This document shows positions 1 to 64,000 of a DNA stretch of 64,000 bases, piece after piece (within the stretch, counting starts at the first letter, position 1; every line of letters begins with the position of its first letter). The stretch is from positions 1 to 64,000 of the forward strand of contig JAIQFK010000018.1 of NCBI GenBank assembly GCA_020073305.1, in the 5' to 3' direction. Origin of the DNA: Terriglobia bacterium (lineage in GTDB: Bacteria; Acidobacteriota; Terriglobia; Bryobacterales; Bryobacteraceae). The notes below the pieces were generated by a model, which worked only from the letters and a program-made list of their open reading frames with translations, did no database searches and was not told the DNA's origin. The translations under genes and the position numbers were made by a program.

Positions 1-2
1 TC

Positions 3-113
3 CGGAGATTCTCGGTGCGGGGTCGCATCAAGGCGCGTGCCGAGGCGCTCCTGCATGCCCTGACATTCAATATCCAAAGGTTACTGAAAATCCAGCCCGC
101 GCTGGCGGTGTAA
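3..113 (+). CDS. Transposase C-terminal end (5' part outside window)
   Basis: An open frame enters from the left edge and stops at a TAA at 111-113. The 36 visible residues (RRFSVRGRIKARAE... ending QPALAV) look like the basic, helical C-terminal tail of DDE transposases of the IS1182/IS5 type, where an 'RRF..RG..K.R.E' stretch precedes the stop. No catalytic residue is visible, so intactness cannot be judged. It could be a remnant. Confidence 0.5.
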   Translation, partial: RRFSVRGRIKARAEALLHALTFNIQRLLKIQPALAV

Positions 114-182
114 CCGCCGCAGTAATCGGAACGCTTGGCACCGTCGGGAGTAAAATCGGATGCCGCACCACACAACGGATCC

Positions 183-200
183 GGCGTTTTGAAAAACGCC
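183..200. repeat. 8-bp inverted repeat with 2-nt spacer
   Basis: GGCGTTTT and AAAACGCC flank GA, giving a near-continuous palindrome between the transposase tail and the anti-sigma stop codon at 244-246. It could be a terminator-type hairpin for either convergent gene or part of an IS end. No T-run follows on either strand, so its function is open. A polypyrimidine tract (about 205-250) lies next to it. Confidence 0.4.
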
Positions 201-243
201 ATTACTTCACAGCTTCCTGTCCCCTTTTCCTTCCTTTTCCTTC

Positions 244-732
244 CTAGTCCCGTAACATCGCCAGATAGACGGCGGCGGGAACCAGCAAGAGCACGGCGGC
301 CGTGGCGAGGACCAAGGCGCCGTGTTCAGCCAGGAGCGCTGTCATCTCGAAGGCGGACACGCTCGAGGCGATGCTCCCGAGCGCCGACTGAAACCACTTC
401 GATGTGGCGCCGAAGCAGGCACCGAGCAGGCCGACCGCGCAAGCCAAGGCGATCACCTGAACCGCGGTAATCGGGCGGCCCGCGGTTCGGGCGGCCTCGC
501 GGCGCGCGCGCATCTGCGCGAGCCACCAGACGCGGCCGGAATCGGGGATCACGGCATCGTCGCGCATTTGTTCCCGAGCGTCATCCACCGCGCCGGCGAT
601 GGCTGCGACATCGGAGCAGACGGCGCATGCAGCGACATGTGCGCGTAGGGAAGAGTCCACCCGCTCGGGCCAGCGGGATTGCAGAACGGCGGCCAGCACC
701 TCCGATTCGAATTCGCACTCAACCGGCTTCAT
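244..732 (-). CDS. Zinc-type anti-sigma factor, membrane anchored
   Basis: This 162-residue protein starts at an ATG (732-730) that overlaps the stop of the upstream sigma gene as ATGA, implying translational coupling. Near residues 32-39 it has the HxxxCxxC motif (HVAACAVC) of zinc-binding anti-sigma domains. Two hydrophobic segments follow, at about residues 88-110 and 130-160, the second almost at the C-terminus. By family knowledge the N-terminal domain would hold the ECF sigma factor at the membrane until a signal arrives. The position directly after the sigma gene supports the pairing. The role is inferred from motif and context, and no signal is identifiable. Confidence 0.8.
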   Translation of the reverse strand: MKPVECEFESEVLAAVLQSRWPERVDSSLRAHVAACAVCSDVAAIAGAVDDAREQMRDDAVIPDSGRVWWLAQMRARREAARTAGRPITAVQVIALACAVGLLGACFGATSKWFQSALGSIASSVSAFEMTALLAEHGALVLATAAVLLLVPAAVYLAMLRD

Positions 733-1307
733 GGTTTTTTCCTTTCCGGCGCACCGCCGAGCAACGCGGCCAGCCTTCGCCGCGCGCGAGACAACATGGG
801 CTTCAGGCTGCCCGGACTGAGGCCGAGCACATTCGCAATCTCGCGGTGCGACGCGCCCTCGGCATAGGCCAGCCATAACATCGCGCGCTCCCGTGGCTTG
901 AGGTGCGACATGGCGCGGGAAAAATCGGCGTTGCGCTCGGTGGCGCCGGTGTGATCGGGGGAGGGAACGCGCTCGATGTCGTCGCCCGCCAGGCTGAAGG
1001 CGGCGCGAATCATGCTTCGCCGCCGGGCATCCCGCGCCAGATTCGTGGCAATGCGATAGAGGGAATTGCGGCGATGCGTTTCGCTCTCGTGCGTCGCGGC
1101 GGCGCGCAGAAAGCGATAGAACGTTTCCTGAAGCAGGTCGTCCGCCAGTTGCCGGTCGCCGGTGACGCGGGCCAGGTACGCCCACACACCGCGCGCCGTG
1201 CGCTCGTAGAACGCGCGGAACGTGTCCTCGTCCATCACGAAATCCGCGCGGGCGTCGTCCAGGGCGTTGGCGCGGCTGACATCGGTGAACGTGGTGTCAC
1301 GAAACAT
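729..1307 (-). CDS. ECF-family RNA polymerase sigma factor
   Basis: The product is 192 residues, the usual size for an ECF sigma factor with regions 2 and 4 only. Region 2 is visible around residues 26-95 (AFYERTARGVWAYLARVTGD, then ADDLLQETFYRFLR). Region 4 follows at about 130-185 with the helix-turn-helix stretch AYAEGASHREIANVLGLSPG and the basic tail SRARRRLAALL. It should direct RNA polymerase to a small regulon, probably including its own operon. The start at 1307 has no clear ribosome binding site, and an internal ATG at 1235 would still keep all of region 2. It lies 36 nt after the membrane-protein gene and is coupled to the anti-sigma gene. Confidence 0.9.
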   Translation of the reverse strand: MFRDTTFTDVSRANALDDARADFVMDEDTFRAFYERTARGVWAYLARVTGDRQLADDLLQETFYRFLRAAATHESETHRRNSLYRIATNLARDARRRSMIRAAFSLAGDDIERVPSPDHTGATERNADFSRAMSHLKPRERAMLWLAYAEGASHREIANVLGLSPGSLKPMLSRARRRLAALLGGAPERKKP

Positions 1308-1343
1308 ATGGAAAGCGCTTTGTCATTCCCGGCTTCCGGAATC

Positions 1344-2243
1344 CTAGGCAGCCGGCGGCGCAGCTCGATGCGCCTGAGATGCCGGTTCGATCAGACCCAG
1401 ACGTTGGGAGATGACAAAGGAGATTATCGCCGAAATCACGAACCCAAGGCCGAGCGCGATGGCGAGAACGCCCAAAGCATGGAGCGGCTGGGAAGCGTCA
1501 TCGCCGACTCGCGTGCTGATCGCCTGCAGACCGATACCGCCGGCGATAAGCACCACCCCGCCTTGTACCGACCAGAGAATGCGCGCGAGCGGAGCACCCA
1601 CGCTGCGTGGACCGGCGTCGAGCTTGATGGGAGAAGACTCCAGGAACTTCGACCCAGCGGGTGACTGGATGTAGGCGAGCAGATCGTCGTTCGCCGTAAA
1701 CCGGTCCAGGAGTTTCGTGTGGACCTCGGTCTGCACTTTGGCCAACCGGCTCCACCGGCGATAGTCAACGATTGTCCGAATCAGCCAGACGAGCAGGCCG
1801 ATCCCCATGCCGAAACCAGCGAATGCGGCCAAGGCGTTTAACACGTCGCGCCACATCTCCATGACCTGCGTGGCGTGGTCCTGAGTGGTGCGGGGACCTG
1901 AACCCTCGCCGACATAGAACGCGGGATTGCGGGCGATTTCCGGATGGGCGTTCAGAAAGCTCACCAGACCGGGATACGGCGCCAGATAGGACGGATTGGC
2001 GAGGAGACTTGGGTCGAGGGCCAGGACACCGCGCAATCCGGGCGGGTAGTGTTCGAGAAGGCGGGACAACTCCTCCTTGGTGCGCTGGGCGTCTGGTTGC
2101 TCGACGGTCACGATGGACGTGGGTGACGTCGCCGCAGCGGCGCTCTTTGGCGCCTGCGCCCAAACCAGTGATGGCGGTAACAGACCGACGCATGCCGCCA
2201 GCATTCCCAGTCCCAGAATGTGCCTCACCCGTTGACGCGTCAT
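1344..2243 (-). CDS. Exported membrane protein, first gene of the ECF operon
   Basis: Start chosen at the ATG at 2243, preceded by a strong GGAAGGAG site 8 nt upstream. This gives 299 residues with a signal peptide (VRHILGLGMLAACVGLLPPSLVWAQA). A soluble stretch rich in Pro/Leu (about 50-125) follows, then a transmembrane helix near 148-168, a cytoplasmic-looking segment, and two further hydrophobic helices near 225-285. I do not recognise a named family. Its place as first gene of an operon with a sigma/anti-sigma pair suggests it senses or responds to envelope state, but that is inference from context. Confidence 0.7.
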   Translation of the reverse strand: MTRQRVRHILGLGMLAACVGLLPPSLVWAQAPKSAAAATSPTSIVTVEQPDAQRTKEELSRLLEHYPPGLRGVLALDPSLLANPSYLAPYPGLVSFLNAHPEIARNPAFYVGEGSGPRTTQDHATQVMEMWRDVLNALAAFAGFGMGIGLLVWLIRTIVDYRRWSRLAKVQTEVHTKLLDRFTANDDLLAYIQSPAGSKFLESSPIKLDAGPRSVGAPLARILWSVQGGVVLIAGGIGLQAISTRVGDDASQPLHALGVLAIALGLGFVISAIISFVISQRLGLIEPASQAHRAAPPAA

Positions 2244-2267
2244 CGTAAATTCTCCTTCCACCGAATA

Positions 2268-2294
2268 GTTACGCAGGGAGGTCCGGGAGGTTAA
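2268..2294 (-). promoter_or_regulatory. Candidate ECF-type promoter of the sigma operon
   Basis: On the minus strand TTAACC (2294-2289) and CGTAAC (2273-2268) are separated by 15 bp, upstream of the strong ribosome binding site of the gene starting at 2243. ECF sigma promoters commonly have an AAC-containing -35 and a CGT-containing -10, so this may be the autoregulated promoter. It is a pattern match only. Confidence 0.35.
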
Positions 2295-2385
2295 CACACG
2301 AAGTTCAAATTGAAGAACGATCGCGGGGGCGGCCGGCAGCAGACTTCTGTATCCTGGTACGAGGCGCAAGCCTTCCCTTTCATCC

Positions 2386-4419
2386 ATGTCTTCAAACGGC
2401 GAACGAAACCCACTTCTCGAGATCAATTTTCAGATTCCCTTCGACCGCATTCGGGCCGAGCATGTCGAACCGGCGATTCACGAGCTGGTGGCGGACGCCC
2501 AGACGCGGCTCGAGGCGGTGGCAGCGGAGACACACCCGCGCACGTTCGAGAACACCATGCGGGCGGTCGATCGCATGACCGAGCGCCTGGATTTCGCCAT
2601 GTCGGTGGTCAAGCACCTGGAAAGCGTCGCGACGACCCCTGAACTGCGCGCCGCGCACAACGCGGTGCAGCCGGCGGTAAGCGCATTTTATTCGAGCATT
2701 CCGTTGAACGAAGGCCTGTGGAAGGCCGTGCAGCAGTATGCCGGAACGGAGGAAGCCAAAGGGTTGACCGGCACGCGCCAGCGATTTCTGACGAAGACCA
2801 TGGAGGACTTTCGGCGGCACGGCGCGGAACTGGACCCCGCGGGCAAAGCGCGCCTGGAAGCGCTGGATGTGGAGCTGAGCCAGGTTACGACAAAATTCGC
2901 CGAAAATGTTCTGGACTCCACCAACCAGTTCGAGCTGATCGTCACCGAAGAATCCGAGCTGGCGGGTTTGCCGCCCACGGCCGTCGCCGCGGCCCGGGCG
3001 AGCGCGGAATCCAAGGGCGCGAAGGGCTGGCGCTTCACGCTGCAGGCGCCCAGTTACCTTGCGCTGATGACCTACCTGGACAGTGCGCCCATCCGCGAGC
3101 AGGTGTACCGGGCCTTCGCGACGCGTTCGACGGCGGGTGCCCACGACAACCGGGTGATCCTGAGCCGCATCCTCGAGTTGCGGCGGGAGAAGGCCAAACT
3201 GCTAGGCTTCGGCAGTTTCGCCGATTTGGTCCTGGAAGATCGCATGGCGCACACGGGTGAGCATGCGAAGAAATTTTTGACGGAACTGAAGGGCAGAACC
3301 GAGGCACGGTTTCACGCGGAGAACGAGGAACTCGCCCAATTCGGCGGCCGGGAACTCGCGCCTTGGGACATTGCCTATTTCGCCGAGAAGCAGCGGGCCG
3401 CGCTGTACGATTTCGACGAAGAGGCATTGCGGCCGTACTTCCCGCTTGAGCGCGTCGTCGATGGAATGTTCGAAACCGTGCAGCGGCTCTACGGCATTCG
3501 CGTCACGGAGCGGCCGGGCGCGCCCGTGTGGCACCCGGACGTGAAGGTTTACGGGATCTACGACCGGGATGCAACCCTGCTCGGGGCGTTTTACGCCGAC
3601 TGGTATCCGCGCGAAACCAAGCGCGGCGGCGCGTGGATGGACGCCTTCATTACCGGGCTTCCCGAAAAAGGCGGCTTCACACCGCACCTGGGGCTGATGT
3701 GCGGCAATCTCACTCCACCCGTGGATGGCCGGCCGGCGCTGTTGACGCACCGCGACGTGCAGACCATCTTCCATGAGTTCGGGCACCTGCTGCATCACTG
3801 CCTGAGCCGCGTCGAACTGCGGAGCCTGGCCGGCGTCAGCGTTGCCTGGGATTTCGTCGAACTGCCGTCGCAGATCATGGAGAACTGGACGTGGGAGCGT
3901 GAGGCGCTGGACCTGTTTGCGCAACAGTACCAGACCGGGGAGCCGATTCCGGAAGAGTTGTTCCAGAAGATGAACCGGGCGCGCAATTTCCGCAGCGCCA
4001 ACGCGCAGATGAGGCAACTGGGCTTCGGGTTTGTCGATCTGGCGCTGCACATCGACTACGATCCGGCCAGGGACGGCGAAGTGATCGAGTACTCGCGGCG
4101 GATCCTGCAGCCATTCTCGCCTACTCCGCTTCCGCCGGAGCACGCCATGATCGCTTCCTTTACGCACCTGTTCGCCAGCCCGGTGGGCTACGGCGCCGGA
4201 TACTACTCGTACAAGTGGGCCGAAGTGCTGGATGCCGACGCGTTTACGCGGTTTCGCGAAACCGGCATTTTCAGCCGTGAGGTAGGGATTGAGTTTCGCG
4301 AAAAGATCCTAGCGCGCGGCGACAGCGAAGATCCCGCCGAACTCTACCGCGCGTTCATGGGGCGCGACCCGGAATTGAACGCGCTGCTGGAGAGGTCGGG
4401 CCTGGTGTCGAACGCATGA
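2386..4419 (+). CDS. prlC: M3-family zinc oligopeptidase (oligopeptidase A-like)
   Basis: At 677 residues the protein matches the length of cytosolic M3 peptidases such as oligopeptidase A (about 680). The N-terminus (NPLLEINFQIPFDRIRAEHVEPAI) is typical of the PrlC branch. The zinc motif HEFGH is at residues 463-467, and the third-ligand helix lies downstream in the VELPSQIMENW region. There is no signal peptide, so it should degrade short peptides in the cytoplasm. The following lipoprotein gene overlaps its stop by ATGA, which suggests one transcript. PrlC and Dcp are close relatives, and the symbol is by best resemblance. Confidence 0.88.
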   Translation: MSSNGERNPLLEINFQIPFDRIRAEHVEPAIHELVADAQTRLEAVAAETHPRTFENTMRAVDRMTERLDFAMSVVKHLESVATTPELRAAHNAVQPAVSAFYSSIPLNEGLWKAVQQYAGTEEAKGLTGTRQRFLTKTMEDFRRHGAELDPAGKARLEALDVELSQVTTKFAENVLDSTNQFELIVTEESELAGLPPTAVAAARASAESKGAKGWRFTLQAPSYLALMTYLDSAPIREQVYRAFATRSTAGAHDNRVILSRILELRREKAKLLGFGSFADLVLEDRMAHTGEHAKKFLTELKGRTEARFHAENEELAQFGGRELAPWDIAYFAEKQRAALYDFDEEALRPYFPLERVVDGMFETVQRLYGIRVTERPGAPVWHPDVKVYGIYDRDATLLGAFYADWYPRETKRGGAWMDAFITGLPEKGGFTPHLGLMCGNLTPPVDGRPALLTHRDVQTIFHEFGHLLHHCLSRVELRSLAGVSVAWDFVELPSQIMENWTWEREALDLFAQQYQTGEPIPEELFQKMNRARNFRSANAQMRQLGFGFVDLALHIDYDPARDGEVIEYSRRILQPFSPTPLPPEHAMIASFTHLFASPVGYGAGYYSYKWAEVLDADAFTRFRETGIFSREVGIEFREKILARGDSEDPAELYRAFMGRDPELNALLERSGLVSNA

Positions 4420-4889
4420 CGCGGCAATGGTGGGTGGCGGGAGCGCTCGCGCTATTCTGCTCGTGCGGCGGATCACCGCCCAAGGAACCAGCCCAGAATG
4501 CGCCCGCGGTGGAGAAGGTCAAGCCGGTGGATGAGAGCCGGCGGTTTCCTCTGGCCGATCAAGTGAGCCTGCGCCTGGTTGACGATCACGTCCTGGGCAA
4601 GGATTTTCTCCCCGGCGGAAATGTGGCGGAGTACCGGCGGAAGGGGAAAACGTATCAGCAGTTTCTGGTGCACGCGAAATCCGCCGAGGCGGCCGCCCTG
4701 CTACTGTTCGATTTCAAGAGTCACTTGCGCGACGCGAAATTTCTGCCGCACATGGGAGGTTACTTCGGCACGGATGCCGCCACGCCCGTCTACATTCTCC
4801 AGAAAGGCGCGTTTCTGGCGGGATTCGCGGGGCTGCCGGAAAAGGATGCCGACCTGCTGGCGCGGCAGTTTGCGGCGCGGCTGGATTGA
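4416..4889 (+). CDS. Putative lipoprotein of unknown function
   Basis: A 157-residue product whose ATG overlaps the stop of the oligopeptidase gene (ATGA). The N-terminus (MTRQWWVAGALALFCSCGGS) is a short basic then hydrophobic leader ending in cysteines, like a lipoprotein signal, although the residues before the cysteine are a poor lipobox. The rest is a compact soluble domain with a region resembling 'Y..G..Y..FLV.A.S...A..LL..F' of small acidobacterial envelope proteins. Function is unknown. Coupling to the peptidase may be only an operon convenience. Confidence 0.65.
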   Translation: MTRQWWVAGALALFCSCGGSPPKEPAQNAPAVEKVKPVDESRRFPLADQVSLRLVDDHVLGKDFLPGGNVAEYRRKGKTYQQFLVHAKSAEAAALLLFDFKSHLRDAKFLPHMGGYFGTDAATPVYILQKGAFLAGFAGLPEKDADLLARQFAARLD

Positions 4890-4934
4890 CAAGCCAACCG
4901 CTTGCTTGGCGCGCGGCTCAGAACCGGCGCCTGG

Positions 4935-5931
4935 CTATTCCGCCGATACCCGCACCAGTTGCTTGCCGGTGTTCTCGCCCTGCAACATGCCGATGAAGGC
5001 GCGCGGCGCGTTTTCGATGCCGTCCACGAACTGCTCGCGGTATTTCAGCTTGCCGGCCTTCAACCACGCGGCCATCTGCTTCAGCCCTTCGGCGTAACGG
5101 GACGCAAACTGGAAGACCAGGAAACCCTCCGCGCGGGCCTGCTTCACAATGAGATGCCACAGCAGGCGCGGGCCGGTCTCGGGCTTGTCGGCATTGTATT
5201 GCGCGATCTGACCGCAGACCGCGATGCGCGCGCCGGTGTTGATGAGCGGGAATACGGCGTCCGTGATGGTTCCCCCGACGTTGTCGAAATAAACGTCGAC
5301 GCCTTTGGGGCACAGTTCCGCCAGTTTGGCCGCATAGTTTGTCGTGGTCTTGTAATTGAAGGCTGCGTCAAAGCCCAGTTCATCGCGCAGCCACGCAACT
5401 TTCTGGTCGCCGCCGGCGATGCCCACCACGCGGCAGCCTTGGATCTTCGCGATCTGTCCGACGAGCGAGCCAACGGCGCCCGCCGCACCTGAGACCACCA
5501 CGGTCTCTCCAGGGCGCGGTTTGCCGATTTCGAGGAGGCCGAAGTATGCGGTAAGCCCGGGCATGCCGAGAACGCCGAGCGCGGTTGAAACAGGCGCGAG
5601 CGATGGATCGATCTTGCGCACTCCGGCGCCGTTCGAAACGGCGAACTGTTGCCACCCGAAAAAGCCTTCCACCACGTCGCCGGGCTGGAACTGCGGATTC
5701 TGCGATGCGGCTACCTTGCCCACAGCTCCCGCGCCCATGACTTCGCCGATCTGCACCGGAGGAGCGTAGGATTTCACGTCGTTCATGCGGCCGCGCATGT
5801 ACGGATCGACCGATACATAGAGCGTGCGGATCAGGAATTCGCCGGGGCCGGGCTCAGGAACCGGAGACTCGACCAGCTTGAAGTCGGAAAGCTTCGGCAG
5901 GCCCGAAGGCCGGGCAGCGAGTGTGATCTGT

Positions 5932-5948
<17 letters not shown>
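4935..5948 (-). CDS. curA: NADP-dependent MDR-family alkenal/enone reductase (CurA-like)
   Basis: This 337-residue protein belongs to the zinc-independent medium-chain reductases that include curcumin reductase CurA and prostaglandin/leukotriene reductases. The opening ([20 protein letters not shown]) and [11 protein letters not shown] are family hallmarks. A Rossmann motif [13 protein letters not shown] near residue 152 binds NADP. These enzymes reduce alpha,beta-unsaturated carbonyls in the cytoplasm. Its start overlaps the end of the acyl-CoA dehydrogenase gene by 17 nt, so the two are co-transcribed and may act on the same unsaturated substrates. The exact substrate cannot be read from sequence. 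Confidence 0.85.
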
Positions 5949-7143
<1,195 letters not shown>

Positions 7144-7178
7144 AAAGAATCTTTGCAACAATACCACATGGTCCAGTA

Positions 7179-8240
7179 ATGCGAATCGGAATCATAGGCG
7201 CGGGTGGGGCGGCGCGCGGCATTCATCTGCCGGGGTTCCGGCTGTGTCCCGATGCGGAGATCGCCGTTCTTTGCGAGCCGGATCAAAACGCCGCCACGAC
7301 AACCGGGATCGCAGACGTGTGTGCAGATTATCGTGAGGTGCTTGGCCGCCGGGACATCGACGCCGTGGTGGTGGCGACTCCGAATTATCTGCATCGCGAG
7401 ATCGTGCTCGCGGCGCTCGCCCGCGGCAAGCACGTACTGTGCGAAAAGCCGCTGGCTCTCGACCGGGCGGCAGCCGAAGAGATGCTGCGCGCCGCCGAGC
7501 GTTCCGGCAAAGTACACATGACCGCCTTCACCTACCGTTTCACGCCGGCGATCCAATACGCGCGGCGTCTGGTCGAACAAGGCGAGTTGGGCGACCTGCG
7601 CACGGTGCGCGCGGCATACCTGATGGCGCTTTCCGGACACGTGCTCGGATGGCGGTCCGAGAAGCGGCTGGCCGGCTCGGGAGTGCTGGCGGATATCGGA
7701 TCGCACCTGGTGCACCTGGTCCAGTGGCTGGCCGGAGACATCCGGGCGCTGACGGCGAGCGAGCGGCGATTCCGCGAAGATCCGACGTCGGATGTCGAGG
7801 ACTGGGTCGCGTTCCTGGCGGAATTTGCGACGGGCGCGTGCGGCACGTTCGAGATTTCGCGCGTGGCGCCGGGCCGCGGAGCGGGCATTACCGAGGACAT
7901 TTTCATCGAGCTTTATGGCACACGGGGCAGCCTGGTTTTTTCGCTGCAGGACCCCTGGGGTTTGATGGCCGCTCTCGGGGAAGACGGAAAAGATCCGGCG
8001 CGGCCGCTGCGGCATTACGACGTGCCCGAAGAATTTCTCAAGCTTCCGGGTTCGCCCCGCGACATTCACGCGCACGACCGGCGGTGGGGCTACCGCTACG
8101 ACCAGGCGTTTCAGTTCATCGAGAGCGTGAAACTGGGGCAGGCGCGGGCGCCTTCCTTCGAGGACGGCGTGCGCTGCCAGGCAGTGCTGGATGCCGCGCT
8201 TGAATCAGCCGGATCGAGGAGATGGGTGGAGGTGCGGTGA
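7179..8240 (+). CDS. Gfo/Idh/MocA-family NAD(P)-dependent oxidoreductase
   Basis: This 353-residue protein has the N-terminal Rossmann motif [16 protein letters not shown] (residues 4-19) and the catalytic EKPLA motif at residues 89-93. A beta-sheet C-terminal domain follows. Family members oxidise or reduce sugars, inositols or their derivatives, and the substrate is not predictable here. There is no signal peptide, so it is cytoplasmic, unlike many acidobacterial relatives with Tat leaders. It is transcribed alone and divergently from the acyl-CoA dehydrogenase. Confidence 0.88.
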
Positions 8241-8257
8241 GGAGGGCGAAACGGGGG

Positions 8258-8444
8258 GCGAAACGGGGACAGTTGAGCGTCATGTCGCCGAAGCGACACC
8301 CGCGAGAATGAAAAATTGGGCAAAGCCGCAATCATGAACATTCAGCAAGCGCGCGACGGGGACAGGCCGCTGCGTCCACGGAGAGCGCGTCGGGAAGGTA
8401 GAGATTCGCTCGATTAGGGACGCAGAAGTCAGTCCCCGTTTCGC
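8258..8444. repeat. REP-like intergenic element with 13-bp inverted ends
   Basis: GCGAAACGGGGAC at 8258-8270 is repeated inverted as GTCCCCGTTTCGC at 8432-8444, enclosing about 160 bp. Inside is a perfect hairpin TGTCGC-CGAA-GCGACA (8283-8298). The left end is preceded by a partial tandem copy (GCGAAACGGGG at 8247-8257). No convincing gene lies within. It resembles a small palindromic intergenic mobile element. Confidence 0.5.
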
Positions 8445-8455
8445 GAGAGTGTGCG

Positions 8456-9055
8456 TTACTGAATTGTGCTTTTGCCTTCTGTTGCCAGGTCGGACGGGAT
8501 CACGTTACGGTTGATGTGCCGGTCGAGATCGATCACGTAGGTTTCCTTGGCTTCAACGAGCACGGGCGAGTGCGTGGCGGTGACGATGCGAAATTTCTTC
8601 TGGTCCACCAGTTCCATAAGCATCTTGAGAATGCGCCGCTGGTTCGAAACAGAGAGCGCCATCTCCGGCTCATCCAGCAGCAGCACGGTGCCGGCAGGAA
8701 AACTGGGAAAGGTCTCGCGAAACATGGACAGCATCACCTGGCCGTGGCTGGCCATCTGGACGAATTCCTTCATCTCGGGCTGATGGTCAAATAACTCCAG
8801 ATGGGTGCGCGGGTTGTGCTGCTCGGCGTCAAAGAGCAGCACGCGATCGGCGTTGGCCTCTCCGCCCTCGACCTTATAGATGTATCCGTCGACCTTGTCG
8901 CCGCGGAGTGCATAGTAAATGGCATGCAGAAGCGTGGACTTCCCGCAACCGTTCTCGCCCGTGAGCATGATCAGTGGATGCGAGAGGTCTACAATCAGCG
9001 GCATGTGGAAGTTCAGGTTGGCGAACACCGGATGAGCCAGAATCTTGAGAAACAT
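8456..9055 (-). CDS. AAA-type ATPase, OLD/RecF-like stand-alone
   Basis: A short 199-residue ATPase with Walker A GENGCGKST at residues 34-42, an SMC-like ABC signature region, Walker B TVLLLDEPEMALS near 123-135, and the switch histidine in TATHSPVLVEA. This layout matches the small AAA_21/OLD-like ATPases often annotated as 'AAA family ATPase'. It has no nuclease or coiled-coil extension, so the partner is unknown. It starts 21 nt after the acyl-CoA ligase stop on the same strand and is probably co-transcribed, although a functional link is not obvious. Confidence 0.8.
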   Translation of the reverse strand: MFLKILAHPVFANLNFHMPLIVDLSHPLIMLTGENGCGKSTLLHAIYYALRGDKVDGYIYKVEGGEANADRVLLFDAEQHNPRTHLELFDHQPEMKEFVQMASHGQVMLSMFRETFPSFPAGTVLLLDEPEMALSVSNQRRILKMLMELVDQKKFRIVTATHSPVLVEAKETYVIDLDRHINRNVIPSDLATEGKSTIQ

Positions 9056-9076
9056 AAAAGGACTCCCCAGGATAGC

Positions 9077-10693
9077 TCAGGTTGACCGCTCGGTTCCCGC
9101 GGCGGCGCGGTTTTTCAACTGCGTGCGCATGACTTTCTTGTCGAACTTGCCGACGGAGGTTTTGGGGATCGAGTCGACGAACAGCACGTCGTCGGGCAGC
9201 CACCACTTGGCGAACCGAGGTTCGAGAAATGCCAGGATCTCCTCGCGGGTGACGCGATCCTGAAACTGCGGTTTGGGAACCACCAGGGCGAGAGGCCGCT
9301 CGCCCCATTTCGGATGCTCGACCGCCACCACGGCGGCTTCGAGAACTTTGGGGTGGCCCATGATGGCGTTTTCCAGATCGACGCTGGAGATCCATTCCCC
9401 GCCGCTCTTGATGACGTCCTTGGCGCGGTCGACCAGTTGCACGTAGCCTTCCGGGTCAATGGTGGCCACGTCACCGGTGCGGAACCAGCCGTCGGTGAAG
9501 GCCGACGCCGATCGCGCATCGTTGTAGTAGCCGCTGGTGACCCATGGGCCGCGCACCTGCACTTCGCCCATGGCAGTGGCGTCCCATGGAACCTCGCGGC
9601 CCTGAGCGTCCACCGCGCGAAGGTCCAACCCGACCACCGGCAAGCCCTGCTTGGCGCGGGTGCGAAAACACTCGTCGTCCGGACGGTTGGCGAAATCGCA
9701 TTTCAGTGTGGAGATGGTACCGATGGGCGTGGTTTCGGTCATGCCCCAGAGTTGCCGCACCTCGATGCCGTGCTGCTTTTCATACGTTTCGATGAGCTGG
9801 CGCGGTATGGCCGAGCCCGCGCTGATGGCGAGCCGCATGCTCGACATGTCGAACTTTTCTTCCTGCAGCAGGCTATCGAGCCCGATCCAGATGGTCGGAA
9901 CGCCGCCCATGACGGTGACTTTCTCGTTCTGGATGAGTTCCGCGAGATCGCGCGGCTGCGGGTGTTCTCCGGGGAGCACGATCTTCGCACCCACCATGAT
10001 GGCGGCGAATGGCTTGCCCCATCCGTTGGCGTGAAACATGGGCACCACCTGCATCACCACATCCCGCTCGCTCAAGGCAAACGCGTCGGCCATGGCAAAA
10101 GCCAGGCTGTGCAGGTAAAACGCGCGATGGCTGTAGACCACGCCTTTGGGATTTCCCGTGGTGCCGGAGGTGTAACACATGCCCGCCGCGCAATTCTCAT
10201 CGAGGCGCGGCCATGGGTACGAGGTGTCCGGCGCGGCGGCCAGCAACTGCTCGTACTCGCTGTTCCCGGTTCCGATCACAATCAACCGCTCGACACACGG
10301 AATGCGATCGCGAATCTTGTCGAGAAGCGGAACGAGCGATTCATCCACAAAGATCACGCGGTCTTCGGCGTGGTTAATGATGTAGGCGAGATCGTCCGGG
10401 GAAAGGCGCAGATTGAGCGTGTGCAGCACGGCGCCGTAGCACGCGACGGCAAAATACAGCTCGAGGTGCTGATAGGTATTCCAGCAAAGCGTGCCGACGC
10501 GGTCTCCCGGCTTGATCCCCAGTTGCCGCAGTCCATGCGCCAGGCGGTGTGTGCGCCCGTAGTAATCACGGTAACGATAGCGATGCATGCCGCGAGGCGT
10601 GCGCGTCACGATTTCTTTGCTCGGGAAGAGTTTCGCCGCGCGCTCGAGAAAGTGGTGCAGGGTCAGCGGATAGTCCATCATGAGGCCGGTCAT
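9077..10693 (-). CDS. Long-chain/medium-chain acyl-CoA synthetase
   Basis: Start chosen at the ATG at 10693 ([20 protein letters not shown]), giving 538 residues, normal for FadD-type adenylate-forming enzymes. Motifs: AMP-binding [42 protein letters not shown] and the C-terminal lysine region [12 protein letters not shown]. It should activate a fatty acid with ATP and CoA. It is close to the acyl-CoA dehydrogenase and enone reductase genes, consistent with a fatty or aromatic acid breakdown role. An upstream in-frame extension runs antisense through the neighbouring gene and is not protein-like. Confidence 0.92.
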
Positions 10694-10753
10694 TTTTTCA
10701 CCCCCGCCTGGAGATACAGAACCAGTGTGCCCCTCCATGTTATAAGCGAATAT

Positions 10754-12553
10754 ATGACGCGTGTGATCGCCGGGCTGATGGCGGCAGCCGCGCTGGCGTG
10801 GGGAGCGACGGACGATCCGCTCAAGGCGCTCCGCAGGGAACATCCCCGCCTCATTCTGCTTGACAGCGATCTCGACCATATCCGGGCGCTCATTCAGCAG
10901 AATCCGCTGGCGCACAAAGTTCACGCCGATCTGGTCAAGGAAGCCGAGAGGCTCATGACCACGCCGCCGGTGGAGTATAAGCTCGTGGGCCCGCGCCTGC
11001 TCGCGCAAAGCCGCCATTGCCTGGAACGCGTCTATACCCTGGCGCTGCTGTACCGGTTGGATGGGAAACAGCCGTACCTGGAGCGTGCCGTCCGGGAATT
11101 GCGCGCAGCCGCCGAGTTCAAGGACTGGAATCCTTCCCACTTTCTGGATACGGCCGAGATGACGCACGCATTTGCGATCGGCTACGACTGGCTGTATCCC
11201 GCGTTGAGCCAGGATGAGCGCACGTGGATCCGCGCGGCGCTGGTCGAAAAGGGTCTGAACCCGGGCCTGGCGGCTTATGAAACACAGGCGTCTTGGGTGG
11301 GCAGCCGGATGAACTGGAACCAGGTTTGCAATGGCGGAATCGGCATTGGCGCGCTGGCCGTCGCGGACGAAGAGCCGGACAAGAGCCGTGTGCTGATTCG
11401 CAACGCACTCGAATCCCTGCCCCGAGCTTTAGCGGCTTATGCACCCGACGGGGGCTGGGCTGAAGGGCCGGGCTACTGGCACTACGGCACCAGCTACGCC
11501 GTGTACTTTATTGCGGCGCTCGAATCCGCACTGGGCACGGATTTCGGGTTGACCGCCGCCAAAGGCTTCGACCGCACGGGGCGCTTTCGCGTTTACTTCA
11601 GCGGCCCATCGGGAAAGGCATTCAATTACGCCGATGCGCACGATCATGTGGATCCGGCTGCGGAAATGTTCTGGCTGGCCCATCGTTTTATGGAGCCGGT
11701 CTATTCATGGCAGGAACAACGAATCCTTGAAGCGGGCGGGACTCCAGACGCGTTGGATTTGATCTGGTTTCAACCGGAGGGCCGGAGCCCGAAGCAAGAC
11801 GGCTGGCCGCTGGAGGCCATTTTTCATGGCGTGCAAGTGACGTTTCTGCGAAGCGCCTGGGACGATCCCGATGCCATTTTTGTGGGGGTGAAGGGCGGCG
11901 ACAATAAGGCCAATCATAGCCATCTGGATCTCGGCAGTTTCGTTCTGGACGGCGGTGGAGTCCGCTGGGCGCTCGATGCCGGGGCCGACGATTACAATCT
12001 CCCGGGCTACTTCGGCCGGCAGCGCTGGGCTTATTACCGCATGCGCACGGAAGCGCATAATACGGTGGTCATCGACAACGAAAACCAGGATCCGCACGCG
12101 GAAGCCGGCATTACCGGCCACCTGTTTTCTCCCGGTCTCTCCTGGGTTGAGTTGGACCTCACCCACGCGTACGCGCGCCGGCTAAAGCAGTTTCACCGCA
12201 AGATTGGCATTGTGCAGGGCCAGCAGGTGTTCGTTGAGGATTCACTCGAATCCGAGCAGCCGGTGGAAGCGCTCTGGGGCATGCTGACCGACGCGGACGT
12301 GGCTCTGAACGGCCAGACGGCCGAACTGCAAAAAAATGGCTGGACCCTCTCCGCTGAAATTCTCTCGCCCCGGCACGCGGTATTCGACGTGGCTTCGGCG
12401 TTCGCGCCTGCGCCGCAAGCCTCGAATCCGGGCGTCAAGAAACTGGTGGTGAGGCTCGGCGAAAAAGTCACCGAGATGGACCTGAAGCTGACCTTCACGT
12501 TGCATCGCACCGGTCAACCCAAACCCAAGATCACGGAAAAAATCGGAGGCTGA
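10754..12553 (+). CDS. Secreted heparinase II/III-like polysaccharide lyase family protein
   Basis: The start at 10754 gives 599 residues with a short signal peptide (MTRVIAGLMAAAALAWGAT). An alpha/alpha-toroid follows (about 40-300; AMTHAFAIGYDWLYPALS-type helices and NWNQVCNGGIGIGALA). The C-terminal beta-sandwich contains NHSHLDLGSFVLDGGGVRW and AHNTVVIDN, both typical of the heparinase II/III-like domain. Such enzymes cleave uronic-acid polysaccharides by elimination, but substrate cannot be assigned. The CAP-domain gene follows directly (TGA then TTG), so the two are co-expressed. Confidence 0.85.
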   Translation: MTRVIAGLMAAAALAWGATDDPLKALRREHPRLILLDSDLDHIRALIQQNPLAHKVHADLVKEAERLMTTPPVEYKLVGPRLLAQSRHCLERVYTLALLYRLDGKQPYLERAVRELRAAAEFKDWNPSHFLDTAEMTHAFAIGYDWLYPALSQDERTWIRAALVEKGLNPGLAAYETQASWVGSRMNWNQVCNGGIGIGALAVADEEPDKSRVLIRNALESLPRALAAYAPDGGWAEGPGYWHYGTSYAVYFIAALESALGTDFGLTAAKGFDRTGRFRVYFSGPSGKAFNYADAHDHVDPAAEMFWLAHRFMEPVYSWQEQRILEAGGTPDALDLIWFQPEGRSPKQDGWPLEAIFHGVQVTFLRSAWDDPDAIFVGVKGGDNKANHSHLDLGSFVLDGGGVRWALDAGADDYNLPGYFGRQRWAYYRMRTEAHNTVVIDNENQDPHAEAGITGHLFSPGLSWVELDLTHAYARRLKQFHRKIGIVQGQQVFVEDSLESEQPVEALWGMLTDADVALNGQTAELQKNGWTLSAEILSPRHAVFDVASAFAPAPQASNPGVKKLVVRLGEKVTEMDLKLTFTLHRTGQPKPKITEKIGG

Positions 12554-13054
12554 TTGCGTCTGTGCTGCGTACTCCTGCTTGCTCTGGTTCTCCTGCTGGC
12601 GGGTTGGCACCGTCCCGCCGCCTCGAGGCCGCGTGCCGATGAAGACGATCCGTTAGGCCCTCTCGCGCGCAAGGTATTTGCTCTCGCGAACCGGCAGCGC
12701 CGTTTGCACGGTGTTCATGAGCTGGAGTGGAGTGAGGCTCTCGCCGAGCCAGCGCGCCGGCACAGTATGGATATGATGCGGAGCGGTTTTTTCTCCCACA
12801 CGGACCTGGCAGGGTCTACTCCGGGCTTGCGTCTGCGCGCTGCCTCCATTTCCTGGAGCCGGTGCGGCGAAAACATCTTCCGGGAGCACGGCATGGATGA
12901 TCCCGCCGACGCCGCCATCGAAGGCTGGATGAGAAGCCCCTCGCACCGGCAGAGTCTTCTCGATCCGCTATTTACTCAGACTGGAGTCGGCATCGCCATC
13001 AGCCCAGATACGGACTATTTCATTACGCAGGAACTCATTCGTCCGTTGAAGTAA
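12554..13054 (+). CDS. Secreted CAP/SCP-domain protein
   Basis: Translation probably begins at a TTG that abuts the stop of the heparinase-like gene. The 166 residues carry a leucine-rich signal peptide (LCCVLLLALVLLLAGWHRPA) and a CAP domain with its conserved pieces: ALAEPARRHSMDMM, the GENI motif, and GWMRSPSHRQSLLDP. The fold is clear, but bacterial CAP proteins have varied and mostly unproven roles in the envelope or outside the cell. No accessory repeats are present. Confidence 0.8.
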   Translation: MRLCCVLLLALVLLLAGWHRPAASRPRADEDDPLGPLARKVFALANRQRRLHGVHELEWSEALAEPARRHSMDMMRSGFFSHTDLAGSTPGLRLRAASISWSRCGENIFREHGMDDPADAAIEGWMRSPSHRQSLLDPLFTQTGVGIAISPDTDYFITQELIRPLK

Positions 13055-13147
13055 CTAAAGTTAGTATCCTCCTGACGTCGTCCGATCTAAAAAAGATTAG
13101 TAACAAAGGCAAGCATAGAACTTAGTAAAGCCAACCAGTTAAAATTA

Positions 13148-13159
13148 ACCGTTAACGGT
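13148..13159. promoter_or_regulatory. Perfect 12-bp palindrome upstream of the phosphorelay/glycosyltransferase operon
   Basis: ACCGTTAACGGT is a perfect palindrome in an A+T-rich 149-bp gap, 45 bp before the ATG at 13204. It is followed by a weaker dyad (GGCGC ... GCGCC, about 13164-13192). The location fits an operator or a leader hairpin of the downstream operon. No clear -35/-10 pair was assigned. Confidence 0.4.
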
Positions 13160-13203
13160 AAAAGGCGCCGAAGCGTCATTCGACTCAGCGCCTCCGAATA
13201 CCC

Positions 13204-14787
13204 ATGCACTCACAAATGGCTTGCCGCGGGAGAATCTGGAACAATCTACCGTTGTCCGTTAAGGGACTGACGTTACTCATGATTCCGGCACCTGCTCTGT
13301 TAGTCGCGGCGATCGTGCTGAGTGGGACGATCAAAGAAGAAAAACGGGCGCTGGCCGCAGTGGATCAGGTGACAACGGCCAGACAGCGCCTTCAGGAAGT
13401 CAGCGCCCTGCTCAAGGCGCCGGGTGCTCCACAGCAGGACTACCGGACACTCACGCAACTGAGCAGGGACCTCGATCCAGTGAGCTCGGACCCCAACCGC
13501 CGGCGAGAGATCGAAGGCGCGATCCAGGAGAAGATCGAGTCGTTGGCTGCTCTCAGCGCGACGAACTCGCCGGAGGATGCCTTACTCGACAAGAACCGTC
13601 AGGCTACGGAGAGCCTCCAGTCGTCTGTAAGTGCGCTCACATTCGGGTACGATCACTTACTGTCGAGTGGTCTAAGTTATGTAAAGACGATTCGCGCGAA
13701 GGAGTTCACCGTCTGTTTTCAGGGAGCTTTTATCTTCCTGTTAGGCGAGTTTATGGCCGCGACTGTATTTCTGACGGCGATCACGGGGCAGATTCAAACC
13801 CTAAAGGCCAACTCGCACCGGCTGGCGCAGGGCCTGTCACTGGAGCCGCTTTTTGCCGACAACTGGGAGTTGAATCAAATCGGGCATCATCTGATTCAGG
13901 CTTCCGTAGTCCTAAATCAGCAAGAGCGAGATCTCGAGAAGCACAACGATCGGAGTCCGGATTCCTCCGCCGCCGAGCGGCAACTGGCGAACGAACAGAA
14001 CGAAGCCATGGTGTCCATATTGCGTGACCGGAACCAGGAAATCGCGGGGGCGCTCTCCAGCGCGCGCGAGGCGCTGGCGGCGAAAGGACGCTTCCTGGCC
14101 GATCTCTCCCGCGAACTGCGGATTCCGCTGACCAGCATCCTGGGATTTTCGGAACTTCTGTATGACGGCAAGCTGGGCGCGCTGAGCGAGCAGCAGAAAG
14201 GGTGCCTGAGCGACATCCTCGCAGGTTCGAAAAGGATGTTGCAACTCACCGACAGCGTTCTGGGGGCCATCAGCAGCGAGAGCGCGCCGGCGCCCGCTCC
14301 GGCGAGTGCGGTAGATATCGAGAGACTTGCTAAGGATGTGAAGTACCTGCTCGAGCCGGCCGCGCGCAGGAAGGGAGTCCGGGTGGAAGTCGAGATCGAT
14401 CCGGGGCTGCGGGAGGTCGATGGCGATCCCGAAAAGCTGAAGCCGTTGCTGCATCAGCATATATCCGACGCGATCCAGTTCACGCCGCACGATGCCGTGC
14501 TTGAACTGCGCCTGCGCCCGGAAGGCGAGAATGCGCTGCGGCTGGAAGTGCACATCCGCGGCCTTGGCCTGCTTTCAAAAGATGTCGTCCGGCTGTTCCC
14601 GGAGTTCCATGTCGACCTGGTGTCGGTCAAGATTCGAGCGGAACAGCAGCACGTGGCCGCGGCTGAAGACCACAACGTCTTCTATGCCATCCTGCCGGGC
14701 GTTGCGCGGCGGGCCGAATCCACTGTACGGGCCCGCGATTCGAAGGCCCGCGCCGCGGCAAAGAACTCCACGGCGCTGATTCAGTAG
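13204..14787 (+). CDS. Membrane histidine kinase homologue lacking the phospho-acceptor histidine
   Basis: A 527-residue protein with a transmembrane helix at about 20-40, a predicted extracytoplasmic helical domain, a second helix near 165-190, a coiled linker, and a HisKA-like region. The H-box reads FLADLSRELRIPLTSILGFSELL, where the usual SHELR is SRELR: Arg303 replaces the histidine. The N-box is ISDAIQFTP (Asp422 for the usual Asn), and the G1 box (RGLGLLSKDV) has lost the DxGxG pattern. It therefore looks like a pseudokinase, acting as a sensor or scaffold without autophosphorylation. It heads an operon with a multi-receiver regulator, a HEAT protein and a glycosyltransferase. Confidence 0.85.
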   Translation: MHSQMACRGRIWNNLPLSVKGLTLLMIPAPALLVAAIVLSGTIKEEKRALAAVDQVTTARQRLQEVSALLKAPGAPQQDYRTLTQLSRDLDPVSSDPNRRREIEGAIQEKIESLAALSATNSPEDALLDKNRQATESLQSSVSALTFGYDHLLSSGLSYVKTIRAKEFTVCFQGAFIFLLGEFMAATVFLTAITGQIQTLKANSHRLAQGLSLEPLFADNWELNQIGHHLIQASVVLNQQERDLEKHNDRSPDSSAAERQLANEQNEAMVSILRDRNQEIAGALSSAREALAAKGRFLADLSRELRIPLTSILGFSELLYDGKLGALSEQQKGCLSDILAGSKRMLQLTDSVLGAISSESAPAPAPASAVDIERLAKDVKYLLEPAARRKGVRVEVEIDPGLREVDGDPEKLKPLLHQHISDAIQFTPHDAVLELRLRPEGENALRLEVHIRGLGLLSKDVVRLFPEFHVDLVSVKIRAEQQHVAAAEDHNVFYAILPGVARRAESTVRARDSKARAAAKNSTALIQ

Positions 14788-14807
14788 CGCCTTGGGCAAA
14801 GCTATTC

Positions 14808-16319
14808 ATGAGCAGTGAGACGGTACTGGTCGTCGACGACGCGGCTGCGAATCGCAAGCTCACTGAGCTTGTGCTGGCTAGCGCCGGTTATCAGGTGTGC
14901 ACCGCGCAGGACGCCGAAGAGGCGCTCAGATTGGTGAAAGACATCAGGCCGCGCGCCGTACTCACGGATATCCGTCTGCCGGGTATGGACGGACTCGAAC
15001 TGACCCGGCGGCTGCGGACAGATCCCGCGCTGCAAGACACCATCTTTCTCGCTGTCACGGCCTGCGTGCTGCGCAGCGACGAGCAGAACGCTACTGAAGC
15101 CGGGTTCGATGGCTACATCGTGAAGCCCTACGACACGCGCAAGCTGCCTGCCATCGTGCGCCGGTATTTGTCGCGAACCGCGGCCGCAGGTCTGATCCCG
15201 CCGGCAACGCCTGCAACCGCTCCTGGGACGCTTCCTGCCGCCGAGCTACGCAGACGATTCAAGGCGGAGGGCGCCGAGCAGAGCCGCCGCCTGATGGCAA
15301 CGCCAGGAACCGGCTTTGATCCGCAGGAGGCTCGCACGACGTTCCAGCGGTGGGCCGGCCTGGGCAACACGCTGGGACTGGAACAGGTCGCCCACCTGGC
15401 CCAGGAGGCCCAAAGGCTTCTCGACGGCCCGCATCCGCAGACTTCGCCGCGACTGGAGGAGATCGTCGGCCAGCTTTTCCGGCTCTTCACGGAGCGCCCG
15501 CCGCGCCGTCGAGACACGGTGCTGTTGCCGGAACCGATGATCCAGCAGCTCGCCGGAAACAAGCTCGGTTTGATCGGGTTCGAGGCCGAAGAGACGCGCC
15601 GCCTGGCAGAGGTATTCGGCAATGCTCGCGCCACCGTCCAGGCGCTCGAGGACGACGACGTGGCGCCGAATTCCGAGGCGCTTCAGTCAGTGGACCTGGT
15701 GATCTTCAATATCCGGCATGATACGCCTCCACCGGAATGGATGAAGCGCAAGGATCTGGCGCGTGTGGAGCAGCCGATTCTTTTCGTGGGATCCCGGGAT
15801 GTGCTGCTGGAACACGGCATTTCCCTCAAGAGCGGCGAGCATGACTTTCTGGTCTGGCCCTGGGATCCCGAAGAAGCGATTATGCGCGCCTGCCTGGCCC
15901 TGGGCCGCGCAGGCAGCCGCCAGCCCCGCAAGAGGAGTTCGCCGCACCGCGCCAGCATCGTCATGGCGGACGACGACGCCACCACTCTGGCTCTGGTCAA
16001 AGCCACGCTCGAGAGCTATCAGATCGACTGCCGGATCGCCGCCGATGGCGGGCAGGCGCTCGAAATGATCGCCGCCCATCCACCCAGCGCGGTCATTCTG
16101 GACGTCAACGTGGCCAACATGGACGGCTTCGAAGTCCTCGCTGCATTGAAACGCGACGAAGCCACCAGCGACGTCCCCGTGGTTTTTCTCACCTCCAGGC
16201 AACAGGAGACCGACATCGTGCGCGCCTTCGGGCTGGGCGCCGATGACTACATTGTGAAACCGTTCAGCCCCATGGAGCTGGCGGCGCGCATCAAGCGATT
16301 GATCCGGAAGTCCGCATGA
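14808..16319 (+). CDS. Multi-receiver response regulator (REC - HPt-like - degenerate REC - REC)
   Basis: In this 503-residue protein, residues 1-120 form a canonical receiver (VLVVDD at 7-11, phospho-acceptor Asp54 in VLTDIRLPGMDG, lysine in GYIVKPY). Residues about 145-215 look like an HPt four-helix domain (TFQRWAGLGNTLGLEQVAHL), but the expected histidine aligns with Gln180. Residues about 245-370 are a receiver-like fold without acidic pocket or acceptor. The C-terminal receiver (about 382-500) is intact, with MADDD, ILDVNVANMDG and YIVKPF. There is no DNA-binding or enzymatic output, so it may act by protein contact. It overlaps the next gene by ATGA. Confidence 0.85.
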   Translation: MSSETVLVVDDAAANRKLTELVLASAGYQVCTAQDAEEALRLVKDIRPRAVLTDIRLPGMDGLELTRRLRTDPALQDTIFLAVTACVLRSDEQNATEAGFDGYIVKPYDTRKLPAIVRRYLSRTAAAGLIPPATPATAPGTLPAAELRRRFKAEGAEQSRRLMATPGTGFDPQEARTTFQRWAGLGNTLGLEQVAHLAQEAQRLLDGPHPQTSPRLEEIVGQLFRLFTERPPRRRDTVLLPEPMIQQLAGNKLGLIGFEAEETRRLAEVFGNARATVQALEDDDVAPNSEALQSVDLVIFNIRHDTPPPEWMKRKDLARVEQPILFVGSRDVLLEHGISLKSGEHDFLVWPWDPEEAIMRACLALGRAGSRQPRKRSSPHRASIVMADDDATTLALVKATLESYQIDCRIAADGGQALEMIAAHPPSAVILDVNVANMDGFEVLAALKRDEATSDVPVVFLTSRQQETDIVRAFGLGADDYIVKPFSPMELAARIKRLIRKSA

Positions 16320-17518
16320 GCGCGCGCTCCGATCCTCATGTGCCTGAGCGCCGCGCGCGGCTGTTCATTTACCTGAAAACCCTGTGCGTGCTCCTGAGCT
16401 ACATCGCCCTTACGTGGGTGATTCATCGCGCGTATATGCGCAAGCACGTGCCAGACGCGGAGCTGTCGCTGGCTCTTTCGTTCACGGTGCAGCAAGTCAC
16501 GGCTATTTTCACTCTGCTCGCCATTTCCTTCGCCACGAAGTTTGTACGTTACTATCGGGCGCAGCGGGCGGCCCGTTTCCAACCGTTCATTCGCGAAAGA
16601 CTCATCCTGCATTTAAACGGATTGGATCAGTGGACGGAGATGCGCCGGATGCGCGCGAGAACTCCGCGTGAACTCGAAGATTGCCTGGTGCAGATTCTGG
16701 CCTCGATTCACGGCGCGGGACGGGAGCGGCTCACCGAAGTTGCGCGGGCGTTTGGATTGCTGCGCAAATGGCAAAAGCAGAGTCACACCAGAAACGCGAA
16801 GCGGCGCCGCAAGGCGATCAGCCGGCTTTGCCTGCTTGGGCCCTTAGCGCAACCGGATCTCCTTGAAGCGCTCCATGATCCGGACGATCTGGTGAGAGTC
16901 GAAGCAGCCCGAGCGCTGGCGGGCTCCGGGGACGCGCAGATGCTCGCGGCGGTTTTCTACATGGCGCTCGACCAGAACCGCTTGGTGCGCGCCATTCTGA
17001 CCGAGGCCCTGCGGCCGCAGGCGAGCGAGTTGTACGGTGTGGCGGCGCCCGAGGCGCTGCGTTCGCCGGACCCGAAGCGCGTGGTAGCAGCGCTCGAAAT
17101 CCTGCGGGCCTGGCGGAAATCGGCGGCGATCCCTCAACTTCCTGCGTTGCTGGCACACGGCGACGCAGCCGTGCGGGCAGCGGCCTTGCACCTGGTGCCG
17201 CAGGCCGGGCTGACTCCGGAATACGAGGGGCCGATCTGGCGCGCCATCGAGGACCCGGATGCTGAGGTGCGCGCTGCCGCCGCCGAAGTGTGCGGAAAGC
17301 TCAAGCTTGCCTCATCGCTGCGCCTATTGCAGCGCGCATTGGAAGATACCGCGCCGCGTACGGTGCTGGTCTCCGCGTATGCGCTGGCTGAGCTGGGGGT
17401 CAACGGCTGCAAGGTGCTGGAATCCGAGGTTCTCTCCGGCGATCCGCTTCGGGCTGCCGCCGCGCTCGAAGCCCTGGAGCACGCCAAGCTCAACCGTGCC
17501 GCCACGGTGGGAATGTAA
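16316..17518 (+). CDS. HEAT-repeat membrane protein
   Basis: A 400-residue protein starting within the preceding stop codon (ATGA). Two transmembrane helices near residues 18-36 and 48-72 are followed by a basic cytosolic segment and then about five to six HEAT-like helical pairs (for example DPDDLVRVEAARALAGSGD and DPDAEVRAAAAEVCGKL). HEAT arrays bind other proteins, so the likely job is to tether the regulator to the glycosyltransferase encoded next, whose ATG overlaps this stop (TAATG). The role is inferred from coupling and fold. Confidence 0.8.
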   Translation: MSARSDPHVPERRARLFIYLKTLCVLLSYIALTWVIHRAYMRKHVPDAELSLALSFTVQQVTAIFTLLAISFATKFVRYYRAQRAARFQPFIRERLILHLNGLDQWTEMRRMRARTPRELEDCLVQILASIHGAGRERLTEVARAFGLLRKWQKQSHTRNAKRRRKAISRLCLLGPLAQPDLLEALHDPDDLVRVEAARALAGSGDAQMLAAVFYMALDQNRLVRAILTEALRPQASELYGVAAPEALRSPDPKRVVAALEILRAWRKSAAIPQLPALLAHGDAAVRAAALHLVPQAGLTPEYEGPIWRAIEDPDAEVRAAAAEVCGKLKLASSLRLLQRALEDTAPRTVLVSAYALAELGVNGCKVLESEVLSGDPLRAAAALEALEHAKLNRAATVGM

Positions 17519-18975
17519 TGGACTGGCTGCTTCTCTTCTACCGCTCGTTCGCCTACCTGGTGCACGGCATCATCGTCTACGTGGCCACCATCAACCTCAT
17601 CTACTTCATCATGATGGCGCTCGGATATCTGGCGCTCAGCCGCCATAACGCGCGACTGACACCGGAAGAGCGCGACGCCATCCTGAAATCGCCGCTGGCG
17701 CCGGAGGTCGCCGTGGTCGCGCCCGCTTACAACGAGGCCCTGACCGTTCGCGAAAGCGTGCGCGGGATGTTGAAGCTGAACTACCCCAATCATCAGGTCA
17801 TCGTGGTGAACGACGGCTCGAAAGACGACACACTCAAAATCCTCGTCGAAGAGTTCCGGCTCTACAAATCCAGCCGCGTACTCATCGGCAGCCTGCCGCA
17901 TCAACCGATTCGCGCCATTTACGAATCACGCGATCCCATCCGGCTCATTGTGGTCGACAAGGCAAACGGCGGCAAGGCCGATTCGTTGAACGCCGGGCTG
18001 AATGTGGCGCGTGCGCCGCTGGTGGCCGCGGTGGATTCCGATTCCCTCCTCGATCCGGATTCGTTGCTGCACGTAGTGAAGCCGTTTCTCGAGGATCCGG
18101 AGAACGTGATCGCGTGCGGCGGCATCATCCGCGTGGTGAACGGCTGCGAGGTGCGCCACAGCCGCGTAAGGACGGTCTCGACAGCGTCTTCGGTTCTCGC
18201 GCTGTTTCAGACGATCGAATATCTGCGCGCGTTTCTGGGCGGTCGCGTGGCCTTGAGCTTCATGAATTCGCTGTTGATCATCTCCGGCGCGTTCGGCGTA
18301 TTTCGACGCGATGTCGTAATGACGGCGGGCGGCTTTGCGGTGAAGACGGTGGGCGAAGATATGGAACTGGTGGTCCGCCTGCACGAGCAGTATCGCACCA
18401 GGAAGAGGCCCTACAAGATTCTCTATGCTTCCGAGCCCCTCTGCTGGACGGAGGTCCCCGAGAGCGCCAAGATCCTGCAACGGCAGCGGAACCGGTGGCA
18501 GCGCGGCACCGTCGAGAGCATCTCGCTTCACCGGCGAATGCTGTTCAATCCGAAGTTCGGCATCCTGGGCATGTTCGCGATTCCGTATTTCACGCTGTTC
18601 GAAATGTTCGGCCCGGCGGTGGAGTGCCTCGGTTACGCGCTGACCTTGACTGGTCTGGCGGTGGGGATCATCGCACCCGAAGTCGCCATTCTGTTCTTCG
18701 TGGTCTCGGTGCTATTCGGAATTCTGCTGTCGATGAGCGCCATCGTGCTGGAAGAATTCACCACGCGGCGCTACCCGCTGGTGACGGATGTGCTGTGGCT
18801 ATTCACGGCGGCAGTTGCCGAGAATCTGGGCTTCCGGCAACTATTGACGTGGTGGCGGACACAAGGACTGATTGACGGCCTCAAGGGCAAAACCGGCTGG
18901 GGCGCCATGGAGCGCCGCGGATTCCAGCAGAAGGCGGCGCCCGTACCGCCTGGTGAGCGCGTGCTCGCCCCGTAG
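17518..18975 (+). CDS. Processive family 2 glycosyltransferase, membrane-embedded
   Basis: The 485 residues show an N-terminal transmembrane segment, a GT-A domain (VVAPAYNEALTVRESV, VVNDGSKDDTLKIL, NGGKADSLN, the VDSDSLLDPD metal site, GED acceptor motif) and the QRNRWQRG motif of processive synthases such as PgaC and cellulose or hyaluronan synthases. Several C-terminal transmembrane helices follow. It likely polymerises and exports a polysaccharide across the inner membrane. Coupled translation with the HEAT protein and regulator genes suggests control by direct protein contact. No c-di-GMP PilZ domain is present. The stop abuts the stop of the convergent RNB gene with no gap. Confidence 0.9.
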   Translation: MDWLLLFYRSFAYLVHGIIVYVATINLIYFIMMALGYLALSRHNARLTPEERDAILKSPLAPEVAVVAPAYNEALTVRESVRGMLKLNYPNHQVIVVNDGSKDDTLKILVEEFRLYKSSRVLIGSLPHQPIRAIYESRDPIRLIVVDKANGGKADSLNAGLNVARAPLVAAVDSDSLLDPDSLLHVVKPFLEDPENVIACGGIIRVVNGCEVRHSRVRTVSTASSVLALFQTIEYLRAFLGGRVALSFMNSLLIISGAFGVFRRDVVMTAGGFAVKTVGEDMELVVRLHEQYRTRKRPYKILYASEPLCWTEVPESAKILQRQRNRWQRGTVESISLHRRMLFNPKFGILGMFAIPYFTLFEMFGPAVECLGYALTLTGLAVGIIAPEVAILFFVVSVLFGILLSMSAIVLEEFTTRRYPLVTDVLWLFTAAVAENLGFRQLLTWWRTQGLIDGLKGKTGWGAMERRGFQQKAAPVPPGERVLAP

Positions 18976-20439
18976 CTACCGTCCGAAGTCGATGTAGCCG
19001 CGCCTGGGATCGGTGCTCAGGAGTGTGACCTTGATCTGGTCGCCGACATCGGCGCCTTGCGCGCCGCGCACCAGCAGGCCTTCGGCCGGCGGATTCAGGA
19101 TGCGGACAAAGGTGCCCTTCGGCGTAACGCCGGTTACCACCGCGGCGAATGTACTGCCGATGCGGTCGTGGAGCGCGGCGGCGGCAACGCGCTTGTGCAT
19201 GGCGCGCTCGACCGCGCGGGCGGCGTCTTCTTTGAGCGTGCAGTTTCGGGCGATCGCGGCCAGGTCGCCGTCGGCATACGGTGTGGCGCCGCGGGCCATC
19301 ACCGCTTTGATCACCCGCTGCGTCACGAGGTCGGCGAACCGCCGGTTGGGCGCCGTGGAGTGCGTGTAATCGTGAACCGCAAGGCCGAAGTGCCCCTCGC
19401 CGGATTCGCCGCGCCTCACCAGCACGTACTCGCCAGGGCCCATGAGCTTGATCACTGATAACGAGAGATCGGAGTAGTGCACGGCGTCTTTGGCCCTCTG
19501 CTTTTCGAGGAATGCGTTGAGCGCCCGCGCGTCGGGCTGGGCCGGCAGGGTTTCTCCGTAGCGCCGGGCCAGTTCCACGATGCGATCCCAGCGCTCGGGA
19601 GTCTTCACGATCCGCCGGATGGAAGAAACACCTGCACCCTGGAGCGTGCGCGCCATCACTTCGTTGGCGGCGATCATGAAATCTTCAATCAACTCGCCGG
19701 CGCGGTTCTTCTGACGCGCGGTGATGCCGGTTACCTTGCCGTTGGACATCACCACTTCGGGCTCGGTGCGGTCGAAATTCAACGCACCTGCCTGGTGCCG
19801 AGCCTGCCGCAGCGCTTGCGCGACTTCGTCCTGGAGCTTCAGTTGCGCCTGGAGATCGGACGATGCGGCCACTTTCGCCGGCGCGGCAGCTTTGCCTTCG
19901 AGCCAGGGGCCCACGCCGTTGTAAGTCAACTGCGCCCGGTTGCGCACCAGAGCGCGGTAAACCGCGGGAGCGGACATCGAACCATCGCCCGCCGCCACCA
20001 GATCGACTACTATGGCCGGCCTATCGGCATCCTCATTCAGCGAAGTCAGGTCGGTGGACAGCCGCTCCGGCAGCATCGAAAAGGTCCTGACGCCGGTGTA
20101 GACCGACGTTGTTTCCGCGGCCGCATACTGATCGATCGGCGAGCCGATGGTGACGTCGCCATCTACGTCGGCGATCCCGATGCGGATGCGAATGCCGGCG
20201 CCCGCGCGCTCCGCAACCTCGATCTGGTCCAGATCGCGGGAGGTGTCGTTATCGATCGAGGACCACAAGAGGGGCCGCAGGTCGCGCACATTGCCATCCA
20301 GGGCGGGCAGGGGATCATCAGCGAGCGCCGCCACCTGCTTCTCGACGGCCGGCGGAAAATCCGGATTGAAGCCGTGGTCGATCATCTCCTGGCGGGCGGC
20401 AAGGGCAAGGTCAAAGTCGAAATGCGGCATCGGATCCAT
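18976..20439 (-). CDS. RNB-domain exoribonuclease (RNase II/R-type)
   Basis: Start set at the ATG at 20439 (MDPMPHFDFD), with a second ATG at 20430 equally possible. The 487 residues are mostly one RNB catalytic domain. The magnesium site reads SIDNDTSRDLDQIE, with three of the four acidic residues of E. coli RNase II kept and the last replaced by Gln, a version also seen in short actinobacterial-type RNB proteins. The C-terminus carries a small S1-like beta stretch (IGSTFAAVVTGVTPKGTFVRI). No cold-shock domains are present. It should degrade RNA 3' to 5' in the cytoplasm. Confidence 0.85.
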   Translation of the reverse strand: MDPMPHFDFDLALAARQEMIDHGFNPDFPPAVEKQVAALADDPLPALDGNVRDLRPLLWSSIDNDTSRDLDQIEVAERAGAGIRIRIGIADVDGDVTIGSPIDQYAAAETTSVYTGVRTFSMLPERLSTDLTSLNEDADRPAIVVDLVAAGDGSMSAPAVYRALVRNRAQLTYNGVGPWLEGKAAAPAKVAASSDLQAQLKLQDEVAQALRQARHQAGALNFDRTEPEVVMSNGKVTGITARQKNRAGELIEDFMIAANEVMARTLQGAGVSSIRRIVKTPERWDRIVELARRYGETLPAQPDARALNAFLEKQRAKDAVHYSDLSLSVIKLMGPGEYVLVRRGESGEGHFGLAVHDYTHSTAPNRRFADLVTQRVIKAVMARGATPYADGDLAAIARNCTLKEDAARAVERAMHKRVAAAALHDRIGSTFAAVVTGVTPKGTFVRILNPPAEGLLVRGAQGADVGDQIKVTLLSTDPRRGYIDFGR

Positions 20440-20487
20440 GATAACGGCTGCGGGTGACGCGAACCTCGACGGTGTGGCGCGCGGGAA

Positions 20488-20566
20488 GTGGGACAGGCTG
20501 CACTGTCCACGACGAGCAGTTCGATTGCTTGCAAGAGTGTAGCTTAGGGACAGTGGAGCCAGTCCC
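20488..20566. repeat. Pair of GGGACAG-type hairpins (REP-like)
   Basis: Two imperfect palindromes sit in the gap before the PH-like gene: GTGGGACAG ... CTGTCCAC (20488-20510) and GGGAC-AG-TGG-AG-CCA-GTCCC (20547-20566). The sequence CATTCAGTCA then occurs twice in tandem just after. The GGGAC/GTCCC core recalls the element at 8258-8444. It may be a small dispersed palindromic repeat. Confidence 0.4.
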
Positions 20567-20579
20567 ATTCAGTCACCAT

Positions 20580-21065
20580 TCAGTCATGATGACCGATGAT
20601 TCTTCTCAACTCCTTCTCAGGCGCTGAGAACATGGCGCGTGCCGGTCCCCATTTGGGCATGTAGTAGACGACGGAACCGAAGGGAGTCTTGTGAGCGAAG
20701 CGAACGCGAACCAAGCGGCCCTTGTACCACCAAACGGGTTCCACCGCTTCGATGTCCTTGAAGGGAATCCGGGCCTCACGCCAGTAGTTAGCCACGACGA
20801 GTTGCTGGCCGCTGTAGCCCACGAGTTGGAGGTGCAGGGTCAGCCACAACAGGGGCACGGTCGCGATCAGCGCAAACCAGACAAGGAACTCGAAGCCCGG
20901 CGCGATGTGAATCCGCCCCATCGTGACATAAACCCAAAGGGGGATTCCCGCCAGCAGCGCAAACCACGCGACCGGAAACACGAGCTTGTTGAGAAAGGTC
21001 AGGATCGCGCCGGACAGCCAGACGGTATGGGCGTCCGCCTCGGCGGCGGAGACTTCGTTGGTCAT
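20580..21065 (-). CDS. Membrane protein with bacterial PH-like domain
   Basis: Start at the ATG at 21065 gives 161 residues. Two transmembrane helices lie at about 20-45 and 56-80 (NKLVFPVAWFALLAGIPLWV and FLVWFALIATVPLLWLTL). A C-terminal domain of beta strands with the pattern ANYWREARIPFKDIEAVEPVWW follows, resembling bacterial PH (bPH2) domains that follow membrane helices. Function is unknown. It is divergent from the SelA-like gene and stands alone. A similar layout recurs in the product of 35906-36406. Confidence 0.65.
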   Translation of the reverse strand: MTNEVSAAEADAHTVWLSGAILTFLNKLVFPVAWFALLAGIPLWVYVTMGRIHIAPGFEFLVWFALIATVPLLWLTLHLQLVGYSGQQLVVANYWREARIPFKDIEAVEPVWWYKGRLVRVRFAHKTPFGSVVYYMPKWGPARAMFSAPEKELRRIIGHHD

Positions 21066-21143
21066 GGGGACATGGTACAGGACCGAAGGCCAGTAACGCG
21101 TTGGCCCACGTGTGTGGCATCTTGGATAGCGGAGGTTGTTGCC

Positions 21144-22730
21144 ATGCAGAATCGGAATTCGAGCCGCGGAGTCAACCGGCGGGATTTGTTCCGCACAGGA
21201 GGTGCGCTGGCGGCGCTGGCCGGAGCGAGCCGCGAAAGGGTGGACGCAGCGCCGGCCACCCTCGACATCGGGCGAAACATCTATCAATCGATCGGCGTGC
21301 GACCGTTGATCAACTGCAAAGGCACCTTCACCATCATCAGCGGCTCGCAAACGCTGCCCGACGTCAAGCGCGCGATGGAGGAAGCGTCGCGCCACTACGT
21401 GGAGTTGGATGAGCTGATGGAAGGTGTGGGCAAGCGGCTGGCGGAGCTAACCGGGGCTGAATGGGGCATCGTGACCGCGGGATGCGCGGCGGCCATCACA
21501 CACGTCACAGCGGCGTGCATCGCAGGGACCGATCCGGAAAGGATGCAGCGGCTCCCCATACTTCATGGGCTGAAGAGCGAAGTCCTGATCCCGGAGTACT
21601 CGCGCAACGTCTACGACCATGCCACGCGCATGCTGGGCATTAAAACTGTGACGGTGAAAGATAGAGCGGAAGCGGAAGCCAGTTTCAACGAGCGCACCGC
21701 GATGGTGTACATCCTGGCGGGCCGCGGGGATGACGGACCGTTGGGCACTCAAGCGCTGTCTGCGATGGCGCGGCCGAAAGGCGTTCCGGTGTTTGTGGAT
21801 GCCGCCGCCGAAGTGCTGACCATTCCTAACGTGCATCTGGGGCGAGGCGCCAGCGTTGTCGGGTATAGCGGCGGAAAGTGTCTGCGCGGACCGCAATGCG
21901 CGGGGCTGGCATTGGGCGACAAGAATCTGTTGCAAGCAGCCTGGGCCAACAGCGCGCCACACCATGCGTTCGGCCGGTCGCTGAAAGTGGGCAAAGAGGA
22001 AATTATGGGTATGCTGGCGGCGGTCGAGGCCTGGACGAAGCGCGATCACAAAGCGGAATGGGCGCAGTGGGAAGAGTGGCTGAACCACATCTCGAAGCGC
22101 GTGACGCAGGTCGAAGGTGTGACCACCGAAGTGAAGGAACCGAACGAGGGATTGTCGAACCGCTCGCCTCAGTTGGTGATTCACTGGGACGGCGCGAAGC
22201 TGGGAATCACCGGCACGGAAGTGAGCAAGGTGGTACTCGAGACCGAACCGCGCATCGTACTCGGCGGAGCGAGAGGCCGGCGCCCGCAGCAGATGGAGAG
22301 CCTGATTTCCATCACGCCCTACATGATGATGCCCGGGGATGACAAGGTGGTGGCGGACCGGTTATACGAAGTGCTCGCAAAGCCGCCCAAGATGGAAGGG
22401 ACGCCCGTGCCCGCGGGTGAGGCTGCGAATGTGGCGGGCCAGTGGGAAGCGCAATTGACGTTCCTGCGCGGCTCGGCAACGCACACCATTGTTCTGGAGC
22501 AAAAAGGCGCGGACCTGGTGGGTACACATCACGGCGAGATGATCTCGGGCGATCTTCACGGCGCGGTGGCGGCGAACGAGGTACATTTCCGCAGCTCGCA
22601 TAGGGTTGAAGGCACGCGGCTATCTTATGAGTTCACCGGCAAAGTGGATGGTGACGCGATGGAAGGCCGCGTGAATCTGGGCGAGTACGGGGAAGCGCAC
22701 TTCACGGCGAAGCGGCATCGGTACGCGTAG
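21144..22730 (+). CDS. Tat-exported SelA-like PLP enzyme with C-terminal beta-domain
   Basis: Start at 21144 follows GGAGG with 8-nt spacing and gives 528 residues. The N-terminus has a Tat-type leader (NRRDLFRTGGALAALAGASR). The middle (about 45-410) is a fold-type I PLP domain of the SelA / D-glucosaminate-6-phosphate ammonia-lyase group: YSGGKCLRGPQ contains the likely Schiff-base Lys245, and FVDAAAE supplies the cofactor-binding Asp. The last 100 residues form a separate beta-rich domain (GQWEAQLTFLRGSATHTIVL ...). Selenocysteine synthesis is unlikely for an exported protein. An amino-sugar or amino-acid lyase in the periplasm is more plausible. Confidence 0.85.
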   Translation: MQNRNSSRGVNRRDLFRTGGALAALAGASRERVDAAPATLDIGRNIYQSIGVRPLINCKGTFTIISGSQTLPDVKRAMEEASRHYVELDELMEGVGKRLAELTGAEWGIVTAGCAAAITHVTAACIAGTDPERMQRLPILHGLKSEVLIPEYSRNVYDHATRMLGIKTVTVKDRAEAEASFNERTAMVYILAGRGDDGPLGTQALSAMARPKGVPVFVDAAAEVLTIPNVHLGRGASVVGYSGGKCLRGPQCAGLALGDKNLLQAAWANSAPHHAFGRSLKVGKEEIMGMLAAVEAWTKRDHKAEWAQWEEWLNHISKRVTQVEGVTTEVKEPNEGLSNRSPQLVIHWDGAKLGITGTEVSKVVLETEPRIVLGGARGRRPQQMESLISITPYMMMPGDDKVVADRLYEVLAKPPKMEGTPVPAGEAANVAGQWEAQLTFLRGSATHTIVLEQKGADLVGTHHGEMISGDLHGAVAANEVHFRSSHRVEGTRLSYEFTGKVDGDAMEGRVNLGEYGEAHFTAKRHRYA

Positions 22731-22737
22731 GCCGGCG

Positions 22738-23607
22738 CTACTTCCTGGCATCACCTTGCTGCTTCTTCAATTCGCGCTGAAAATCTCGTTCGGAGTCGTC
22801 GAGGAACGCGTGGAATTCGGCGGGATTGATGAACGGATTGGCGCCGCCCTTCGCTGACCGCGCGCGCTTCTCGTTGAGGTGGAAGAAGCCGCCGTGCGGG
22901 GCGAGGAAAACGTCGCAGGGAATCTGGCGCAACCGGGCGAAAGTGCGCTCGTAGTCCGACGCAATCTGCGGATATTTCGGATTGTCGACCAGCCGGTAGC
23001 CGGGCACGCTCGTGCTGCAAAAGAAGACCACGTGATAGGTCTTGCCGGAATCGGTGACCGGCATGGTCCACGTGGTACAGCCCTTGGTGTGGCCGGGTGT
23101 CAGGAGCGCCGTCAGTTTGACATCTCCGAGCTGAACGGTTTCGCCATCGGCGATCAGGCGATCCACTTTGACCGCTGGAAACCACGAATTCTTCCAACCT
23201 TCGAAGCTTACGCGGCCGCCGGATTCCAGCACCACCGCATCCGCGCGGCTGGCGATCATTTGTCCGCCGGAGAGGCGCTTGAGTTCGGCCATGCCGCCGC
23301 CGTGGTCGTAGTGCGCGTGGCTATTCAGGAGAACTTTCACGTCCTGAATCCGGAAGCCGAGCGCGGCGATATTCTTTTCGATCAACGGCGCGGTTTCAGG
23401 AAAGCCGCCGTCGAGCAGAATGTGACCCTGTGGTGTCGTGACGAGAAACGACGTCACACCGGAGACGCCGACGTAATAGATGTTGCCGATGATGCGGAAT
23501 GGCGGGACCGGCTGGTTCCAGTCGGAGCGCTCGTGGGAATTGCGCTGGGCGAAGAGGGCTCCGCCCAGCAGGATCAAAAGCGCAAACTGAGCCGCGCGCG
23601 TAAGCAA
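22738..23607 (-). CDS. Subclass B3 metallo-beta-lactamase
   Basis: A 289-residue secreted enzyme with a signal peptide (residues 1-20, ending LFAQ) and every zinc ligand of subclass B3. HxHxDH lies at residues 97-102 (SHAHYDHGGG), His173 is in TPGHTKGCTTW and His238 in APHGGFF. The SVPGY segment (200-204) and the YP.I..DY..TF..LR pattern are B3 hallmarks, setting it apart from glyoxalase II and other MBL-fold hydrolases. It should hydrolyse beta-lactams in the periplasm. It is 11 nt downstream of the DinB-like gene on the same strand. No mobile element flanks it, so it looks like a resident chromosomal gene. Confidence 0.9.
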   Translation of the reverse strand: MLTRAAQFALLILLGGALFAQRNSHERSDWNQPVPPFRIIGNIYYVGVSGVTSFLVTTPQGHILLDGGFPETAPLIEKNIAALGFRIQDVKVLLNSHAHYDHGGGMAELKRLSGGQMIASRADAVVLESGGRVSFEGWKNSWFPAVKVDRLIADGETVQLGDVKLTALLTPGHTKGCTTWTMPVTDSGKTYHVVFFCSTSVPGYRLVDNPKYPQIASDYERTFARLRQIPCDVFLAPHGGFFHLNEKRARSAKGGANPFINPAEFHAFLDDSERDFQRELKKQQGDARK

Positions 23608-23618
23608 GCGGGCTGTGC

Positions 23619-24158
23619 CTAACGCCGCTGTTCGCTCGATGGCGGCACCATTCCCTTGAGGCGGAAGTAGGTCACGAGGTTGCCGTAGTGTTCGTTGTTG
23701 TGGGCGCTATTAAAGGCCAGGACCGACAACTTCGCCTGATCGCGGCCAAAGAACTTCACCATCTCGGCAGCGTGCGCGTCGGTCATGCCGTTATAGGCCT
23801 TATCACAATAACTGAACGCGTCATTCAGAGCCTGCACCAGGTCGGCCTTGCTGGTCTTGCTCTTTTCAATGCCCGGCGCGGGATTTTTCTCACCGAGCAC
23901 AACGGAACAAAACAGATACTGTGCGTCCGCCACATGCCCCAGAATCTGGCCGAAACTGCGGACGTCCGGGGTGGGCTTGAATGCGTAATTCTCCTCCGGC
24001 ATCTTGTCCGCGGACTTAAGGATGTTGTTCTTGACGAGGTTATATAAGCCTTTGGCGCCGGCGCTCAGAGGATCTGAGGGTGGCGGGGCTGGTTGCGCCT
24101 GCGCGTGCAGCAGGACGGCAGTCATCGGAATCAAAAGGAGCATTGCGGTCTTTTTCAT
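23619..24158 (-). CDS. Exported DinB-superfamily protein
   Basis: Start at the ATG at 24158, which has GGAGGTG 6 nt upstream, gives 179 residues. A signal peptide (KKTAMLLLIPMTAVLLHAQAQ) precedes a four-helix DinB-type domain. Its likely metal-binding histidines occur in ILGHVADAQ and AHNNEHYGN. DinB-like proteins bind a divalent metal and include thiol transferases, but the function here is unknown. It lies upstream of the B3 metallo-beta-lactamase with an 11-nt gap, so the two are probably one transcript. Confidence 0.82.
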   Translation of the reverse strand: MKKTAMLLLIPMTAVLLHAQAQPAPPPSDPLSAGAKGLYNLVKNNILKSADKMPEENYAFKPTPDVRSFGQILGHVADAQYLFCSVVLGEKNPAPGIEKSKTSKADLVQALNDAFSYCDKAYNGMTDAHAAEMVKFFGRDQAKLSVLAFNSAHNNEHYGNLVTYFRLKGMVPPSSEQRR

Positions 24159-24245
24159 TTGAGCACCTCCAGGAGATGATGCCACAAAGGTACGCCGGGT
24201 TGGAAATCGACGGCGCCGCCGGACACTATGCTACAGTCCCAGTTG

Positions 24246-24746
24246 ATGAGATTGATCATCCTGACCTTGCTCGCCGCTTTTGCCGCGTTTGCGCAGAAAG
24301 TAACAGTCGAATTCGACCAGGCCGCCAACTTCAGCCGGTACAACACGTTTGCCATACGCGACGGAAAGCTGAGCAGCCGGAGTCCCGCGCTGAACAGCGA
24401 GCTGGTCAAGAAGCGCATCGACGCCGACATCGAACGCTACCTGACGGCCAGGGGTCTGACGATGGTGCCCGGGCCCTCCGACCTCAACGTGCGATACCGG
24501 TTGGGGTCGGCTCGCAAAGTGGAACTGGAACAATATCCTGCCGGCTGGCGCGGCTGGGGGACGCGTGTCGTGCGGGTGCCTTACGCCGAGGGCACCCTGG
24601 TGATCGATCTGCGCGACCCCACCACTCATTCCCTGGTCTGGCGCGCCATTGCCAGCGTAGAGAAAAGCGACGCCACCAAGATCGAAGGCAAGCTGGACGA
24701 CATGGTTAGAAAGTCGTTAGACAAATATCCGCCCAAACCGAAGTAG
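24246..24746 (+). CDS. DUF4136-family exported protein
   Basis: With the ATG at 24246 the protein has 166 residues: a signal peptide (MRLIILTLLAAFAAFAQ) followed by a domain with VEFDQAANFSRYNTFAIRDG and GTLVIDLRDPTTHSLVWRA, the recognisable pattern of DUF4136 envelope proteins. No cysteine follows the leader, so it appears periplasmic rather than lipidated. Function of the family is unknown. It is divergent from the DinB-like gene. Confidence 0.82.
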   Translation: MRLIILTLLAAFAAFAQKVTVEFDQAANFSRYNTFAIRDGKLSSRSPALNSELVKKRIDADIERYLTARGLTMVPGPSDLNVRYRLGSARKVELEQYPAGWRGWGTRVVRVPYAEGTLVIDLRDPTTHSLVWRAIASVEKSDATKIEGKLDDMVRKSLDKYPPKPK

Positions 24747-24793
24747 CGCGGGCACAGCCATGCGGGCGGTTGGAAATCGCGCACGGGGTGTGC

Positions 24794-25084
24794 TTATCGC
24801 GCCCTTTCCAGTGTTTGCTCTGCCGGTGCCGTAGCGCGCGTTGCGAGTTTCTCTCTGGAAGCGGCCGGGGCCGGCACGGCTGCCTTAGCATCTGCCGCCA
24901 TCACGCTCCGGATCAGGTATTTCACATAGAGTCCAAAGGCCAGTGCCAACACGAAACAACTAAGGACCAAAAACAGTCCATCAACATAGGCGGCCTGACT
25001 AGTGGTGATCAGCCACAGTGCCACACCCAGCGCTGCGAGGATGACACCGAGACCAAAAAGGAAGAGAACGCCTCGATCTGACAT
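24794..25084 (-). CDS. Small two-helix membrane protein
   Basis: A 96-residue protein with two transmembrane helices (about 5-27 and 33-57) and a basic, alanine/proline-rich cytosolic tail. It has no recognised family. It lies downstream of the single-domain response regulator on the same strand, with a 57-nt gap. Confidence 0.55.
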   Translation of the reverse strand: MSDRGVLFLFGLGVILAALGVALWLITTSQAAYVDGLFLVLSCFVLALAFGLYVKYLIRSVMAADAKAAVPAPAASREKLATRATAPAEQTLERAR

Positions 25085-25141
25085 GGACCTTTCTCCCGAC
25101 TGTGAATGCGGTGGCCGCGGGTGTTGAGCCGCGGCGACACA

Positions 25142-25531
25142 TCATACTCCCAACCGTAGTGATTCTTCGCCAAGGAGACAAGCTTTCACTCCTCGTATGA
25201 GAGTTGTGTACGCAAATGGCTTTTCGATCACCATGCCCTCATCCCATAGTTCATCCATCAGAGCGCCTCGCTGACCGGTCATATACAGAATCTTGAGATC
25301 GCGCCGTGTTTGTTTCAGCTTTCTGACTACCTGAGGCCCGTTAAGGGTGGGCATTTCGACATCTGTCAACACCAGATCAATCCGGCTTACGCCAACCAAC
25401 TCGGCCATGCGCAACGCTTCTAAGCCGTTTTCCGCCGACAATACGCGATACCCGTGACTCTGCAGGACCGAACACACGAACGACCGGACCATCTCATCGT
25501 CTTCAGCCAATAGAATAGTCTGATTAGGCAT
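25142..25531 (-). CDS. Single-domain response regulator (CheY-like)
   Basis: A 129-residue receiver domain with no output module. The acidic pair is in LLAEDDEMV, the acceptor Asp in VLTDVEMPTLNG, the Thr in LYMTGQ and the Lys in IEKPFAY. It should pass a phosphoryl signal by protein contact or serve as a phosphorelay intermediate. No kinase is adjacent on this strand. It is 22 nt downstream of the barrel protein gene and may be read from the same promoter. Confidence 0.88.
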   Translation of the reverse strand: MPNQTILLAEDDEMVRSFVCSVLQSHGYRVLSAENGLEALRMAELVGVSRIDLVLTDVEMPTLNGPQVVRKLKQTRRDLKILYMTGQRGALMDELWDEGMVIEKPFAYTTLIRGVKACLLGEESLRLGV

Positions 25532-25553
25532 AAGTTCTCCTTAGATGTTCCCT

Positions 25554-26192
25554 TCAAAAGCTCAAACCAAATCCAAAAGAAACGGTCATCCAATGATCGG
25601 TTGTGGCCGTGGCAGGCACATTGCCAACGGCTTGGCCATTGGTCGAGGCAGAGATGTATTGGAGGGTAGTTCCCCCTCGAAAATTATGATTATCATCGAG
25701 AAAGTAGCTGACGTTCGCTAAACCGTACCCACCCCAACCGCCGCGCGAGGTGCACGTGTAGCAACTGGCGGAATAGTAGCCGTTCGAGGGAGCGGTCTCC
25801 GAATAATGGAGATACATAGCCCCGCCCCCGGCGGACACTTCGAAGCGCTTGAGTGGTATCGGGATAATGAACCGACCACCAAGCGGAAGCATGTATTCGT
25901 GGTCTCCTCCCTGGACGGGCCCGAGGTCCGTTTGCACCGCATTTTGATTATTTGCGGCTCCGAAAGCGATCTGAAAGCCGGCATCTGCCTGGAGGAATCG
26001 GTTGAATCGGTAGCCATAGCCTAACGAAATCAACGGCGCGGTGCTGAGATAATTGGTGGCGTTTCCGGCCGGGATGGCAGGCCCGATGCCGACGACGATA
26101 TTGTTGCGGTGAAAGTCTTGAGCCGATGCGAGAGTGGACACGAAGATGCACGCACACCCGAGAGTGACCGCACACGTCAACGTTCTGCACAT
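25554..26192 (-). CDS. Outer-membrane beta-barrel protein
   Basis: The product is 212 residues with a signal peptide (CAVTLGCACIFVSTLASAQ) and alternating amphipathic strands throughout (for example PLISLGYGYRFNRFLQADAGF). It ends in Phe (VSFGFGLSF), as barrel proteins recognised by BamA do. The length suits an eight-stranded barrel of the OmpW/OmpA type. AGGAG lies 9 nt before the ATG. There is a pair of Cys in YYSASCYTCTSRGG, probably on an extracellular loop. Function is unknown. Confidence 0.78.
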   Translation of the reverse strand: MCRTLTCAVTLGCACIFVSTLASAQDFHRNNIVVGIGPAIPAGNATNYLSTAPLISLGYGYRFNRFLQADAGFQIAFGAANNQNAVQTDLGPVQGGDHEYMLPLGGRFIIPIPLKRFEVSAGGGAMYLHYSETAPSNGYYSASCYTCTSRGGWGGYGLANVSYFLDDNHNFRGGTTLQYISASTNGQAVGNVPATATTDHWMTVSFGFGLSF

Positions 26193-26553
26193 TTAGAAGG
26201 CTCCTGTTCCGAACATCCCTAAACGATGTTTGTGAATTGCTGGCGCGGGAACCGAGAAGCACCCACCGGTCTGGCAACGCCCAGCATCACCTAACAGGAT
26301 GTACGTGGAACGCAGGTTCGGACAATACCGAAGTCAAAGTAGATCCCATGCAATCTTTGCGGTAGGTGCAGACCAGGTGTCGCCGAGTCCTGCGGGCTGA
26401 GTCTTTGAACAGTGACAGCCCCTGGCGATCAACCGTCCGATGCCAACGGCAGGTAGAACCCACGCTAAAGCCATTTTCTGTGGGGCAATACCCCGACGAA
26501 GGTATTCTCGTTTTCGTGCCTGGGGTCCTATGCTCGCGGTAAGGGCTAAGAGA
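26193..26553. other. 361-bp divergent intergenic region
   Basis: This is the gap between the barrel gene (minus) and the DksA/TraR-like gene (plus). Short frames here do not look like protein. It must hold the promoters of both genes, but I could not assign convincing -35/-10 boxes, terminators or RNA structures. Confidence 0.4.
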
Positions 26554-26964
26554 ATGCACCGAATCGCAGAAATGCAACCTGTATCAGAAATAAGCTCCGC
26601 CGAAATCCATCAGTACCGATCCATGTTGCGGGCGAAACTGGCCGAACTGGAGGCCGGCGTGCGGCGATTAGATGGCATCGCTGTAGAAACGGCACCCGAC
26701 GCTATGGATGAGTCGGCCTTTGCAAACGGCCGCGACTTTGAAGTGGAGCGCCTCGTGCAGATGGCATCCATGCTCGTAAGCACACGCGCCGCGCTGGACC
26801 GGATCGCGGACGGTAGCTACGGAGCATGTCTGGATTGCGGCCAAACCATCAGTCCGAAACGGCTCGCAGTCTTGCCTTGGGCTGGATACTGCCGTCCGTG
26901 CCAGGAGAACCTTGACCTGCTCAGGGATACCGGCACGTCGCCGCTTCGGTTGCCAGAAATCTGA
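26554..26964 (+). CDS. DksA/TraR-type zinc-finger protein
   Basis: From the ATG at 26554 the protein has 136 residues (in-frame ATGs also at 26530 and 26572). An N-terminal helical hairpin (about 15-85) precedes a four-cysteine zinc finger, CLDC ... CRPC with 17 residues between pairs, as in the DksA C-terminal domain. The helix includes GSYGACLDCGQTISPKRLAVLPW, close to the family consensus. DksA-like proteins enter the RNA polymerase secondary channel and alter initiation, often with ppGpp. Whether this one is a true DksA or a stress paralogue is not decidable here. Confidence 0.85.
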   Translation: MHRIAEMQPVSEISSAEIHQYRSMLRAKLAELEAGVRRLDGIAVETAPDAMDESAFANGRDFEVERLVQMASMLVSTRAALDRIADGSYGACLDCGQTISPKRLAVLPWAGYCRPCQENLDLLRDTGTSPLRLPEI

Positions 26965-27109
26965 GGGCTTCCGGTACGTGCAGCGTGCTCTGCAACAAAA
27001 CCTATGGCTAATTGGATAAGAAATTCACTTGGCGCATAACCCACCAGCGCGTGTGCGGAATCTGCTCCAACAACTTGATCAGCAATTCTTCATCGCCGCT
27101 CTCGGGTGG

Positions 27110-28114
27110 TCAGGGCTGTTCGTTGTCCCGGCGCTTTAAGGTTGGGCGCTCGTCCTGGTCCTTGGGCGTTTTCTGGTCGCCGCTATCGTCGTCGACGGTT
27201 CCGCTCGGGTTGCGGCGGAGGGTGGGCCGGCTGCCATCGTCTTTCTTGGTATCGATGCGGCGGTTGTGCATCATCGCCAGCCGTTGCTTGGTGTCGTTGA
27301 ACTCCGAGGTGTTCAACACGTACTCCGGCTTGGCCTTCAAGATGGTGGCGATGTTCTTCTGCGCCGCTGCAATGCGGTCATCCGTGAGGGGATGTGTTGA
27401 GAAGACCTTGGACATGGTTCCGGGCTTTTTCTTCTCCAGCGTTTCAATCTTCTCGAAGAAATCGACGAACGCGGTGGGATCGTAGCCGGTCTTGTACATG
27501 TACTCGAGGCCCAGCATGTCGGCTTCGGACTCGAAGGCGCGCGAGAACGTCAGGAAGCCCAAGGGAATAGCGAAACCCGCGGCCTGGTACAGGGCATACC
27601 CGGTCCAGCCCCCCATGAAGATCAGCGGCAGCGAAGCATAGTTGACAATCGTCCCGCGCGTGGCCTGGCGAGTGCCGTGGCGCGCCGCCACGTGCGCAAT
27701 CTCATGCGCCATCACACCGGCGAGCTCGGCTTCGTTGTCCGCCTTCAAGATCAGGCCCGAGTTCACGAAAAAGAACCCGCCCGGCAGAGCAAAGGCGTTG
27801 ACCTCTTCGGAGTCCAGCACCTTGATGGTGAACGGAACCTTGGCGTCGGAGTTGCGCACCAGATTCTGGCCCACGCGATTGACGTACTCGGCGATCACCG
27901 GGTCGTCAATGATCTTCGCCTGCCGCTCGACCTCCTGGGCCATCTGCTTTCCCAGCCCGATCTCTTTCTCCAGCGAGTAGAAATTCACGCCTTTGCCGAC
28001 GTCACGGTTCCCGATCTCATCGGGGTCCTTCTTCTTGTCGTTGGCCCAGGAAATCGGGGCGGTCAATGCCACGAGGAGGACCAGGGCCCGGATAGATACA
28101 TTTGACGTTTTCAT
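27110..28114 (-). CDS. Periplasmic M48-family metalloprotease (BepA/LoiP-like)
   Basis: A 334-residue secreted protein with GAGGAG 7 nt before its ATG. Signal peptide at residues 1-24 (LVLLVALTAPISWA). The M48 domain has HEIAH at 137-141 and the third zinc ligand in the SRAFESEADMLGLEYM helix. A charged, disordered tail (about 280-334, rich in Asp/Lys/Arg/Pro) replaces the TPR domain of BepA. Likely role is quality control of outer-membrane proteins. The start overlaps the stop of a 64-residue frame upstream (ATGA). Confidence 0.88.
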   Translation of the reverse strand: MKTSNVSIRALVLLVALTAPISWANDKKKDPDEIGNRDVGKGVNFYSLEKEIGLGKQMAQEVERQAKIIDDPVIAEYVNRVGQNLVRNSDAKVPFTIKVLDSEEVNAFALPGGFFFVNSGLILKADNEAELAGVMAHEIAHVAARHGTRQATRGTIVNYASLPLIFMGGWTGYALYQAAGFAIPLGFLTFSRAFESEADMLGLEYMYKTGYDPTAFVDFFEKIETLEKKKPGTMSKVFSTHPLTDDRIAAAQKNIATILKAKPEYVLNTSEFNDTKQRLAMMHNRRIDTKKDDGSRPTLRRNPSGTVDDDSGDQKTPKDQDERPTLKRRDNEQP

Positions 28115-28305
28115 AGGGATCTCCTCAAGCTGATGTCGGACAGGGCATGGCTCACAGAGGCGTGCGCCTCCAGGCGCCGGCGCACCACGGCGGTTCGGAT
28201 GGCCCTACAGGAGACTTTGAAGGTGTGAGTGAGAAGCCGGCACGCAAGGGTGGTGCCTAGCAAACCGATACACAAGAAGCCCGTGAGCACCCAATCAACG
28301 TCCAT
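28111..28305 (-). CDS. Possible small membrane protein upstream of the M48 protease
   Basis: A 64-codon frame whose stop overlaps the M48 start (ATGA). The N-terminal half is one hydrophobic helix (VLTGFLCIGLLGTTLACRLL) and the rest is basic. The overlap suggests translational coupling, but the protease has its own strong ribosome binding site and no family is recognised, so the gene may be spurious. Confidence 0.35.
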   Translation of the reverse strand: MDVDWVLTGFLCIGLLGTTLACRLLTHTFKVSCRAIRTAVVRRRLEAHASVSHALSDISLRRSL

Positions 28306-28861
28306 GCGAGCGCCGTGTACTACCCGTCATCGTAGCGGCCTTGGCGTCGGGATTTGGTCCCGGCCGACCGCCATATCCTGAACATGGCGGCTGGCAGTGC
28401 GCGGCCATTCCCCCCGCCGAACCGTTCATCCAGTGTATACCGCAAGCTGAACGAGCGGATACCCGCTTTCCCAGCGGGCGGAATGGCTGATCACGGTGGC
28501 GCATCCCAGACACGCCATTCTGCCAGCCTAGACCAAACAATACGGCAAGCGCAGCGGGCCTTCATATACTGCCACCGGAGTAGTTGCTATGGATTTTGGA
28601 AGTAGGACGCTGTTGCAGATGAGGCATTCACTCCGGCCCAAAGGGCCGTCTACTAGCTGGTTCTTCTTGAAATACCCTGATCCCGGTATGTGAGGTTGGC
28701 TACGCACTCCCTAAGATTAGGTTCTGACCCTGGCGTCTCCGGCGCGCCCAAAATTAAGTGGCAAGCCGGGTCCGCATTAGGTCTATGAACCAAACCTGAC
28801 GGACAGTCGAACGGATGCTTTCCATCAATAACCCCGCAACCCTGCCTGGAGTTCAGAACGG
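28306..28861. other. 556-bp intergenic region without a convincing gene
   Basis: This gap separates the minus-strand protease unit from the plus-strand run that starts at 28862. Short frames inside do not resemble proteins. One small dyad, GGCCC-AAA-GGGCC, is visible at about 28636-28648. Promoters for the efflux run probably lie in the right half, but no clear boxes were found. Confidence 0.4.
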
Positions 28862-29344
28862 ATGTTCGATCTCAAGCGATTAGTCCACATGGGGAAATCG
28901 GAGCATCAGGAGGCTCCCGAGCATTCCCGGGAACCCGTCAAACTGGTGGCCATTACGCAGAACCCGGACGACTCTGCGCAGCTCCGGCAAATCGCCGCCA
29001 ACTACGGCTGGACCATCTCGATCGCCGGCTCATCCGATGCCGCCGTCGCGGCGCTGAACGAGCAGCGGACCCCGCTGGTGATTTGCGATCGTGATCTCCC
29101 AGGCGAGGCGTGGCGCGATGTGCTGGCGAAGATCGCCGCCCAGCCGCAGGCCGTCTGCGTGCTTCTGGCGTCCAGTGTGATCGACGATTACCTGTGGCGC
29201 CAGGTGATCCGGCATCACGGCTACGATGTTGTCGCGAAGCCCTTTCAGCCGGAGGACTTGCGCCGCGCCGTCACATTTGCGTGGTCCTGGCGAGGCTGGT
29301 CCTACCGGCATCATACCGAAGCAATGCACAAGCCCACTGCCTGA
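28862..29344 (+). CDS. Receiver-domain protein
   Basis: A 160-residue protein with an unstructured N-terminus and a receiver fold from about residue 26 to 140. The acceptor Asp is probably in LVICDRDLPG and the Lys in VVAKPFQPEDL. The first acidic pair is displaced (TQNPDDS), so phosphorylation may be weak. There is no output domain. It is followed after 12 nt by the RraA-like gene and then by the efflux pump genes, all in the same direction. Confidence 0.75.
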   Translation: MFDLKRLVHMGKSEHQEAPEHSREPVKLVAITQNPDDSAQLRQIAANYGWTISIAGSSDAAVAALNEQRTPLVICDRDLPGEAWRDVLAKIAAQPQAVCVLLASSVIDDYLWRQVIRHHGYDVVAKPFQPEDLRRAVTFAWSWRGWSYRHHTEAMHKPTA

Positions 29345-29356
29345 CCGTTCTTTACC

Positions 29357-30061
29357 ATGACTCCGAAAAACACTCTGCCGGCCGACGACCTCAACAGAAT
29401 TCGTCACCTGGACACGTGTACGGTGTCGAATGCCATCGAACGGTTTAACGTTCGCCTGCGCAATGAGGGCTTTGTACATGGCTCGGTGTACTGCCAGTTT
29501 CCGCACTTTGCTCCGATGCTGGGCTACGCGGCGACCGCACGTGCCCGCGCTTCGTCGGCGCCTATGACCGGCCGTTGCTATTACGACCGCATGGATTGGT
29601 GGGAGTACGTACTCTCCCTCCCGGAACCGCGCGTCCTGGTCCTGCAGGATGTCGATCATCAGCCTGGAATCGGGGCGTTCGTAGGCGAGATTCATGCACA
29701 GATCGGCTTGGCGCTCCGGTGTGTGGGGTGTGTAACCAACGGCGCCGTTCGCGATCTGCCAGCCGTGGAGAACACGGGCTTTCACCTTTTTGCCGGCAGT
29801 GTCGCGGTCTCGCACGCGTATGCGCATATTGTCGATTTTGGCGAGCCGGTGGAGGTCGGTGGTCTGAAAATCCACCCGGGCGATCTCGTTCACGGCGACC
29901 GCCACGGCGTCCACACGATTCCCCTGGAGATTGCACATCAAATCCCGGAAGTGGCCGCCGGGCTGGTGGCCGAGGAACGCGAACTGATCGGGTTGTTCCG
30001 CTCCCCGGATTTTTCGCTGGCAAAGCTGGCCGCAAAACTCCGGCAGGCGAATCAGGCGTGA
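29357..30061 (+). CDS. RraA-family protein (HMG/CHA aldolase-like)
   Basis: At 234 residues this matches the RraA / 4-hydroxy-4-methyl-2-oxoglutarate aldolase family. Key parts are the opening LDTCTVSNAIERFNVRLR, the metal- and substrate-binding TNGAVRDLP (the usual DGxxRD with Asn for Asp) and the glycine-rich VGGLKIHPGDLVHGDRHGVH. Family members are Mg-dependent aldolases or decarboxylases, and some have lost activity. With the first Asp changed, an enzymatic or a non-enzymatic role is open. It lies 26 nt before the efflux adaptor gene. Confidence 0.8.
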   Translation: MTPKNTLPADDLNRIRHLDTCTVSNAIERFNVRLRNEGFVHGSVYCQFPHFAPMLGYAATARARASSAPMTGRCYYDRMDWWEYVLSLPEPRVLVLQDVDHQPGIGAFVGEIHAQIGLALRCVGCVTNGAVRDLPAVENTGFHLFAGSVAVSHAYAHIVDFGEPVEVGGLKIHPGDLVHGDRHGVHTIPLEIAHQIPEVAAGLVAEERELIGLFRSPDFSLAKLAAKLRQANQA

Positions 30062-30087
30062 GGTATGAATGTGACCAACGGAATCCT

Positions 30088-31335
30088 ATGACAAAGCCGA
30101 ATAGAAGTTCGCACGGCGTTCCGCTTGTTTTGTTGATGGGTTGCGTAGCTGGATTTGTGACCGGCTGCGCCAAGAGCGAGAAGGTGCGCGCCGAAAGCGA
30201 CGCGCCGGCAGGCATCAGTGTCGGTGTTACCAAGGTGAGCAGAAAAACTCTGGACCGCCAGCTCACTGTGTCCTCTGAGCTGGTTCCGTTTCAAGAGGTC
30301 GACGTCTATGCCAAGGAGTCTGGCTACGTACGCGATCTCCTGGTCGACTACGGAACCCGGGTCAAGAAAGGCCAAGTCATGGCCGTGCTTGAGATCCCGG
30401 AACTCGAGGTTCAGCTGCACCAGGATGACGCCGCAATCCGAAATGCTTCCGATCAGGTAACACGCGCCGAGCACGAACTCAGTCGCGTGGAAGCACAACA
30501 CAAAGTACTCCATCTGCAGTTCGATCGCTTAAACGGCGTCGCCAAGTCGAAACCCGGTTTGGTAGCTCAGCAGGAAGTGGACGATTCGCAGGGGAAGGAT
30601 CTGGCCGCCGAAGCGCAGGTGGAAGCGACGAAGTCCAACCTCCAGGGCGCACAGAGCCAGCTCCAGGCCGCTGAGGCTAAGAAAGAGCACGACCGCGTTC
30701 TATTCGACTATTCCAAGCTTACGGCGCCATTCACGGGCGTGGTCACGCAGCGCTATGCGAATCTCGGCACGCTGCTTCAGGCAGGCACGAACTCCAGCAC
30801 GCAGGCCATGCCGCTCGTCCGCATTTCGCAGGACGACCTCTTCCGCCTCGTCATCCCAGTACCCGAATCCTATGTCCGTTACATTCACCTTGGCTATCCC
30901 GTTAATGTCATCGTGCCTTCCCTCAATCGGAGCTTCCCGGGGAAGGTCACACGCTTCTCCGTGGACGTGAAGGAAGATACGCGCACGATGCATACCGAAG
31001 TCGACGTCTCCAACTTCGACCATGTGCTCATCCCCGGAATGTACGCGGAAGCGGCGCTTTCGATCGAGCGCAAGCCCAACGCCTTGTCCGTGCCGTTACA
31101 GGCGGTCAATCATGAGGGCCAACAAACCACAGCGTATGTAGTCAACCAAGCGAACAAGATCGAAGACCGCAAGGTCACCCTGGGACTGCAGACCGCCAGT
31201 GACGCGGAAGTCATCGCCGGGCTGAACGAGGGCGACCAGGTGGTGGTGAGCGACCGCTCCAGCTTGAGGCCGGGTGAGGACGTGCGCCCGCAGGTGGTTG
31301 AGGTCCTCCAGCATCAAGAAGAGAAAGAGGAGTAA
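30088..31335 (+). CDS. RND efflux periplasmic adaptor (membrane fusion lipoprotein)
   Basis: Start at 30088 gives 415 residues with a lipoprotein leader (VLLMGCVAGFVTGC, lipid Cys27). A biotinyl-lipoyl hairpin (AKESGYVRDLLVDYGTRVKKGQVMAVLEIPE) splits around a long alpha-helical coiled coil (about 110-205, rich in Ala/Glu/Gln). Beta-barrel and membrane-proximal domains follow. This is the standard HlyD/AcrA-type adaptor. The stop overlaps the permease start (TAATG). Any link to the RraA-like gene upstream is unclear. Confidence 0.9.
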   Translation: MTKPNRSSHGVPLVLLMGCVAGFVTGCAKSEKVRAESDAPAGISVGVTKVSRKTLDRQLTVSSELVPFQEVDVYAKESGYVRDLLVDYGTRVKKGQVMAVLEIPELEVQLHQDDAAIRNASDQVTRAEHELSRVEAQHKVLHLQFDRLNGVAKSKPGLVAQQEVDDSQGKDLAAEAQVEATKSNLQGAQSQLQAAEAKKEHDRVLFDYSKLTAPFTGVVTQRYANLGTLLQAGTNSSTQAMPLVRISQDDLFRLVIPVPESYVRYIHLGYPVNVIVPSLNRSFPGKVTRFSVDVKEDTRTMHTEVDVSNFDHVLIPGMYAEAALSIERKPNALSVPLQAVNHEGQQTTAYVVNQANKIEDRKVTLGLQTASDAEVIAGLNEGDQVVVSDRSSLRPGEDVRPQVVEVLQHQEEKEE

Positions 31336-34300
31336 TGTCACGCTTCTCGATTCGGAACCCGCACTTCATCATCGTCGTGTGTCTGGTGCTGATGGTCATC
31401 GGCGTCACCAGCCTGGCGCGGATGCCTGTGGACCTCTTCCCCACCATCAACTTGCCGGAAGTCGTGGTCGCTACTTTCTATTCCGGCATGCCGCCCGGGG
31501 ACATTGAGACTGATATTACCGATCCTCTCGAGCGTTTCTTCACGCTCGCCAGCGGCATCGACCACATGGAGTCTCGCTCGCTGCTCGGGGTCAGCATCAT
31601 CAAGGTCTTTTTCCAGCCCGGCACCAATGCGGACGCTGATGTCACCGAGCTGTCCAATCTGGCCCTCGCCGATCTAAAGCGCCTCCCGCCCGGCACGCTG
31701 CCGCCGGTCGTGCTCAAGTTCGATGCCTCCAGCCTTCCCGTCTGCCTCGTCACTCTCAAGGGCGAAGGGCTCAATCAGACCCAGCTCCACGATATCGGAC
31801 AGTTCACTATCCGCAACCAGATCGCAGTGGTACAAGGCGCCGAGATCCCGCCGCCGTTCGGAGGCAAGTACCGCCAAGTGATGGTCTACGTCGACCCTTA
31901 CAAGCTGTTCTCACGCCAGTTGAGCGTGATGGACGTGGTCAACGCCATCAACAAGAACAACCTCATTCTTCCCGCCGGCGACGTCAAAATGGGGCCGTAT
32001 GACTACTACGTCTACTCCAACAGCCTGGTCAACCAGGTGGATGAGCTGAACCGGGTGCCGATCAAGACGGTCGGCCAGAGGTGGGTTTCGGTGGGCGACG
32101 TCGGCGAGGCCAAGGATGCCAACCAGATTCAGTACAACGTCGTCCGCGTCGACGGCCAGCGCTCCGCCTATCTGCCCATCATGAAGCAAGGCGGCGACAC
32201 CAATACCATTGCAGTGGTCGACGGCATCCGCGACATGATTGGCCGCCTCTTCGACATCCCTAAGCAACTCAAAGCCACGGTGGCATTCGATCAGTCGGCT
32301 TTCGTCAAGGAAGCCATCCGGACGCTGTTGCACGAGGGCTTGATCGGTTTGCTGCTCACCAGCCTGATGATTCTTATCTTCCTGAGCAGTCTGCGCGCCA
32401 CGGTCGCCGTGTTTCTATCCATTCCGCTCTCGGCGCTGACCACTTTCGTAGTGCTCTATCTGGCCGGCAGCACCGTCAATACGATGATCCTCGGCGGCCT
32501 GGCTCTGGCCTTCTCCAGAATCATCGACAACTCGGTCATCTCGCTGGAAAATATTTACCGCCATCTCGAAATGGGAGCGTCACCACAGGCCGCCGCCGAA
32601 GAAGGCGGGTCCGAGGTCAGCCTGGCTGTCCTCGCCGCAACTCTGACCACCGTGGTCGTCTTCTTCCCTGTCACCTTCCTGTTTGGCGTCAGCAAGTTCC
32701 TTTTCTCGGCCCTGGCACTCGCCGTGGTCATCTCGCTGTTCGCATCGTACTTCGTGGCGATGACGGTGATTCCCCTGTTCTGCTCCCGCTTTCTCAAGGG
32801 CGTGCATCACGCCATTCATGAACAGGATTCTGAGGAAGGATCAGTCGGAAGTGAAGGACCGTCCTGGGGCGGCCGCTTCACTGCCTGGTTCAACCGGGTC
32901 TTCGGACGGCTCCTGGACTTCTACGAACGCTCGGCGCGCCGCGCGTTGAAGCGTCCCGGCCTCACCGTTGCCCTGCTGTTGCTCCTTTTTGTCGCCAGCC
33001 TCGCCATCTATCCCTTCCTCGGCCTCGCCTTCTTCCCACAGACGGACGCCGGCCAGTTCACCATCAACTTGAAGGCGCCGACCGGCACCCGGATCGAGGT
33101 CACCGAACAGCACGTCGCCAAGGTCGAAGACCTGATACGCCGCGCTGTGGACCCGGCCGACTTTAAGATGATCGTTTCCAACATCGGCATTGTGCCGGAT
33201 TTCTCCGCTCTTTACACCACCAACGCGGGCCCCTATACCGCCACTATTCAAGTCGCGCTGAATGAGCCCCACAAGATCGGCAGTTTTGAATATATGGATC
33301 GGATTCGGCGCGAGATCGCCGCCACCTACCCCGATCTGCGCACGTTCTTCACCAGCGGTTCTATGGTGGACTCCATTCTGAACACGGGCATGCCCGCCCC
33401 TATCGACGTGCAGGTCTCCAGTCGCGAATTGGGCCGGACCTACAAGGTCGCTCAGGAACTCGCCGCCCGGATTCGCAGGCTGCCCGATATTGGCGAGGTT
33501 TACATTCCCCAGGACATGAACTACCCTGCCGTTCGGCTCGACGTGGATCGCGTGCATGCCGCCGAACTCGGGTTAAACCCGAAGGAAGTTGTGGATAACG
33601 TCATCACCGCGCTCAATTCCAACACTATGATCGCCCCCAATTACTGGGTCGATCACAAGACCGGCAACGACTACTTCCTCACCGTCCAGTATTACGAGAA
33701 CGGCCGGTCCGCGATCCACAACTTTATCGACTTGAAGAGCATTCCGCTGCGTGCACCCGGCCTCGTCCGGCCCACGACGCTTGACTCGGTCGTGAAGCTG
33801 GTGAATGTCCAGACACCCACCGAGGTCGATCACTATCAAATTCAGCGCGTTTCCGACGTCTATGTCACACCTGCCGGCGAGGACCTCGGCAAAGTCGCGG
33901 CCAGCATTGACGACCTTATCGCCGGCATGAAGTTCCCCTCCAATGTCCGCATTAATCTCCGCGGCATGGTGCAGGGCATGCGAGCCTCCTTCCGGAGTTT
34001 CGCCATCGGCCTTTCCATGTCCGTCGTTCTTTTGTATCTGATTCTGGTGGCTCAGTTCCGCAGCTTCAAGGACCCGTTTCTGATCATGCTCGCGGTTCCG
34101 ATGGGCTTTATCGGCGTACTGATTGCGTTGCCCCTTACCCACAACACGCTGAACGTGATGTCGTTGATGGGGGTGCTCATGCTGGTGGGAATCGCCGCCT
34201 CCAACAGCATCCTGATCGTGGAGTTCGCGCACCGGCTTGAAGAGCAGCAGCACTCGGTCGAAGACGCCGTCATTACCTCCTGCCGCGTGCGCCTGCGCCC

Positions 34301-34493
34301 TATCCTGATGACCTCGCTCGCTACCATCATCGGCATGGCGCCGATGGCGATGAAGCTTGGAACCGGCAGCGAGCAGTACGCGCCGCTGGCATGCGCCATC
34401 ATCGGCGGCCTCACTGCTTCCGTCATCCTGACTGTGTATATCGTGCCCGCAGCCTACCTTCTGGTGTACCGGAATCGGCAAACCGCCGCGTAG
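31335..34493 (+). CDS. RND-family efflux permease
   Basis: A 1052-residue permease with the usual twelve transmembrane helices and two large periplasmic loops, of HAE/AcrB size. The proton-relay positions are unusual. TM4 reads IIDNSVISLEN, so Asp398 is kept but the second Asp is Asn399. In TM10, GIAASNSILIVEFA has Ser956 where AcrB has Lys940. The TM11 Arg (RLRPILMTSL) is retained. The substrate is unknown. It is translationally coupled to the adaptor gene and followed by the outer-membrane factor, forming a full tripartite system. Confidence 0.92.
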   Translation: MSRFSIRNPHFIIVVCLVLMVIGVTSLARMPVDLFPTINLPEVVVATFYSGMPPGDIETDITDPLERFFTLASGIDHMESRSLLGVSIIKVFFQPGTNADADVTELSNLALADLKRLPPGTLPPVVLKFDASSLPVCLVTLKGEGLNQTQLHDIGQFTIRNQIAVVQGAEIPPPFGGKYRQVMVYVDPYKLFSRQLSVMDVVNAINKNNLILPAGDVKMGPYDYYVYSNSLVNQVDELNRVPIKTVGQRWVSVGDVGEAKDANQIQYNVVRVDGQRSAYLPIMKQGGDTNTIAVVDGIRDMIGRLFDIPKQLKATVAFDQSAFVKEAIRTLLHEGLIGLLLTSLMILIFLSSLRATVAVFLSIPLSALTTFVVLYLAGSTVNTMILGGLALAFSRIIDNSVISLENIYRHLEMGASPQAAAEEGGSEVSLAVLAATLTTVVVFFPVTFLFGVSKFLFSALALAVVISLFASYFVAMTVIPLFCSRFLKGVHHAIHEQDSEEGSVGSEGPSWGGRFTAWFNRVFGRLLDFYERSARRALKRPGLTVALLLLLFVASLAIYPFLGLAFFPQTDAGQFTINLKAPTGTRIEVTEQHVAKVEDLIRRAVDPADFKMIVSNIGIVPDFSALYTTNAGPYTATIQVALNEPHKIGSFEYMDRIRREIAATYPDLRTFFTSGSMVDSILNTGMPAPIDVQVSSRELGRTYKVAQELAARIRRLPDIGEVYIPQDMNYPAVRLDVDRVHAAELGLNPKEVVDNVITALNSNTMIAPNYWVDHKTGNDYFLTVQYYENGRSAIHNFIDLKSIPLRAPGLVRPTTLDSVVKLVNVQTPTEVDHYQIQRVSDVYVTPAGEDLGKVAASIDDLIAGMKFPSNVRINLRGMVQGMRASFRSFAIGLSMSVVLLYLILVAQFRSFKDPFLIMLAVPMGFIGVLIALPLTHNTLNVMSLMGVLMLVGIAASNSILIVEFAHRLEEQQHSVEDAVITSCRVRLRPILMTSLATIIGMAPMAMKLGTGSEQYAPLACAIIGGLTASVILTVYIVPAAYLLVYRNRQTAA

Positions 34494-34517
34494 TTATGAC
34501 GAAAGGAGCAACCGCGA

Positions 34518-35909
34518 TTGCGTAAGGAATTGTCGAACAATAGATGCGCCCAATTTTTGACCGCCAGGCCAGGGCGCCGTTTAGGTCTGTCGCCTAGCGG
34601 TTTGCCGGAAAAGGGAAAATGGGCGCTGCTTGCTTTGCTGGCTTTCGGGGCAGGCCAAACTGCCCTCGCGCAGGCACCTCCGCCCAAGCTGACGCTCAAA
34701 GACGCGGAGGCGCTGGCAATCAAGAATCATCCGCAGGTCCTGGCCGCCCAGAGCGAAGTAGGCTTCGCCAACCAGCAGGTGGTCGAAACGCGCTCCGCGT
34801 ATTATCCGACCGTCGATGCCGACGTAACCGGCTCAACGGCCAACAATGGAGCGCGCATCGGCGCAGGCTTCCTGACGGATTCGCGGCTGTTCAACCGCTT
34901 CGGCCAGGGCATTACGGTATCGCAGCTTGTCACCGACCTGGGCCGCACCCCCAGCCTGGTCGCCAGTTCGCGTTTTAATGCCCAGGCCAGCGACCAAAAC
35001 TACCAAGCCACCCGGTACACCGTCCTGCTCGACGTAAACCGCGCCTACTATGACGCGCTGCATGCCCAGGCGGTGGTGAGAGTCGCGGAGGAAACGGTCG
35101 CCGCGCGCCAGCTTCTGTTTGACCAGATCAACTCGCTGGCCAAGAATAATTTGAAGTCGCAGCTCGATGTCAGCTTCGCGGATGTCAATGTGTCGGAGGC
35201 AAAACTCCTCCTTCTGCGCGCCCAGGACAGCGTGCAGGAAGCGTATGCCGAACTGTCGCGCGCGCTGGGTTCGGATCAGGTGGTCAACTATCAACTGGTC
35301 GACGAGCCCCTGCCGCCCAGCCCTCCGTCCAAAGCCGACGATCTCATCGCGCAAGCCATCGCGAACCGGCCGGAACTTGCCAGCCTCCGGTATTCCCGCG
35401 AAGCGGCATACAAGTTTGCCGAAGCGGAGAAAGACCTCGGCCGGCCCACCGTCAGCCTGGTGGGCGTGGCCGGCTACATCCCCTATATCGCGCAATTGAC
35501 CAGCCAGCAGATCCCCAGCGAGTACGGAGGCGCCGCGGTGAATGTGCAGATTCCGGTGTTCAACGGACATCTATTTTCAGCGCGCCGTGAGGCCGCCCAC
35601 TTCCGCGCCCTCGAAGCCGATCAGAACCTCCGAAATCAACAGGAACGCATTGCGCGTGATGTGCGTGTGGCCTGGGCCAGCTCCATGACGGCCTTTCAGC
35701 GCATCGACGTGACCGCGCAGTTCCTTCGCCAGGCCTCGCTCGCCCTCGATCTCGCGCAGGGCCGCTACAACCTTGGACTCTCCTCCATCGTTGAGCTGAC
35801 GCAAGGCCAGTTGAACCTCACCCAGGCCGAAATCGAAAATCTCAGCGCGAAGTACGATTATCAGAGTCAGTATTCCGTGCTCCAGTACGCGCTCGGGCTC
35901 CTTCGATGA
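34518..35909 (+). CDS. TolC-family outer-membrane efflux factor
   Basis: Translation probably begins at a TTG (34518) with AAGGAG about 10 nt upstream, 24 nt after the permease stop. The 463 residues start with an unusually long leader whose hydrophobic core (KWALLALLAFGAGQTALAQA) begins at about residue 34, so a later start is possible. Two repeated TolC halves follow (LTLKDAEALAIKNHPQVLAAQSE, then PPSKADDLIAQAIANRPELASLR). It forms the outer-membrane exit duct of the pump. Its stop overlaps the next gene (ATGA). Confidence 0.9.
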   Translation: MRKELSNNRCAQFLTARPGRRLGLSPSGLPEKGKWALLALLAFGAGQTALAQAPPPKLTLKDAEALAIKNHPQVLAAQSEVGFANQQVVETRSAYYPTVDADVTGSTANNGARIGAGFLTDSRLFNRFGQGITVSQLVTDLGRTPSLVASSRFNAQASDQNYQATRYTVLLDVNRAYYDALHAQAVVRVAEETVAARQLLFDQINSLAKNNLKSQLDVSFADVNVSEAKLLLLRAQDSVQEAYAELSRALGSDQVVNYQLVDEPLPPSPPSKADDLIAQAIANRPELASLRYSREAAYKFAEAEKDLGRPTVSLVGVAGYIPYIAQLTSQQIPSEYGGAAVNVQIPVFNGHLFSARREAAHFRALEADQNLRNQQERIARDVRVAWASSMTAFQRIDVTAQFLRQASLALDLAQGRYNLGLSSIVELTQGQLNLTQAEIENLSAKYDYQSQYSVLQYALGLLR

Positions 35910-36406
35910 GCCGTCGCGCACAACCCCTGTTTCACGAAGAACAGAGCTTTCGTCTAAAGCGCCCACGCATCTTGCTCGCCATTCCACCAGGTTCGATGCT
36001 GGTGCTCCTCATCTGGCAGGTGATGCTGGGCCATCCCTGGGGAAAACAACCGATGTCCAACGCCAGCGTGGTCGGCTGGACGATTTTCCTGTGGCTCGTG
36101 TACCTCCGCCTGGTGACCGAGGTCCGCGCCGGTGAGGTCTCCGTAGCCATGCGTGGCTTCTGGCGTGAGCGCCGCGTTCCGCTGAGCGAGATCTCAGCGG
36201 CTGAGGCAGCCACCTATGATGCCGCGCGCGACTGGGGTGGCTACGGCATTCGCACCACAGGTCGCGGCAGAGCGTACATCGCCGGCGGAAACCGAGGGGT
36301 ACGGCTGAAACTTGCCAACGGCAGCATGATCCTCATCGGCTCCGAGCATCCTGAAGAACTGGTGTCGGCCGTCAATCGCCATGTCTCAACGGGTTCATTG
36401 GCGTAG
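35906..36406 (+). CDS. Small membrane protein with PH-like domain
   Basis: A 166-residue product beginning in the TolC stop codon (ATGA). Two hydrophobic segments (about 22-40 and 55-70) are followed by a beta-rich domain (VRAGEVSVAMRGFWRERRVPLSEISAAEAATY and GVRLKLANGSMILIGSEHPEEL), reminiscent of bacterial PH domains. I know no assigned role. Its position between the pump genes and the kinase gene suggests a regulatory or assembly function for the pump, which is inference. Confidence 0.65.
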   Translation: MSRRAQPLFHEEQSFRLKRPRILLAIPPGSMLVLLIWQVMLGHPWGKQPMSNASVVGWTIFLWLVYLRLVTEVRAGEVSVAMRGFWRERRVPLSEISAAEAATYDAARDWGGYGIRTTGRGRAYIAGGNRGVRLKLANGSMILIGSEHPEELVSAVNRHVSTGSLA

Positions 36407-36467
36407 TGCGCGCGCGTTACTATGGCAACAGGCGTCTTCGCACGGCCTGCGCAGGAGGACCGTGCCG

Positions 36468-37877
36468 ATGCGATTCCATATGGACGAGTCCGTGCAGCAG
36501 TCCACCCGAGCAGCTCGAGCCATCGCTGTCAGCCGCCTCGTTCTCATTGTGGGATTCGGGGGCCTGTTGCTCTTGATGGGTTTTGCGGGAGTCGACAGCC
36601 TGCAGGCGTTGCGGCAGATTCAGAGAAGTAATGACGAGATTCGCGAGGACTTCCTGTCGCGGACCAGGGTCCTCGAGCGGATCCGGTCTGATCTCTACCT
36701 CTCGGGTACCTATGTCCGGGACTACTTGCTTGAGCCCGAAAGTCAGAAGGCGGAGAGCCACCGGCTCAGTCTGGTCCAGGCCCGGAACGATATGGACTCC
36801 GCGTTGCAGAAGTATCAAGCCCTGCTAAACACGCAAGAATCAGGTCCGTTTCATAGCCTGACGCAAGAGCTCACGGTCTACTGGAAGGTGCTGGAGCCGG
36901 TGTTGCTTTGGAACTCCGCTCAGAGGCGTGAGCATGGCTACGCTTTTCTGCGGGACGAGGTTTTCCCGCGGCGCACGGCGATGCTCCACATCGCCGACCA
37001 GATCGCTGGGATCAACGAGTCACAGTTGAATGCGGGCAGGGAAAAGGTGGTCCGGACTTTTTCACAGTTCCGCCAACGTCTGGTCATTACGATCGGGTTG
37101 ACAATCGGTGTGGGTCTGCTCTTGGCCGCCTTCAGCATGAGCAAGATCCTGCGTCTGGAAGCGGAGACCGCGGCCCGCTATCAAGAGATCGCCACGGCAC
37201 GCGCGGAACTGAAGCAGCTCTCTGCCCGTCTGGTAGAGGTGCAGGAAAATGAGCGGCGCTCCATCTCGCGCGAGTTGCATGATGAAGTCGGCCAAGCGCT
37301 TACCGGTGTCCGCGTCGAACTGGCCAACCTGTCGAGAAAGATCCGGGGTAAGGAAGTGGATGGGCTGGACGCTAAAGTAGACGACATCAAACAGATGGTC
37401 GACGACTCGGTGGGAGTGGTGCGGAATATGGCATTGCTCTTGCGGCCTTCCATGCTGGACGACCTGGGTCTGGTCCCGGCCTTGCAGTGGCAGGCCCGCG
37501 AGGTATCGAAGAGGACCGGGATGCGTGTGAAGGTAGCGGCGGAAGGAGTTTCGGAGGACCTGCCGGAAGAGCACAAAACCTGCATCTATCGGATCGTCCA
37601 GGAGGCCCTTCACAATTGCGTCCAGCACTCCGCGGCCAGTATGGCGCGGGTCACGGTTCAGCAGGAGACCGGCCGCATCCTGCTCGCCATCCAGGACGAC
37701 GGGAAAGGGTTCGACGCGGAACACGAGCGAGGCATGGGACTGCTGGGCATGCAGGAGCGCGTGAGCCATCTGGGAGGTACGTTCTCGGTCGAATCGCTGC
37801 CCGAACGCGGCGCTATCGTGTGCATCGTCCTTCCCCTGGCGAAACCTGTAGAAGACCAGCTACAAGCCACCACATGA
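36468..37877 (+). CDS. NarL-type sensor histidine kinase (HisKA_3)
   Basis: Start at 36468 follows GGAGG with 9-nt spacing and gives 469 residues. Transmembrane helices at about 20-40 and 205-224 enclose a helical sensor domain of the four-helix-bundle type. Then come a short coiled coil and a HisKA_3 domain with acceptor His271 in SISRELHDEVGQALTG. The ATPase domain shows EALHNCVQHS (N-box) and DDGKGF (G1 box), then GMGLLGMQERV. All residues needed for activity are present. Its stop overlaps the response regulator start. It likely senses pump substrates or envelope stress. Confidence 0.92.
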   Translation: MRFHMDESVQQSTRAARAIAVSRLVLIVGFGGLLLLMGFAGVDSLQALRQIQRSNDEIREDFLSRTRVLERIRSDLYLSGTYVRDYLLEPESQKAESHRLSLVQARNDMDSALQKYQALLNTQESGPFHSLTQELTVYWKVLEPVLLWNSAQRREHGYAFLRDEVFPRRTAMLHIADQIAGINESQLNAGREKVVRTFSQFRQRLVITIGLTIGVGLLLAAFSMSKILRLEAETAARYQEIATARAELKQLSARLVEVQENERRSISRELHDEVGQALTGVRVELANLSRKIRGKEVDGLDAKVDDIKQMVDDSVGVVRNMALLLRPSMLDDLGLVPALQWQAREVSKRTGMRVKVAAEGVSEDLPEEHKTCIYRIVQEALHNCVQHSAASMARVTVQQETGRILLAIQDDGKGFDAEHERGMGLLGMQERVSHLGGTFSVESLPERGAIVCIVLPLAKPVEDQLQATT

Positions 37878-38524
37878 ACATCATCCGGATTCTGTTAGCT
37901 GACGATCACACCGTGGTTCGCAAGGGCCTCGGTCTCCTGCTCGAGAGCCATTCCGGATTCAAGGTGATTGCCGAAGCCGCTGACGGGCGGGAAGCTGTCG
38001 CCATGGCGGAAGCCCATCGGCCTGACGTGGTTGTGCTGGACGTTGCCATGCCGCTGCTCAACGGCATCGAAGCCGCACGTCAAATCTCTGCCAAGCTGCC
38101 GCAGACCGCCATCGTATTTCTGAGCATGCATTCCGACGAAGGTTATGTGCTCAAAGCCTTGAAGTCCGGAGCGAAAGCCTATCTGTTGAAGGACTCGGCA
38201 GAGTACGACCTGATTAACGCCATCAAAGCCGTCAGCGAAGGGAAGGCTTTCTTCAGTCCCGCGATCAGCAGGATGCTGGTAGAGGATTACATGCGGCAAA
38301 TGCGTGAACGGGAAGTGGAGGATAGCTATGAGCTACTGACCACGCGCGAGCGCGAGATTCTGCAGTTGTTTGCAGAGGGAAAGTCGGCAAAAGAAGTCGC
38401 TGCTCTCCTGAATCTCAGCCTCTACACCGTTGAAACTCACCGCAGCAACATCTTTCAGAAGTTGAATTTGCATAGTGTAGCGGAGTTGATCCTTTATGCC
38501 GTGCGCAAAGGTGTGATTAGCTGA
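37874..38524 (+). CDS. NarL/FixJ-family response regulator
   Basis: Start at 37874 (ATGA overlap with the kinase stop) gives 216 residues. The receiver has LLADDHTVV, the acceptor Asp in VVLDVAMPLLNG and the Lys in YLLKDS. A LuxR-type helix-turn-helix at about 150-210 reads LTTREREILQLFAEGKSAKE then LSLYTVETHRSNIFQKL. It is the cognate partner of the preceding kinase and the probable regulator of the efflux operon. No binding site could be identified by eye. Confidence 0.93.
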   Translation: MNIIRILLADDHTVVRKGLGLLLESHSGFKVIAEAADGREAVAMAEAHRPDVVVLDVAMPLLNGIEAARQISAKLPQTAIVFLSMHSDEGYVLKALKSGAKAYLLKDSAEYDLINAIKAVSEGKAFFSPAISRMLVEDYMRQMREREVEDSYELLTTREREILQLFAEGKSAKEVAALLNLSLYTVETHRSNIFQKLNLHSVAELILYAVRKGVIS

Positions 38525-38527
38525 CTT

Positions 38528-38544
38528 GCCCCCGCTAACGGGGC
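38528..38544. terminator. Short GC hairpin between convergent operons
   Basis: CCCCG-CTAA-CGGGG (38530-38543) forms a compact stem-loop exactly between the response regulator stop (38524) and the gmaS stop (38545). No T-tract follows on either strand, so it would be a weak or factor-assisted bidirectional terminator. Confidence 0.45.
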
Positions 38545-39876
38545 TTAGAAAGTGTGCAGGTAGTGGTCCAGTTCCCACTGGCTGATGCTCTGGTGGTACT
38601 GGCGCCACTCTTCGCGCTTCACGCCGGCATAATATGCCGCGTAGTCCTTTCCGAGGGCATGATGAAGAACATCGTCCTGCTCGAAGCAGTCGAGCGCCTC
38701 CCGCAGCGTGGTGGGCAGGAATGCAATGTTGTGGCGGACTAAGTCTTGTTCGGACATTTCGTAAAGATTCTCGCTATTCGCGTGCCCTGGGTCGATCTTG
38801 TTCTCGATGCCATCGAGGCCCGCCGCAAGCATCGCGGCGCTGGCGAGGTAAGGATTCGCGGCGCCATCCACGGCGCGATTCTCGATGCGGCCCGGACCCG
38901 GGACGCGAATCATTTGCGTGCGGTTCGATGCGCCGTACGTGACGTACACCGGCGCCCAGGTGGCGCCTGAGCGTGGCGCCCCGCGGATCAGGCGCTTATA
39001 GCTGTTCACCAGCGGCGCAATCACGGCCGCCAGGCCGCGGGCGTGGTGCAGCAGCCCACCCATGAACCACCGAGCCATCTGCGAAAGACCCATTGCGTCG
39101 CGATCATCCAGGAACAGGTTCTTGCCGCTTTGAGCGTCGGCCAGACTCATGTGATAGTGTGCTCCGTTGCCGGTCAGATTCGCGAACGGCTTGGGCATGA
39201 AGGTAGCCCAGAGACCATGCTGCTCCGCGACCGTCCGGACCATCCACTTGAAGAACGTCTTGCGATCGGCTGTGGTCATTGCGTCGGAGTACGTCCAATT
39301 GATCTCAAATTGGCAGTTGGCGTCTTCGTGATCGTTGGCATAGGGGTCCCAGCCCAGCTCCTGCGTGTAGCGCAGCAGGGTCGTCATCACGTCCAGGTTG
39401 CGGTGCAACGCGCGCAGATCGTAACAGGGTTTGGCAGTGTTATCGAGGGCGTCCCACGGTTCGTACTCCTCGTGCGAGTTCTTCTTGAGCAGCATGAACT
39501 CGGGTTCCACGCCGACGTGAAAGACATAACCCTTCTGCCGGGCACGCTCCAGTTGCCGGGTCAGGATGGTTCGTGGGCAGTACGGCCAGGGCTTGGCGTT
39601 GACGTGGAGGTTCCCGGGCACCCAGGCCACGTTTTTCCGCCACGGCAGCACCATCAGAGAATTGAAATCCGGAATGCTCAGAATATCCGGATCGTGGGGG
39701 CCCTGGTTCAGGTCTCCAGCGGCAAAGCCGGCGAAGCCCGCACCTTCGCGCGCCATGTCGTCGATGTGCGAGGCGGGCACCAGCTTGGCCTTCGGCGCGC
39801 CACTCAGCTCCACGAACGAGCAAAAGAAATATTCGATGCCCTTGTCTTTGACCAGTGCCTTGATCTGATCCAACAT
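38545..39876 (-). CDS. gmaS: Gamma-glutamylmethylamide synthetase (GlnA-type III-like)
   Basis: This 443-residue glutamine-synthetase-fold ligase lacks the C-terminal adenylylation region of classical GlnA. Its sequence (DKGIEYFFCSFVELSGAPKA, VGVEPEFMLLKK, NGAHYHMSLAD) matches the type III/GlnT branch that contains GmaS. GmaS joins methylamine to glutamate with ATP to give gamma-glutamylmethylamide. It is the last gene of an operon that otherwise encodes N-methylglutamate synthase and dehydrogenase, which is the main reason to choose GmaS over a glutamine synthetase. A GAGG site lies 9 nt before the ATG. Confidence 0.85.
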   Translation of the reverse strand: MLDQIKALVKDKGIEYFFCSFVELSGAPKAKLVPASHIDDMAREGAGFAGFAAGDLNQGPHDPDILSIPDFNSLMVLPWRKNVAWVPGNLHVNAKPWPYCPRTILTRQLERARQKGYVFHVGVEPEFMLLKKNSHEEYEPWDALDNTAKPCYDLRALHRNLDVMTTLLRYTQELGWDPYANDHEDANCQFEINWTYSDAMTTADRKTFFKWMVRTVAEQHGLWATFMPKPFANLTGNGAHYHMSLADAQSGKNLFLDDRDAMGLSQMARWFMGGLLHHARGLAAVIAPLVNSYKRLIRGAPRSGATWAPVYVTYGASNRTQMIRVPGPGRIENRAVDGAANPYLASAAMLAAGLDGIENKIDPGHANSENLYEMSEQDLVRHNIAFLPTTLREALDCFEQDDVLHHALGKDYAAYYAGVKREEWRQYHQSISQWELDHYLHTF

Positions 39877-39890
39877 TGTGATGACCTCAA

Positions 39891-41105
39891 TTACGATGAA
39901 ACGGCTGCCGCGGCTTTCTCGCCGACCAGTTGCCCCCCGTAGAATCGCGCCGGCGAGAACGCTTCAATGAGCTTGGGCGTCTTGCGCGTCGCGATGAGTT
40001 CAGCCAGCAGCTTGGCTGCCGCGGGAGCGGCCTTGAAACCATATGTACCCCAGCCGACGTCTACGTAATAATTCTCCACCTCGCGCGAGACCCCGATGAT
40101 GGGCGCATAATCCGGGGTCATGTCGCAAATACCGGCCCACTGCCGCAGCACGCGCAACCCGGAAAGTTGCGGGAAAAGCTCGAGCGTATAGGAAGCCATC
40201 TGCTCGAGTGTGGGCAGCGTTCCCTTCAGGCTGTACGACTGGTACGGATCGATTTCGGCGCCGATTACCAGTTCGCCCTTGTCCGTCTGGTTCACATAGA
40301 CGTGCAGGCTGGCCGAGACGATTACTTTATCGAGAAATGGCTTGAGAGGCTCGGTCACGCAGGCCTGCAGCGGATGGCTCACAATGGGCAGGGTTACGCC
40401 CGCCAGCTTCGCCACCATCGATGCCCAGCCTGCCGTGGCGTTCACCACCGTGCCGGCGGCAATCTCCCCGCGCGTGGTGATTACGCTTTCGGCCTTGCCG
40501 CGCGCTACGCGAACGCCGGTGACTTCCGTGTGGGGATGAATCTCGACGCCCATGCGGTCACACGCGCGCGCGTAGCCCCAGACGACCGCGTCGTGCCGGA
40601 TGATGCCGCCGGGCGGATGGTAGAGCGCGGCCAGCACGGGCAGGCGCGGCCGGTCGCTCATATCCATGGTCGGAACCAATTTGCGGATTTCTGGGGGATA
40701 GATGACGCGGCTATCCACTCCCAGCACTTGATTGTTTTCGGCGCGCACGCGCAAGCCGGCGATGGCGGAGTCGGTATGCGCCAGCGTCAGGTGGCCGCAC
40801 TGGCTGAACAGGAGATTCCATTCCAGTTCTCTCGAAAGCCGCTCGTAGAGCCGCACGGATTCTTCGTAGAACGGAATGCCCTCGGGCGTGCGGTAATTCG
40901 AGCGGATAATCGCCGTGTTGCGCCCGCTATTGCCGCAGCCGAGATAACCGCGTTCGAGCACCGCGACGTTGCGAATCCCGTGGCGCGAAGCCAGATAGTA
41001 GGCGATGCCAAGCCCATGGACACCCGCACCGATGATGGCCACGTCGTAACTCGGCTTCAGCTCGTGCGCGCGCCACATGCGCTGCTTGCGGAAAAGCTGC
41101 ATCAT
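39891..41105 (-). CDS. mgdA: N-methylglutamate dehydrogenase subunit A (SoxB-like flavoprotein)
   Basis: A 404-residue flavoprotein of the sarcosine oxidase beta type. The dinucleotide motif VAIIGAGVHGLGIAYYLASR starts at residue 22. GGIIRHDAVVWGYAR places His171 at about the position of the histidine that carries covalent FMN in heterotetrameric sarcosine oxidase. In this operon it most likely oxidises N-methylglutamate, releasing glutamate and passing the methyl carbon to tetrahydrofolate in the GcvT-like subunit. Its start overlaps the gamma-like subunit stop, and gmaS follows after 14 nt. A sarcosine oxidase role is the main alternative. Confidence 0.82.
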   Translation of the reverse strand: MMQLFRKQRMWRAHELKPSYDVAIIGAGVHGLGIAYYLASRHGIRNVAVLERGYLGCGNSGRNTAIIRSNYRTPEGIPFYEESVRLYERLSRELEWNLLFSQCGHLTLAHTDSAIAGLRVRAENNQVLGVDSRVIYPPEIRKLVPTMDMSDRPRLPVLAALYHPPGGIIRHDAVVWGYARACDRMGVEIHPHTEVTGVRVARGKAESVITTRGEIAAGTVVNATAGWASMVAKLAGVTLPIVSHPLQACVTEPLKPFLDKVIVSASLHVYVNQTDKGELVIGAEIDPYQSYSLKGTLPTLEQMASYTLELFPQLSGLRVLRQWAGICDMTPDYAPIIGVSREVENYYVDVGWGTYGFKAAPAAAKLLAELIATRKTPKLIEAFSPARFYGGQLVGEKAAAAVSS

Positions 41106-41758
41106 GCCCCGCCACCCAGGAATTCGAGCGCCTTCAATCCGAACGGCGCCAGTTGAAACTCATGGCCGGCGTGGAGGATGGCTTCCCAGACGCTTTCGCC
41201 ATATTCGCGGCTCACCAGAATGTGGAACGCCGGCATGCCCTCCAGGTCGTCGCGCAGCACGATGCCCGGTACATGTGCCAGGCTTGCCTGCCCGCAGTCA
41301 AGATTTTGAAGGGCGGATACGTTGAGCGAGGTCAGCTTGCGCAGGATCTCGCGGCTCCGCGGACCGGCCAGCAGAAACTGCGCATATACAGAGGTCACGT
41401 CGGTAATGTAGACCGGTGGCGGTAAGGACAGATCCCGAGACGCCGGAAACGAACGAAGATTCGCAATGAGGGCGTCGCGTTTCGTCGGCTCACACGTGAC
41501 CAGATAATGCTGCGGCGAGAGACACCAGTCGCGAGCAGAGCCAACAGCCGGCGGAGTCTTCAGACCATAGCCCTTGAGATCCAGCTTCGTCATCCAACTC
41601 AAATCGCTCAGGCCGGCGTTCTTCGATAGCTGCTCGGCTTCCTTTTGCGCCCACGTGAAGTATGCCGGGACCTGCCAGCCGTGGTGCTCCATGAGGTTGG
41701 CGCCGGCGCGCTGGTGTGCGTGAAACAGGGGTGTCTGCCGGATCGCGGGCATGGTCAC
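41102..41758 (-). CDS. mgdD: N-methylglutamate dehydrogenase subunit D (SoxG-like)
   Basis: A 218-residue protein related to the gamma subunit of heterotetrameric sarcosine oxidase and to GcvT/YgfZ folds (DLSWMTKLDLKGYGLKTPPA, VTDVTSVYAQFLLAGPRSREIL). The gamma subunit is structural. It overlaps the genes on both sides by 4 nt (ATGA), so subunits are made in step. Assignment rests mostly on context, as this subunit is poorly conserved. Confidence 0.78.
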   Translation of the reverse strand: MTMPAIRQTPLFHAHQRAGANLMEHHGWQVPAYFTWAQKEAEQLSKNAGLSDLSWMTKLDLKGYGLKTPPAVGSARDWCLSPQHYLVTCEPTKRDALIANLRSFPASRDLSLPPPVYITDVTSVYAQFLLAGPRSREILRKLTSLNVSALQNLDCGQASLAHVPGIVLRDDLEGMPAFHILVSREYGESVWEAILHAGHEFQLAPFGLKALEFLGGGA

Positions 41759-44412
41759 ATTCTCAGGCGCTCGCCTGCGGGATCGTAAAACGCTTCCGGC
41801 ACGATCCGCGCCCGAGCCGTGCTGCCGTTGACGCGGATTTGGATCTCAGTGCCCTCCGTAGCGGATTTGGCCGCCACCCATGCGAGCCCGACCGCTTTTC
41901 CATTTTTGGGAGAGTAGCGCGCGCTGGTGACTCGGCCGGCGAGTGCGCCATCCACGAGAATCGCCGCGCCATCTTGCGGCACAGCGTCATCGTTCATGAC
42001 GAAGCCCACCAGGTTTTGCTGTGGGGCGGCTTCGGCCTGGCGCGATAGAGCATTGCGCCCGATGAAATCCGGCTTATCGAGCTTGGCGACCCACGCCATG
42101 CCTGCTTCGTACGGATTCGAGAGTGCGTCGGTGTCCACGCCGACGATTACGTGCCGCTTCTCCAGGCGGAGCAACCGCTGCGCCTCCACACCGAACGGCC
42201 GGATGTCGTAGGCTTTACCGGCCTCCAGCAATCTTGCCCAAAGATATTCGCCGTATTCGGCGGGGAAGTGAATCTCCCAGCCGGTCTCGCCGACAAAACC
42301 GATGCGCAGCAGCAGCGCCGGCGCTCCGGCCACTTCGGCCTCACGGCACGCCATGTATGGAAACGCCTTGCTCGAAAGATCGCAGGCCGTGAGGGTCTTG
42401 AGAACATCGCGAGCCTGCGGACCTGCCAGGTTCACCGCCGCACGCCCGCCCGTGACATTCGTAATATGCACGTCCCAGCCGGTTCCCACCAGCCACCATT
42501 CGAGCCACTGCTGGACGAAATCCAGATTGCCGGTGGTCGTCGTGATGAAGTAGTGATCTTCCGCGAGCCGTGAGATGGTGCCGTCGTCCAGCATGATTCC
42601 GGCTTCGTCGCAGAGGACCGAGTAGCGGACGCGGCCCGGCTTCAGATCCGAGAAGCGATTGGTGTAGACCTTGTCGAGCAGTTTGCCCGCATCACGCCCC
42701 TTCACGTCAAGCTTGCCCAACGTACTGACGTCGATGAGCCCGGCTCGCTCCCGAACGGCGCGGTACTCCTCCTCGACGCAGGATCGTTCGGACTCGCACG
42801 ATGCGCTCTTGTAATAGCGCGGCCGCTTCCACTCGCCCATGTCCATCCAGACGGCGCCCGATTGATCGTGCGCATCGTGCATCGGCGTGCGGCGGATGGG
42901 ATGGTGCCGCGGACCGGCGAGCGCGCCGAGCGTTACGGAAGGATTCGGCGGCCGGGAAGTTGTGACGCCCGTCTCGGCCATCGTTCGCCCTGTTTCGTGC
43001 GCGCAAGCGCCGATGCCCGCCAGCTGGCACATCCTGCCCTGGCACGGGCCCATGGTCAGCGTGGTGTAGCGCTTGAGAGTCTCGATGTGATCGAAGCCTT
43101 CGCTGATGCCATCGCGAAGATCGGCCGTGCTGACGTCCGAGCAAAAACAAACGAATGAGCGTTTGTGGAAGGGCACGTGTTTCGGTGGAAGTGACATGGC
43201 GCGCGTGAGCGAAGCGCCGGTCACCTCACCCGCCGCCTTCACGTTCGCCGGCAGATCGACGGGCAGGAAAGCACCGCGCTCGTCGCTCCACGCCAGCTTT
43301 CCACCCGCTTGGTGCAGCAGGCCGGCATCCGGCACGCGCTGCCCGCACATGACGACAAGGTCGCAGGCGACTTCGCCGTTCTGAGTCCTTATGCCCGTGA
43401 CGTGCGAGGAACCTGTCGCCGAGATCACTTCACCGGGCGCAAGCACCGCGACCAGCTCGATTCCGGCCCCGCGCAGGTCGTCCGCTACTTCATCGGCGTG
43501 CGCGCCGTTGGCAACAATCACCGCGCTCGTACCCGGTTTGATCCCGTGCAGATGAATGAGTCTCTGGACCCCGGTTGAAAGCATCACGCCCGGCAGGTCG
43601 TTATTCTCGAAAGTGAACGGAACCTCATAAACGCCTGTGGCAACCACCACGCGTTTCGCGCGCAGGTGAATCAAGCGTTCGATCGCCCCCGCGTGGGGGT
43701 TCGCGTGCAGAACGCCCAACAGGTTCCCTTCATACAGACCGAAACAGTATGCTCGCGAAATGATTTCGACGGAGGGCATCGACCGGAGCTGCGCGATCAC
43801 GGCAGCCGGAACGTCCCCAGCCCGTTTTCGATATCTCAGATGGCCGCCCAACTCCGGCTGATCATCGATGAGCACGATCTGAGATCCGCCCTGGCCAAGC
43901 TCCAGTGCGGCCTGCAATCCCGCCGGGCCGCCGCCAATCACCGCAGTCTCCGCATTCATCCAGGCGTGCTCGTAGTCTTTCGAGCCGTTGCCCGGTTCGG
44001 GAGCGATGCCCAGGCCCGCGACCTTACGAATGTAAGGCTCGGCAGCGTGCCAGGACCACTCGTGCGTCATGGTCTTGTAGTACCAGCCCACGGGCATGAG
44101 CCCGTCGAAGCGCTGCACCGCGGCCAGCCAGTCGTGGTCGAGCGACGGATACGCATTCTGGTGCCGCACCGCCATTCCCGCGCGCACCGGCGTGATGCAC
44201 GCCCGCACATTGGGAGTGCCGTCCACATTCATCATGCAGTTGGGACACTTGCCCGCCAGGCACAGTAGTCCGCGCGGCCGGTGGTATTTGAAGCTGCGGG
44301 TGAAAATTCGGCGTCCGGCGCGATAGAGCGCGGAAGCCACGGTGTCGCCGGAGCGTGCCTCAAGGGTCTCGCCGTCGAATTGAAACGTGAATCGATCCGA
44401 GCTGTCAGCCAT
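41755..44412 (-). CDS. mgdC: N-methylglutamate dehydrogenase subunit C (SoxA-like, large subunit)
   Basis: At 885 residues it is somewhat shorter than many SoxA proteins (about 950-1000). Domains in order: an N-terminal Fer2_4-type domain (residues 1-100, with CLAGKCPNCMMNVDG), an NAD/FAD-type Rossmann domain (AVIGGGPAGLQAALELG, about 157-175), a cysteine-rich BFD-like segment (FVCFCSDVSTADL ... GPCQGRMCQLAG, about 420-470), and a C-terminal GcvT-like THF-binding domain (from about 505). It should channel the methyl group as methylene-THF. Overlaps link it to mgdB and mgdD. Confidence 0.85.
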   Translation of the reverse strand: MADSSDRFTFQFDGETLEARSGDTVASALYRAGRRIFTRSFKYHRPRGLLCLAGKCPNCMMNVDGTPNVRACITPVRAGMAVRHQNAYPSLDHDWLAAVQRFDGLMPVGWYYKTMTHEWSWHAAEPYIRKVAGLGIAPEPGNGSKDYEHAWMNAETAVIGGGPAGLQAALELGQGGSQIVLIDDQPELGGHLRYRKRAGDVPAAVIAQLRSMPSVEIISRAYCFGLYEGNLLGVLHANPHAGAIERLIHLRAKRVVVATGVYEVPFTFENNDLPGVMLSTGVQRLIHLHGIKPGTSAVIVANGAHADEVADDLRGAGIELVAVLAPGEVISATGSSHVTGIRTQNGEVACDLVVMCGQRVPDAGLLHQAGGKLAWSDERGAFLPVDLPANVKAAGEVTGASLTRAMSLPPKHVPFHKRSFVCFCSDVSTADLRDGISEGFDHIETLKRYTTLTMGPCQGRMCQLAGIGACAHETGRTMAETGVTTSRPPNPSVTLGALAGPRHHPIRRTPMHDAHDQSGAVWMDMGEWKRPRYYKSASCESERSCVEEEYRAVRERAGLIDVSTLGKLDVKGRDAGKLLDKVYTNRFSDLKPGRVRYSVLCDEAGIMLDDGTISRLAEDHYFITTTTGNLDFVQQWLEWWLVGTGWDVHITNVTGGRAAVNLAGPQARDVLKTLTACDLSSKAFPYMACREAEVAGAPALLLRIGFVGETGWEIHFPAEYGEYLWARLLEAGKAYDIRPFGVEAQRLLRLEKRHVIVGVDTDALSNPYEAGMAWVAKLDKPDFIGRNALSRQAEAAPQQNLVGFVMNDDAVPQDGAAILVDGALAGRVTSARYSPKNGKAVGLAWVAAKSATEGTEIQIRVNGSTARARIVPEAFYDPAGERLRM

Positions 44413-44663
44413 TATTCAGGAAAAAATGCCTCTACAACTTCATTGGTCGTCGTGTTTCTCAACGCCTGGAGCCACTGGCGGCAGCCCGAGCGATGGAACC
44501 ACCACTCCTTCTGCACACCCGCTTCATTGGCTTTCGTGTACGTGTATTCCATCCATTCCGCGGCCGCCGCTGCCGGCTGAGGCCGCGCCTTCACCTCGCC
44601 GCCGAAACGAAACTCGTAAACGCTACGATGGCCGCAGTGGGGGCAGGGAATCAGGAAAGACAC
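44412..44663 (-). CDS. mgdB: N-methylglutamate dehydrogenase subunit B (SoxD-like)
   Basis: An 83-residue zinc-binding small subunit. I start it at a GTG (44663) because GGGAGG lies 8 nt upstream and the protein then opens VSFLIPCPHCGHRSVYEFRF, exactly like SoxD. An ATG at 44711 would add 16 unlikely residues and overlap mgsC. CPHC near the N-terminus and HRSGC near residue 57 supply the zinc ligands known for the delta subunit. The stop overlaps the mgdC start by 1 nt, and the start is 4 nt after the mgsC stop. Confidence 0.85.
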   Translation of the reverse strand: MSFLIPCPHCGHRSVYEFRFGGEVKARPQPAAAAAEWMEYTYTKANEAGVQKEWWFHRSGCRQWLQALRNTTTNEVVEAFFPE

Positions 44664-44667
44664 CGCA

Positions 44668-46002
44668 TCACCTCCCGAAAACCTTTCTCGTGCCGGCCAG
44701 CGGAATGCCACAAATCGCAGACGCCTCCATGGAAAGCGCCGCCATATCTTCCGGCTCGAGATGATGAATGTCCGACTTGCCGCATGCTCGCGCCAGCATC
44801 TGGATCTCGAGCGTCATGGCGCGCAGCAGGTTGGCGACTCGCTCCGCGCCCTCGTCCATATCGAGCCGCTTCATCAGTTCCGGATCCTGCGTGGTGATGC
44901 CCACCGGACACCGGCCCGTGTGGCAGTGATGACAATGATGCGGCTCCGTGCCCAGCTGCTGGTAATCTTCGACGTACAGGGGCCGGTTGCAGTTGAGCGC
45001 GATCAGCGCCGCGGTGCCGATGTAGACGGCGTCCGCACCGAGCGCGATGGCTTTGGCCGCGTCCACGCCGTCGCGGATGCCGCCCGCGATGATCAACTGC
45101 ACTTCACCATACAGGCCGATGTCCTCGAGCGCCGCGCGAGCCTCGCAGACCGCGGCCAGCGTCGGAATGCCGGTGTGTTCCTGCAGGATCGCGGGCGAAG
45201 CGCCGGTGCCGCCTTCCATGCCGTCCACCACGATCACGTCCGCACCCGCCTTGGCCGCGAGCTTCACGTCATCAAACACGCGGCTTGCGCCCATCTTGAT
45301 AAAGATGGGGACCTGCCAATCGGTCGCCTCGCGCAACTCCTCGACCTTGATGATCATGTCATCCGGCCCGAGGAAATCGGGATGGCGTGCGGGGCTGCGC
45401 TGATCCACGCCCACGGGCAGGTCGCGCTGCTTGGCGATAACATCCGAGACCTTCGAGCCAAGCAACAATCCGCCCGTGCCCGGTTTGGCGCCTTGGCCGA
45501 TGGTCAACTCGATGGCATCGGCCATGCGCATGTGGTGGATGTTGATGCCGTACCGCGAGGGCAGCACTTCATAGATCAGTGTGCGGCTGTTCTCTCGCTC
45601 GGCCATGAGCATGCCGCCGTCGCCGGTGGTGTTGGAGGAGCCGGCCGTTCGTGCACCGCGCGCCAGCGCCACCTTGGCGTTGTATGACAGCGCGCCCCAG
45701 CTCATGCCGGTGATCATCACAGGAATGTCGAGCTCGATGGGCTTGCGCGCGAATCGCTTGCCGAGCACGGTCTTGGTCGAACACTTTTCGCGATAGCCTT
45801 CGAGCGGGATGCGTGTGAGCGAACAGGGGAGAAAAGTGAGGTCGTCGAAGGTAGCCCAGCGGCGTTCGCGCAGCGTGCCCCAGCCACGAATGCGATAGAG
45901 ACCCGATGCCGCTTTGGCCTGGATGTCCTCAATGACAGCCGGTTGAAATGTGCCGGAGGCTTGCAGAAGATCTTTCAGAGCGCCTCCTGCCAGACTTTCC
46001 AT
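44668..46002 (-). CDS. mgsC: N-methylglutamate synthase subunit C (FMN-binding, GltB2-like)
   Basis: The 444 residues correspond to the FMN-binding synthase domain of glutamate synthase standing alone. Visible parts are MITGMSWGALSYNAKVALAR, SNTTGDGGM, IELTIGQGAKPGTGG, the barrel strand VIVVDGMEGGTGASP, and an iron-sulfur cluster segment HHCHHCHTGRCPVG. In the N-methylglutamate pathway, MgsABC uses glutamate-gamma-methylamide to make N-methylglutamate. Its start lies 28 nt inside mgsB. Confidence 0.87.
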   Translation of the reverse strand: MESLAGGALKDLLQASGTFQPAVIEDIQAKAASGLYRIRGWGTLRERRWATFDDLTFLPCSLTRIPLEGYREKCSTKTVLGKRFARKPIELDIPVMITGMSWGALSYNAKVALARGARTAGSSNTTGDGGMLMAERENSRTLIYEVLPSRYGINIHHMRMADAIELTIGQGAKPGTGGLLLGSKVSDVIAKQRDLPVGVDQRSPARHPDFLGPDDMIIKVEELREATDWQVPIFIKMGASRVFDDVKLAAKAGADVIVVDGMEGGTGASPAILQEHTGIPTLAAVCEARAALEDIGLYGEVQLIIAGGIRDGVDAAKAIALGADAVYIGTAALIALNCNRPLYVEDYQQLGTEPHHCHHCHTGRCPVGITTQDPELMKRLDMDEGAERVANLLRAMTLEIQMLARACGKSDIHHLEPEDMAALSMEASAICGIPLAGTRKVFGR

Positions 46003-46673
46003 TCCCGTTTATCGAAATTCCAGAGCTTGCGGCCGGCCACGACTTTCTTGAAGTCCCTTCCGCGCTGCGCCGTGCCAGGCAGGTATTCGGCGAGCGTGGC
46101 ATCCAGCCATGCGGTATCTTCTTGCGACGGCTCCTCCACCACCGCGTCGGTGCCCAACCCCTGGATGCCGCCGCCCACGAAGCACATCGTCTCGTACAGG
46201 GAATCCGCAAATGCGTCGCCGGCATCGCCGCAGACCACCAGCCTTCCCTTTTGACCCATGAACCCGGCCATGTAGCCGCAATTTCCTGCGACGAGCACCG
46301 TGCCGCCCTTCATGGAGACGCCCAGCCTGGCGGCTGCGTCGCCGTGGATCACGACCGTTCCGCCTCGCATGGCTGCAGCGGCGCCGTTGCCCGCGCTGCC
46401 ATGGACCACCACTTCACCGCTCATCATGGATTCCGCCAGGCCCCAGCCGGCGCTCTCATCGATTTCGATACGTGGCCCATCAATCAAACCGGCACAATAG
46501 TATCCGACGCTTCCCGCGAAGCGAATCCGTACCGGTTCAAGCACCGCAACGCCCAGGTTGTGCCTGGCGCCCGGATCATTGACGACGATCTCCCGCTCGC
46601 CGGCAGCGATGGCCCGGCGGATTTCCGCGTTGATCTCGCGCGTCATCCGGTTGCCGCAGGTTATCTCTGCCAT
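45975..46673 (-). CDS. mgsB: N-methylglutamate synthase subunit B (GXGXG domain, GltB3-like)
   Basis: A 232-residue right-handed beta-helix protein with repeated glycine motifs (GLAESMMSGEVVVHGSAGNG, AAMRGGTVVIHGDAAARLG, SMKGGTVLVAGNCGYMAGF), equal to the C-terminal GXGXG domain of glutamate synthase. By family knowledge it is the structural spacer that brings the amidotransferase and FMN subunits together. It overlaps mgsA by 13 nt and mgsC by 28 nt. Confidence 0.87.
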   Translation of the reverse strand: MAEITCGNRMTREINAEIRRAIAAGEREIVVNDPGARHNLGVAVLEPVRIRFAGSVGYYCAGLIDGPRIEIDESAGWGLAESMMSGEVVVHGSAGNGAAAAMRGGTVVIHGDAAARLGVSMKGGTVLVAGNCGYMAGFMGQKGRLVVCGDAGDAFADSLYETMCFVGGGIQGLGTDAVVEEPSQEDTAWLDATLAEYLPGTAQRGRDFKKVVAGRKLWNFDKREWKVWQEAL

Positions 46674-47569
46674 ACCCGCACTTCTTTGACTTGCGCTTCA
46701 CGAACCGAGTACGAGCCCGGCAGTGCCGCGCGAATCGCGATCTCTTCGGTCGCTACGGCGACGAAGGCATCGGTTTCCGTCATGACCAGCGGCTTGAGGG
46801 CGAAGGGATCCTTCACCAACCCGAGTTGCCGTTCCGTCGCTACCAGGCAACTGTAGGATCCGTCCAGATCGCGCAACATGCGTTCGAGCGCATCCTCGAG
46901 GCTCGTCGAGCCCTTGCTCAGCTGCTCGGCCAGGTAAATTGCCACCACCTCCGAATCGTTCTCTGTGTAAAAGCGCACGCCGCGCTGCTCGTACCGGCGG
47001 CGAAGCTGGTGATAGTTGGTGATGTGCCCGTTATGGACGATAGCCAGGTCCGGAAAACCGTGGCTCCAGAACGGCTGCGAATGGCTGAGGTCCACGCGCG
47101 ATTCCGTAGAGAGCCGTGTGTGGCCCAGGCCGTGTGTTCCCTTGAAATGCGAAACGCAGTAGGTCTTTTCGAGATTGTCCGGCGAGCCGGTTTGCTTGAC
47201 GATTTCCAAACGGTGGCCGATGCTGACCACCTCGAAATCCTTATCCAGCGATTCGATAGCTGATGTCAGACCGTTGAGGTCGGTCTCGCCGCTCACCAGA
47301 AAACGCGCGTAGGAGGCCGTGGTTGAAAAGTGGCTGCAGCCCTGGAGCTTTTCAAGGCGGCCGGCAATCTGGCGGGCCCTGGATTCCAGGTCACCGCCAT
47401 CCCCCAATTTGACGCGCACCACGAAACGGCCATCATCCGGCGTCCCGAAAAGGGCCACGCCCGCCGAATCGGGACCACGGCACCCCAGCGCCCGGAGCAT
47501 TCCGAGGATGGTCCGCCCGACCTCGACCTGTTCACTGTCCTTGGCGAAAAATCCGACGATGCCGCACAT
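46661..47569 (-). CDS. mgsA: N-methylglutamate synthase subunit A (class II glutamine amidotransferase)
   Basis: A 302-residue Ntn-type amidotransferase beginning MCGIVGFF, so Cys2 becomes the nucleophile after Met removal. Other class II features are GHTRLSTESRVDLSHSQPF, AIVHNGHITNYHQLRR and ENDSEVVAIYLAEQL. It should hydrolyse the gamma-amide of glutamylmethylamide and pass methylamine to the synthase site. It is the first gene of the eight-gene unit. Its promoter overlaps a dyad shared with the divergent GntR gene. Confidence 0.87.
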   Translation of the reverse strand: MCGIVGFFAKDSEQVEVGRTILGMLRALGCRGPDSAGVALFGTPDDGRFVVRVKLGDGGDLESRARQIAGRLEKLQGCSHFSTTASYARFLVSGETDLNGLTSAIESLDKDFEVVSIGHRLEIVKQTGSPDNLEKTYCVSHFKGTHGLGHTRLSTESRVDLSHSQPFWSHGFPDLAIVHNGHITNYHQLRRRYEQRGVRFYTENDSEVVAIYLAEQLSKGSTSLEDALERMLRDLDGSYSCLVATERQLGLVKDPFALKPLVMTETDAFVAVATEEIAIRAALPGSYSVREAQVKEVRVWQR

Positions 47570-47587
47570 TGGATTTCAGGATGCTCG

Positions 47588-47608
47588 CAGTATACTACCA
47601 GTATGCTG
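47588..47608. promoter_or_regulatory. 21-bp dyad operator overlapping divergent promoters of mgsA and the GntR gene
   Basis: CAGTATACT (47588-47596) and AGTATGCTG (47600-47608) are inverted copies (8 of 9 matching) around ACC. The left arm contains the palindrome AGTATACT, which supplies a TATACT -10 box on each strand (47591-47596 plus, 47594-47589 minus). TTGGAT (47569-47574) is a possible plus-strand -35 with 16-bp spacing. The size and form suit an FCD-type GntR dimer site, so the regulator probably controls both directions. Confidence 0.6.
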
Positions 47609-48289
47609 GGCGCTCAGGCAAGCGCCCGGCGCCGGCTCATGGTCGTTGCGATTCCCAAAGCGAAAACTCAGGCGGAAGGCGAAGTCGAACGTGTCTATCG
47701 CCTGCTGAGGGAATGGCTGATCACCGCGCAACTTCCGCCCGGCGAGTTTCTTTCGGATGCTGTCCTGGCGCAAAAGTGTAGAACCAGCCGTACCCCGGTT
47801 CGCGAGGCGTGCAGCCGGCTCGCACAGGACAAGTGGTTATCCTTGATCCCACGCAAAGGCTACCTGGTCAAGCCGATTTCCGTGCGCGACATCGTCGAGC
47901 TGTACGAATTCCGGAAGCTGTTGGAATGCTTCTCGGCCGAGAAGGTGGCGCAGGCGTCCACGCCCGAATGCGTTGCGCAGCTCAAGAACATCGTTGCCGT
48001 GGAGAACAATGGCCACCCGGATGTGGACAGGATCCTGTTGGCCAATGAAGCCTTCCATTTGCGGCTGTCGGAAATTGCGGGGAACCAGCGCGTGATTGAT
48101 CAACTCCGGCTGGCGCTCGGTTACGTGCGCCGTCTCGATACGCTGTGCACGCAGACGGTACCCGGATGGATTGGGCACCGTGAAATCATCCGCGCCATCG
48201 AGCAGCACAAGCCCGGCCAGGCGCGCAGGGCCATGGCTGCGCATGTTGAGTTGTCGGCCGAGAAGATGATCCGTCTGTTTAGTAGCTGA
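47603..48289 (+). CDS. GntR-family (FCD) transcriptional regulator
   Basis: From the ATG at 47603 the protein has 228 residues. An ATG at 47639 would shorten it by 12 and place the whole dyad upstream, which may be the better start. The winged helix (about 28-95) shows VYRLLREWLITAQLPPGEFL and CRTSRTPVREACSRLAQDKW. The C-terminal all-helical FCD domain holds likely metal-binding residues (the ANEAFHLRLSEIAGN region). It is divergent from the N-methylglutamate operon and probably responds to a pathway intermediate. Confidence 0.87.
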   Translation: MLGAQASARRRLMVVAIPKAKTQAEGEVERVYRLLREWLITAQLPPGEFLSDAVLAQKCRTSRTPVREACSRLAQDKWLSLIPRKGYLVKPISVRDIVELYEFRKLLECFSAEKVAQASTPECVAQLKNIVAVENNGHPDVDRILLANEAFHLRLSEIAGNQRVIDQLRLALGYVRRLDTLCTQTVPGWIGHREIIRAIEQHKPGQARRAMAAHVELSAEKMIRLFSS

Positions 48290-48303
48290 CCGCCGTCCGC
48301 CCC

Positions 48304-49191
48304 CTAATCGAAAACTACGGTTTTGGTTCCGTAGAACAGAATGCGATGTTCCAGGTGCCAGCGTACGGCTCGCGACAGCACGGCTTTCTCCAGATCGCGC
48401 CCTTTCTCGATGAGCTGTTCGACCTGGTCGCGGTGTGAGATGCGAGCCACGTCCTGCTCGATAATCGGCCCGGCATCCAGCTCGTCGGTCACATAGTGGC
48501 TGGTGGCGCCGATGAGCTTGACGCCGCGCTCGAATGCCGCGTGATAAGGCTTCGCGCCACTGAACGCCGGCAGGAATGAGTGATGCACGTTGATGATGCG
48601 CAGCGGGTATCGCGCCACGAATGCCGGCGAGAGGATCTGCATGTAACGCGCCAGCACGACAAGGTCGACCGCACTCCGCTCCAACCAGTCGATCTGTGCC
48701 CCTTCAGCCTCCTGCTTGCGTCCGCCTTCTACGCTCACGTGATGGAATGGCACCTTGTAGAACTCTGCCAGAGCTTGTGCGTCCTGATGATTGCTGATGA
48801 TCGTGGCGATGTCGCAGCGCAGCTCGCCGATCTGGTGCCGGTGCAGCAGGTCTACCAGACAATGCTGGTAGCGCGAGACGAAAATAGCGACGCGCGCGAG
48901 TTTTCCCGTGTCTTGAAACCGCCAGCGCATGCGGAAACGATGGGCAATGGGCTGAAACTCGCGCGCAAAATTCTCTGCGTCCAGCGCGAAATCTGCCAAA
49001 TCGAACTCCACGCGCATGAAGAACAGGCCGGCTTCGTTGTCCTGATGTTGATCCGCATGCAGGATATTGGCTCCGTGCGAGTAAAGGAAGGTGGAGATCG
49101 CCGCGACGATTCCTTTTGCATCCGGGCAATCGACCAGCAGGACTGCCGTGCTCTTTACTATCCGTTGCCTCGAAGCTGATTCAGGCGCCAA
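48304..49191 (-). CDS. purU: 10-formyltetrahydrofolate deformylase
   Basis: The 295 residues have an N-terminal ACT domain (STAVLLVDCPDAKGIVAAIS) and a C-terminal formyltransferase-like catalytic domain with INVHHSFLPAFSGAKPYH and HYVTDELDAGPIIEQD, diagnostic of PurU. It releases formate from 10-formyl-THF. Next to an operon that delivers methyl groups as methylene-THF, it can recycle THF during methylamine oxidation. The apparent start is a TTG without a clear ribosome binding site, so the N-terminal dozen residues are uncertain. It is convergent with the GntR gene. Confidence 0.93.
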   Translation of the reverse strand: MAPESASRQRIVKSTAVLLVDCPDAKGIVAAISTFLYSHGANILHADQHQDNEAGLFFMRVEFDLADFALDAENFAREFQPIAHRFRMRWRFQDTGKLARVAIFVSRYQHCLVDLLHRHQIGELRCDIATIISNHQDAQALAEFYKVPFHHVSVEGGRKQEAEGAQIDWLERSAVDLVVLARYMQILSPAFVARYPLRIINVHHSFLPAFSGAKPYHAAFERGVKLIGATSHYVTDELDAGPIIEQDVARISHRDQVEQLIEKGRDLEKAVLSRAVRWHLEHRILFYGTKTVVFD

Positions 49192-49259
49192 CGCGTCATG
49201 CTATCAAACACCGAGTGCTTTCGCGTTCGCCAATCTGGAGCGGGAGAAACTAGAGGAGA

Positions 49260-49382
49260 TTACCGCCGCGCTGCTTTGTCACGATCGAACGCGCGGAGCA
49301 TGGCGCCCAGCACGGCCTTTTGAACCACAAACGCCGTCGCAATACTGCCAACAAACGTCGCACCAATTACCATCGCATCCAC
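49260..49382 (-). CDS. Candidate small single-helix membrane protein (40 aa)
   Basis: A short frame, GTG at 49382 (or ATG at 49373) to TAA at 49262-49260, reads MVIGATFVGSIATAFVVQKA then a basic, charged tail (LRAFDRDKAARR). One hydrophobic helix followed by positive charges fits a tiny inner-membrane protein. GGGAG lies about 11 nt before the GTG. It sits 68 nt upstream of purU on the same strand. Only homologue searches can confirm it. Confidence 0.4.
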   Translation of the reverse strand: MDAMVIGATFVGSIATAFVVQKAVLGAMLRAFDRDKAARR

Positions 49383-49614
49383 TGTTCTGTGCTCCCTTTT
49401 TGCTTTGCAGCGCCGGGATATGATTCCCAGTGCCGCCCTTCAGTTCCACAATAGCTGTCACCCGCATCGACCACAATTCTGTCTTTGGTTAACTCGCTCG
49501 TAATGCGCGACTTTCCGCTCATCCGGCGCCTTTCGCCTGACCCGAAATTCACACACCGCACTCGGAACGCGTAAAATCGGATTGACGCGCGAGTCGCACC
49601 GCTGAAAAGGTTTG

Positions 49615-50418
49615 ATGAAGCGAATTTGGGTTGTACTCCTGTTACTGACGATAATCCCACTCGCTGGCACGCACGCTGCGGGCGCCAAGAAGAGATTGCT
49701 TGCCATTGGAGAAGAAAAGGGATACCGGCACGAATCTGTTTCGCACGCGCTAGCAACCATCGAACGGCTGGGCCGCGCAAGCGGCCTGTGGGATACCACG
49801 ATTCGCACCGACACCGAAGCGCTGACCAAGAAGAAGCTGGAATACAACGCCAAAAATCTGAACGACTTCGATGCCGTGCTCTTCTACACAGGGGGCACGC
49901 TCGAAATGGACGATCAAAAAAAAGCCGATTTTTTGTCTTTCGTTCATGATGACGGCAAAGGCTTCATCGGCGTACACAGCGCAACCATCACCTTTACCGA
50001 TTGGCCCGAATATGGCGACCTGATCGGCGGGTATTTCGACGAGCATCCATGGGGGACGTTCGAGGCGCCCATCCTCGTCGAAGATCCCGGCTTCCCGGGA
50101 ATGAGGCAATGGCCCCCGTCCTTCGTGCTCAGGGACGAGATTTATCAAATCAGGAATTTCTCGCGTGACAAGGTGCGGGTACTCATGCGGCTCGATGCCA
50201 ACAAGTTGGACTTGGCCAACCCGCGCGTTCATCGCAAGGACCGGGATTTTGCGGTGACGTGGGCGAAGATGTACGGCAAAGGTCGCGTGTATTACTCAAC
50301 GCTTGGACACCCCGACCAGAACTGGGACCGTCCGGAAATGCAGGCCATGTACGTAGAGGCGATCAAATGGGCCATGGGGCTGGTGGATGCGGATGTCACA
50401 CCGCGGCCTGCGCCGTAA
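49615..50418 (+). CDS. Secreted ThuA-domain protein
   Basis: Start at the ATG at 49615 (a TTG is just before it) gives 267 residues with a signal peptide (KRIWVVLLLLTIIPLAGTHAAG). The ThuA fold is shown by EEKGYRHESVSHALATIERL, the FYTGGTLEMDDQ strand, GFIGVHSATITF and YGKGRVYYSTLGH. ThuA-like proteins resemble class I glutamine amidotransferases and are linked to sugar utilisation, but their activity is unsettled. A xylose-isomerase-like gene follows after about 10 nt. Confidence 0.87.
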   Translation: MKRIWVVLLLLTIIPLAGTHAAGAKKRLLAIGEEKGYRHESVSHALATIERLGRASGLWDTTIRTDTEALTKKKLEYNAKNLNDFDAVLFYTGGTLEMDDQKKADFLSFVHDDGKGFIGVHSATITFTDWPEYGDLIGGYFDEHPWGTFEAPILVEDPGFPGMRQWPPSFVLRDEIYQIRNFSRDKVRVLMRLDANKLDLANPRVHRKDRDFAVTWAKMYGKGRVYYSTLGHPDQNWDRPEMQAMYVEAIKWAMGLVDADVTPRPAP

Positions 50419-50428
50419 CAACAAGCGC

Positions 50429-51226
50429 ATGATGACTCGACGAACCTTCACGCGGACGTTGGCGGCCGGAATGGGCGCGGCCGGCGCGAAGCTGCCTGCC
50501 GCCAGCCGCCTCAACATCGGCATCGGCACTTACACCTACCACAGCCTGTCGATCGATGACATGATCACCAGGCTTACCGCGCTGCACATTACTGAGATCG
50601 AAATGTCGCGGGGCGAATTCATGCTGATGAAACCACCAACGGACGAAATGTGCCAGTCCGCCAGGAGCAAATTCGATCGCGCGGGGATTCGTTGCGTCTC
50701 GTACTACGCCGCCACCATCAAAGATGATCATGATCTCGATTACGCGGTGCGGTTTGCCAGACTGTTAGGGTCGGGCAACATCACCGGCGACGCAACTGGA
50801 GGCATGCTGGGGAAAATCGACGAGCGGCTCTCGCGGGAAGGGCTGACGTTCGGCATCCACAACCACTACTTCAAGCAGAAGTTCGCGTACGAGAGTCCCG
50901 ATGACGTCCTGAAAGCGCTGGCGGGCCGTTCGAAGACTATGGGGGCGACGCTCGACACCGGCCAGTTCGCCTCATGCGGCTACGACACCGTCGCAGCGGT
51001 TCGCAAGCTCGCGCCATACTTGAAGATGGTGCACTTGAAAGACGTGAAAGCGGCTGGGGGCGAAGACAACGTTTTGATCGGGCGGGGTATCGCCAGGATC
51101 CCGGCGGTCATGGGGGAACTGCACAAAGTGTCGTACCGCGGGCTGGTCGCCATAGAATACGAAAAGGAAGGCGACGTCGACGCAGACGTGACGAGCGAAG
51201 TCGAGTTCGCGCGCAACCTGGCATGA
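50429..51226 (+). CDS. Tat-type exported sugar phosphate isomerase/epimerase-like protein
   Basis: From the tandem ATGs at 50429/50432 the protein has about 265 residues. The leader MTRRTFTRTLAAGMGAAGA is Tat-like. The rest is an AP-endonuclease-2 / xylose-isomerase-like TIM barrel: LHITEIEMSRG, LTFGIHNHYFK, TMGATLDTGQF, LKMVHLKDV and GLVAIEYEKEGD, which supply the Glu/His/Asp metal ligands. It likely isomerises or dehydrates a sugar in the periplasm. It is grouped with ThuA and thioredoxin-like genes, a cluster type common in Acidobacteriota and Planctomycetota. Confidence 0.83.
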   Translation: MMTRRTFTRTLAAGMGAAGAKLPAASRLNIGIGTYTYHSLSIDDMITRLTALHITEIEMSRGEFMLMKPPTDEMCQSARSKFDRAGIRCVSYYAATIKDDHDLDYAVRFARLLGSGNITGDATGGMLGKIDERLSREGLTFGIHNHYFKQKFAYESPDDVLKALAGRSKTMGATLDTGQFASCGYDTVAAVRKLAPYLKMVHLKDVKAAGGEDNVLIGRGIARIPAVMGELHKVSYRGLVAIEYEKEGDVDADVTSEVEFARNLA

Positions 51227-51243
51227 TCGGGAGGTGTTCAAGG

Positions 51244-52371
51244 ATGCGGCAAGCACTGCTTATTTTGGCTTTTGTGTGTTCCATTTCGGCGGAGCCGGCT
51301 CACCCCATTGCACCCCTTGGATCGCCCGCCCCCGACTTCTCGCTTCCCGGGGTTGACGGCAAAGTTCACCAACTCAGTGATTACTCGGCGAGCCCAGTGC
51401 TGGTGATCGTGTTTACCTGCAATCATTGCCCGATTGCATCCATCTACGAGAGTCGAATTCAGAAACTCGCCGACGATTACCAGCCGAAAGGCGTTGCGGT
51501 TGTGGCCATCCAGCCCAACAACCCGGACGCCATACGTGTCGATGAGTTGGATTCCGCTGACACCAGCGACAGTCTCGACGAAATGAAGATTCGAGTCCAA
51601 TACAAACACCTGCGTTATCCATACCTTTACGATGGCGAAACGCAGTCGATTGCTCGGGCGCTCGGGCCGCAAGCCACGCCGCATATCTTCATCTTCGACA
51701 AGGAACGCAAGCTGCGCTATCAGGGGCGCATCGACAACAGTTATCGTCAGGAGCTGGTGAAGACCGAAGATGCGCGCAACGCGATCGAGGCGCTGCTCGC
51801 CGGCAAGCCCGTGCCCGTGCCGCAGACGGGTGTTTTTGGCTGCTCGACAAAGTGGAAGGAAAAAGAGGCGAGCCGGATCGCGGACCAGAAAAAGATCGAG
51901 GCGGAACCCGTTCGGCTGGAGATGGCGTCCCCCGAAGATCTGAAGAAACTGCGCGCCAATCCGACCGGTAAGCTGCTGCTCGTGAGTTTTTGGGCCACTT
52001 GGTGTGGGCCCTGCGTACACGAATTCCCGGAGGTTGAAACCACTTATCGCATGTACCGCGTCCGCGACTTCGACTTGGTCACGGTCTCGACCAATATGCC
52101 CGATGAGAAGGAAGGCGTCCTGAAAATGCTGGAGAAGCAACACGCATCCAGCCGGAATCTGCTGTTCGAGTCAGACGATACCTATGCTCTGCAGGCGGCG
52201 TTCGATCCCAAGTGGCAGTCGGCGGTGCCATACACGGTTCTGATCGCTCCCAACGGCAAGGTTGTTTATGAACGGCAAGGCGACATGGATTTCCTGGAGT
52301 TGCGGCGAACCATCCTGGCGAATATGCCTGCCGGCTACGCAGGATTTCAGAAATACTGGACGCAGCAATAG
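51244..52371 (+). CDS. Secreted tandem thioredoxin-fold protein
   Basis: Start at 51244 follows GGGAGG and gives 375 residues. A signal peptide (1-16) precedes an AhpC/redoxin-type domain (PLGSPAPDFSLPGVDGKVHQL, active-site segment FTCNHCPIA) at about 22-190, a linker with an extra Cys (GVFGCSTKW), and a TlpA-like domain with FWATWCGPCVHEFPEVE at about 225-375. The second CxxC is a normal thiol-disulfide site, while the first is a CxHC variant. It likely works in periplasmic redox control. It is 17 nt after the isomerase gene. Confidence 0.87.
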   Translation: MRQALLILAFVCSISAEPAHPIAPLGSPAPDFSLPGVDGKVHQLSDYSASPVLVIVFTCNHCPIASIYESRIQKLADDYQPKGVAVVAIQPNNPDAIRVDELDSADTSDSLDEMKIRVQYKHLRYPYLYDGETQSIARALGPQATPHIFIFDKERKLRYQGRIDNSYRQELVKTEDARNAIEALLAGKPVPVPQTGVFGCSTKWKEKEASRIADQKKIEAEPVRLEMASPEDLKKLRANPTGKLLLVSFWATWCGPCVHEFPEVETTYRMYRVRDFDLVTVSTNMPDEKEGVLKMLEKQHASSRNLLFESDDTYALQAAFDPKWQSAVPYTVLIAPNGKVVYERQGDMDFLELRRTILANMPAGYAGFQKYWTQQ

Positions 52372-52389
52372 CTGAAGGGTGTAGAGCGA

Positions 52390-52581
52390 ATGGCACTGAT
52401 TAAACTTCGCAAGACAAACGAGGCGGGAGAGGACGCGGGTATTCTCATTGTCAATACTGACCAGATCGTTGCCATCACTGCTGGTACGAATGCGACCGAG
52501 CTTCAGATGGCCGATGGACGCCCTAGATGGGTGAGAGATACTCCTGATGAAGTCGCTTCGTTGACAAAAACGTCTGCGTGA
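52390..52581 (+). CDS. Small protein, FlbD-like beta-fold
   Basis: A 63-residue protein 18 nt after the thioredoxin-fold gene. The pattern ILIVNTDQIVAITAGTNA then TELQMADGRPRWVRDTPDEV resembles the short FlbD-like proteins (a strand-rich fold with '..N...I..I....T.I.L.DG....V.E...EV'). No flagellar genes are nearby, so a flagellar role is not implied. Function is unknown. Confidence 0.55.
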   Translation: MALIKLRKTNEAGEDAGILIVNTDQIVAITAGTNATELQMADGRPRWVRDTPDEVASLTKTSA

Positions 52582-52660
52582 TGGTGAGGCATGGGAGCCG
52601 CCACAGGCGTCGCATATCTGGAGATGACGGGATACGATAAGCCCGTGAACGTCCGGTAAC

Positions 52661-54943
52661 TCAGCGGCCGTAACTTACCTCAGGCGACGCAATATCCTCC
52701 CGGGCGTTCGGATCACCTGCCGCCGGGCCGTGCCAGACGCTGCCGCCGTACGTGTTGATGTAGATTTTGGAGGGGTCCAGCGGATCGGGGATCACGCGGT
52801 GGCCCCATTTGAAGTTGAAGCCGCGGATGCGCTGCCAGGTTTCGCCGCGGTCGGCGGAGCGCCAGGCGGAAGAAGAGAAGCCGCAGGCGTAAAGCACGGC
52901 CGGGTTGCGCGGGTCGATGGTCACATCGTAGATGAATTGATCCCGCGAAAGAACATTGCGCCAGGTCCGGCCGCCGTCGGTGGAGATCCAGATGCCGCCG
53001 GAGGTGGCGCGCTCGGGACCCTTGCGGCCCCATGCAGCCAGATACAAGCGTGAAGGATCGCGCGGATCGATGGCGATGCCGTTGGGGCCGTTCAACCCGG
53101 TGGGGAGAGTGATCCTGCTCCAATGCGCTGCGGCGTCGGTGGACCGGTAAATCGCGCCATCGTTCTCATTTCCGAAGCTGCCGTCTTCGCTGCGGCGCGC
53201 GATCACCACATAGAGCGCACGATCCGGCCCCTCGGCCAGGCGCCAGGCAAATGGTTCTTTCTGCGGCAGGCCCTCGTTTTGGAGCGTCCAGTTTTTGCCT
53301 CCGTCGGTGGATTTGAAAACGCCGCGACCGAATCCGGTGACATAGAGCACGCGTGCGTCCTCGGGGCTGGCAGGGTCGAGTAAGATGTGGGTGGCCGCGG
53401 TCTGCGGCATCCCGTCGTTCGACACGCGCCAGGTGCGGCCGCCATCTTGACTCATCACCACGCCGCCGACATACCGGGCCGGCGAACTGCGGCGCCACAT
53501 CTTGGGCCGCGGCAGGTCGTGGACGCCGCTCATAACAGCCCAGGCGCGGCCGCGCACCTTGGGGTCGAAGACCATCCAATAGGTCGTGTTGGTCCAGGCG
53601 TGGGGAACAGTCTCGGTTGCACTCATCCATCCACGGCCGCCATTTTCGCTGCGAAACAGGCCGATATCCGTGTACGAGATAAACATACGTTTCGCGTCGA
53701 AGGGATCGAAGTGCACCCCGTAGTTAGTGGTCACGTCGAGCCCGGTCGAAGTATAAGAACCGTCGTCGAGACGCTTCGAGTAAACGCCTTCCCAGGTCCG
53801 GCCGCCGTCGCGCGTGCGCATGGTGCGGCCCATGTCGGTTCCGATCGAGAGATCCGGATCATCCGCCGCAACGGAAAGGTTCAGCGGATTCTCACCCCAG
53901 TCCGTCCCAAAACGTGGTGCGACCCAGACGTCGTGTACGTTCGCGGCGGGTGTCGCATTTTCCTTCCAGACTAGCGCCCAGGTGTGACCGGCATCGGCGG
54001 TTTTGGCGACGCCGAAGAAGCGCTGGCCGCCGATCATGAGCCTGCTGTAGGAGAGGTAGCCGACATCGCCGTGACGCGCGCTGGCCGCGATGGCACGTAG
54101 ATCGGGCGATTCACCAGGGAGCTGCGCCCCATGCCACGATGCGCCGGCGTCATCGGAAACGAACACAGCCCGCCTCGCGGCGGCATAGATCACGGGCTTG
54201 CCGGCTGCAAACCCGAGTGCGGCATCGACAAACGAAGTGACGCCTGGGGGCGGCGGGCCGTGCCGCCATGCACCGTCGCGCCGCACCGAGACGGAGTTGT
54301 CGCCGATCACGTAAAGAGTCCGGTCGCCGCGCGGGGAATTGGGATCGGCATAGAGGAAGCGGCCTCCTCCCGCGAGATCCGCGGACGGTTTCCAGGTCTT
54401 CCCCCAGTCCGTCGAGACAAACAGCCTGGAGACGTGCTCCGAGCGCATCGCCGCGTAAAGCACGTGAGAATCACCCGGATCAACGGCCAGTGCCTCGATG
54501 GCGCCCGGCAGGGATGCGGAACTGGCGAAGATGTTCATAGCGTGATCGTCGTTCTGGAAGACCTGGGTGACGGTCACAGGATCGGGATAGACCAAGCGCC
54601 AGGTATCGCCTGCATCGGTACTACGCCAGAGCGTTCCGTTGATGCCCCGTATGTTCTGGCCGCTCACGCGTGCGTAGTATGTGCGGGAATCGTTCGGATC
54701 AAAGATGTAGGACATCACGACGCCGCCCAGATTGAACATGCGCCAGGATGATCCGCCGTCGTGCGAGACGTAGCCGCCGGTCATATCGCACGCGACCAGA
54801 ATGTCGGCAGGATTCCGGGGGCTAATGGCCGGATAGAATTGCGCTCCGCCGCCGCCCGGGCCGATGATCTCCCAGGCGTCGCGGCGCACGGGGGCCGACG
54901 CCACCGAGAGCAGCAGGGCGGAAATGAGAATCGAGTGGGTCAC
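52661..54943 (-). CDS. Secreted multi-Asp-box beta-propeller (GH74/sortilin-like)
   Basis: Taking a GTG at 54943, the protein has 760 residues with a signal peptide (VTHSILISALLLSVASAPV). It contains about twelve Asp-box-like motifs of the form S-D-G-x-TW (for example SHDGGSSW, STDAGDTW, STDWGKTW, SQDGGRTW), spaced as in twin seven-bladed propellers of GH74 xyloglucanases and VPS10/sortilin proteins. The opening WEIIGPGGGGAQFYPAISP is also GH74-like. Catalytic acids cannot be assigned with confidence. It is divergent from a TIM-barrel hydrolase-like gene, hinting at joint polysaccharide degradation. Confidence 0.75.
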   Translation of the reverse strand: MTHSILISALLLSVASAPVRRDAWEIIGPGGGGAQFYPAISPRNPADILVACDMTGGYVSHDGGSSWRMFNLGGVVMSYIFDPNDSRTYYARVSGQNIRGINGTLWRSTDAGDTWRLVYPDPVTVTQVFQNDDHAMNIFASSASLPGAIEALAVDPGDSHVLYAAMRSEHVSRLFVSTDWGKTWKPSADLAGGGRFLYADPNSPRGDRTLYVIGDNSVSVRRDGAWRHGPPPPGVTSFVDAALGFAAGKPVIYAAARRAVFVSDDAGASWHGAQLPGESPDLRAIAASARHGDVGYLSYSRLMIGGQRFFGVAKTADAGHTWALVWKENATPAANVHDVWVAPRFGTDWGENPLNLSVAADDPDLSIGTDMGRTMRTRDGGRTWEGVYSKRLDDGSYTSTGLDVTTNYGVHFDPFDAKRMFISYTDIGLFRSENGGRGWMSATETVPHAWTNTTYWMVFDPKVRGRAWAVMSGVHDLPRPKMWRRSSPARYVGGVVMSQDGGRTWRVSNDGMPQTAATHILLDPASPEDARVLYVTGFGRGVFKSTDGGKNWTLQNEGLPQKEPFAWRLAEGPDRALYVVIARRSEDGSFGNENDGAIYRSTDAAAHWSRITLPTGLNGPNGIAIDPRDPSRLYLAAWGRKGPERATSGGIWISTDGGRTWRNVLSRDQFIYDVTIDPRNPAVLYACGFSSSAWRSADRGETWQRIRGFNFKWGHRVIPDPLDPSKIYINTYGGSVWHGPAAGDPNAREDIASPEVSYGR

Positions 54944-54973
54944 TTTTGAGCTATGGTTAAAAACCAAATTACA

Positions 54974-54979
54974 ATTATA
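54974..54979 (-). promoter_or_regulatory. Consensus -10 box (TATAAT) upstream of the beta-propeller gene
   Basis: TATAAT occurs on the minus strand 31 nt before the GTG start, in a locally A+T-rich stretch. No good -35 is found at 16-18 bp; CTGCAC (55000-54995) is the nearest candidate at 15 bp. It supports a transcription start near 54967 and the GTG start. Confidence 0.4.
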
Positions 54980-55230
54980 GTGATCCGAGTACAAGTGCAG
55001 GCATCCTCTCCTGGCTGGTACGATGACAACCTCCGCGTATTGTCCATATCGATGCGAGGCGGCGAGAGATTCCTGTTTTGTGACCGGCCCTCGACAATCT
55101 CCGCCCGTCATAATTGACAAGCTCCCCGCAGATGCTTTAACCCACGCGCTGTGGTCTGTTTTGCATTGGCTGCAAACGGCGTCCCTGGGAATTGTCCCGG
55201 CAGTTCGATTTACCCGTTATATTGAAAGCC

Positions 55231-56457
55231 ATGCAACGCCTCGCCGTAGTCATCCTTTTGCTCCCTTTCGCTCTCGCGCAGTCGTTTCATCTCCGCGCGC
55301 CCGCCGCGCCGAAGGATTTTGCAGTCATGGCCTGGGGCGGTTCTCCGTCCGATCCTGAGCAGCTACGCGGCATGCGGGAGGCCGGTCTCAATATCTCGGG
55401 CTTCTGCCGCGTGGAAGATCTCGAGCGCGTGCGGGCCGCCGGTTTGACGTGCTTCGTGAGTGACAAGACGATTGACAATTACGACCCGTTGCACCTTCCG
55501 CCGGATGCCGAGGTCCGCCGCCACGTCGCCGGGTTGAAGAACGAAATTGGAAACAGCCCCGCCGTGCTTGGATTCTATCTGCGTGACGAGCCGGATGCTC
55601 CATCGATGCCGGGACTCGGCAAGCTGGCGACGATGCTTCGCGAGGCGATGCCGGACAAGTGGCCCTATGTGAATCTGTTCCCCTACCGGGTCAGTCCGGA
55701 CCGGCTGGGCACCAAGGATTACGATTCGTACGTGCGGATGCTGGTGAAGACCGTCGGCCAGCCGTTCCTGAGCTACGACAATTATTCTCTCGTGAACGGC
55801 GACATGCTGGATTATTTCTACGTCAACCTGGAGATCGTCCGCCGGCTAAGCCTGGAAACCGGTACGCCCTTCTGGAACTGTATTCTTGCGAACGCGCATT
55901 TCAACTACATGGAACCTTCCGACGCGACCTTCAACCTGCAGGCGTATAGCACCATGGCGTACGGGGGCCGCGGCATTCAGTACTTTACATACTTCGCTCC
56001 CGAGATAGGCAATTACCGGCTGGCGCCGGTGGACCAGTTCGGCAACCGCACCGCGACGTGGGACATGCTGCGTCGCATCAACAACCAGATCCACGCCCTC
56101 GCCCCAACCCTGATCCGGCTGCACAGCACCGGCGCGTATCACTACCCGGATGTCCCCGAGCAAAGCCAGCCGCTCGCGGCCAGCAAGCTGATCCGGAAGG
56201 TCGAGATGATGCAGCGCTATGTGCGCCCTCCCGTCGCCGGCCGGTTCCTGATCGGAGAGTTTCGAGATAACAGCGACCGCCCATATTTCCTGATCGTGAA
56301 CAAAGACCTCAGGAATTCGTTTCAATTTCAGGTAGAACTCAGGCAGGAGGGCCATAAACTGCTGCGAATCTCGCCGTACTCCGGCAAGGAGGAACCGTTC
56401 GGCCGGGAGATGGACTGGCTTGCGCCGGGCGCCGGAATCCTGTTCCGTGTCGACTAA
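55231..56457 (+). CDS. Secreted TIM-barrel glycoside hydrolase-like protein
   Basis: Start at 55231 gives 408 residues with a signal peptide (QRLAVVILLLPFALAQ). The body reads as a beta/alpha barrel with GFYLRDEPDAPSMPGLGKLA near residue 122 (a DEP segment as in GH42-like enzymes), FLSYDNYSLVNGD, and FWNCILANAH, then FNLQAYSTMAYGGRGIQYFTYF. A small beta-sandwich C-terminal part follows. It probably acts on a polysaccharide or oligosaccharide outside the inner membrane. The exact GH family cannot be fixed from sequence reading. Confidence 0.65.
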   Translation: MQRLAVVILLLPFALAQSFHLRAPAAPKDFAVMAWGGSPSDPEQLRGMREAGLNISGFCRVEDLERVRAAGLTCFVSDKTIDNYDPLHLPPDAEVRRHVAGLKNEIGNSPAVLGFYLRDEPDAPSMPGLGKLATMLREAMPDKWPYVNLFPYRVSPDRLGTKDYDSYVRMLVKTVGQPFLSYDNYSLVNGDMLDYFYVNLEIVRRLSLETGTPFWNCILANAHFNYMEPSDATFNLQAYSTMAYGGRGIQYFTYFAPEIGNYRLAPVDQFGNRTATWDMLRRINNQIHALAPTLIRLHSTGAYHYPDVPEQSQPLAASKLIRKVEMMQRYVRPPVAGRFLIGEFRDNSDRPYFLIVNKDLRNSFQFQVELRQEGHKLLRISPYSGKEEPFGREMDWLAPGAGILFRVD

Positions 56458-56662
56458 CCCCGCGGATCTGGACACCTATACTCCCCGCAAGTCGGTCAAG
56501 GAACTTACCCGGATGCTCTGACTTGACGTTCCTATCCGGCTTGAGTTCGAGGTCACCGGCCACACAGCCCGAATGGCCGCCGAGATCGCTGAACGCCGCA
56601 ATATGATCCAGCATCCCGCCTGGCGTGCGCAACGTAGGCTCCGAATTGGTACAATTCCGCAA

Positions 56663-57424
56663 ATGGCCGATTCCGTTTGCGGCCCCACTTCCGCTGCAGC
56701 CGTGCCAGCCACGACCGTTCGGTCGCGACACTCTGCTGTCGTTCGCGTTACTCACTGGATCACCACCTTATCCTTCCTGGCCCTGCTCGTAACCGGAGTT
56801 GAAATTCTCATCTCTCACCCGCGCTTCTATTGGGGTGAAGCCGGCAACGTGCTGACTCCTCCGTTGTTCAAACTGCCGATTCCAGCTTCCAGAGCCAAGG
56901 TACCCACCGGCTACGGCTACGTGCTACCTGACCAGAACGGCTGGAGCCGCTATCTTCATTTCCAATCCGCCTGGGTTGCTGTATTGACCGGCTTCGTGTA
57001 TGTAGGCTTTGGTTTCTTCACCGGTCATTTCCGGCAGAATTTGCTTCCCGCTCGCGCCGACCTCACCCGCAACGGGCTAGCGAGCGTAATCGCCCAACAT
57101 TTGCGTATCAGGCCCGCGCGTGCGGAAGAAGCCTGGTCGTATAACGTCCTTCAGCGGCTCACCTATCTGCTCGTTATTTTCGTTTTGTTCCCGTTGGTAA
57201 TTTGGACGGGCCTGGCCATGTCCCCTGCCATCGCGTCTGCGATTCCGGCCGCGGTCACTGTTTTGGGCGGCCAGCAATCGGCACGCACCCTACACTTCTT
57301 CGTCTCTGTATTCCTTGTGCTCTTCTTTTTGGTTCATGTCGTTATGGTTTGTCTGGCCGGATTCCGAAACCGGGTGCGAGCGATGATCACCGGTCTCCCC
57401 GCCGCACGCATGGAGCGAGCATGA
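56663..57424 (+). CDS. Cytochrome b561-type membrane subunit
   Basis: With the ATG at 56663 (MADSVCGPTSAAAVPATTVR) the protein has 253 residues and four transmembrane helices. Likely haem histidines lie in VVRVTHWITTLSFLALLVTG (helix 1), RYLHFQSAWVAVL (helix 2) and TLHFFVSVFLVLFFLVHVV (helix 4). This is the b561/Ni-Fe hydrogenase cytochrome type that hands quinol electrons to a periplasmic oxidoreductase. The molybdoprotein gene overlaps its stop (ATGA), so the two form one redox complex. Confidence 0.83.
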   Translation: MADSVCGPTSAAAVPATTVRSRHSAVVRVTHWITTLSFLALLVTGVEILISHPRFYWGEAGNVLTPPLFKLPIPASRAKVPTGYGYVLPDQNGWSRYLHFQSAWVAVLTGFVYVGFGFFTGHFRQNLLPARADLTRNGLASVIAQHLRIRPARAEEAWSYNVLQRLTYLLVIFVLFPLVIWTGLAMSPAIASAIPAAVTVLGGQQSARTLHFFVSVFLVLFFLVHVVMVCLAGFRNRVRAMITGLPAARMERA

Positions 57425-58179
57425 GCAAGATCTCAAGACGGAAACTTATCACCACCGGCGTGGTAGCAACTGCGGGTGCCTCCGGGCTCGCCGTGGCTGC
57501 GAGCCTCGCGCGGCGTTATGGACTTATCCCACCGGATAGTGGTGGCCTCTACGGCCCCGGCGAAACGCTCACCTATGCTGCGCAGCGGTTACTGACTCGC
57601 CACTCCTTGGCGCGCGAGTTCAATCGCAACCAGATTTCGAAGCCTCCGTTCGCAAACGAAGTCGCTCCATTGGGCGAAGCGTTCAAGCGCCTGCAGGAGG
57701 GAGCGTTTGCTGGCTGGCGCCTCGCCGTGGATGGAATGGTCGCCCGCCCGGCATCTTTCTCGCTTGAAGAACTCAAGGGCTTTCCCGGGCGCAGCCAGAT
57801 CACTCATCTGGCCTGCGAAGAGGGCTGGTCTTATATAGCCGAATGGATGGGCGTGCCTCTCTCCCACATCCTGAACGCCGTAGGGACTCTCCCCCATGCC
57901 CGATACGTGGTCTACCGTTCGATTCAATCCGACTGGTGGGAAAGCATCGACATGGCGGATGCATTGCACCCTCAAACTCTCGTCGCGCACGGTATGAATG
58001 GCAGTGAGCTTCCCGTCGCGTTCGGCGGACCTCTTCGACTGCGCGTTCCCCGGCAACTCGGCTATAAGAACGTCAAGTACATCACGAGCCTCACCGTAAC
58101 CGATAGCCTGACACGGTTCGGCAAGGGCTTGGGCTCAGCATCTCCAGAAAGTGGATACGCGTGGTACGCGGGTATCTAA
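57421..58179 (+). CDS. Tat-exported sulfite-oxidase-type molybdoprotein
   Basis: A 252-residue protein with a twin-arginine leader (SRRKLITTGVVATAGASGLA). The molybdopterin domain of the sulfite oxidase family has its Mo-ligand Cys132 in ITHLACEEGWSYIAEW, followed by WMGVPLSHIL and the C-terminal LPVAFGGPLRLRVPRQLGYKNVKYI. Together with the cytochrome b subunit it resembles MsrP-MsrQ, which repairs methionine sulfoxide in the periplasm, but the cytochrome is b561-like rather than a clear MsrQ. Other substrates remain possible. Confidence 0.87.
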   Translation: MSKISRRKLITTGVVATAGASGLAVAASLARRYGLIPPDSGGLYGPGETLTYAAQRLLTRHSLAREFNRNQISKPPFANEVAPLGEAFKRLQEGAFAGWRLAVDGMVARPASFSLEELKGFPGRSQITHLACEEGWSYIAEWMGVPLSHILNAVGTLPHARYVVYRSIQSDWWESIDMADALHPQTLVAHGMNGSELPVAFGGPLRLRVPRQLGYKNVKYITSLTVTDSLTRFGKGLGSASPESGYAWYAGI

Positions 58180-58768
58180 CAGCGTAAGGGAGCGGTGTGT
58201 CTCTGCCGCGCGATCCTTGGAGCACGCGCAAACGCTCACAGCCGGATTCGGGAACCACCCATTTGGCGAGATCTGCCCGACTTGGTCCTGAGTTGCAGCT
58301 GAGCTCACTCGATGCCGACATGTCATTCCTAATCCTGCCCGCGACCCGACAGACAAAGTTTGCGGATGGCCGGCCATCCGCCCGCCCGGGGTCTATCACA
58401 ACCCCTGGAGCGCTCGCCGCCTTTTCGTGCTGTCGCGCCACATCGCGAAGTTCCTTTTCGTGCCGACAACGCTCAGGCGAGCCATCGAGCGGATGGGATT
58501 TGTTCAGGCAGATCCGATCTGTGCGCTCGCACGAGCTCAGAATCTGATCTTGCGCCGCCCCGTGAAAGCGTGTTCCGCTGGTGATCTGGAACGTGATTAT
58601 GCGAAGCTTGGCGTCGAAGACGATTTCGACGGAATCATCGAGGGTTGAGGACCCAGCTTTGAGGGCGAGCGGATGTTCTGGGGAACAGCTCGGATCCTGT
58701 GCCATCACCGGGCAAATGGTTACCTGCTTGACTAGATCGGCGGACCCAACGATGGAAAGGCAATCCGG
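58180..58768. other. 589-bp region between molybdoprotein and murI genes
   Basis: Apart from the YcaQ-like remnant at 58427-58648, no coding or RNA feature is recognised. A long minus-strand frame across the region is antisense to murI and not protein-like. The murI promoter should lie within the last 120 bp, but no clear boxes were found. Confidence 0.4.
58427..58648 (+). pseudogene. Decayed YcaQ-like (winged-helix DNA glycosylase family) fragment
   Basis: This frame reads TLRRAIERMGFVQADPICAL, then ARAQNLILRRPVKACSAGDL and ERDYAKL, which closely follows the N-terminal consensus of YcaQ/DUF1006 proteins (LGFVQADPIRAPARAQDL.LRHRV.GYRAGDLERRY). It stops after about 70 residues of a protein that is normally near 400, and several consensus residues are changed (for example R to C). 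The rest of 58180-58768 holds no gene. It looks like a truncated remnant. Confidence 0.6.
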
Positions 58769-59608
58769 ATGATCGGCGTTTTCGACAGCGGCTTCGGCGG
58801 GCTGACGGTCCAACATGCGCTTATCGAAGCGCTGCCCCAGCGGGATTTCGTCTATCTCGGCGACAACAGGAACACGCCCTACGGAACAAAGCCTCCTATC
58901 GACGTGCTGACTCTGACCTGCGCGGGACTGGAGCGCCTGTTTGGCGAAGGTTGCACGCTCGTTATCGTCGCCTGCAATACGGCCTCTGTGGTGGCGCTGC
59001 GCTGGATCCAGCAACAGTGGCTGCCCGCGCGGCGGCGCGAGGACGGGGTGCCCCGCAACGTGATCGGCATCGTGGTGCCGACCATCGAAGCCGCGACCGG
59101 CCTGGGCTGGGACGAAGAGCCGGCTGCCGCGGGGGAAGCGAAGCCGTCCAGCACCATCGCGGTTTTCGCGACCCCCCGCACCGTGGAGTCCGGCTGCTAC
59201 CCAATTGAAATCCGCAAGCGCCGTCCGGACATCACTGTGGTGCAGCAGGCCTGCCCGGAACTCGCCAGCGCAATCGAGCAGGGGGTGCCACGCGACGACA
59301 TTCGTACCCTGGTCGAAGAATACGTGGGCGAATTGCGACGAAAGGCCACGCCCGACCGCGTGATTCTTGGCTGCACGCACTACCCACTGGTGGCTGAGTT
59401 CTTCGCAGCCGCCCTACCGCGCGGCGTGCCGATCATTCATCAGCCGCAGGCGACCGCCCGCGCGCTGAGGTTCTACCTAGACCGCCACCCTGAGTATGAC
59501 GCTGGGAATGCGGGCCAGCGCATGTTCCTCTCGACCGGTTTTTCGGCCGAGGCCCTGCCGCTGATTGAACGATTCTGGGGAGACAAGCTCCCTTTCCGGC
59601 AGGCGTGA
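58769..59608 (+). CDS. murI: Glutamate racemase
   Basis: A 279-residue cytoplasmic enzyme converting L- to D-glutamate for peptidoglycan. The opening IGVFDSGFGGLTV and YLGDNRNTPYGTK are characteristic. The two catalytic cysteines are Cys69 (IVACNTAS) and Cys202 (ILGCTHYPL). The Gly/Ala-rich insert after residue 110 (LGWDEEPAAAGEAKPSS) is slightly longer than in many homologues. It appears monocistronic, with about 290 bp of apparently empty sequence on its right side. Confidence 0.95.
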   Translation: MIGVFDSGFGGLTVQHALIEALPQRDFVYLGDNRNTPYGTKPPIDVLTLTCAGLERLFGEGCTLVIVACNTASVVALRWIQQQWLPARRREDGVPRNVIGIVVPTIEAATGLGWDEEPAAAGEAKPSSTIAVFATPRTVESGCYPIEIRKRRPDITVVQQACPELASAIEQGVPRDDIRTLVEEYVGELRRKATPDRVILGCTHYPLVAEFFAAALPRGVPIIHQPQATARALRFYLDRHPEYDAGNAGQRMFLSTGFSAEALPLIERFWGDKLPFRQA

Positions 59609-59898
59609 AGGGATCGGTTGTGAAAGCGAACACATGGCAGTTCAGTACGGTGAGGGGCTGGCCCAAGATCGAAGAGTGAGTATGGGGGTGGCCGACAATT
59701 TCAAAGGTGACCGAGATGTCTCAGCGGCCTTCGAGAGAGCCGTCGAAACAATCCGTGGCCTCGATTAGGGACTAGCGGCACAAGTCCGCGATGCCGACTT
59801 CCGGGGACTAATCTCTTCGTGGCACTTCCGCGACATGGCGACTGCGCGCTCATGCGGATTGCGTGCGGATTGCCGAACTACTCACCCTCAACAGACGA

Positions 59899-62013
<2,115 letters not shown>

Positions 62014-62030
62014 CCGAAACGGGCGGAAGC

Positions 62031-62342
62031 ATGTCTTCGCCCTCGTGGACTCTGCTGCCGTCCGTCACACCTCGCGACCACGGCATACGCCGGAAGGAGA
62101 TCGCCCAACGCGCCGAATCCTATGCCATCTCGGCTGACACCGTGGGCAAGCTCCGGTGGTCGGGCGGTGATCTCGATGGCGACCACCTCATCTGTGGTAA
62201 TTTCAAACGCGACACAGGCGTGGCCTCCTTCGACGCCCGGATCGACGCCATTTCCAAGATCCAGTCAGATTTCTATTTCATCCGGGAAAGTGCCGGCGAG
62301 ACACCCTTTTCCTTCTCCAAGGCTCGACATCTGCTCTGTTGA
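62031..62342 (+). CDS. Hypothetical protein, doubtful
   Basis: A 103-codon frame beginning 18 nt after the aldo/keto reductase stop. It includes a plausible soluble stretch (KEIAQRAESYAISADTVGKL then WSGGDLDGDHLICG) but matches no family that I know. A weak purine-rich stretch (GGCGGAAG) precedes the ATG. It may be a remnant of a transferred gene, as the following 880 bp are without genes. Confidence 0.3.
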   Translation: MSSPSWTLLPSVTPRDHGIRRKEIAQRAESYAISADTVGKLRWSGGDLDGDHLICGNFKRDTGVASFDARIDAISKIQSDFYFIRESAGETPFSFSKARHLLC

Positions 62343-63225
62343 TCGGAACCGGGGGCGGTGGGAACGGGATCAGGCGGCCCGCTCGGCGTGGATGGCAAAG
62401 ATGAACGGCCGGCCTCCGTTGTATGAGGAATATCTGGAGGTGCCAAGGGAAAGCGCTTCAGTTCTTATCGACAGCCTACAGAAATCGGCGCCCTGATCCG
62501 CGGGACGAGAGTTTATCTAAGATCAATCTGAAGCTTGGCATGCGAAGGTTCACTGGCTCGCAAAAGCAGGTGACTGATGGGTCTTTCCGTGCTCGGCGTT
62601 CATCTGGCGGATTATGTCTAGTCTTCCCTCGTTACTAAACGCGAGGCAGTGGCGGGCCTGTGGGCGGATTTCAACGCCCTGAGAACGGCTGCAGCAGATT
62701 CCTCATTGAGACAAATGAGACAATAGCTGAGTTGGCGAGGTGCGCAAGTGGCGTAGAGCCATGCCGTGGCTCCCCATCGTGGACGCGTTTCGAACTTTTG
62801 TGGCCTGCCCGCCGCCACCCATCAGAGCGGTCTTCCAGCAGATTCAACAGCTCGCGACCGGCTGAGCGATCATCCGACCATCCAACCGCAAGTCGGCTCC
62901 CCGAGAGGAACCGTCTTCATAGCGGATACTGGAGAATTTGCAGGCCGGACCCGCAGGCTGACCTTGCTGTGGCGTCAGTTGTCAATGATCAGGCTACAGT
63001 TTTGAGCTTACACCCAGACTGGCGGCGCCTACTCAGTCGTGGTGGCCCAGTCAACTCAGGAACCACCTAGCGCCCATGGTGAGATTTCGGCCAGCATGTG
63101 TCGCGAAGCGAAGTTGCACCTGTCCGCTCAGGAGCTCCGGTCCGGGATTACTCCACGCGGAGGCTCGCTTTCCGACGACGATCGACCAGGGGGCGGTCTG
63201 GTATCACTGACCGGTGCTCTCGCGG
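62343..63225. other. 883-bp gene-poor stretch
   Basis: Frames here are short or have the composition of non-coding sequence. One 35-codon frame (62392-62496, MAKMNGRPPLYEEYLEVPRE ...) could be a fragment of a lost gene. No repeats, insertion-sequence ends or RNA genes are recognised. It may be a scar of past rearrangement. Confidence 0.4.
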
Positions 63226-63789
63226 TTAGATCTGGGTCAGTCGGGATCGGACCACGTTCGCGGCTCGATAGTACATTCTGACTCCCGCCAGAAGAAGCAG
63301 AATCAGGACTGCAGGTAACGCCAACGCACTGGCGTGGATAGTCCCTTCCCTTGCGAGGGTCGCCATAGCTCGCAGGACGCCAACGAGCACCCATCCAGCC
63401 AACAGCAGCAGCAGTATGCGTCGTTCACCTTTGAACTGGCGGTCGAATTCATCAGCGAGCGCCCGGCGATAGGACTGGACGCTTTCTTCAGGACACGGCT
63501 GGCGCGATCGGTTTCGTTCTCTCAGGACCAGAACAGAACCTGCAATAGCTAGAATGGATCCCAGCCACGACATGTATACCGGCCAACTACCATCTCGGGC
63601 ACCATGCCAGTACTGTGTAGCTACCCAGAAAAAGCCGACAAGGTAGCTCACTCGTCGTCCCCAGGACAGGGGCAAATAGTCCGGGACGATCGAGTCCTCA
63701 AGTAGCGAAAATCGCGGAGCCGGTGTCGAAGCTCTTTCAATCGGTTGAGATTGCCACAGTTTGCGCAGATCCTCGCTATCACCGTTCAT
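63226..63789 (-). CDS. Membrane protein downstream of ECF sigma factor
   Basis: Start at the ATG at 63789 (GGGAGGG 6 nt upstream) gives 187 residues. The N-terminal 50 residues are soluble (MNGDSEDLRKLWQSQPIERA). Four hydrophobic helices follow: a pair at about 50-95 and a pair at about 130-180. There is no HxxxCxxC zinc motif, so it is not a classical zinc anti-sigma, but the N-terminal 'LW..Q' pattern and overlap with the sigma gene fit a sigma-partner membrane protein. The role is inferred. Confidence 0.7.
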   Translation of the reverse strand: MNGDSEDLRKLWQSQPIERASTPAPRFSLLEDSIVPDYLPLSWGRRVSYLVGFFWVATQYWHGARDGSWPVYMSWLGSILAIAGSVLVLRERNRSRQPCPEESVQSYRRALADEFDRQFKGERRILLLLLAGWVLVGVLRAMATLAREGTIHASALALPAVLILLLLAGVRMYYRAANVVRSRLTQI

Positions 63790-64000
63790 GTTTCCCTCCC
63801 TGTCTGATGATTTCTGCAAGCGTAAAGCGTGCCCGGCTCAGCCGTGTGGCAATTGCCCCTTCAGACAGTCCGACCACATCGGATATTTCGCGATTCGATA
63901 AGCCTTCGAGGTAGAGCATCACGATCTGCCTGTCCAGTCCGCTGATACGCCGTACAGCCTCGGCAAGAAGACGACGCCGTTCTGCTTCCAACGACGCGGC
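63779..64000 (-). CDS. ECF sigma factor, C-terminal region 4 (5' part outside window)
   Basis: Only the last 73 residues are visible. They contain sigma region 4 with ISGLDRQIVMLYLEGLSNRE then ISDVVGLSEGAIATRLSRAR, the helix-turn-helix that contacts the -35 element. The frame continues beyond the right edge. The stop overlaps the downstream membrane-protein gene by 11 nt, so both are in one operon. Confidence 0.85.
   Translation of the reverse strand, partial: AASLEAERRRLLAEAVRRISGLDRQIVMLYLEGLSNREISDVVGLSEGAIATRLSRARFTLAEIIRQGGKHER

Follow-up and report, generated by a model that had tools for sequence, protein, structure and literature searches.

The window, meaning the whole 64,000-nucleotide stretch of DNA that was analysed, contains an operon from a soil bacterium that comprises four intact open reading frames (ORFs), all on the plus strand and spanning positions 13204-18975. 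The genes (g1 to g4) and the features within them are as follows.

13204-14787, plus strand: g1, 527 aa, membrane sensor pseudokinase with two transmembrane (TM) segments, a HisKA-like dimerisation domain and a degenerate ATPase domain
14080-14262, plus strand: HisKA domain of g1, aa 293-353 (Pfam PF00512, 1.7e-13)
14110-14112, plus strand: Arg303 codon of g1, at the phospho-His position of active relatives (alignment of 14 kinases)
14311-14703, plus strand: degenerate ATPase region of g1 (kinase alignment; no Pfam HATPase_c)
14808-16319, plus strand: g2, 503 aa, regulator with the layout REC1-Hpt-pseudoREC-REC3, without a DNA-binding or GGDEF domain
14808-15173, plus strand: receiver domain REC1 of g2, phospho-acceptor Asp54 kept (alignment)
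15225-15497, plus strand: Hpt-like domain of g2 (weak Pfam Hpt, 0.12; modelled helical bundle; aligns with Hpt-bearing relatives)
15345-15347, plus strand: Gln180 codon of g2, at the Hpt phospho-His position (alignment)
15543-15923, plus strand: pseudo-receiver domain of g2 (alignment and model)
15951-16313, plus strand: REC3 of g2, the conserved output receiver, with the DDD pocket, Asp432, Thr462 and Lys484 kept (alignment)
16316-17518, plus strand: g3, 400 aa, membrane-anchored HEAT-repeat protein, proposed synthase co-subunit
16340-16615, plus strand: N-terminal two-helix membrane anchor of g3 (hydropathy; modelled helices 9-44 and 48-100)
16631-17509, plus strand: HEAT solenoid of g3 (Pfam, model and Foldseek)
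17518-18975, plus strand: g4, 485 aa, processive GT2 polysaccharide synthase of the GT-A subfamily

The first two genes are separated by 20 nt, g2 and g3 overlap at an ATGA (16316-16319), and g3 and g4 overlap at a TAATG (17516-17520), which confirms the coordinates and junctions of a preliminary description that had reported four co-directional genes with stop/start overlaps. The GC3 of all four ORFs is coding-type (0.72-0.81) and their codon bias is normal. Pfam recognises HisKA in g1, two confident Response_reg domains and a weak Hpt in g2, HEAT_2 in g3, and Glycos_transf_2 in g4; it finds no DNA-binding, GGDEF, EAL or PilZ domain in the four proteins, so the earlier statement that DNA-binding and c-di-GMP domains are missing holds locally, for the window proteins. 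Among the hits listed for the genome of origin (38 for HEAT_2 and 31 for GT2), a HEAT gene and a glycosyltransferase (GT) gene are neighbours only at this operon, suggesting that their adjacency is more than chance. A CAP-domain gene (12554-13054) and a heparinase II/III-like gene (10736-12553) lie just 5' of the operon and were not found beside the operons of relatives.

In an alignment of 14 kinases, g1 reads FLADLSRELR where active relatives read FLAxxSHELR, the N-box Asn is replaced by Asp, the G1-box DTGxGI has become IRGLGL, and the G2-box GTGLGL is missing; Pfam returned no HATPase_c match in g1 even at E<=1. Compared with an active sensor histidine kinase, g1 thus possesses the HisKA dimerisation domain and lacks the phospho-His and the N, G1 and G2 boxes of HATPase_c, and its two TM segments are evident from hydropathy, in keeping with its earlier reading as a pseudokinase. 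Sequencing error was rejected as the source of this state, given that the frame is intact, an ordinary Arg codon occupies the His position, and the ATPase boxes are also lost. The kinases beside related operons are canonical in 12 of the 14 aligned cases, the exceptions being g1 and the kinase of locus L030 (genome G122), a pseudokinase with Asn for His and lost ATPase boxes. The GT of L030 is the sister of g4 (72% identity, tree support 99), suggesting that the pseudokinase is a trait of a small clade. A search for closer pseudokinase orthologues within the family, in which just two further genomes of the genus were found, turned up only other kinases, matched over the kinase core alone. Judged from sequence, an active kinase is the rule beside the operons of relatives, and the pseudokinase is a local, lineage exception, as the adjacent kinase is catalytically normal in nearly all of them.

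The regulator g2 was modelled with a mean pLDDT of 80 as a (beta-alpha)5 fold, a helical bundle and two further (beta-alpha)5 folds, although a pTM of 0.36 makes the arrangement of the domains in this model unreliable. Two confident Response_reg matches and a third, modelled receiver-like fold bear out the earlier assignment of a multi-receiver regulator, and Pfam detects no output domain, DNA-binding or cyclase, beside the REC and weak Hpt domains. A degenerate GGDEF was considered for the middle domain and rejected, as the modelled secondary structure is (beta-alpha)5. The Hpt position holds Gln180, whereas the other HEAT-linked, Hpt-bearing relatives in the alignment have His; with His replaced by Arg in g1 and by Gln in g2, the operon has thus lost its two transfer histidines. 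The receiver pockets of g2 (Asp54, Asp432, Thr462 and Lys484) are nevertheless kept, and across relatives the HEAT-adjacent REC retains its Asp in 76 of 85 rows and its Lys in 84 of 85.

The loss of both histidines in one operon, together with the pseudokinase of the nearest relative, L030, could mean that signalling in the window is decaying or locked, leaving a constitutive or externally driven synthase. This is considered unlikely, since the ORFs are all intact with normal codon bias, the receiver Asp and Lys are kept, and the pseudokinase state is common to two genera with sister GTs.

Three further observations concern regulators elsewhere. In the receiver upstream of the fused HEAT-GT gene, Glu stands in place of the phospho-acceptor Asp at four of the five fusion loci (L134, L150, L153 and L170), which might reflect a receiver locked into something like its active state. 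A truncated REC-Hpt copy at L050:9536-10264 (G000:C16) shares 63% identity with a regulator from the same genus and has lost the Hpt His; a separate kinase gene adjoins it. A Gemmatimonadota regulator (L128:5881-7863, start codon as predicted) carries an N-terminal ArsR-type HTH and is the sole examined regulator with a DNA-binding domain.

The HEAT protein g3 was modelled with a mean pLDDT of 90.8 as two long N-terminal helices followed by a solenoid, and its Foldseek matches (alphaRep, PP2A scaffold and importin solenoids) are all binding scaffolds. Hydropathy indicates two TM segments in g3, and at least one N-terminal TM segment is present in 96 of 97 HEAT homologues. The preliminary description of a HEAT scaffold is correct as to the presence of a HEAT partner, but a free scaffold is less apt than a synthase co-subunit for a protein that is membrane-anchored.

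In g4, the D, DxD, ED and QxxRW motifs of processive GT2 synthases and the TM helices are all present, and NDGS, D-x-DS, GED and Q-R-x-R-W are invariant in the family alignment. Among the PDB entries matched by the GT profile are cellulose and hyaluronan synthases. The GT2 Pfam match, the invariant motifs and the TM helices together corroborate the earlier assignment of a processive glycosyltransferase. HEAT and GT form one ORF in five loci (L134, L150, L153, L157 and L170), which constitute one fully supported clade across Spirochaetota and Bacillota, and in Sphingobacterium (L154) a sulfatase domain is fused to the GT. Of the evidence from sequence, these fusions speak most strongly for a joint function of the GT with the HEAT protein and, in certain lineages, with the sulfatase enzyme, and the HEAT-GT fusions argue for physical coupling. 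Gene adjacency and fusion as such establish functional coupling only. No REC-HEAT fusion was seen among the GT-selected loci.

Within the order, the HEAT protein is present in 22 of 200 genomes, and the HEAT profile matches 39 of 396 genomes of the phylum. The regulator adjoins the HEAT gene in all 25 loci examined within the order and a GT does so in 21; one of the four loci without a GT neighbour stops near a contig end. Two GT classes occur in these loci, GT-A (55-72% identical, as in the window) and GT-B (~30%), and neighbour clustering identifies as recurring extra neighbours a YaiO-type TPR and outer-membrane barrel protein (TIGR04390), a TPR protein, and a sulfatase-superfamily membrane enzyme. 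In one acidobacterial clade, both the adjacent kinase and the REC1-Hpt part are missing, and the regulator keeps only pseudoREC-REC.

The GT-A alignment was scanned against 84,980 species genomes and gave 80 loci, chosen by GT similarity alone. A HEAT gene lies directly upstream of the GT in 73 of the 76 loci that extend 900 bp or more in that direction: 72 by the counting rule, plus L158, whose overlapping HEAT ORF falls outside the distance window of that rule. In the remaining three, all Nitrospira, HEAT is found elsewhere in the same locus. A receiver ORF is located upstream in 62 of the 66 HEAT-positive loci with 2.5 kb upstream, and four have none directly upstream. YaiO is present within 40 of 72 loci, and half of the 32 loci without it belong to Bacillota; most Bacillota have no outer membrane. 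The GT tree contains 16 bacterial phyla: Acidobacteriota, Actinomycetota, Bacillota, Bacteroidota, Balneolota, Bdellovibrionota, Cloacimonadota, Deinococcota, Elusimicrobiota, Fidelibacterota, Gemmatimonadota, Ignavibacteriota, Myxococcota, Nitrospirota, Pseudomonadota and Spirochaetota, with the qualification that many records are metagenome bins, so that single taxon labels may be wrong, as is probably the case for L182, "Klebsiella". Existing annotation bears out the gene order: RR-YaiO-HEAT-GT2-(Hpt) in Mesorhizobium ciceri and RR-TPR-HEAT-GT2 in Erythrobacter (both NCBI annotation), TPR-HEAT-GT in Deinococcus (annotated record), and RR-HEAT-GT2 on one haloarchaeal plasmid, from Haloarcula (NCBI annotation). 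A tblastn search of plasmids with the window HEAT protein gave no match, whereas the GT query did find the system on a plasmid. A protein that recurs downstream in Bacillota and Bacteroidota loci (L121:10349-13618, L145:10496-11704 and L142:12521-13702) has an N-terminal DKTV motif, matches no Pfam family, and may be an additional component of the system.

In the window, the genes for a receiver, a TM-anchored HEAT protein and a GT-A follow one another in this order, and on this comparative evidence the conserved unit is REC-HEAT-GT, often with YaiO, and not a set of four genes. The expectation that all four genes are kept together is therefore borne out for the receiver, HEAT and GT genes, and not for the kinase, which is variable and, as noted, missing from one acidobacterial clade. 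The preliminary description had stated that its reading would fall if the orthologous genes were not kept together; REC, HEAT and GT were instead found together across the bacterial tree.

In the family, RR-HEAT pairs are also found with GT-B and, in one case, with a PilZ-DnaJ protein, suggesting that HEAT is not exclusive to GT-A; the pair looks like a portable module. In that single case (L051:7120-10548, G164:C230), the regulator and HEAT genes are followed by a gene for a PilZ and DnaJ protein in place of the GT. It is doubtful that HEAT serves in assembly or localisation only, with the receiver acting on another target, for instance a different kinase or a component of export: this would suit the five HEAT-GT fusions, the lack of any REC-HEAT fusion and the general role of HEAT solenoids as binding scaffolds, but it fits poorly with a receiver ORF 5' of HEAT in nearly all testable loci and with an RR-HEAT pair that stays when the GT class changes.

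The 62 receivers divide into 42 single REC proteins, 15 with GGDEF, and five multi-domain proteins without GGDEF. The layout of the 15 is Hpt-REC-GGDEF-REC, and in the GGDEF-bearing regulators of Bacillota relatives (L121, L145, L139, L166, L178, L179 and others) some GGDEF domains have an intact GGEEF and others are clearly degenerate. The sequences of these relatives suggest that c-di-GMP takes part in other family members; hence the earlier proposal of a polysaccharide switch free of PilZ and c-di-GMP control stands at the window locus but does not extend to the family. c-di-GMP could even be the real switch, with the regulator setting a local pool that HEAT-GT senses in many members and, here, with cyclases and PilZ proteins encoded elsewhere in the genome, which has nine GGDEF and 12 PilZ hits, one GGDEF gene adjoining a YaiO module on contig C41. 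This is the least probable of the alternatives, as the majority of typed loci have a single REC without GGDEF, the motif is missing from several GGDEF domains, Pfam finds no PilZ in the window GT and HEAT protein, and the haloarchaeal locus has no annotated GGDEF.

The genome of origin has one YaiO gene, on contig C41, with TPR and sulfatase genes following it. In this region (L185, G000:C41:36000-54000), the YaiO barrel, TPR and sulfatase-superfamily genes stand in a row at 5304-9921, and the GGDEF gene and two PilZ genes are nearby. The YaiO, TPR and sulfatase genes match those adjoining the operons of relatives, suggesting that the machine may be split in two here, and for the sulfatase the closest relative is the one in L030 (52%), the locus that also holds the nearest GT. 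By analogy of gene content, they are likely to be the displaced export and modification half of the system. Their position on another contig made the barrel and the sulfatase-superfamily enzyme invisible to the earlier reading.

The preferred reading, with a probability of roughly 0.6, is that the operon encodes a synthase for an envelope polysaccharide, with a HEAT co-subunit on which the receiver protein docks, and that this synthase is switched by contact, modulated by the pseudokinase and served by export in trans. The operon would be the inner-membrane half of a synthase-dependent machine in which g4 polymerises a glycan and threads it through the inner membrane. As the dedicated membrane-anchored co-subunit of g4, g3 would offer its solenoid as the docking surface for g2, its anchor setting HEAT beside the GT much as PgaD is positioned beside PgaC. 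A change of state in the conserved C-terminal REC of g2 would, through contact with the solenoid, turn synthesis on or off, a control step that would need no DNA binding and, in the window lineage, no local c-di-GMP module. Acting as the membrane input, g1 probably has an allosteric effect on g2 or on the complex, and any phosphate on REC1 or REC3 would have to come from another kinase, given that neither the catalytic His in g1 nor the Hpt His in g2 has been retained. The C41 genes probably supply export and modification in trans. The sequences directly establish the domains, their gene order and conservation, the HEAT-GT and GT-sulfatase fusions of relatives and the missing histidines; we infer the REC-HEAT contact, the direction of control, the identity of the polymer and the link to C41, the last from the analogy in gene content. 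A broader proposal, held tentatively and at slightly less than even odds, is that these loci form a distinct synthase class of bacteria and haloarchaea, which is switched when a phospho-receiver directly binds a membrane-anchored HEAT co-subunit and which in the window lineage has come to be driven by a pseudokinase, its own phosphorelay no longer used.

Synthase-dependent exopolysaccharides are core parts of the biofilm matrix, and their known fast control is mostly through c-di-GMP. The occurrence of the set in 16 bacterial phyla and one archaeon points to a second general control logic, from two-component receiver to HEAT to synthase, which, if true, would be a protein-contact counterpart to c-di-GMP/PilZ control. 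The physical claim is open to direct test in the five naturally fused HEAT-GT proteins, and how the switch works without its own phosphorelay can be followed in the pseudokinase lineage as a natural experiment.

No published description of a REC-HEAT-GT set was found in the open-licence literature, outside which a named system could exist; the preliminary description likewise knew of no named system with the gene set of the window. Rubrivivax EmbRS was considered as the same system and rejected, as EmbR carries an HTH domain and the loci differ. The poly-N-acetylglucosamine synthases PgaABCD and IcaADBC resemble the family in having a processive GT2 at the inner membrane and an exporter composed of TPR and an outer-membrane barrel. 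The Pga synthase needs a small TM partner, PgaD, in place of which the window family has a HEAT-bearing TM partner, together with a dedicated receiver protein; g4 scores 139 bits against an equivalog cut-off of 422 for PgaC/IcaA (NCBIfam TIGR03937). The cellulose synthase BcsA of Bcs systems, which carries PilZ, is likewise a GT2 with D,D,D,QxxRW, and in some Bcs systems the glycan is decorated by BcsG, a transferase of the alkaline phosphatase superfamily; g4, however, has no PilZ and scores 55 bits against the BcsA cut-off of 699 (NCBIfam). The E. coli yaiO/yaiP neighbourhood shares the YaiO-family barrel, and yaiP is a GT, but we know of no HEAT or receiver partner of these genes. PleD-type REC-REC-GGDEF regulators are similar to the Hpt-REC-GGDEF-REC regulators of Bacillota and other relatives, whereas g2 of the window has no GGDEF and ends in REC. 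Each of the protein types is known and annotated singly, the REC-HEAT-GT set is apparently undescribed, and the system is best compared to synthase-dependent export of polysaccharide, here under an unusual and very widely distributed control module that would act by protein contact.
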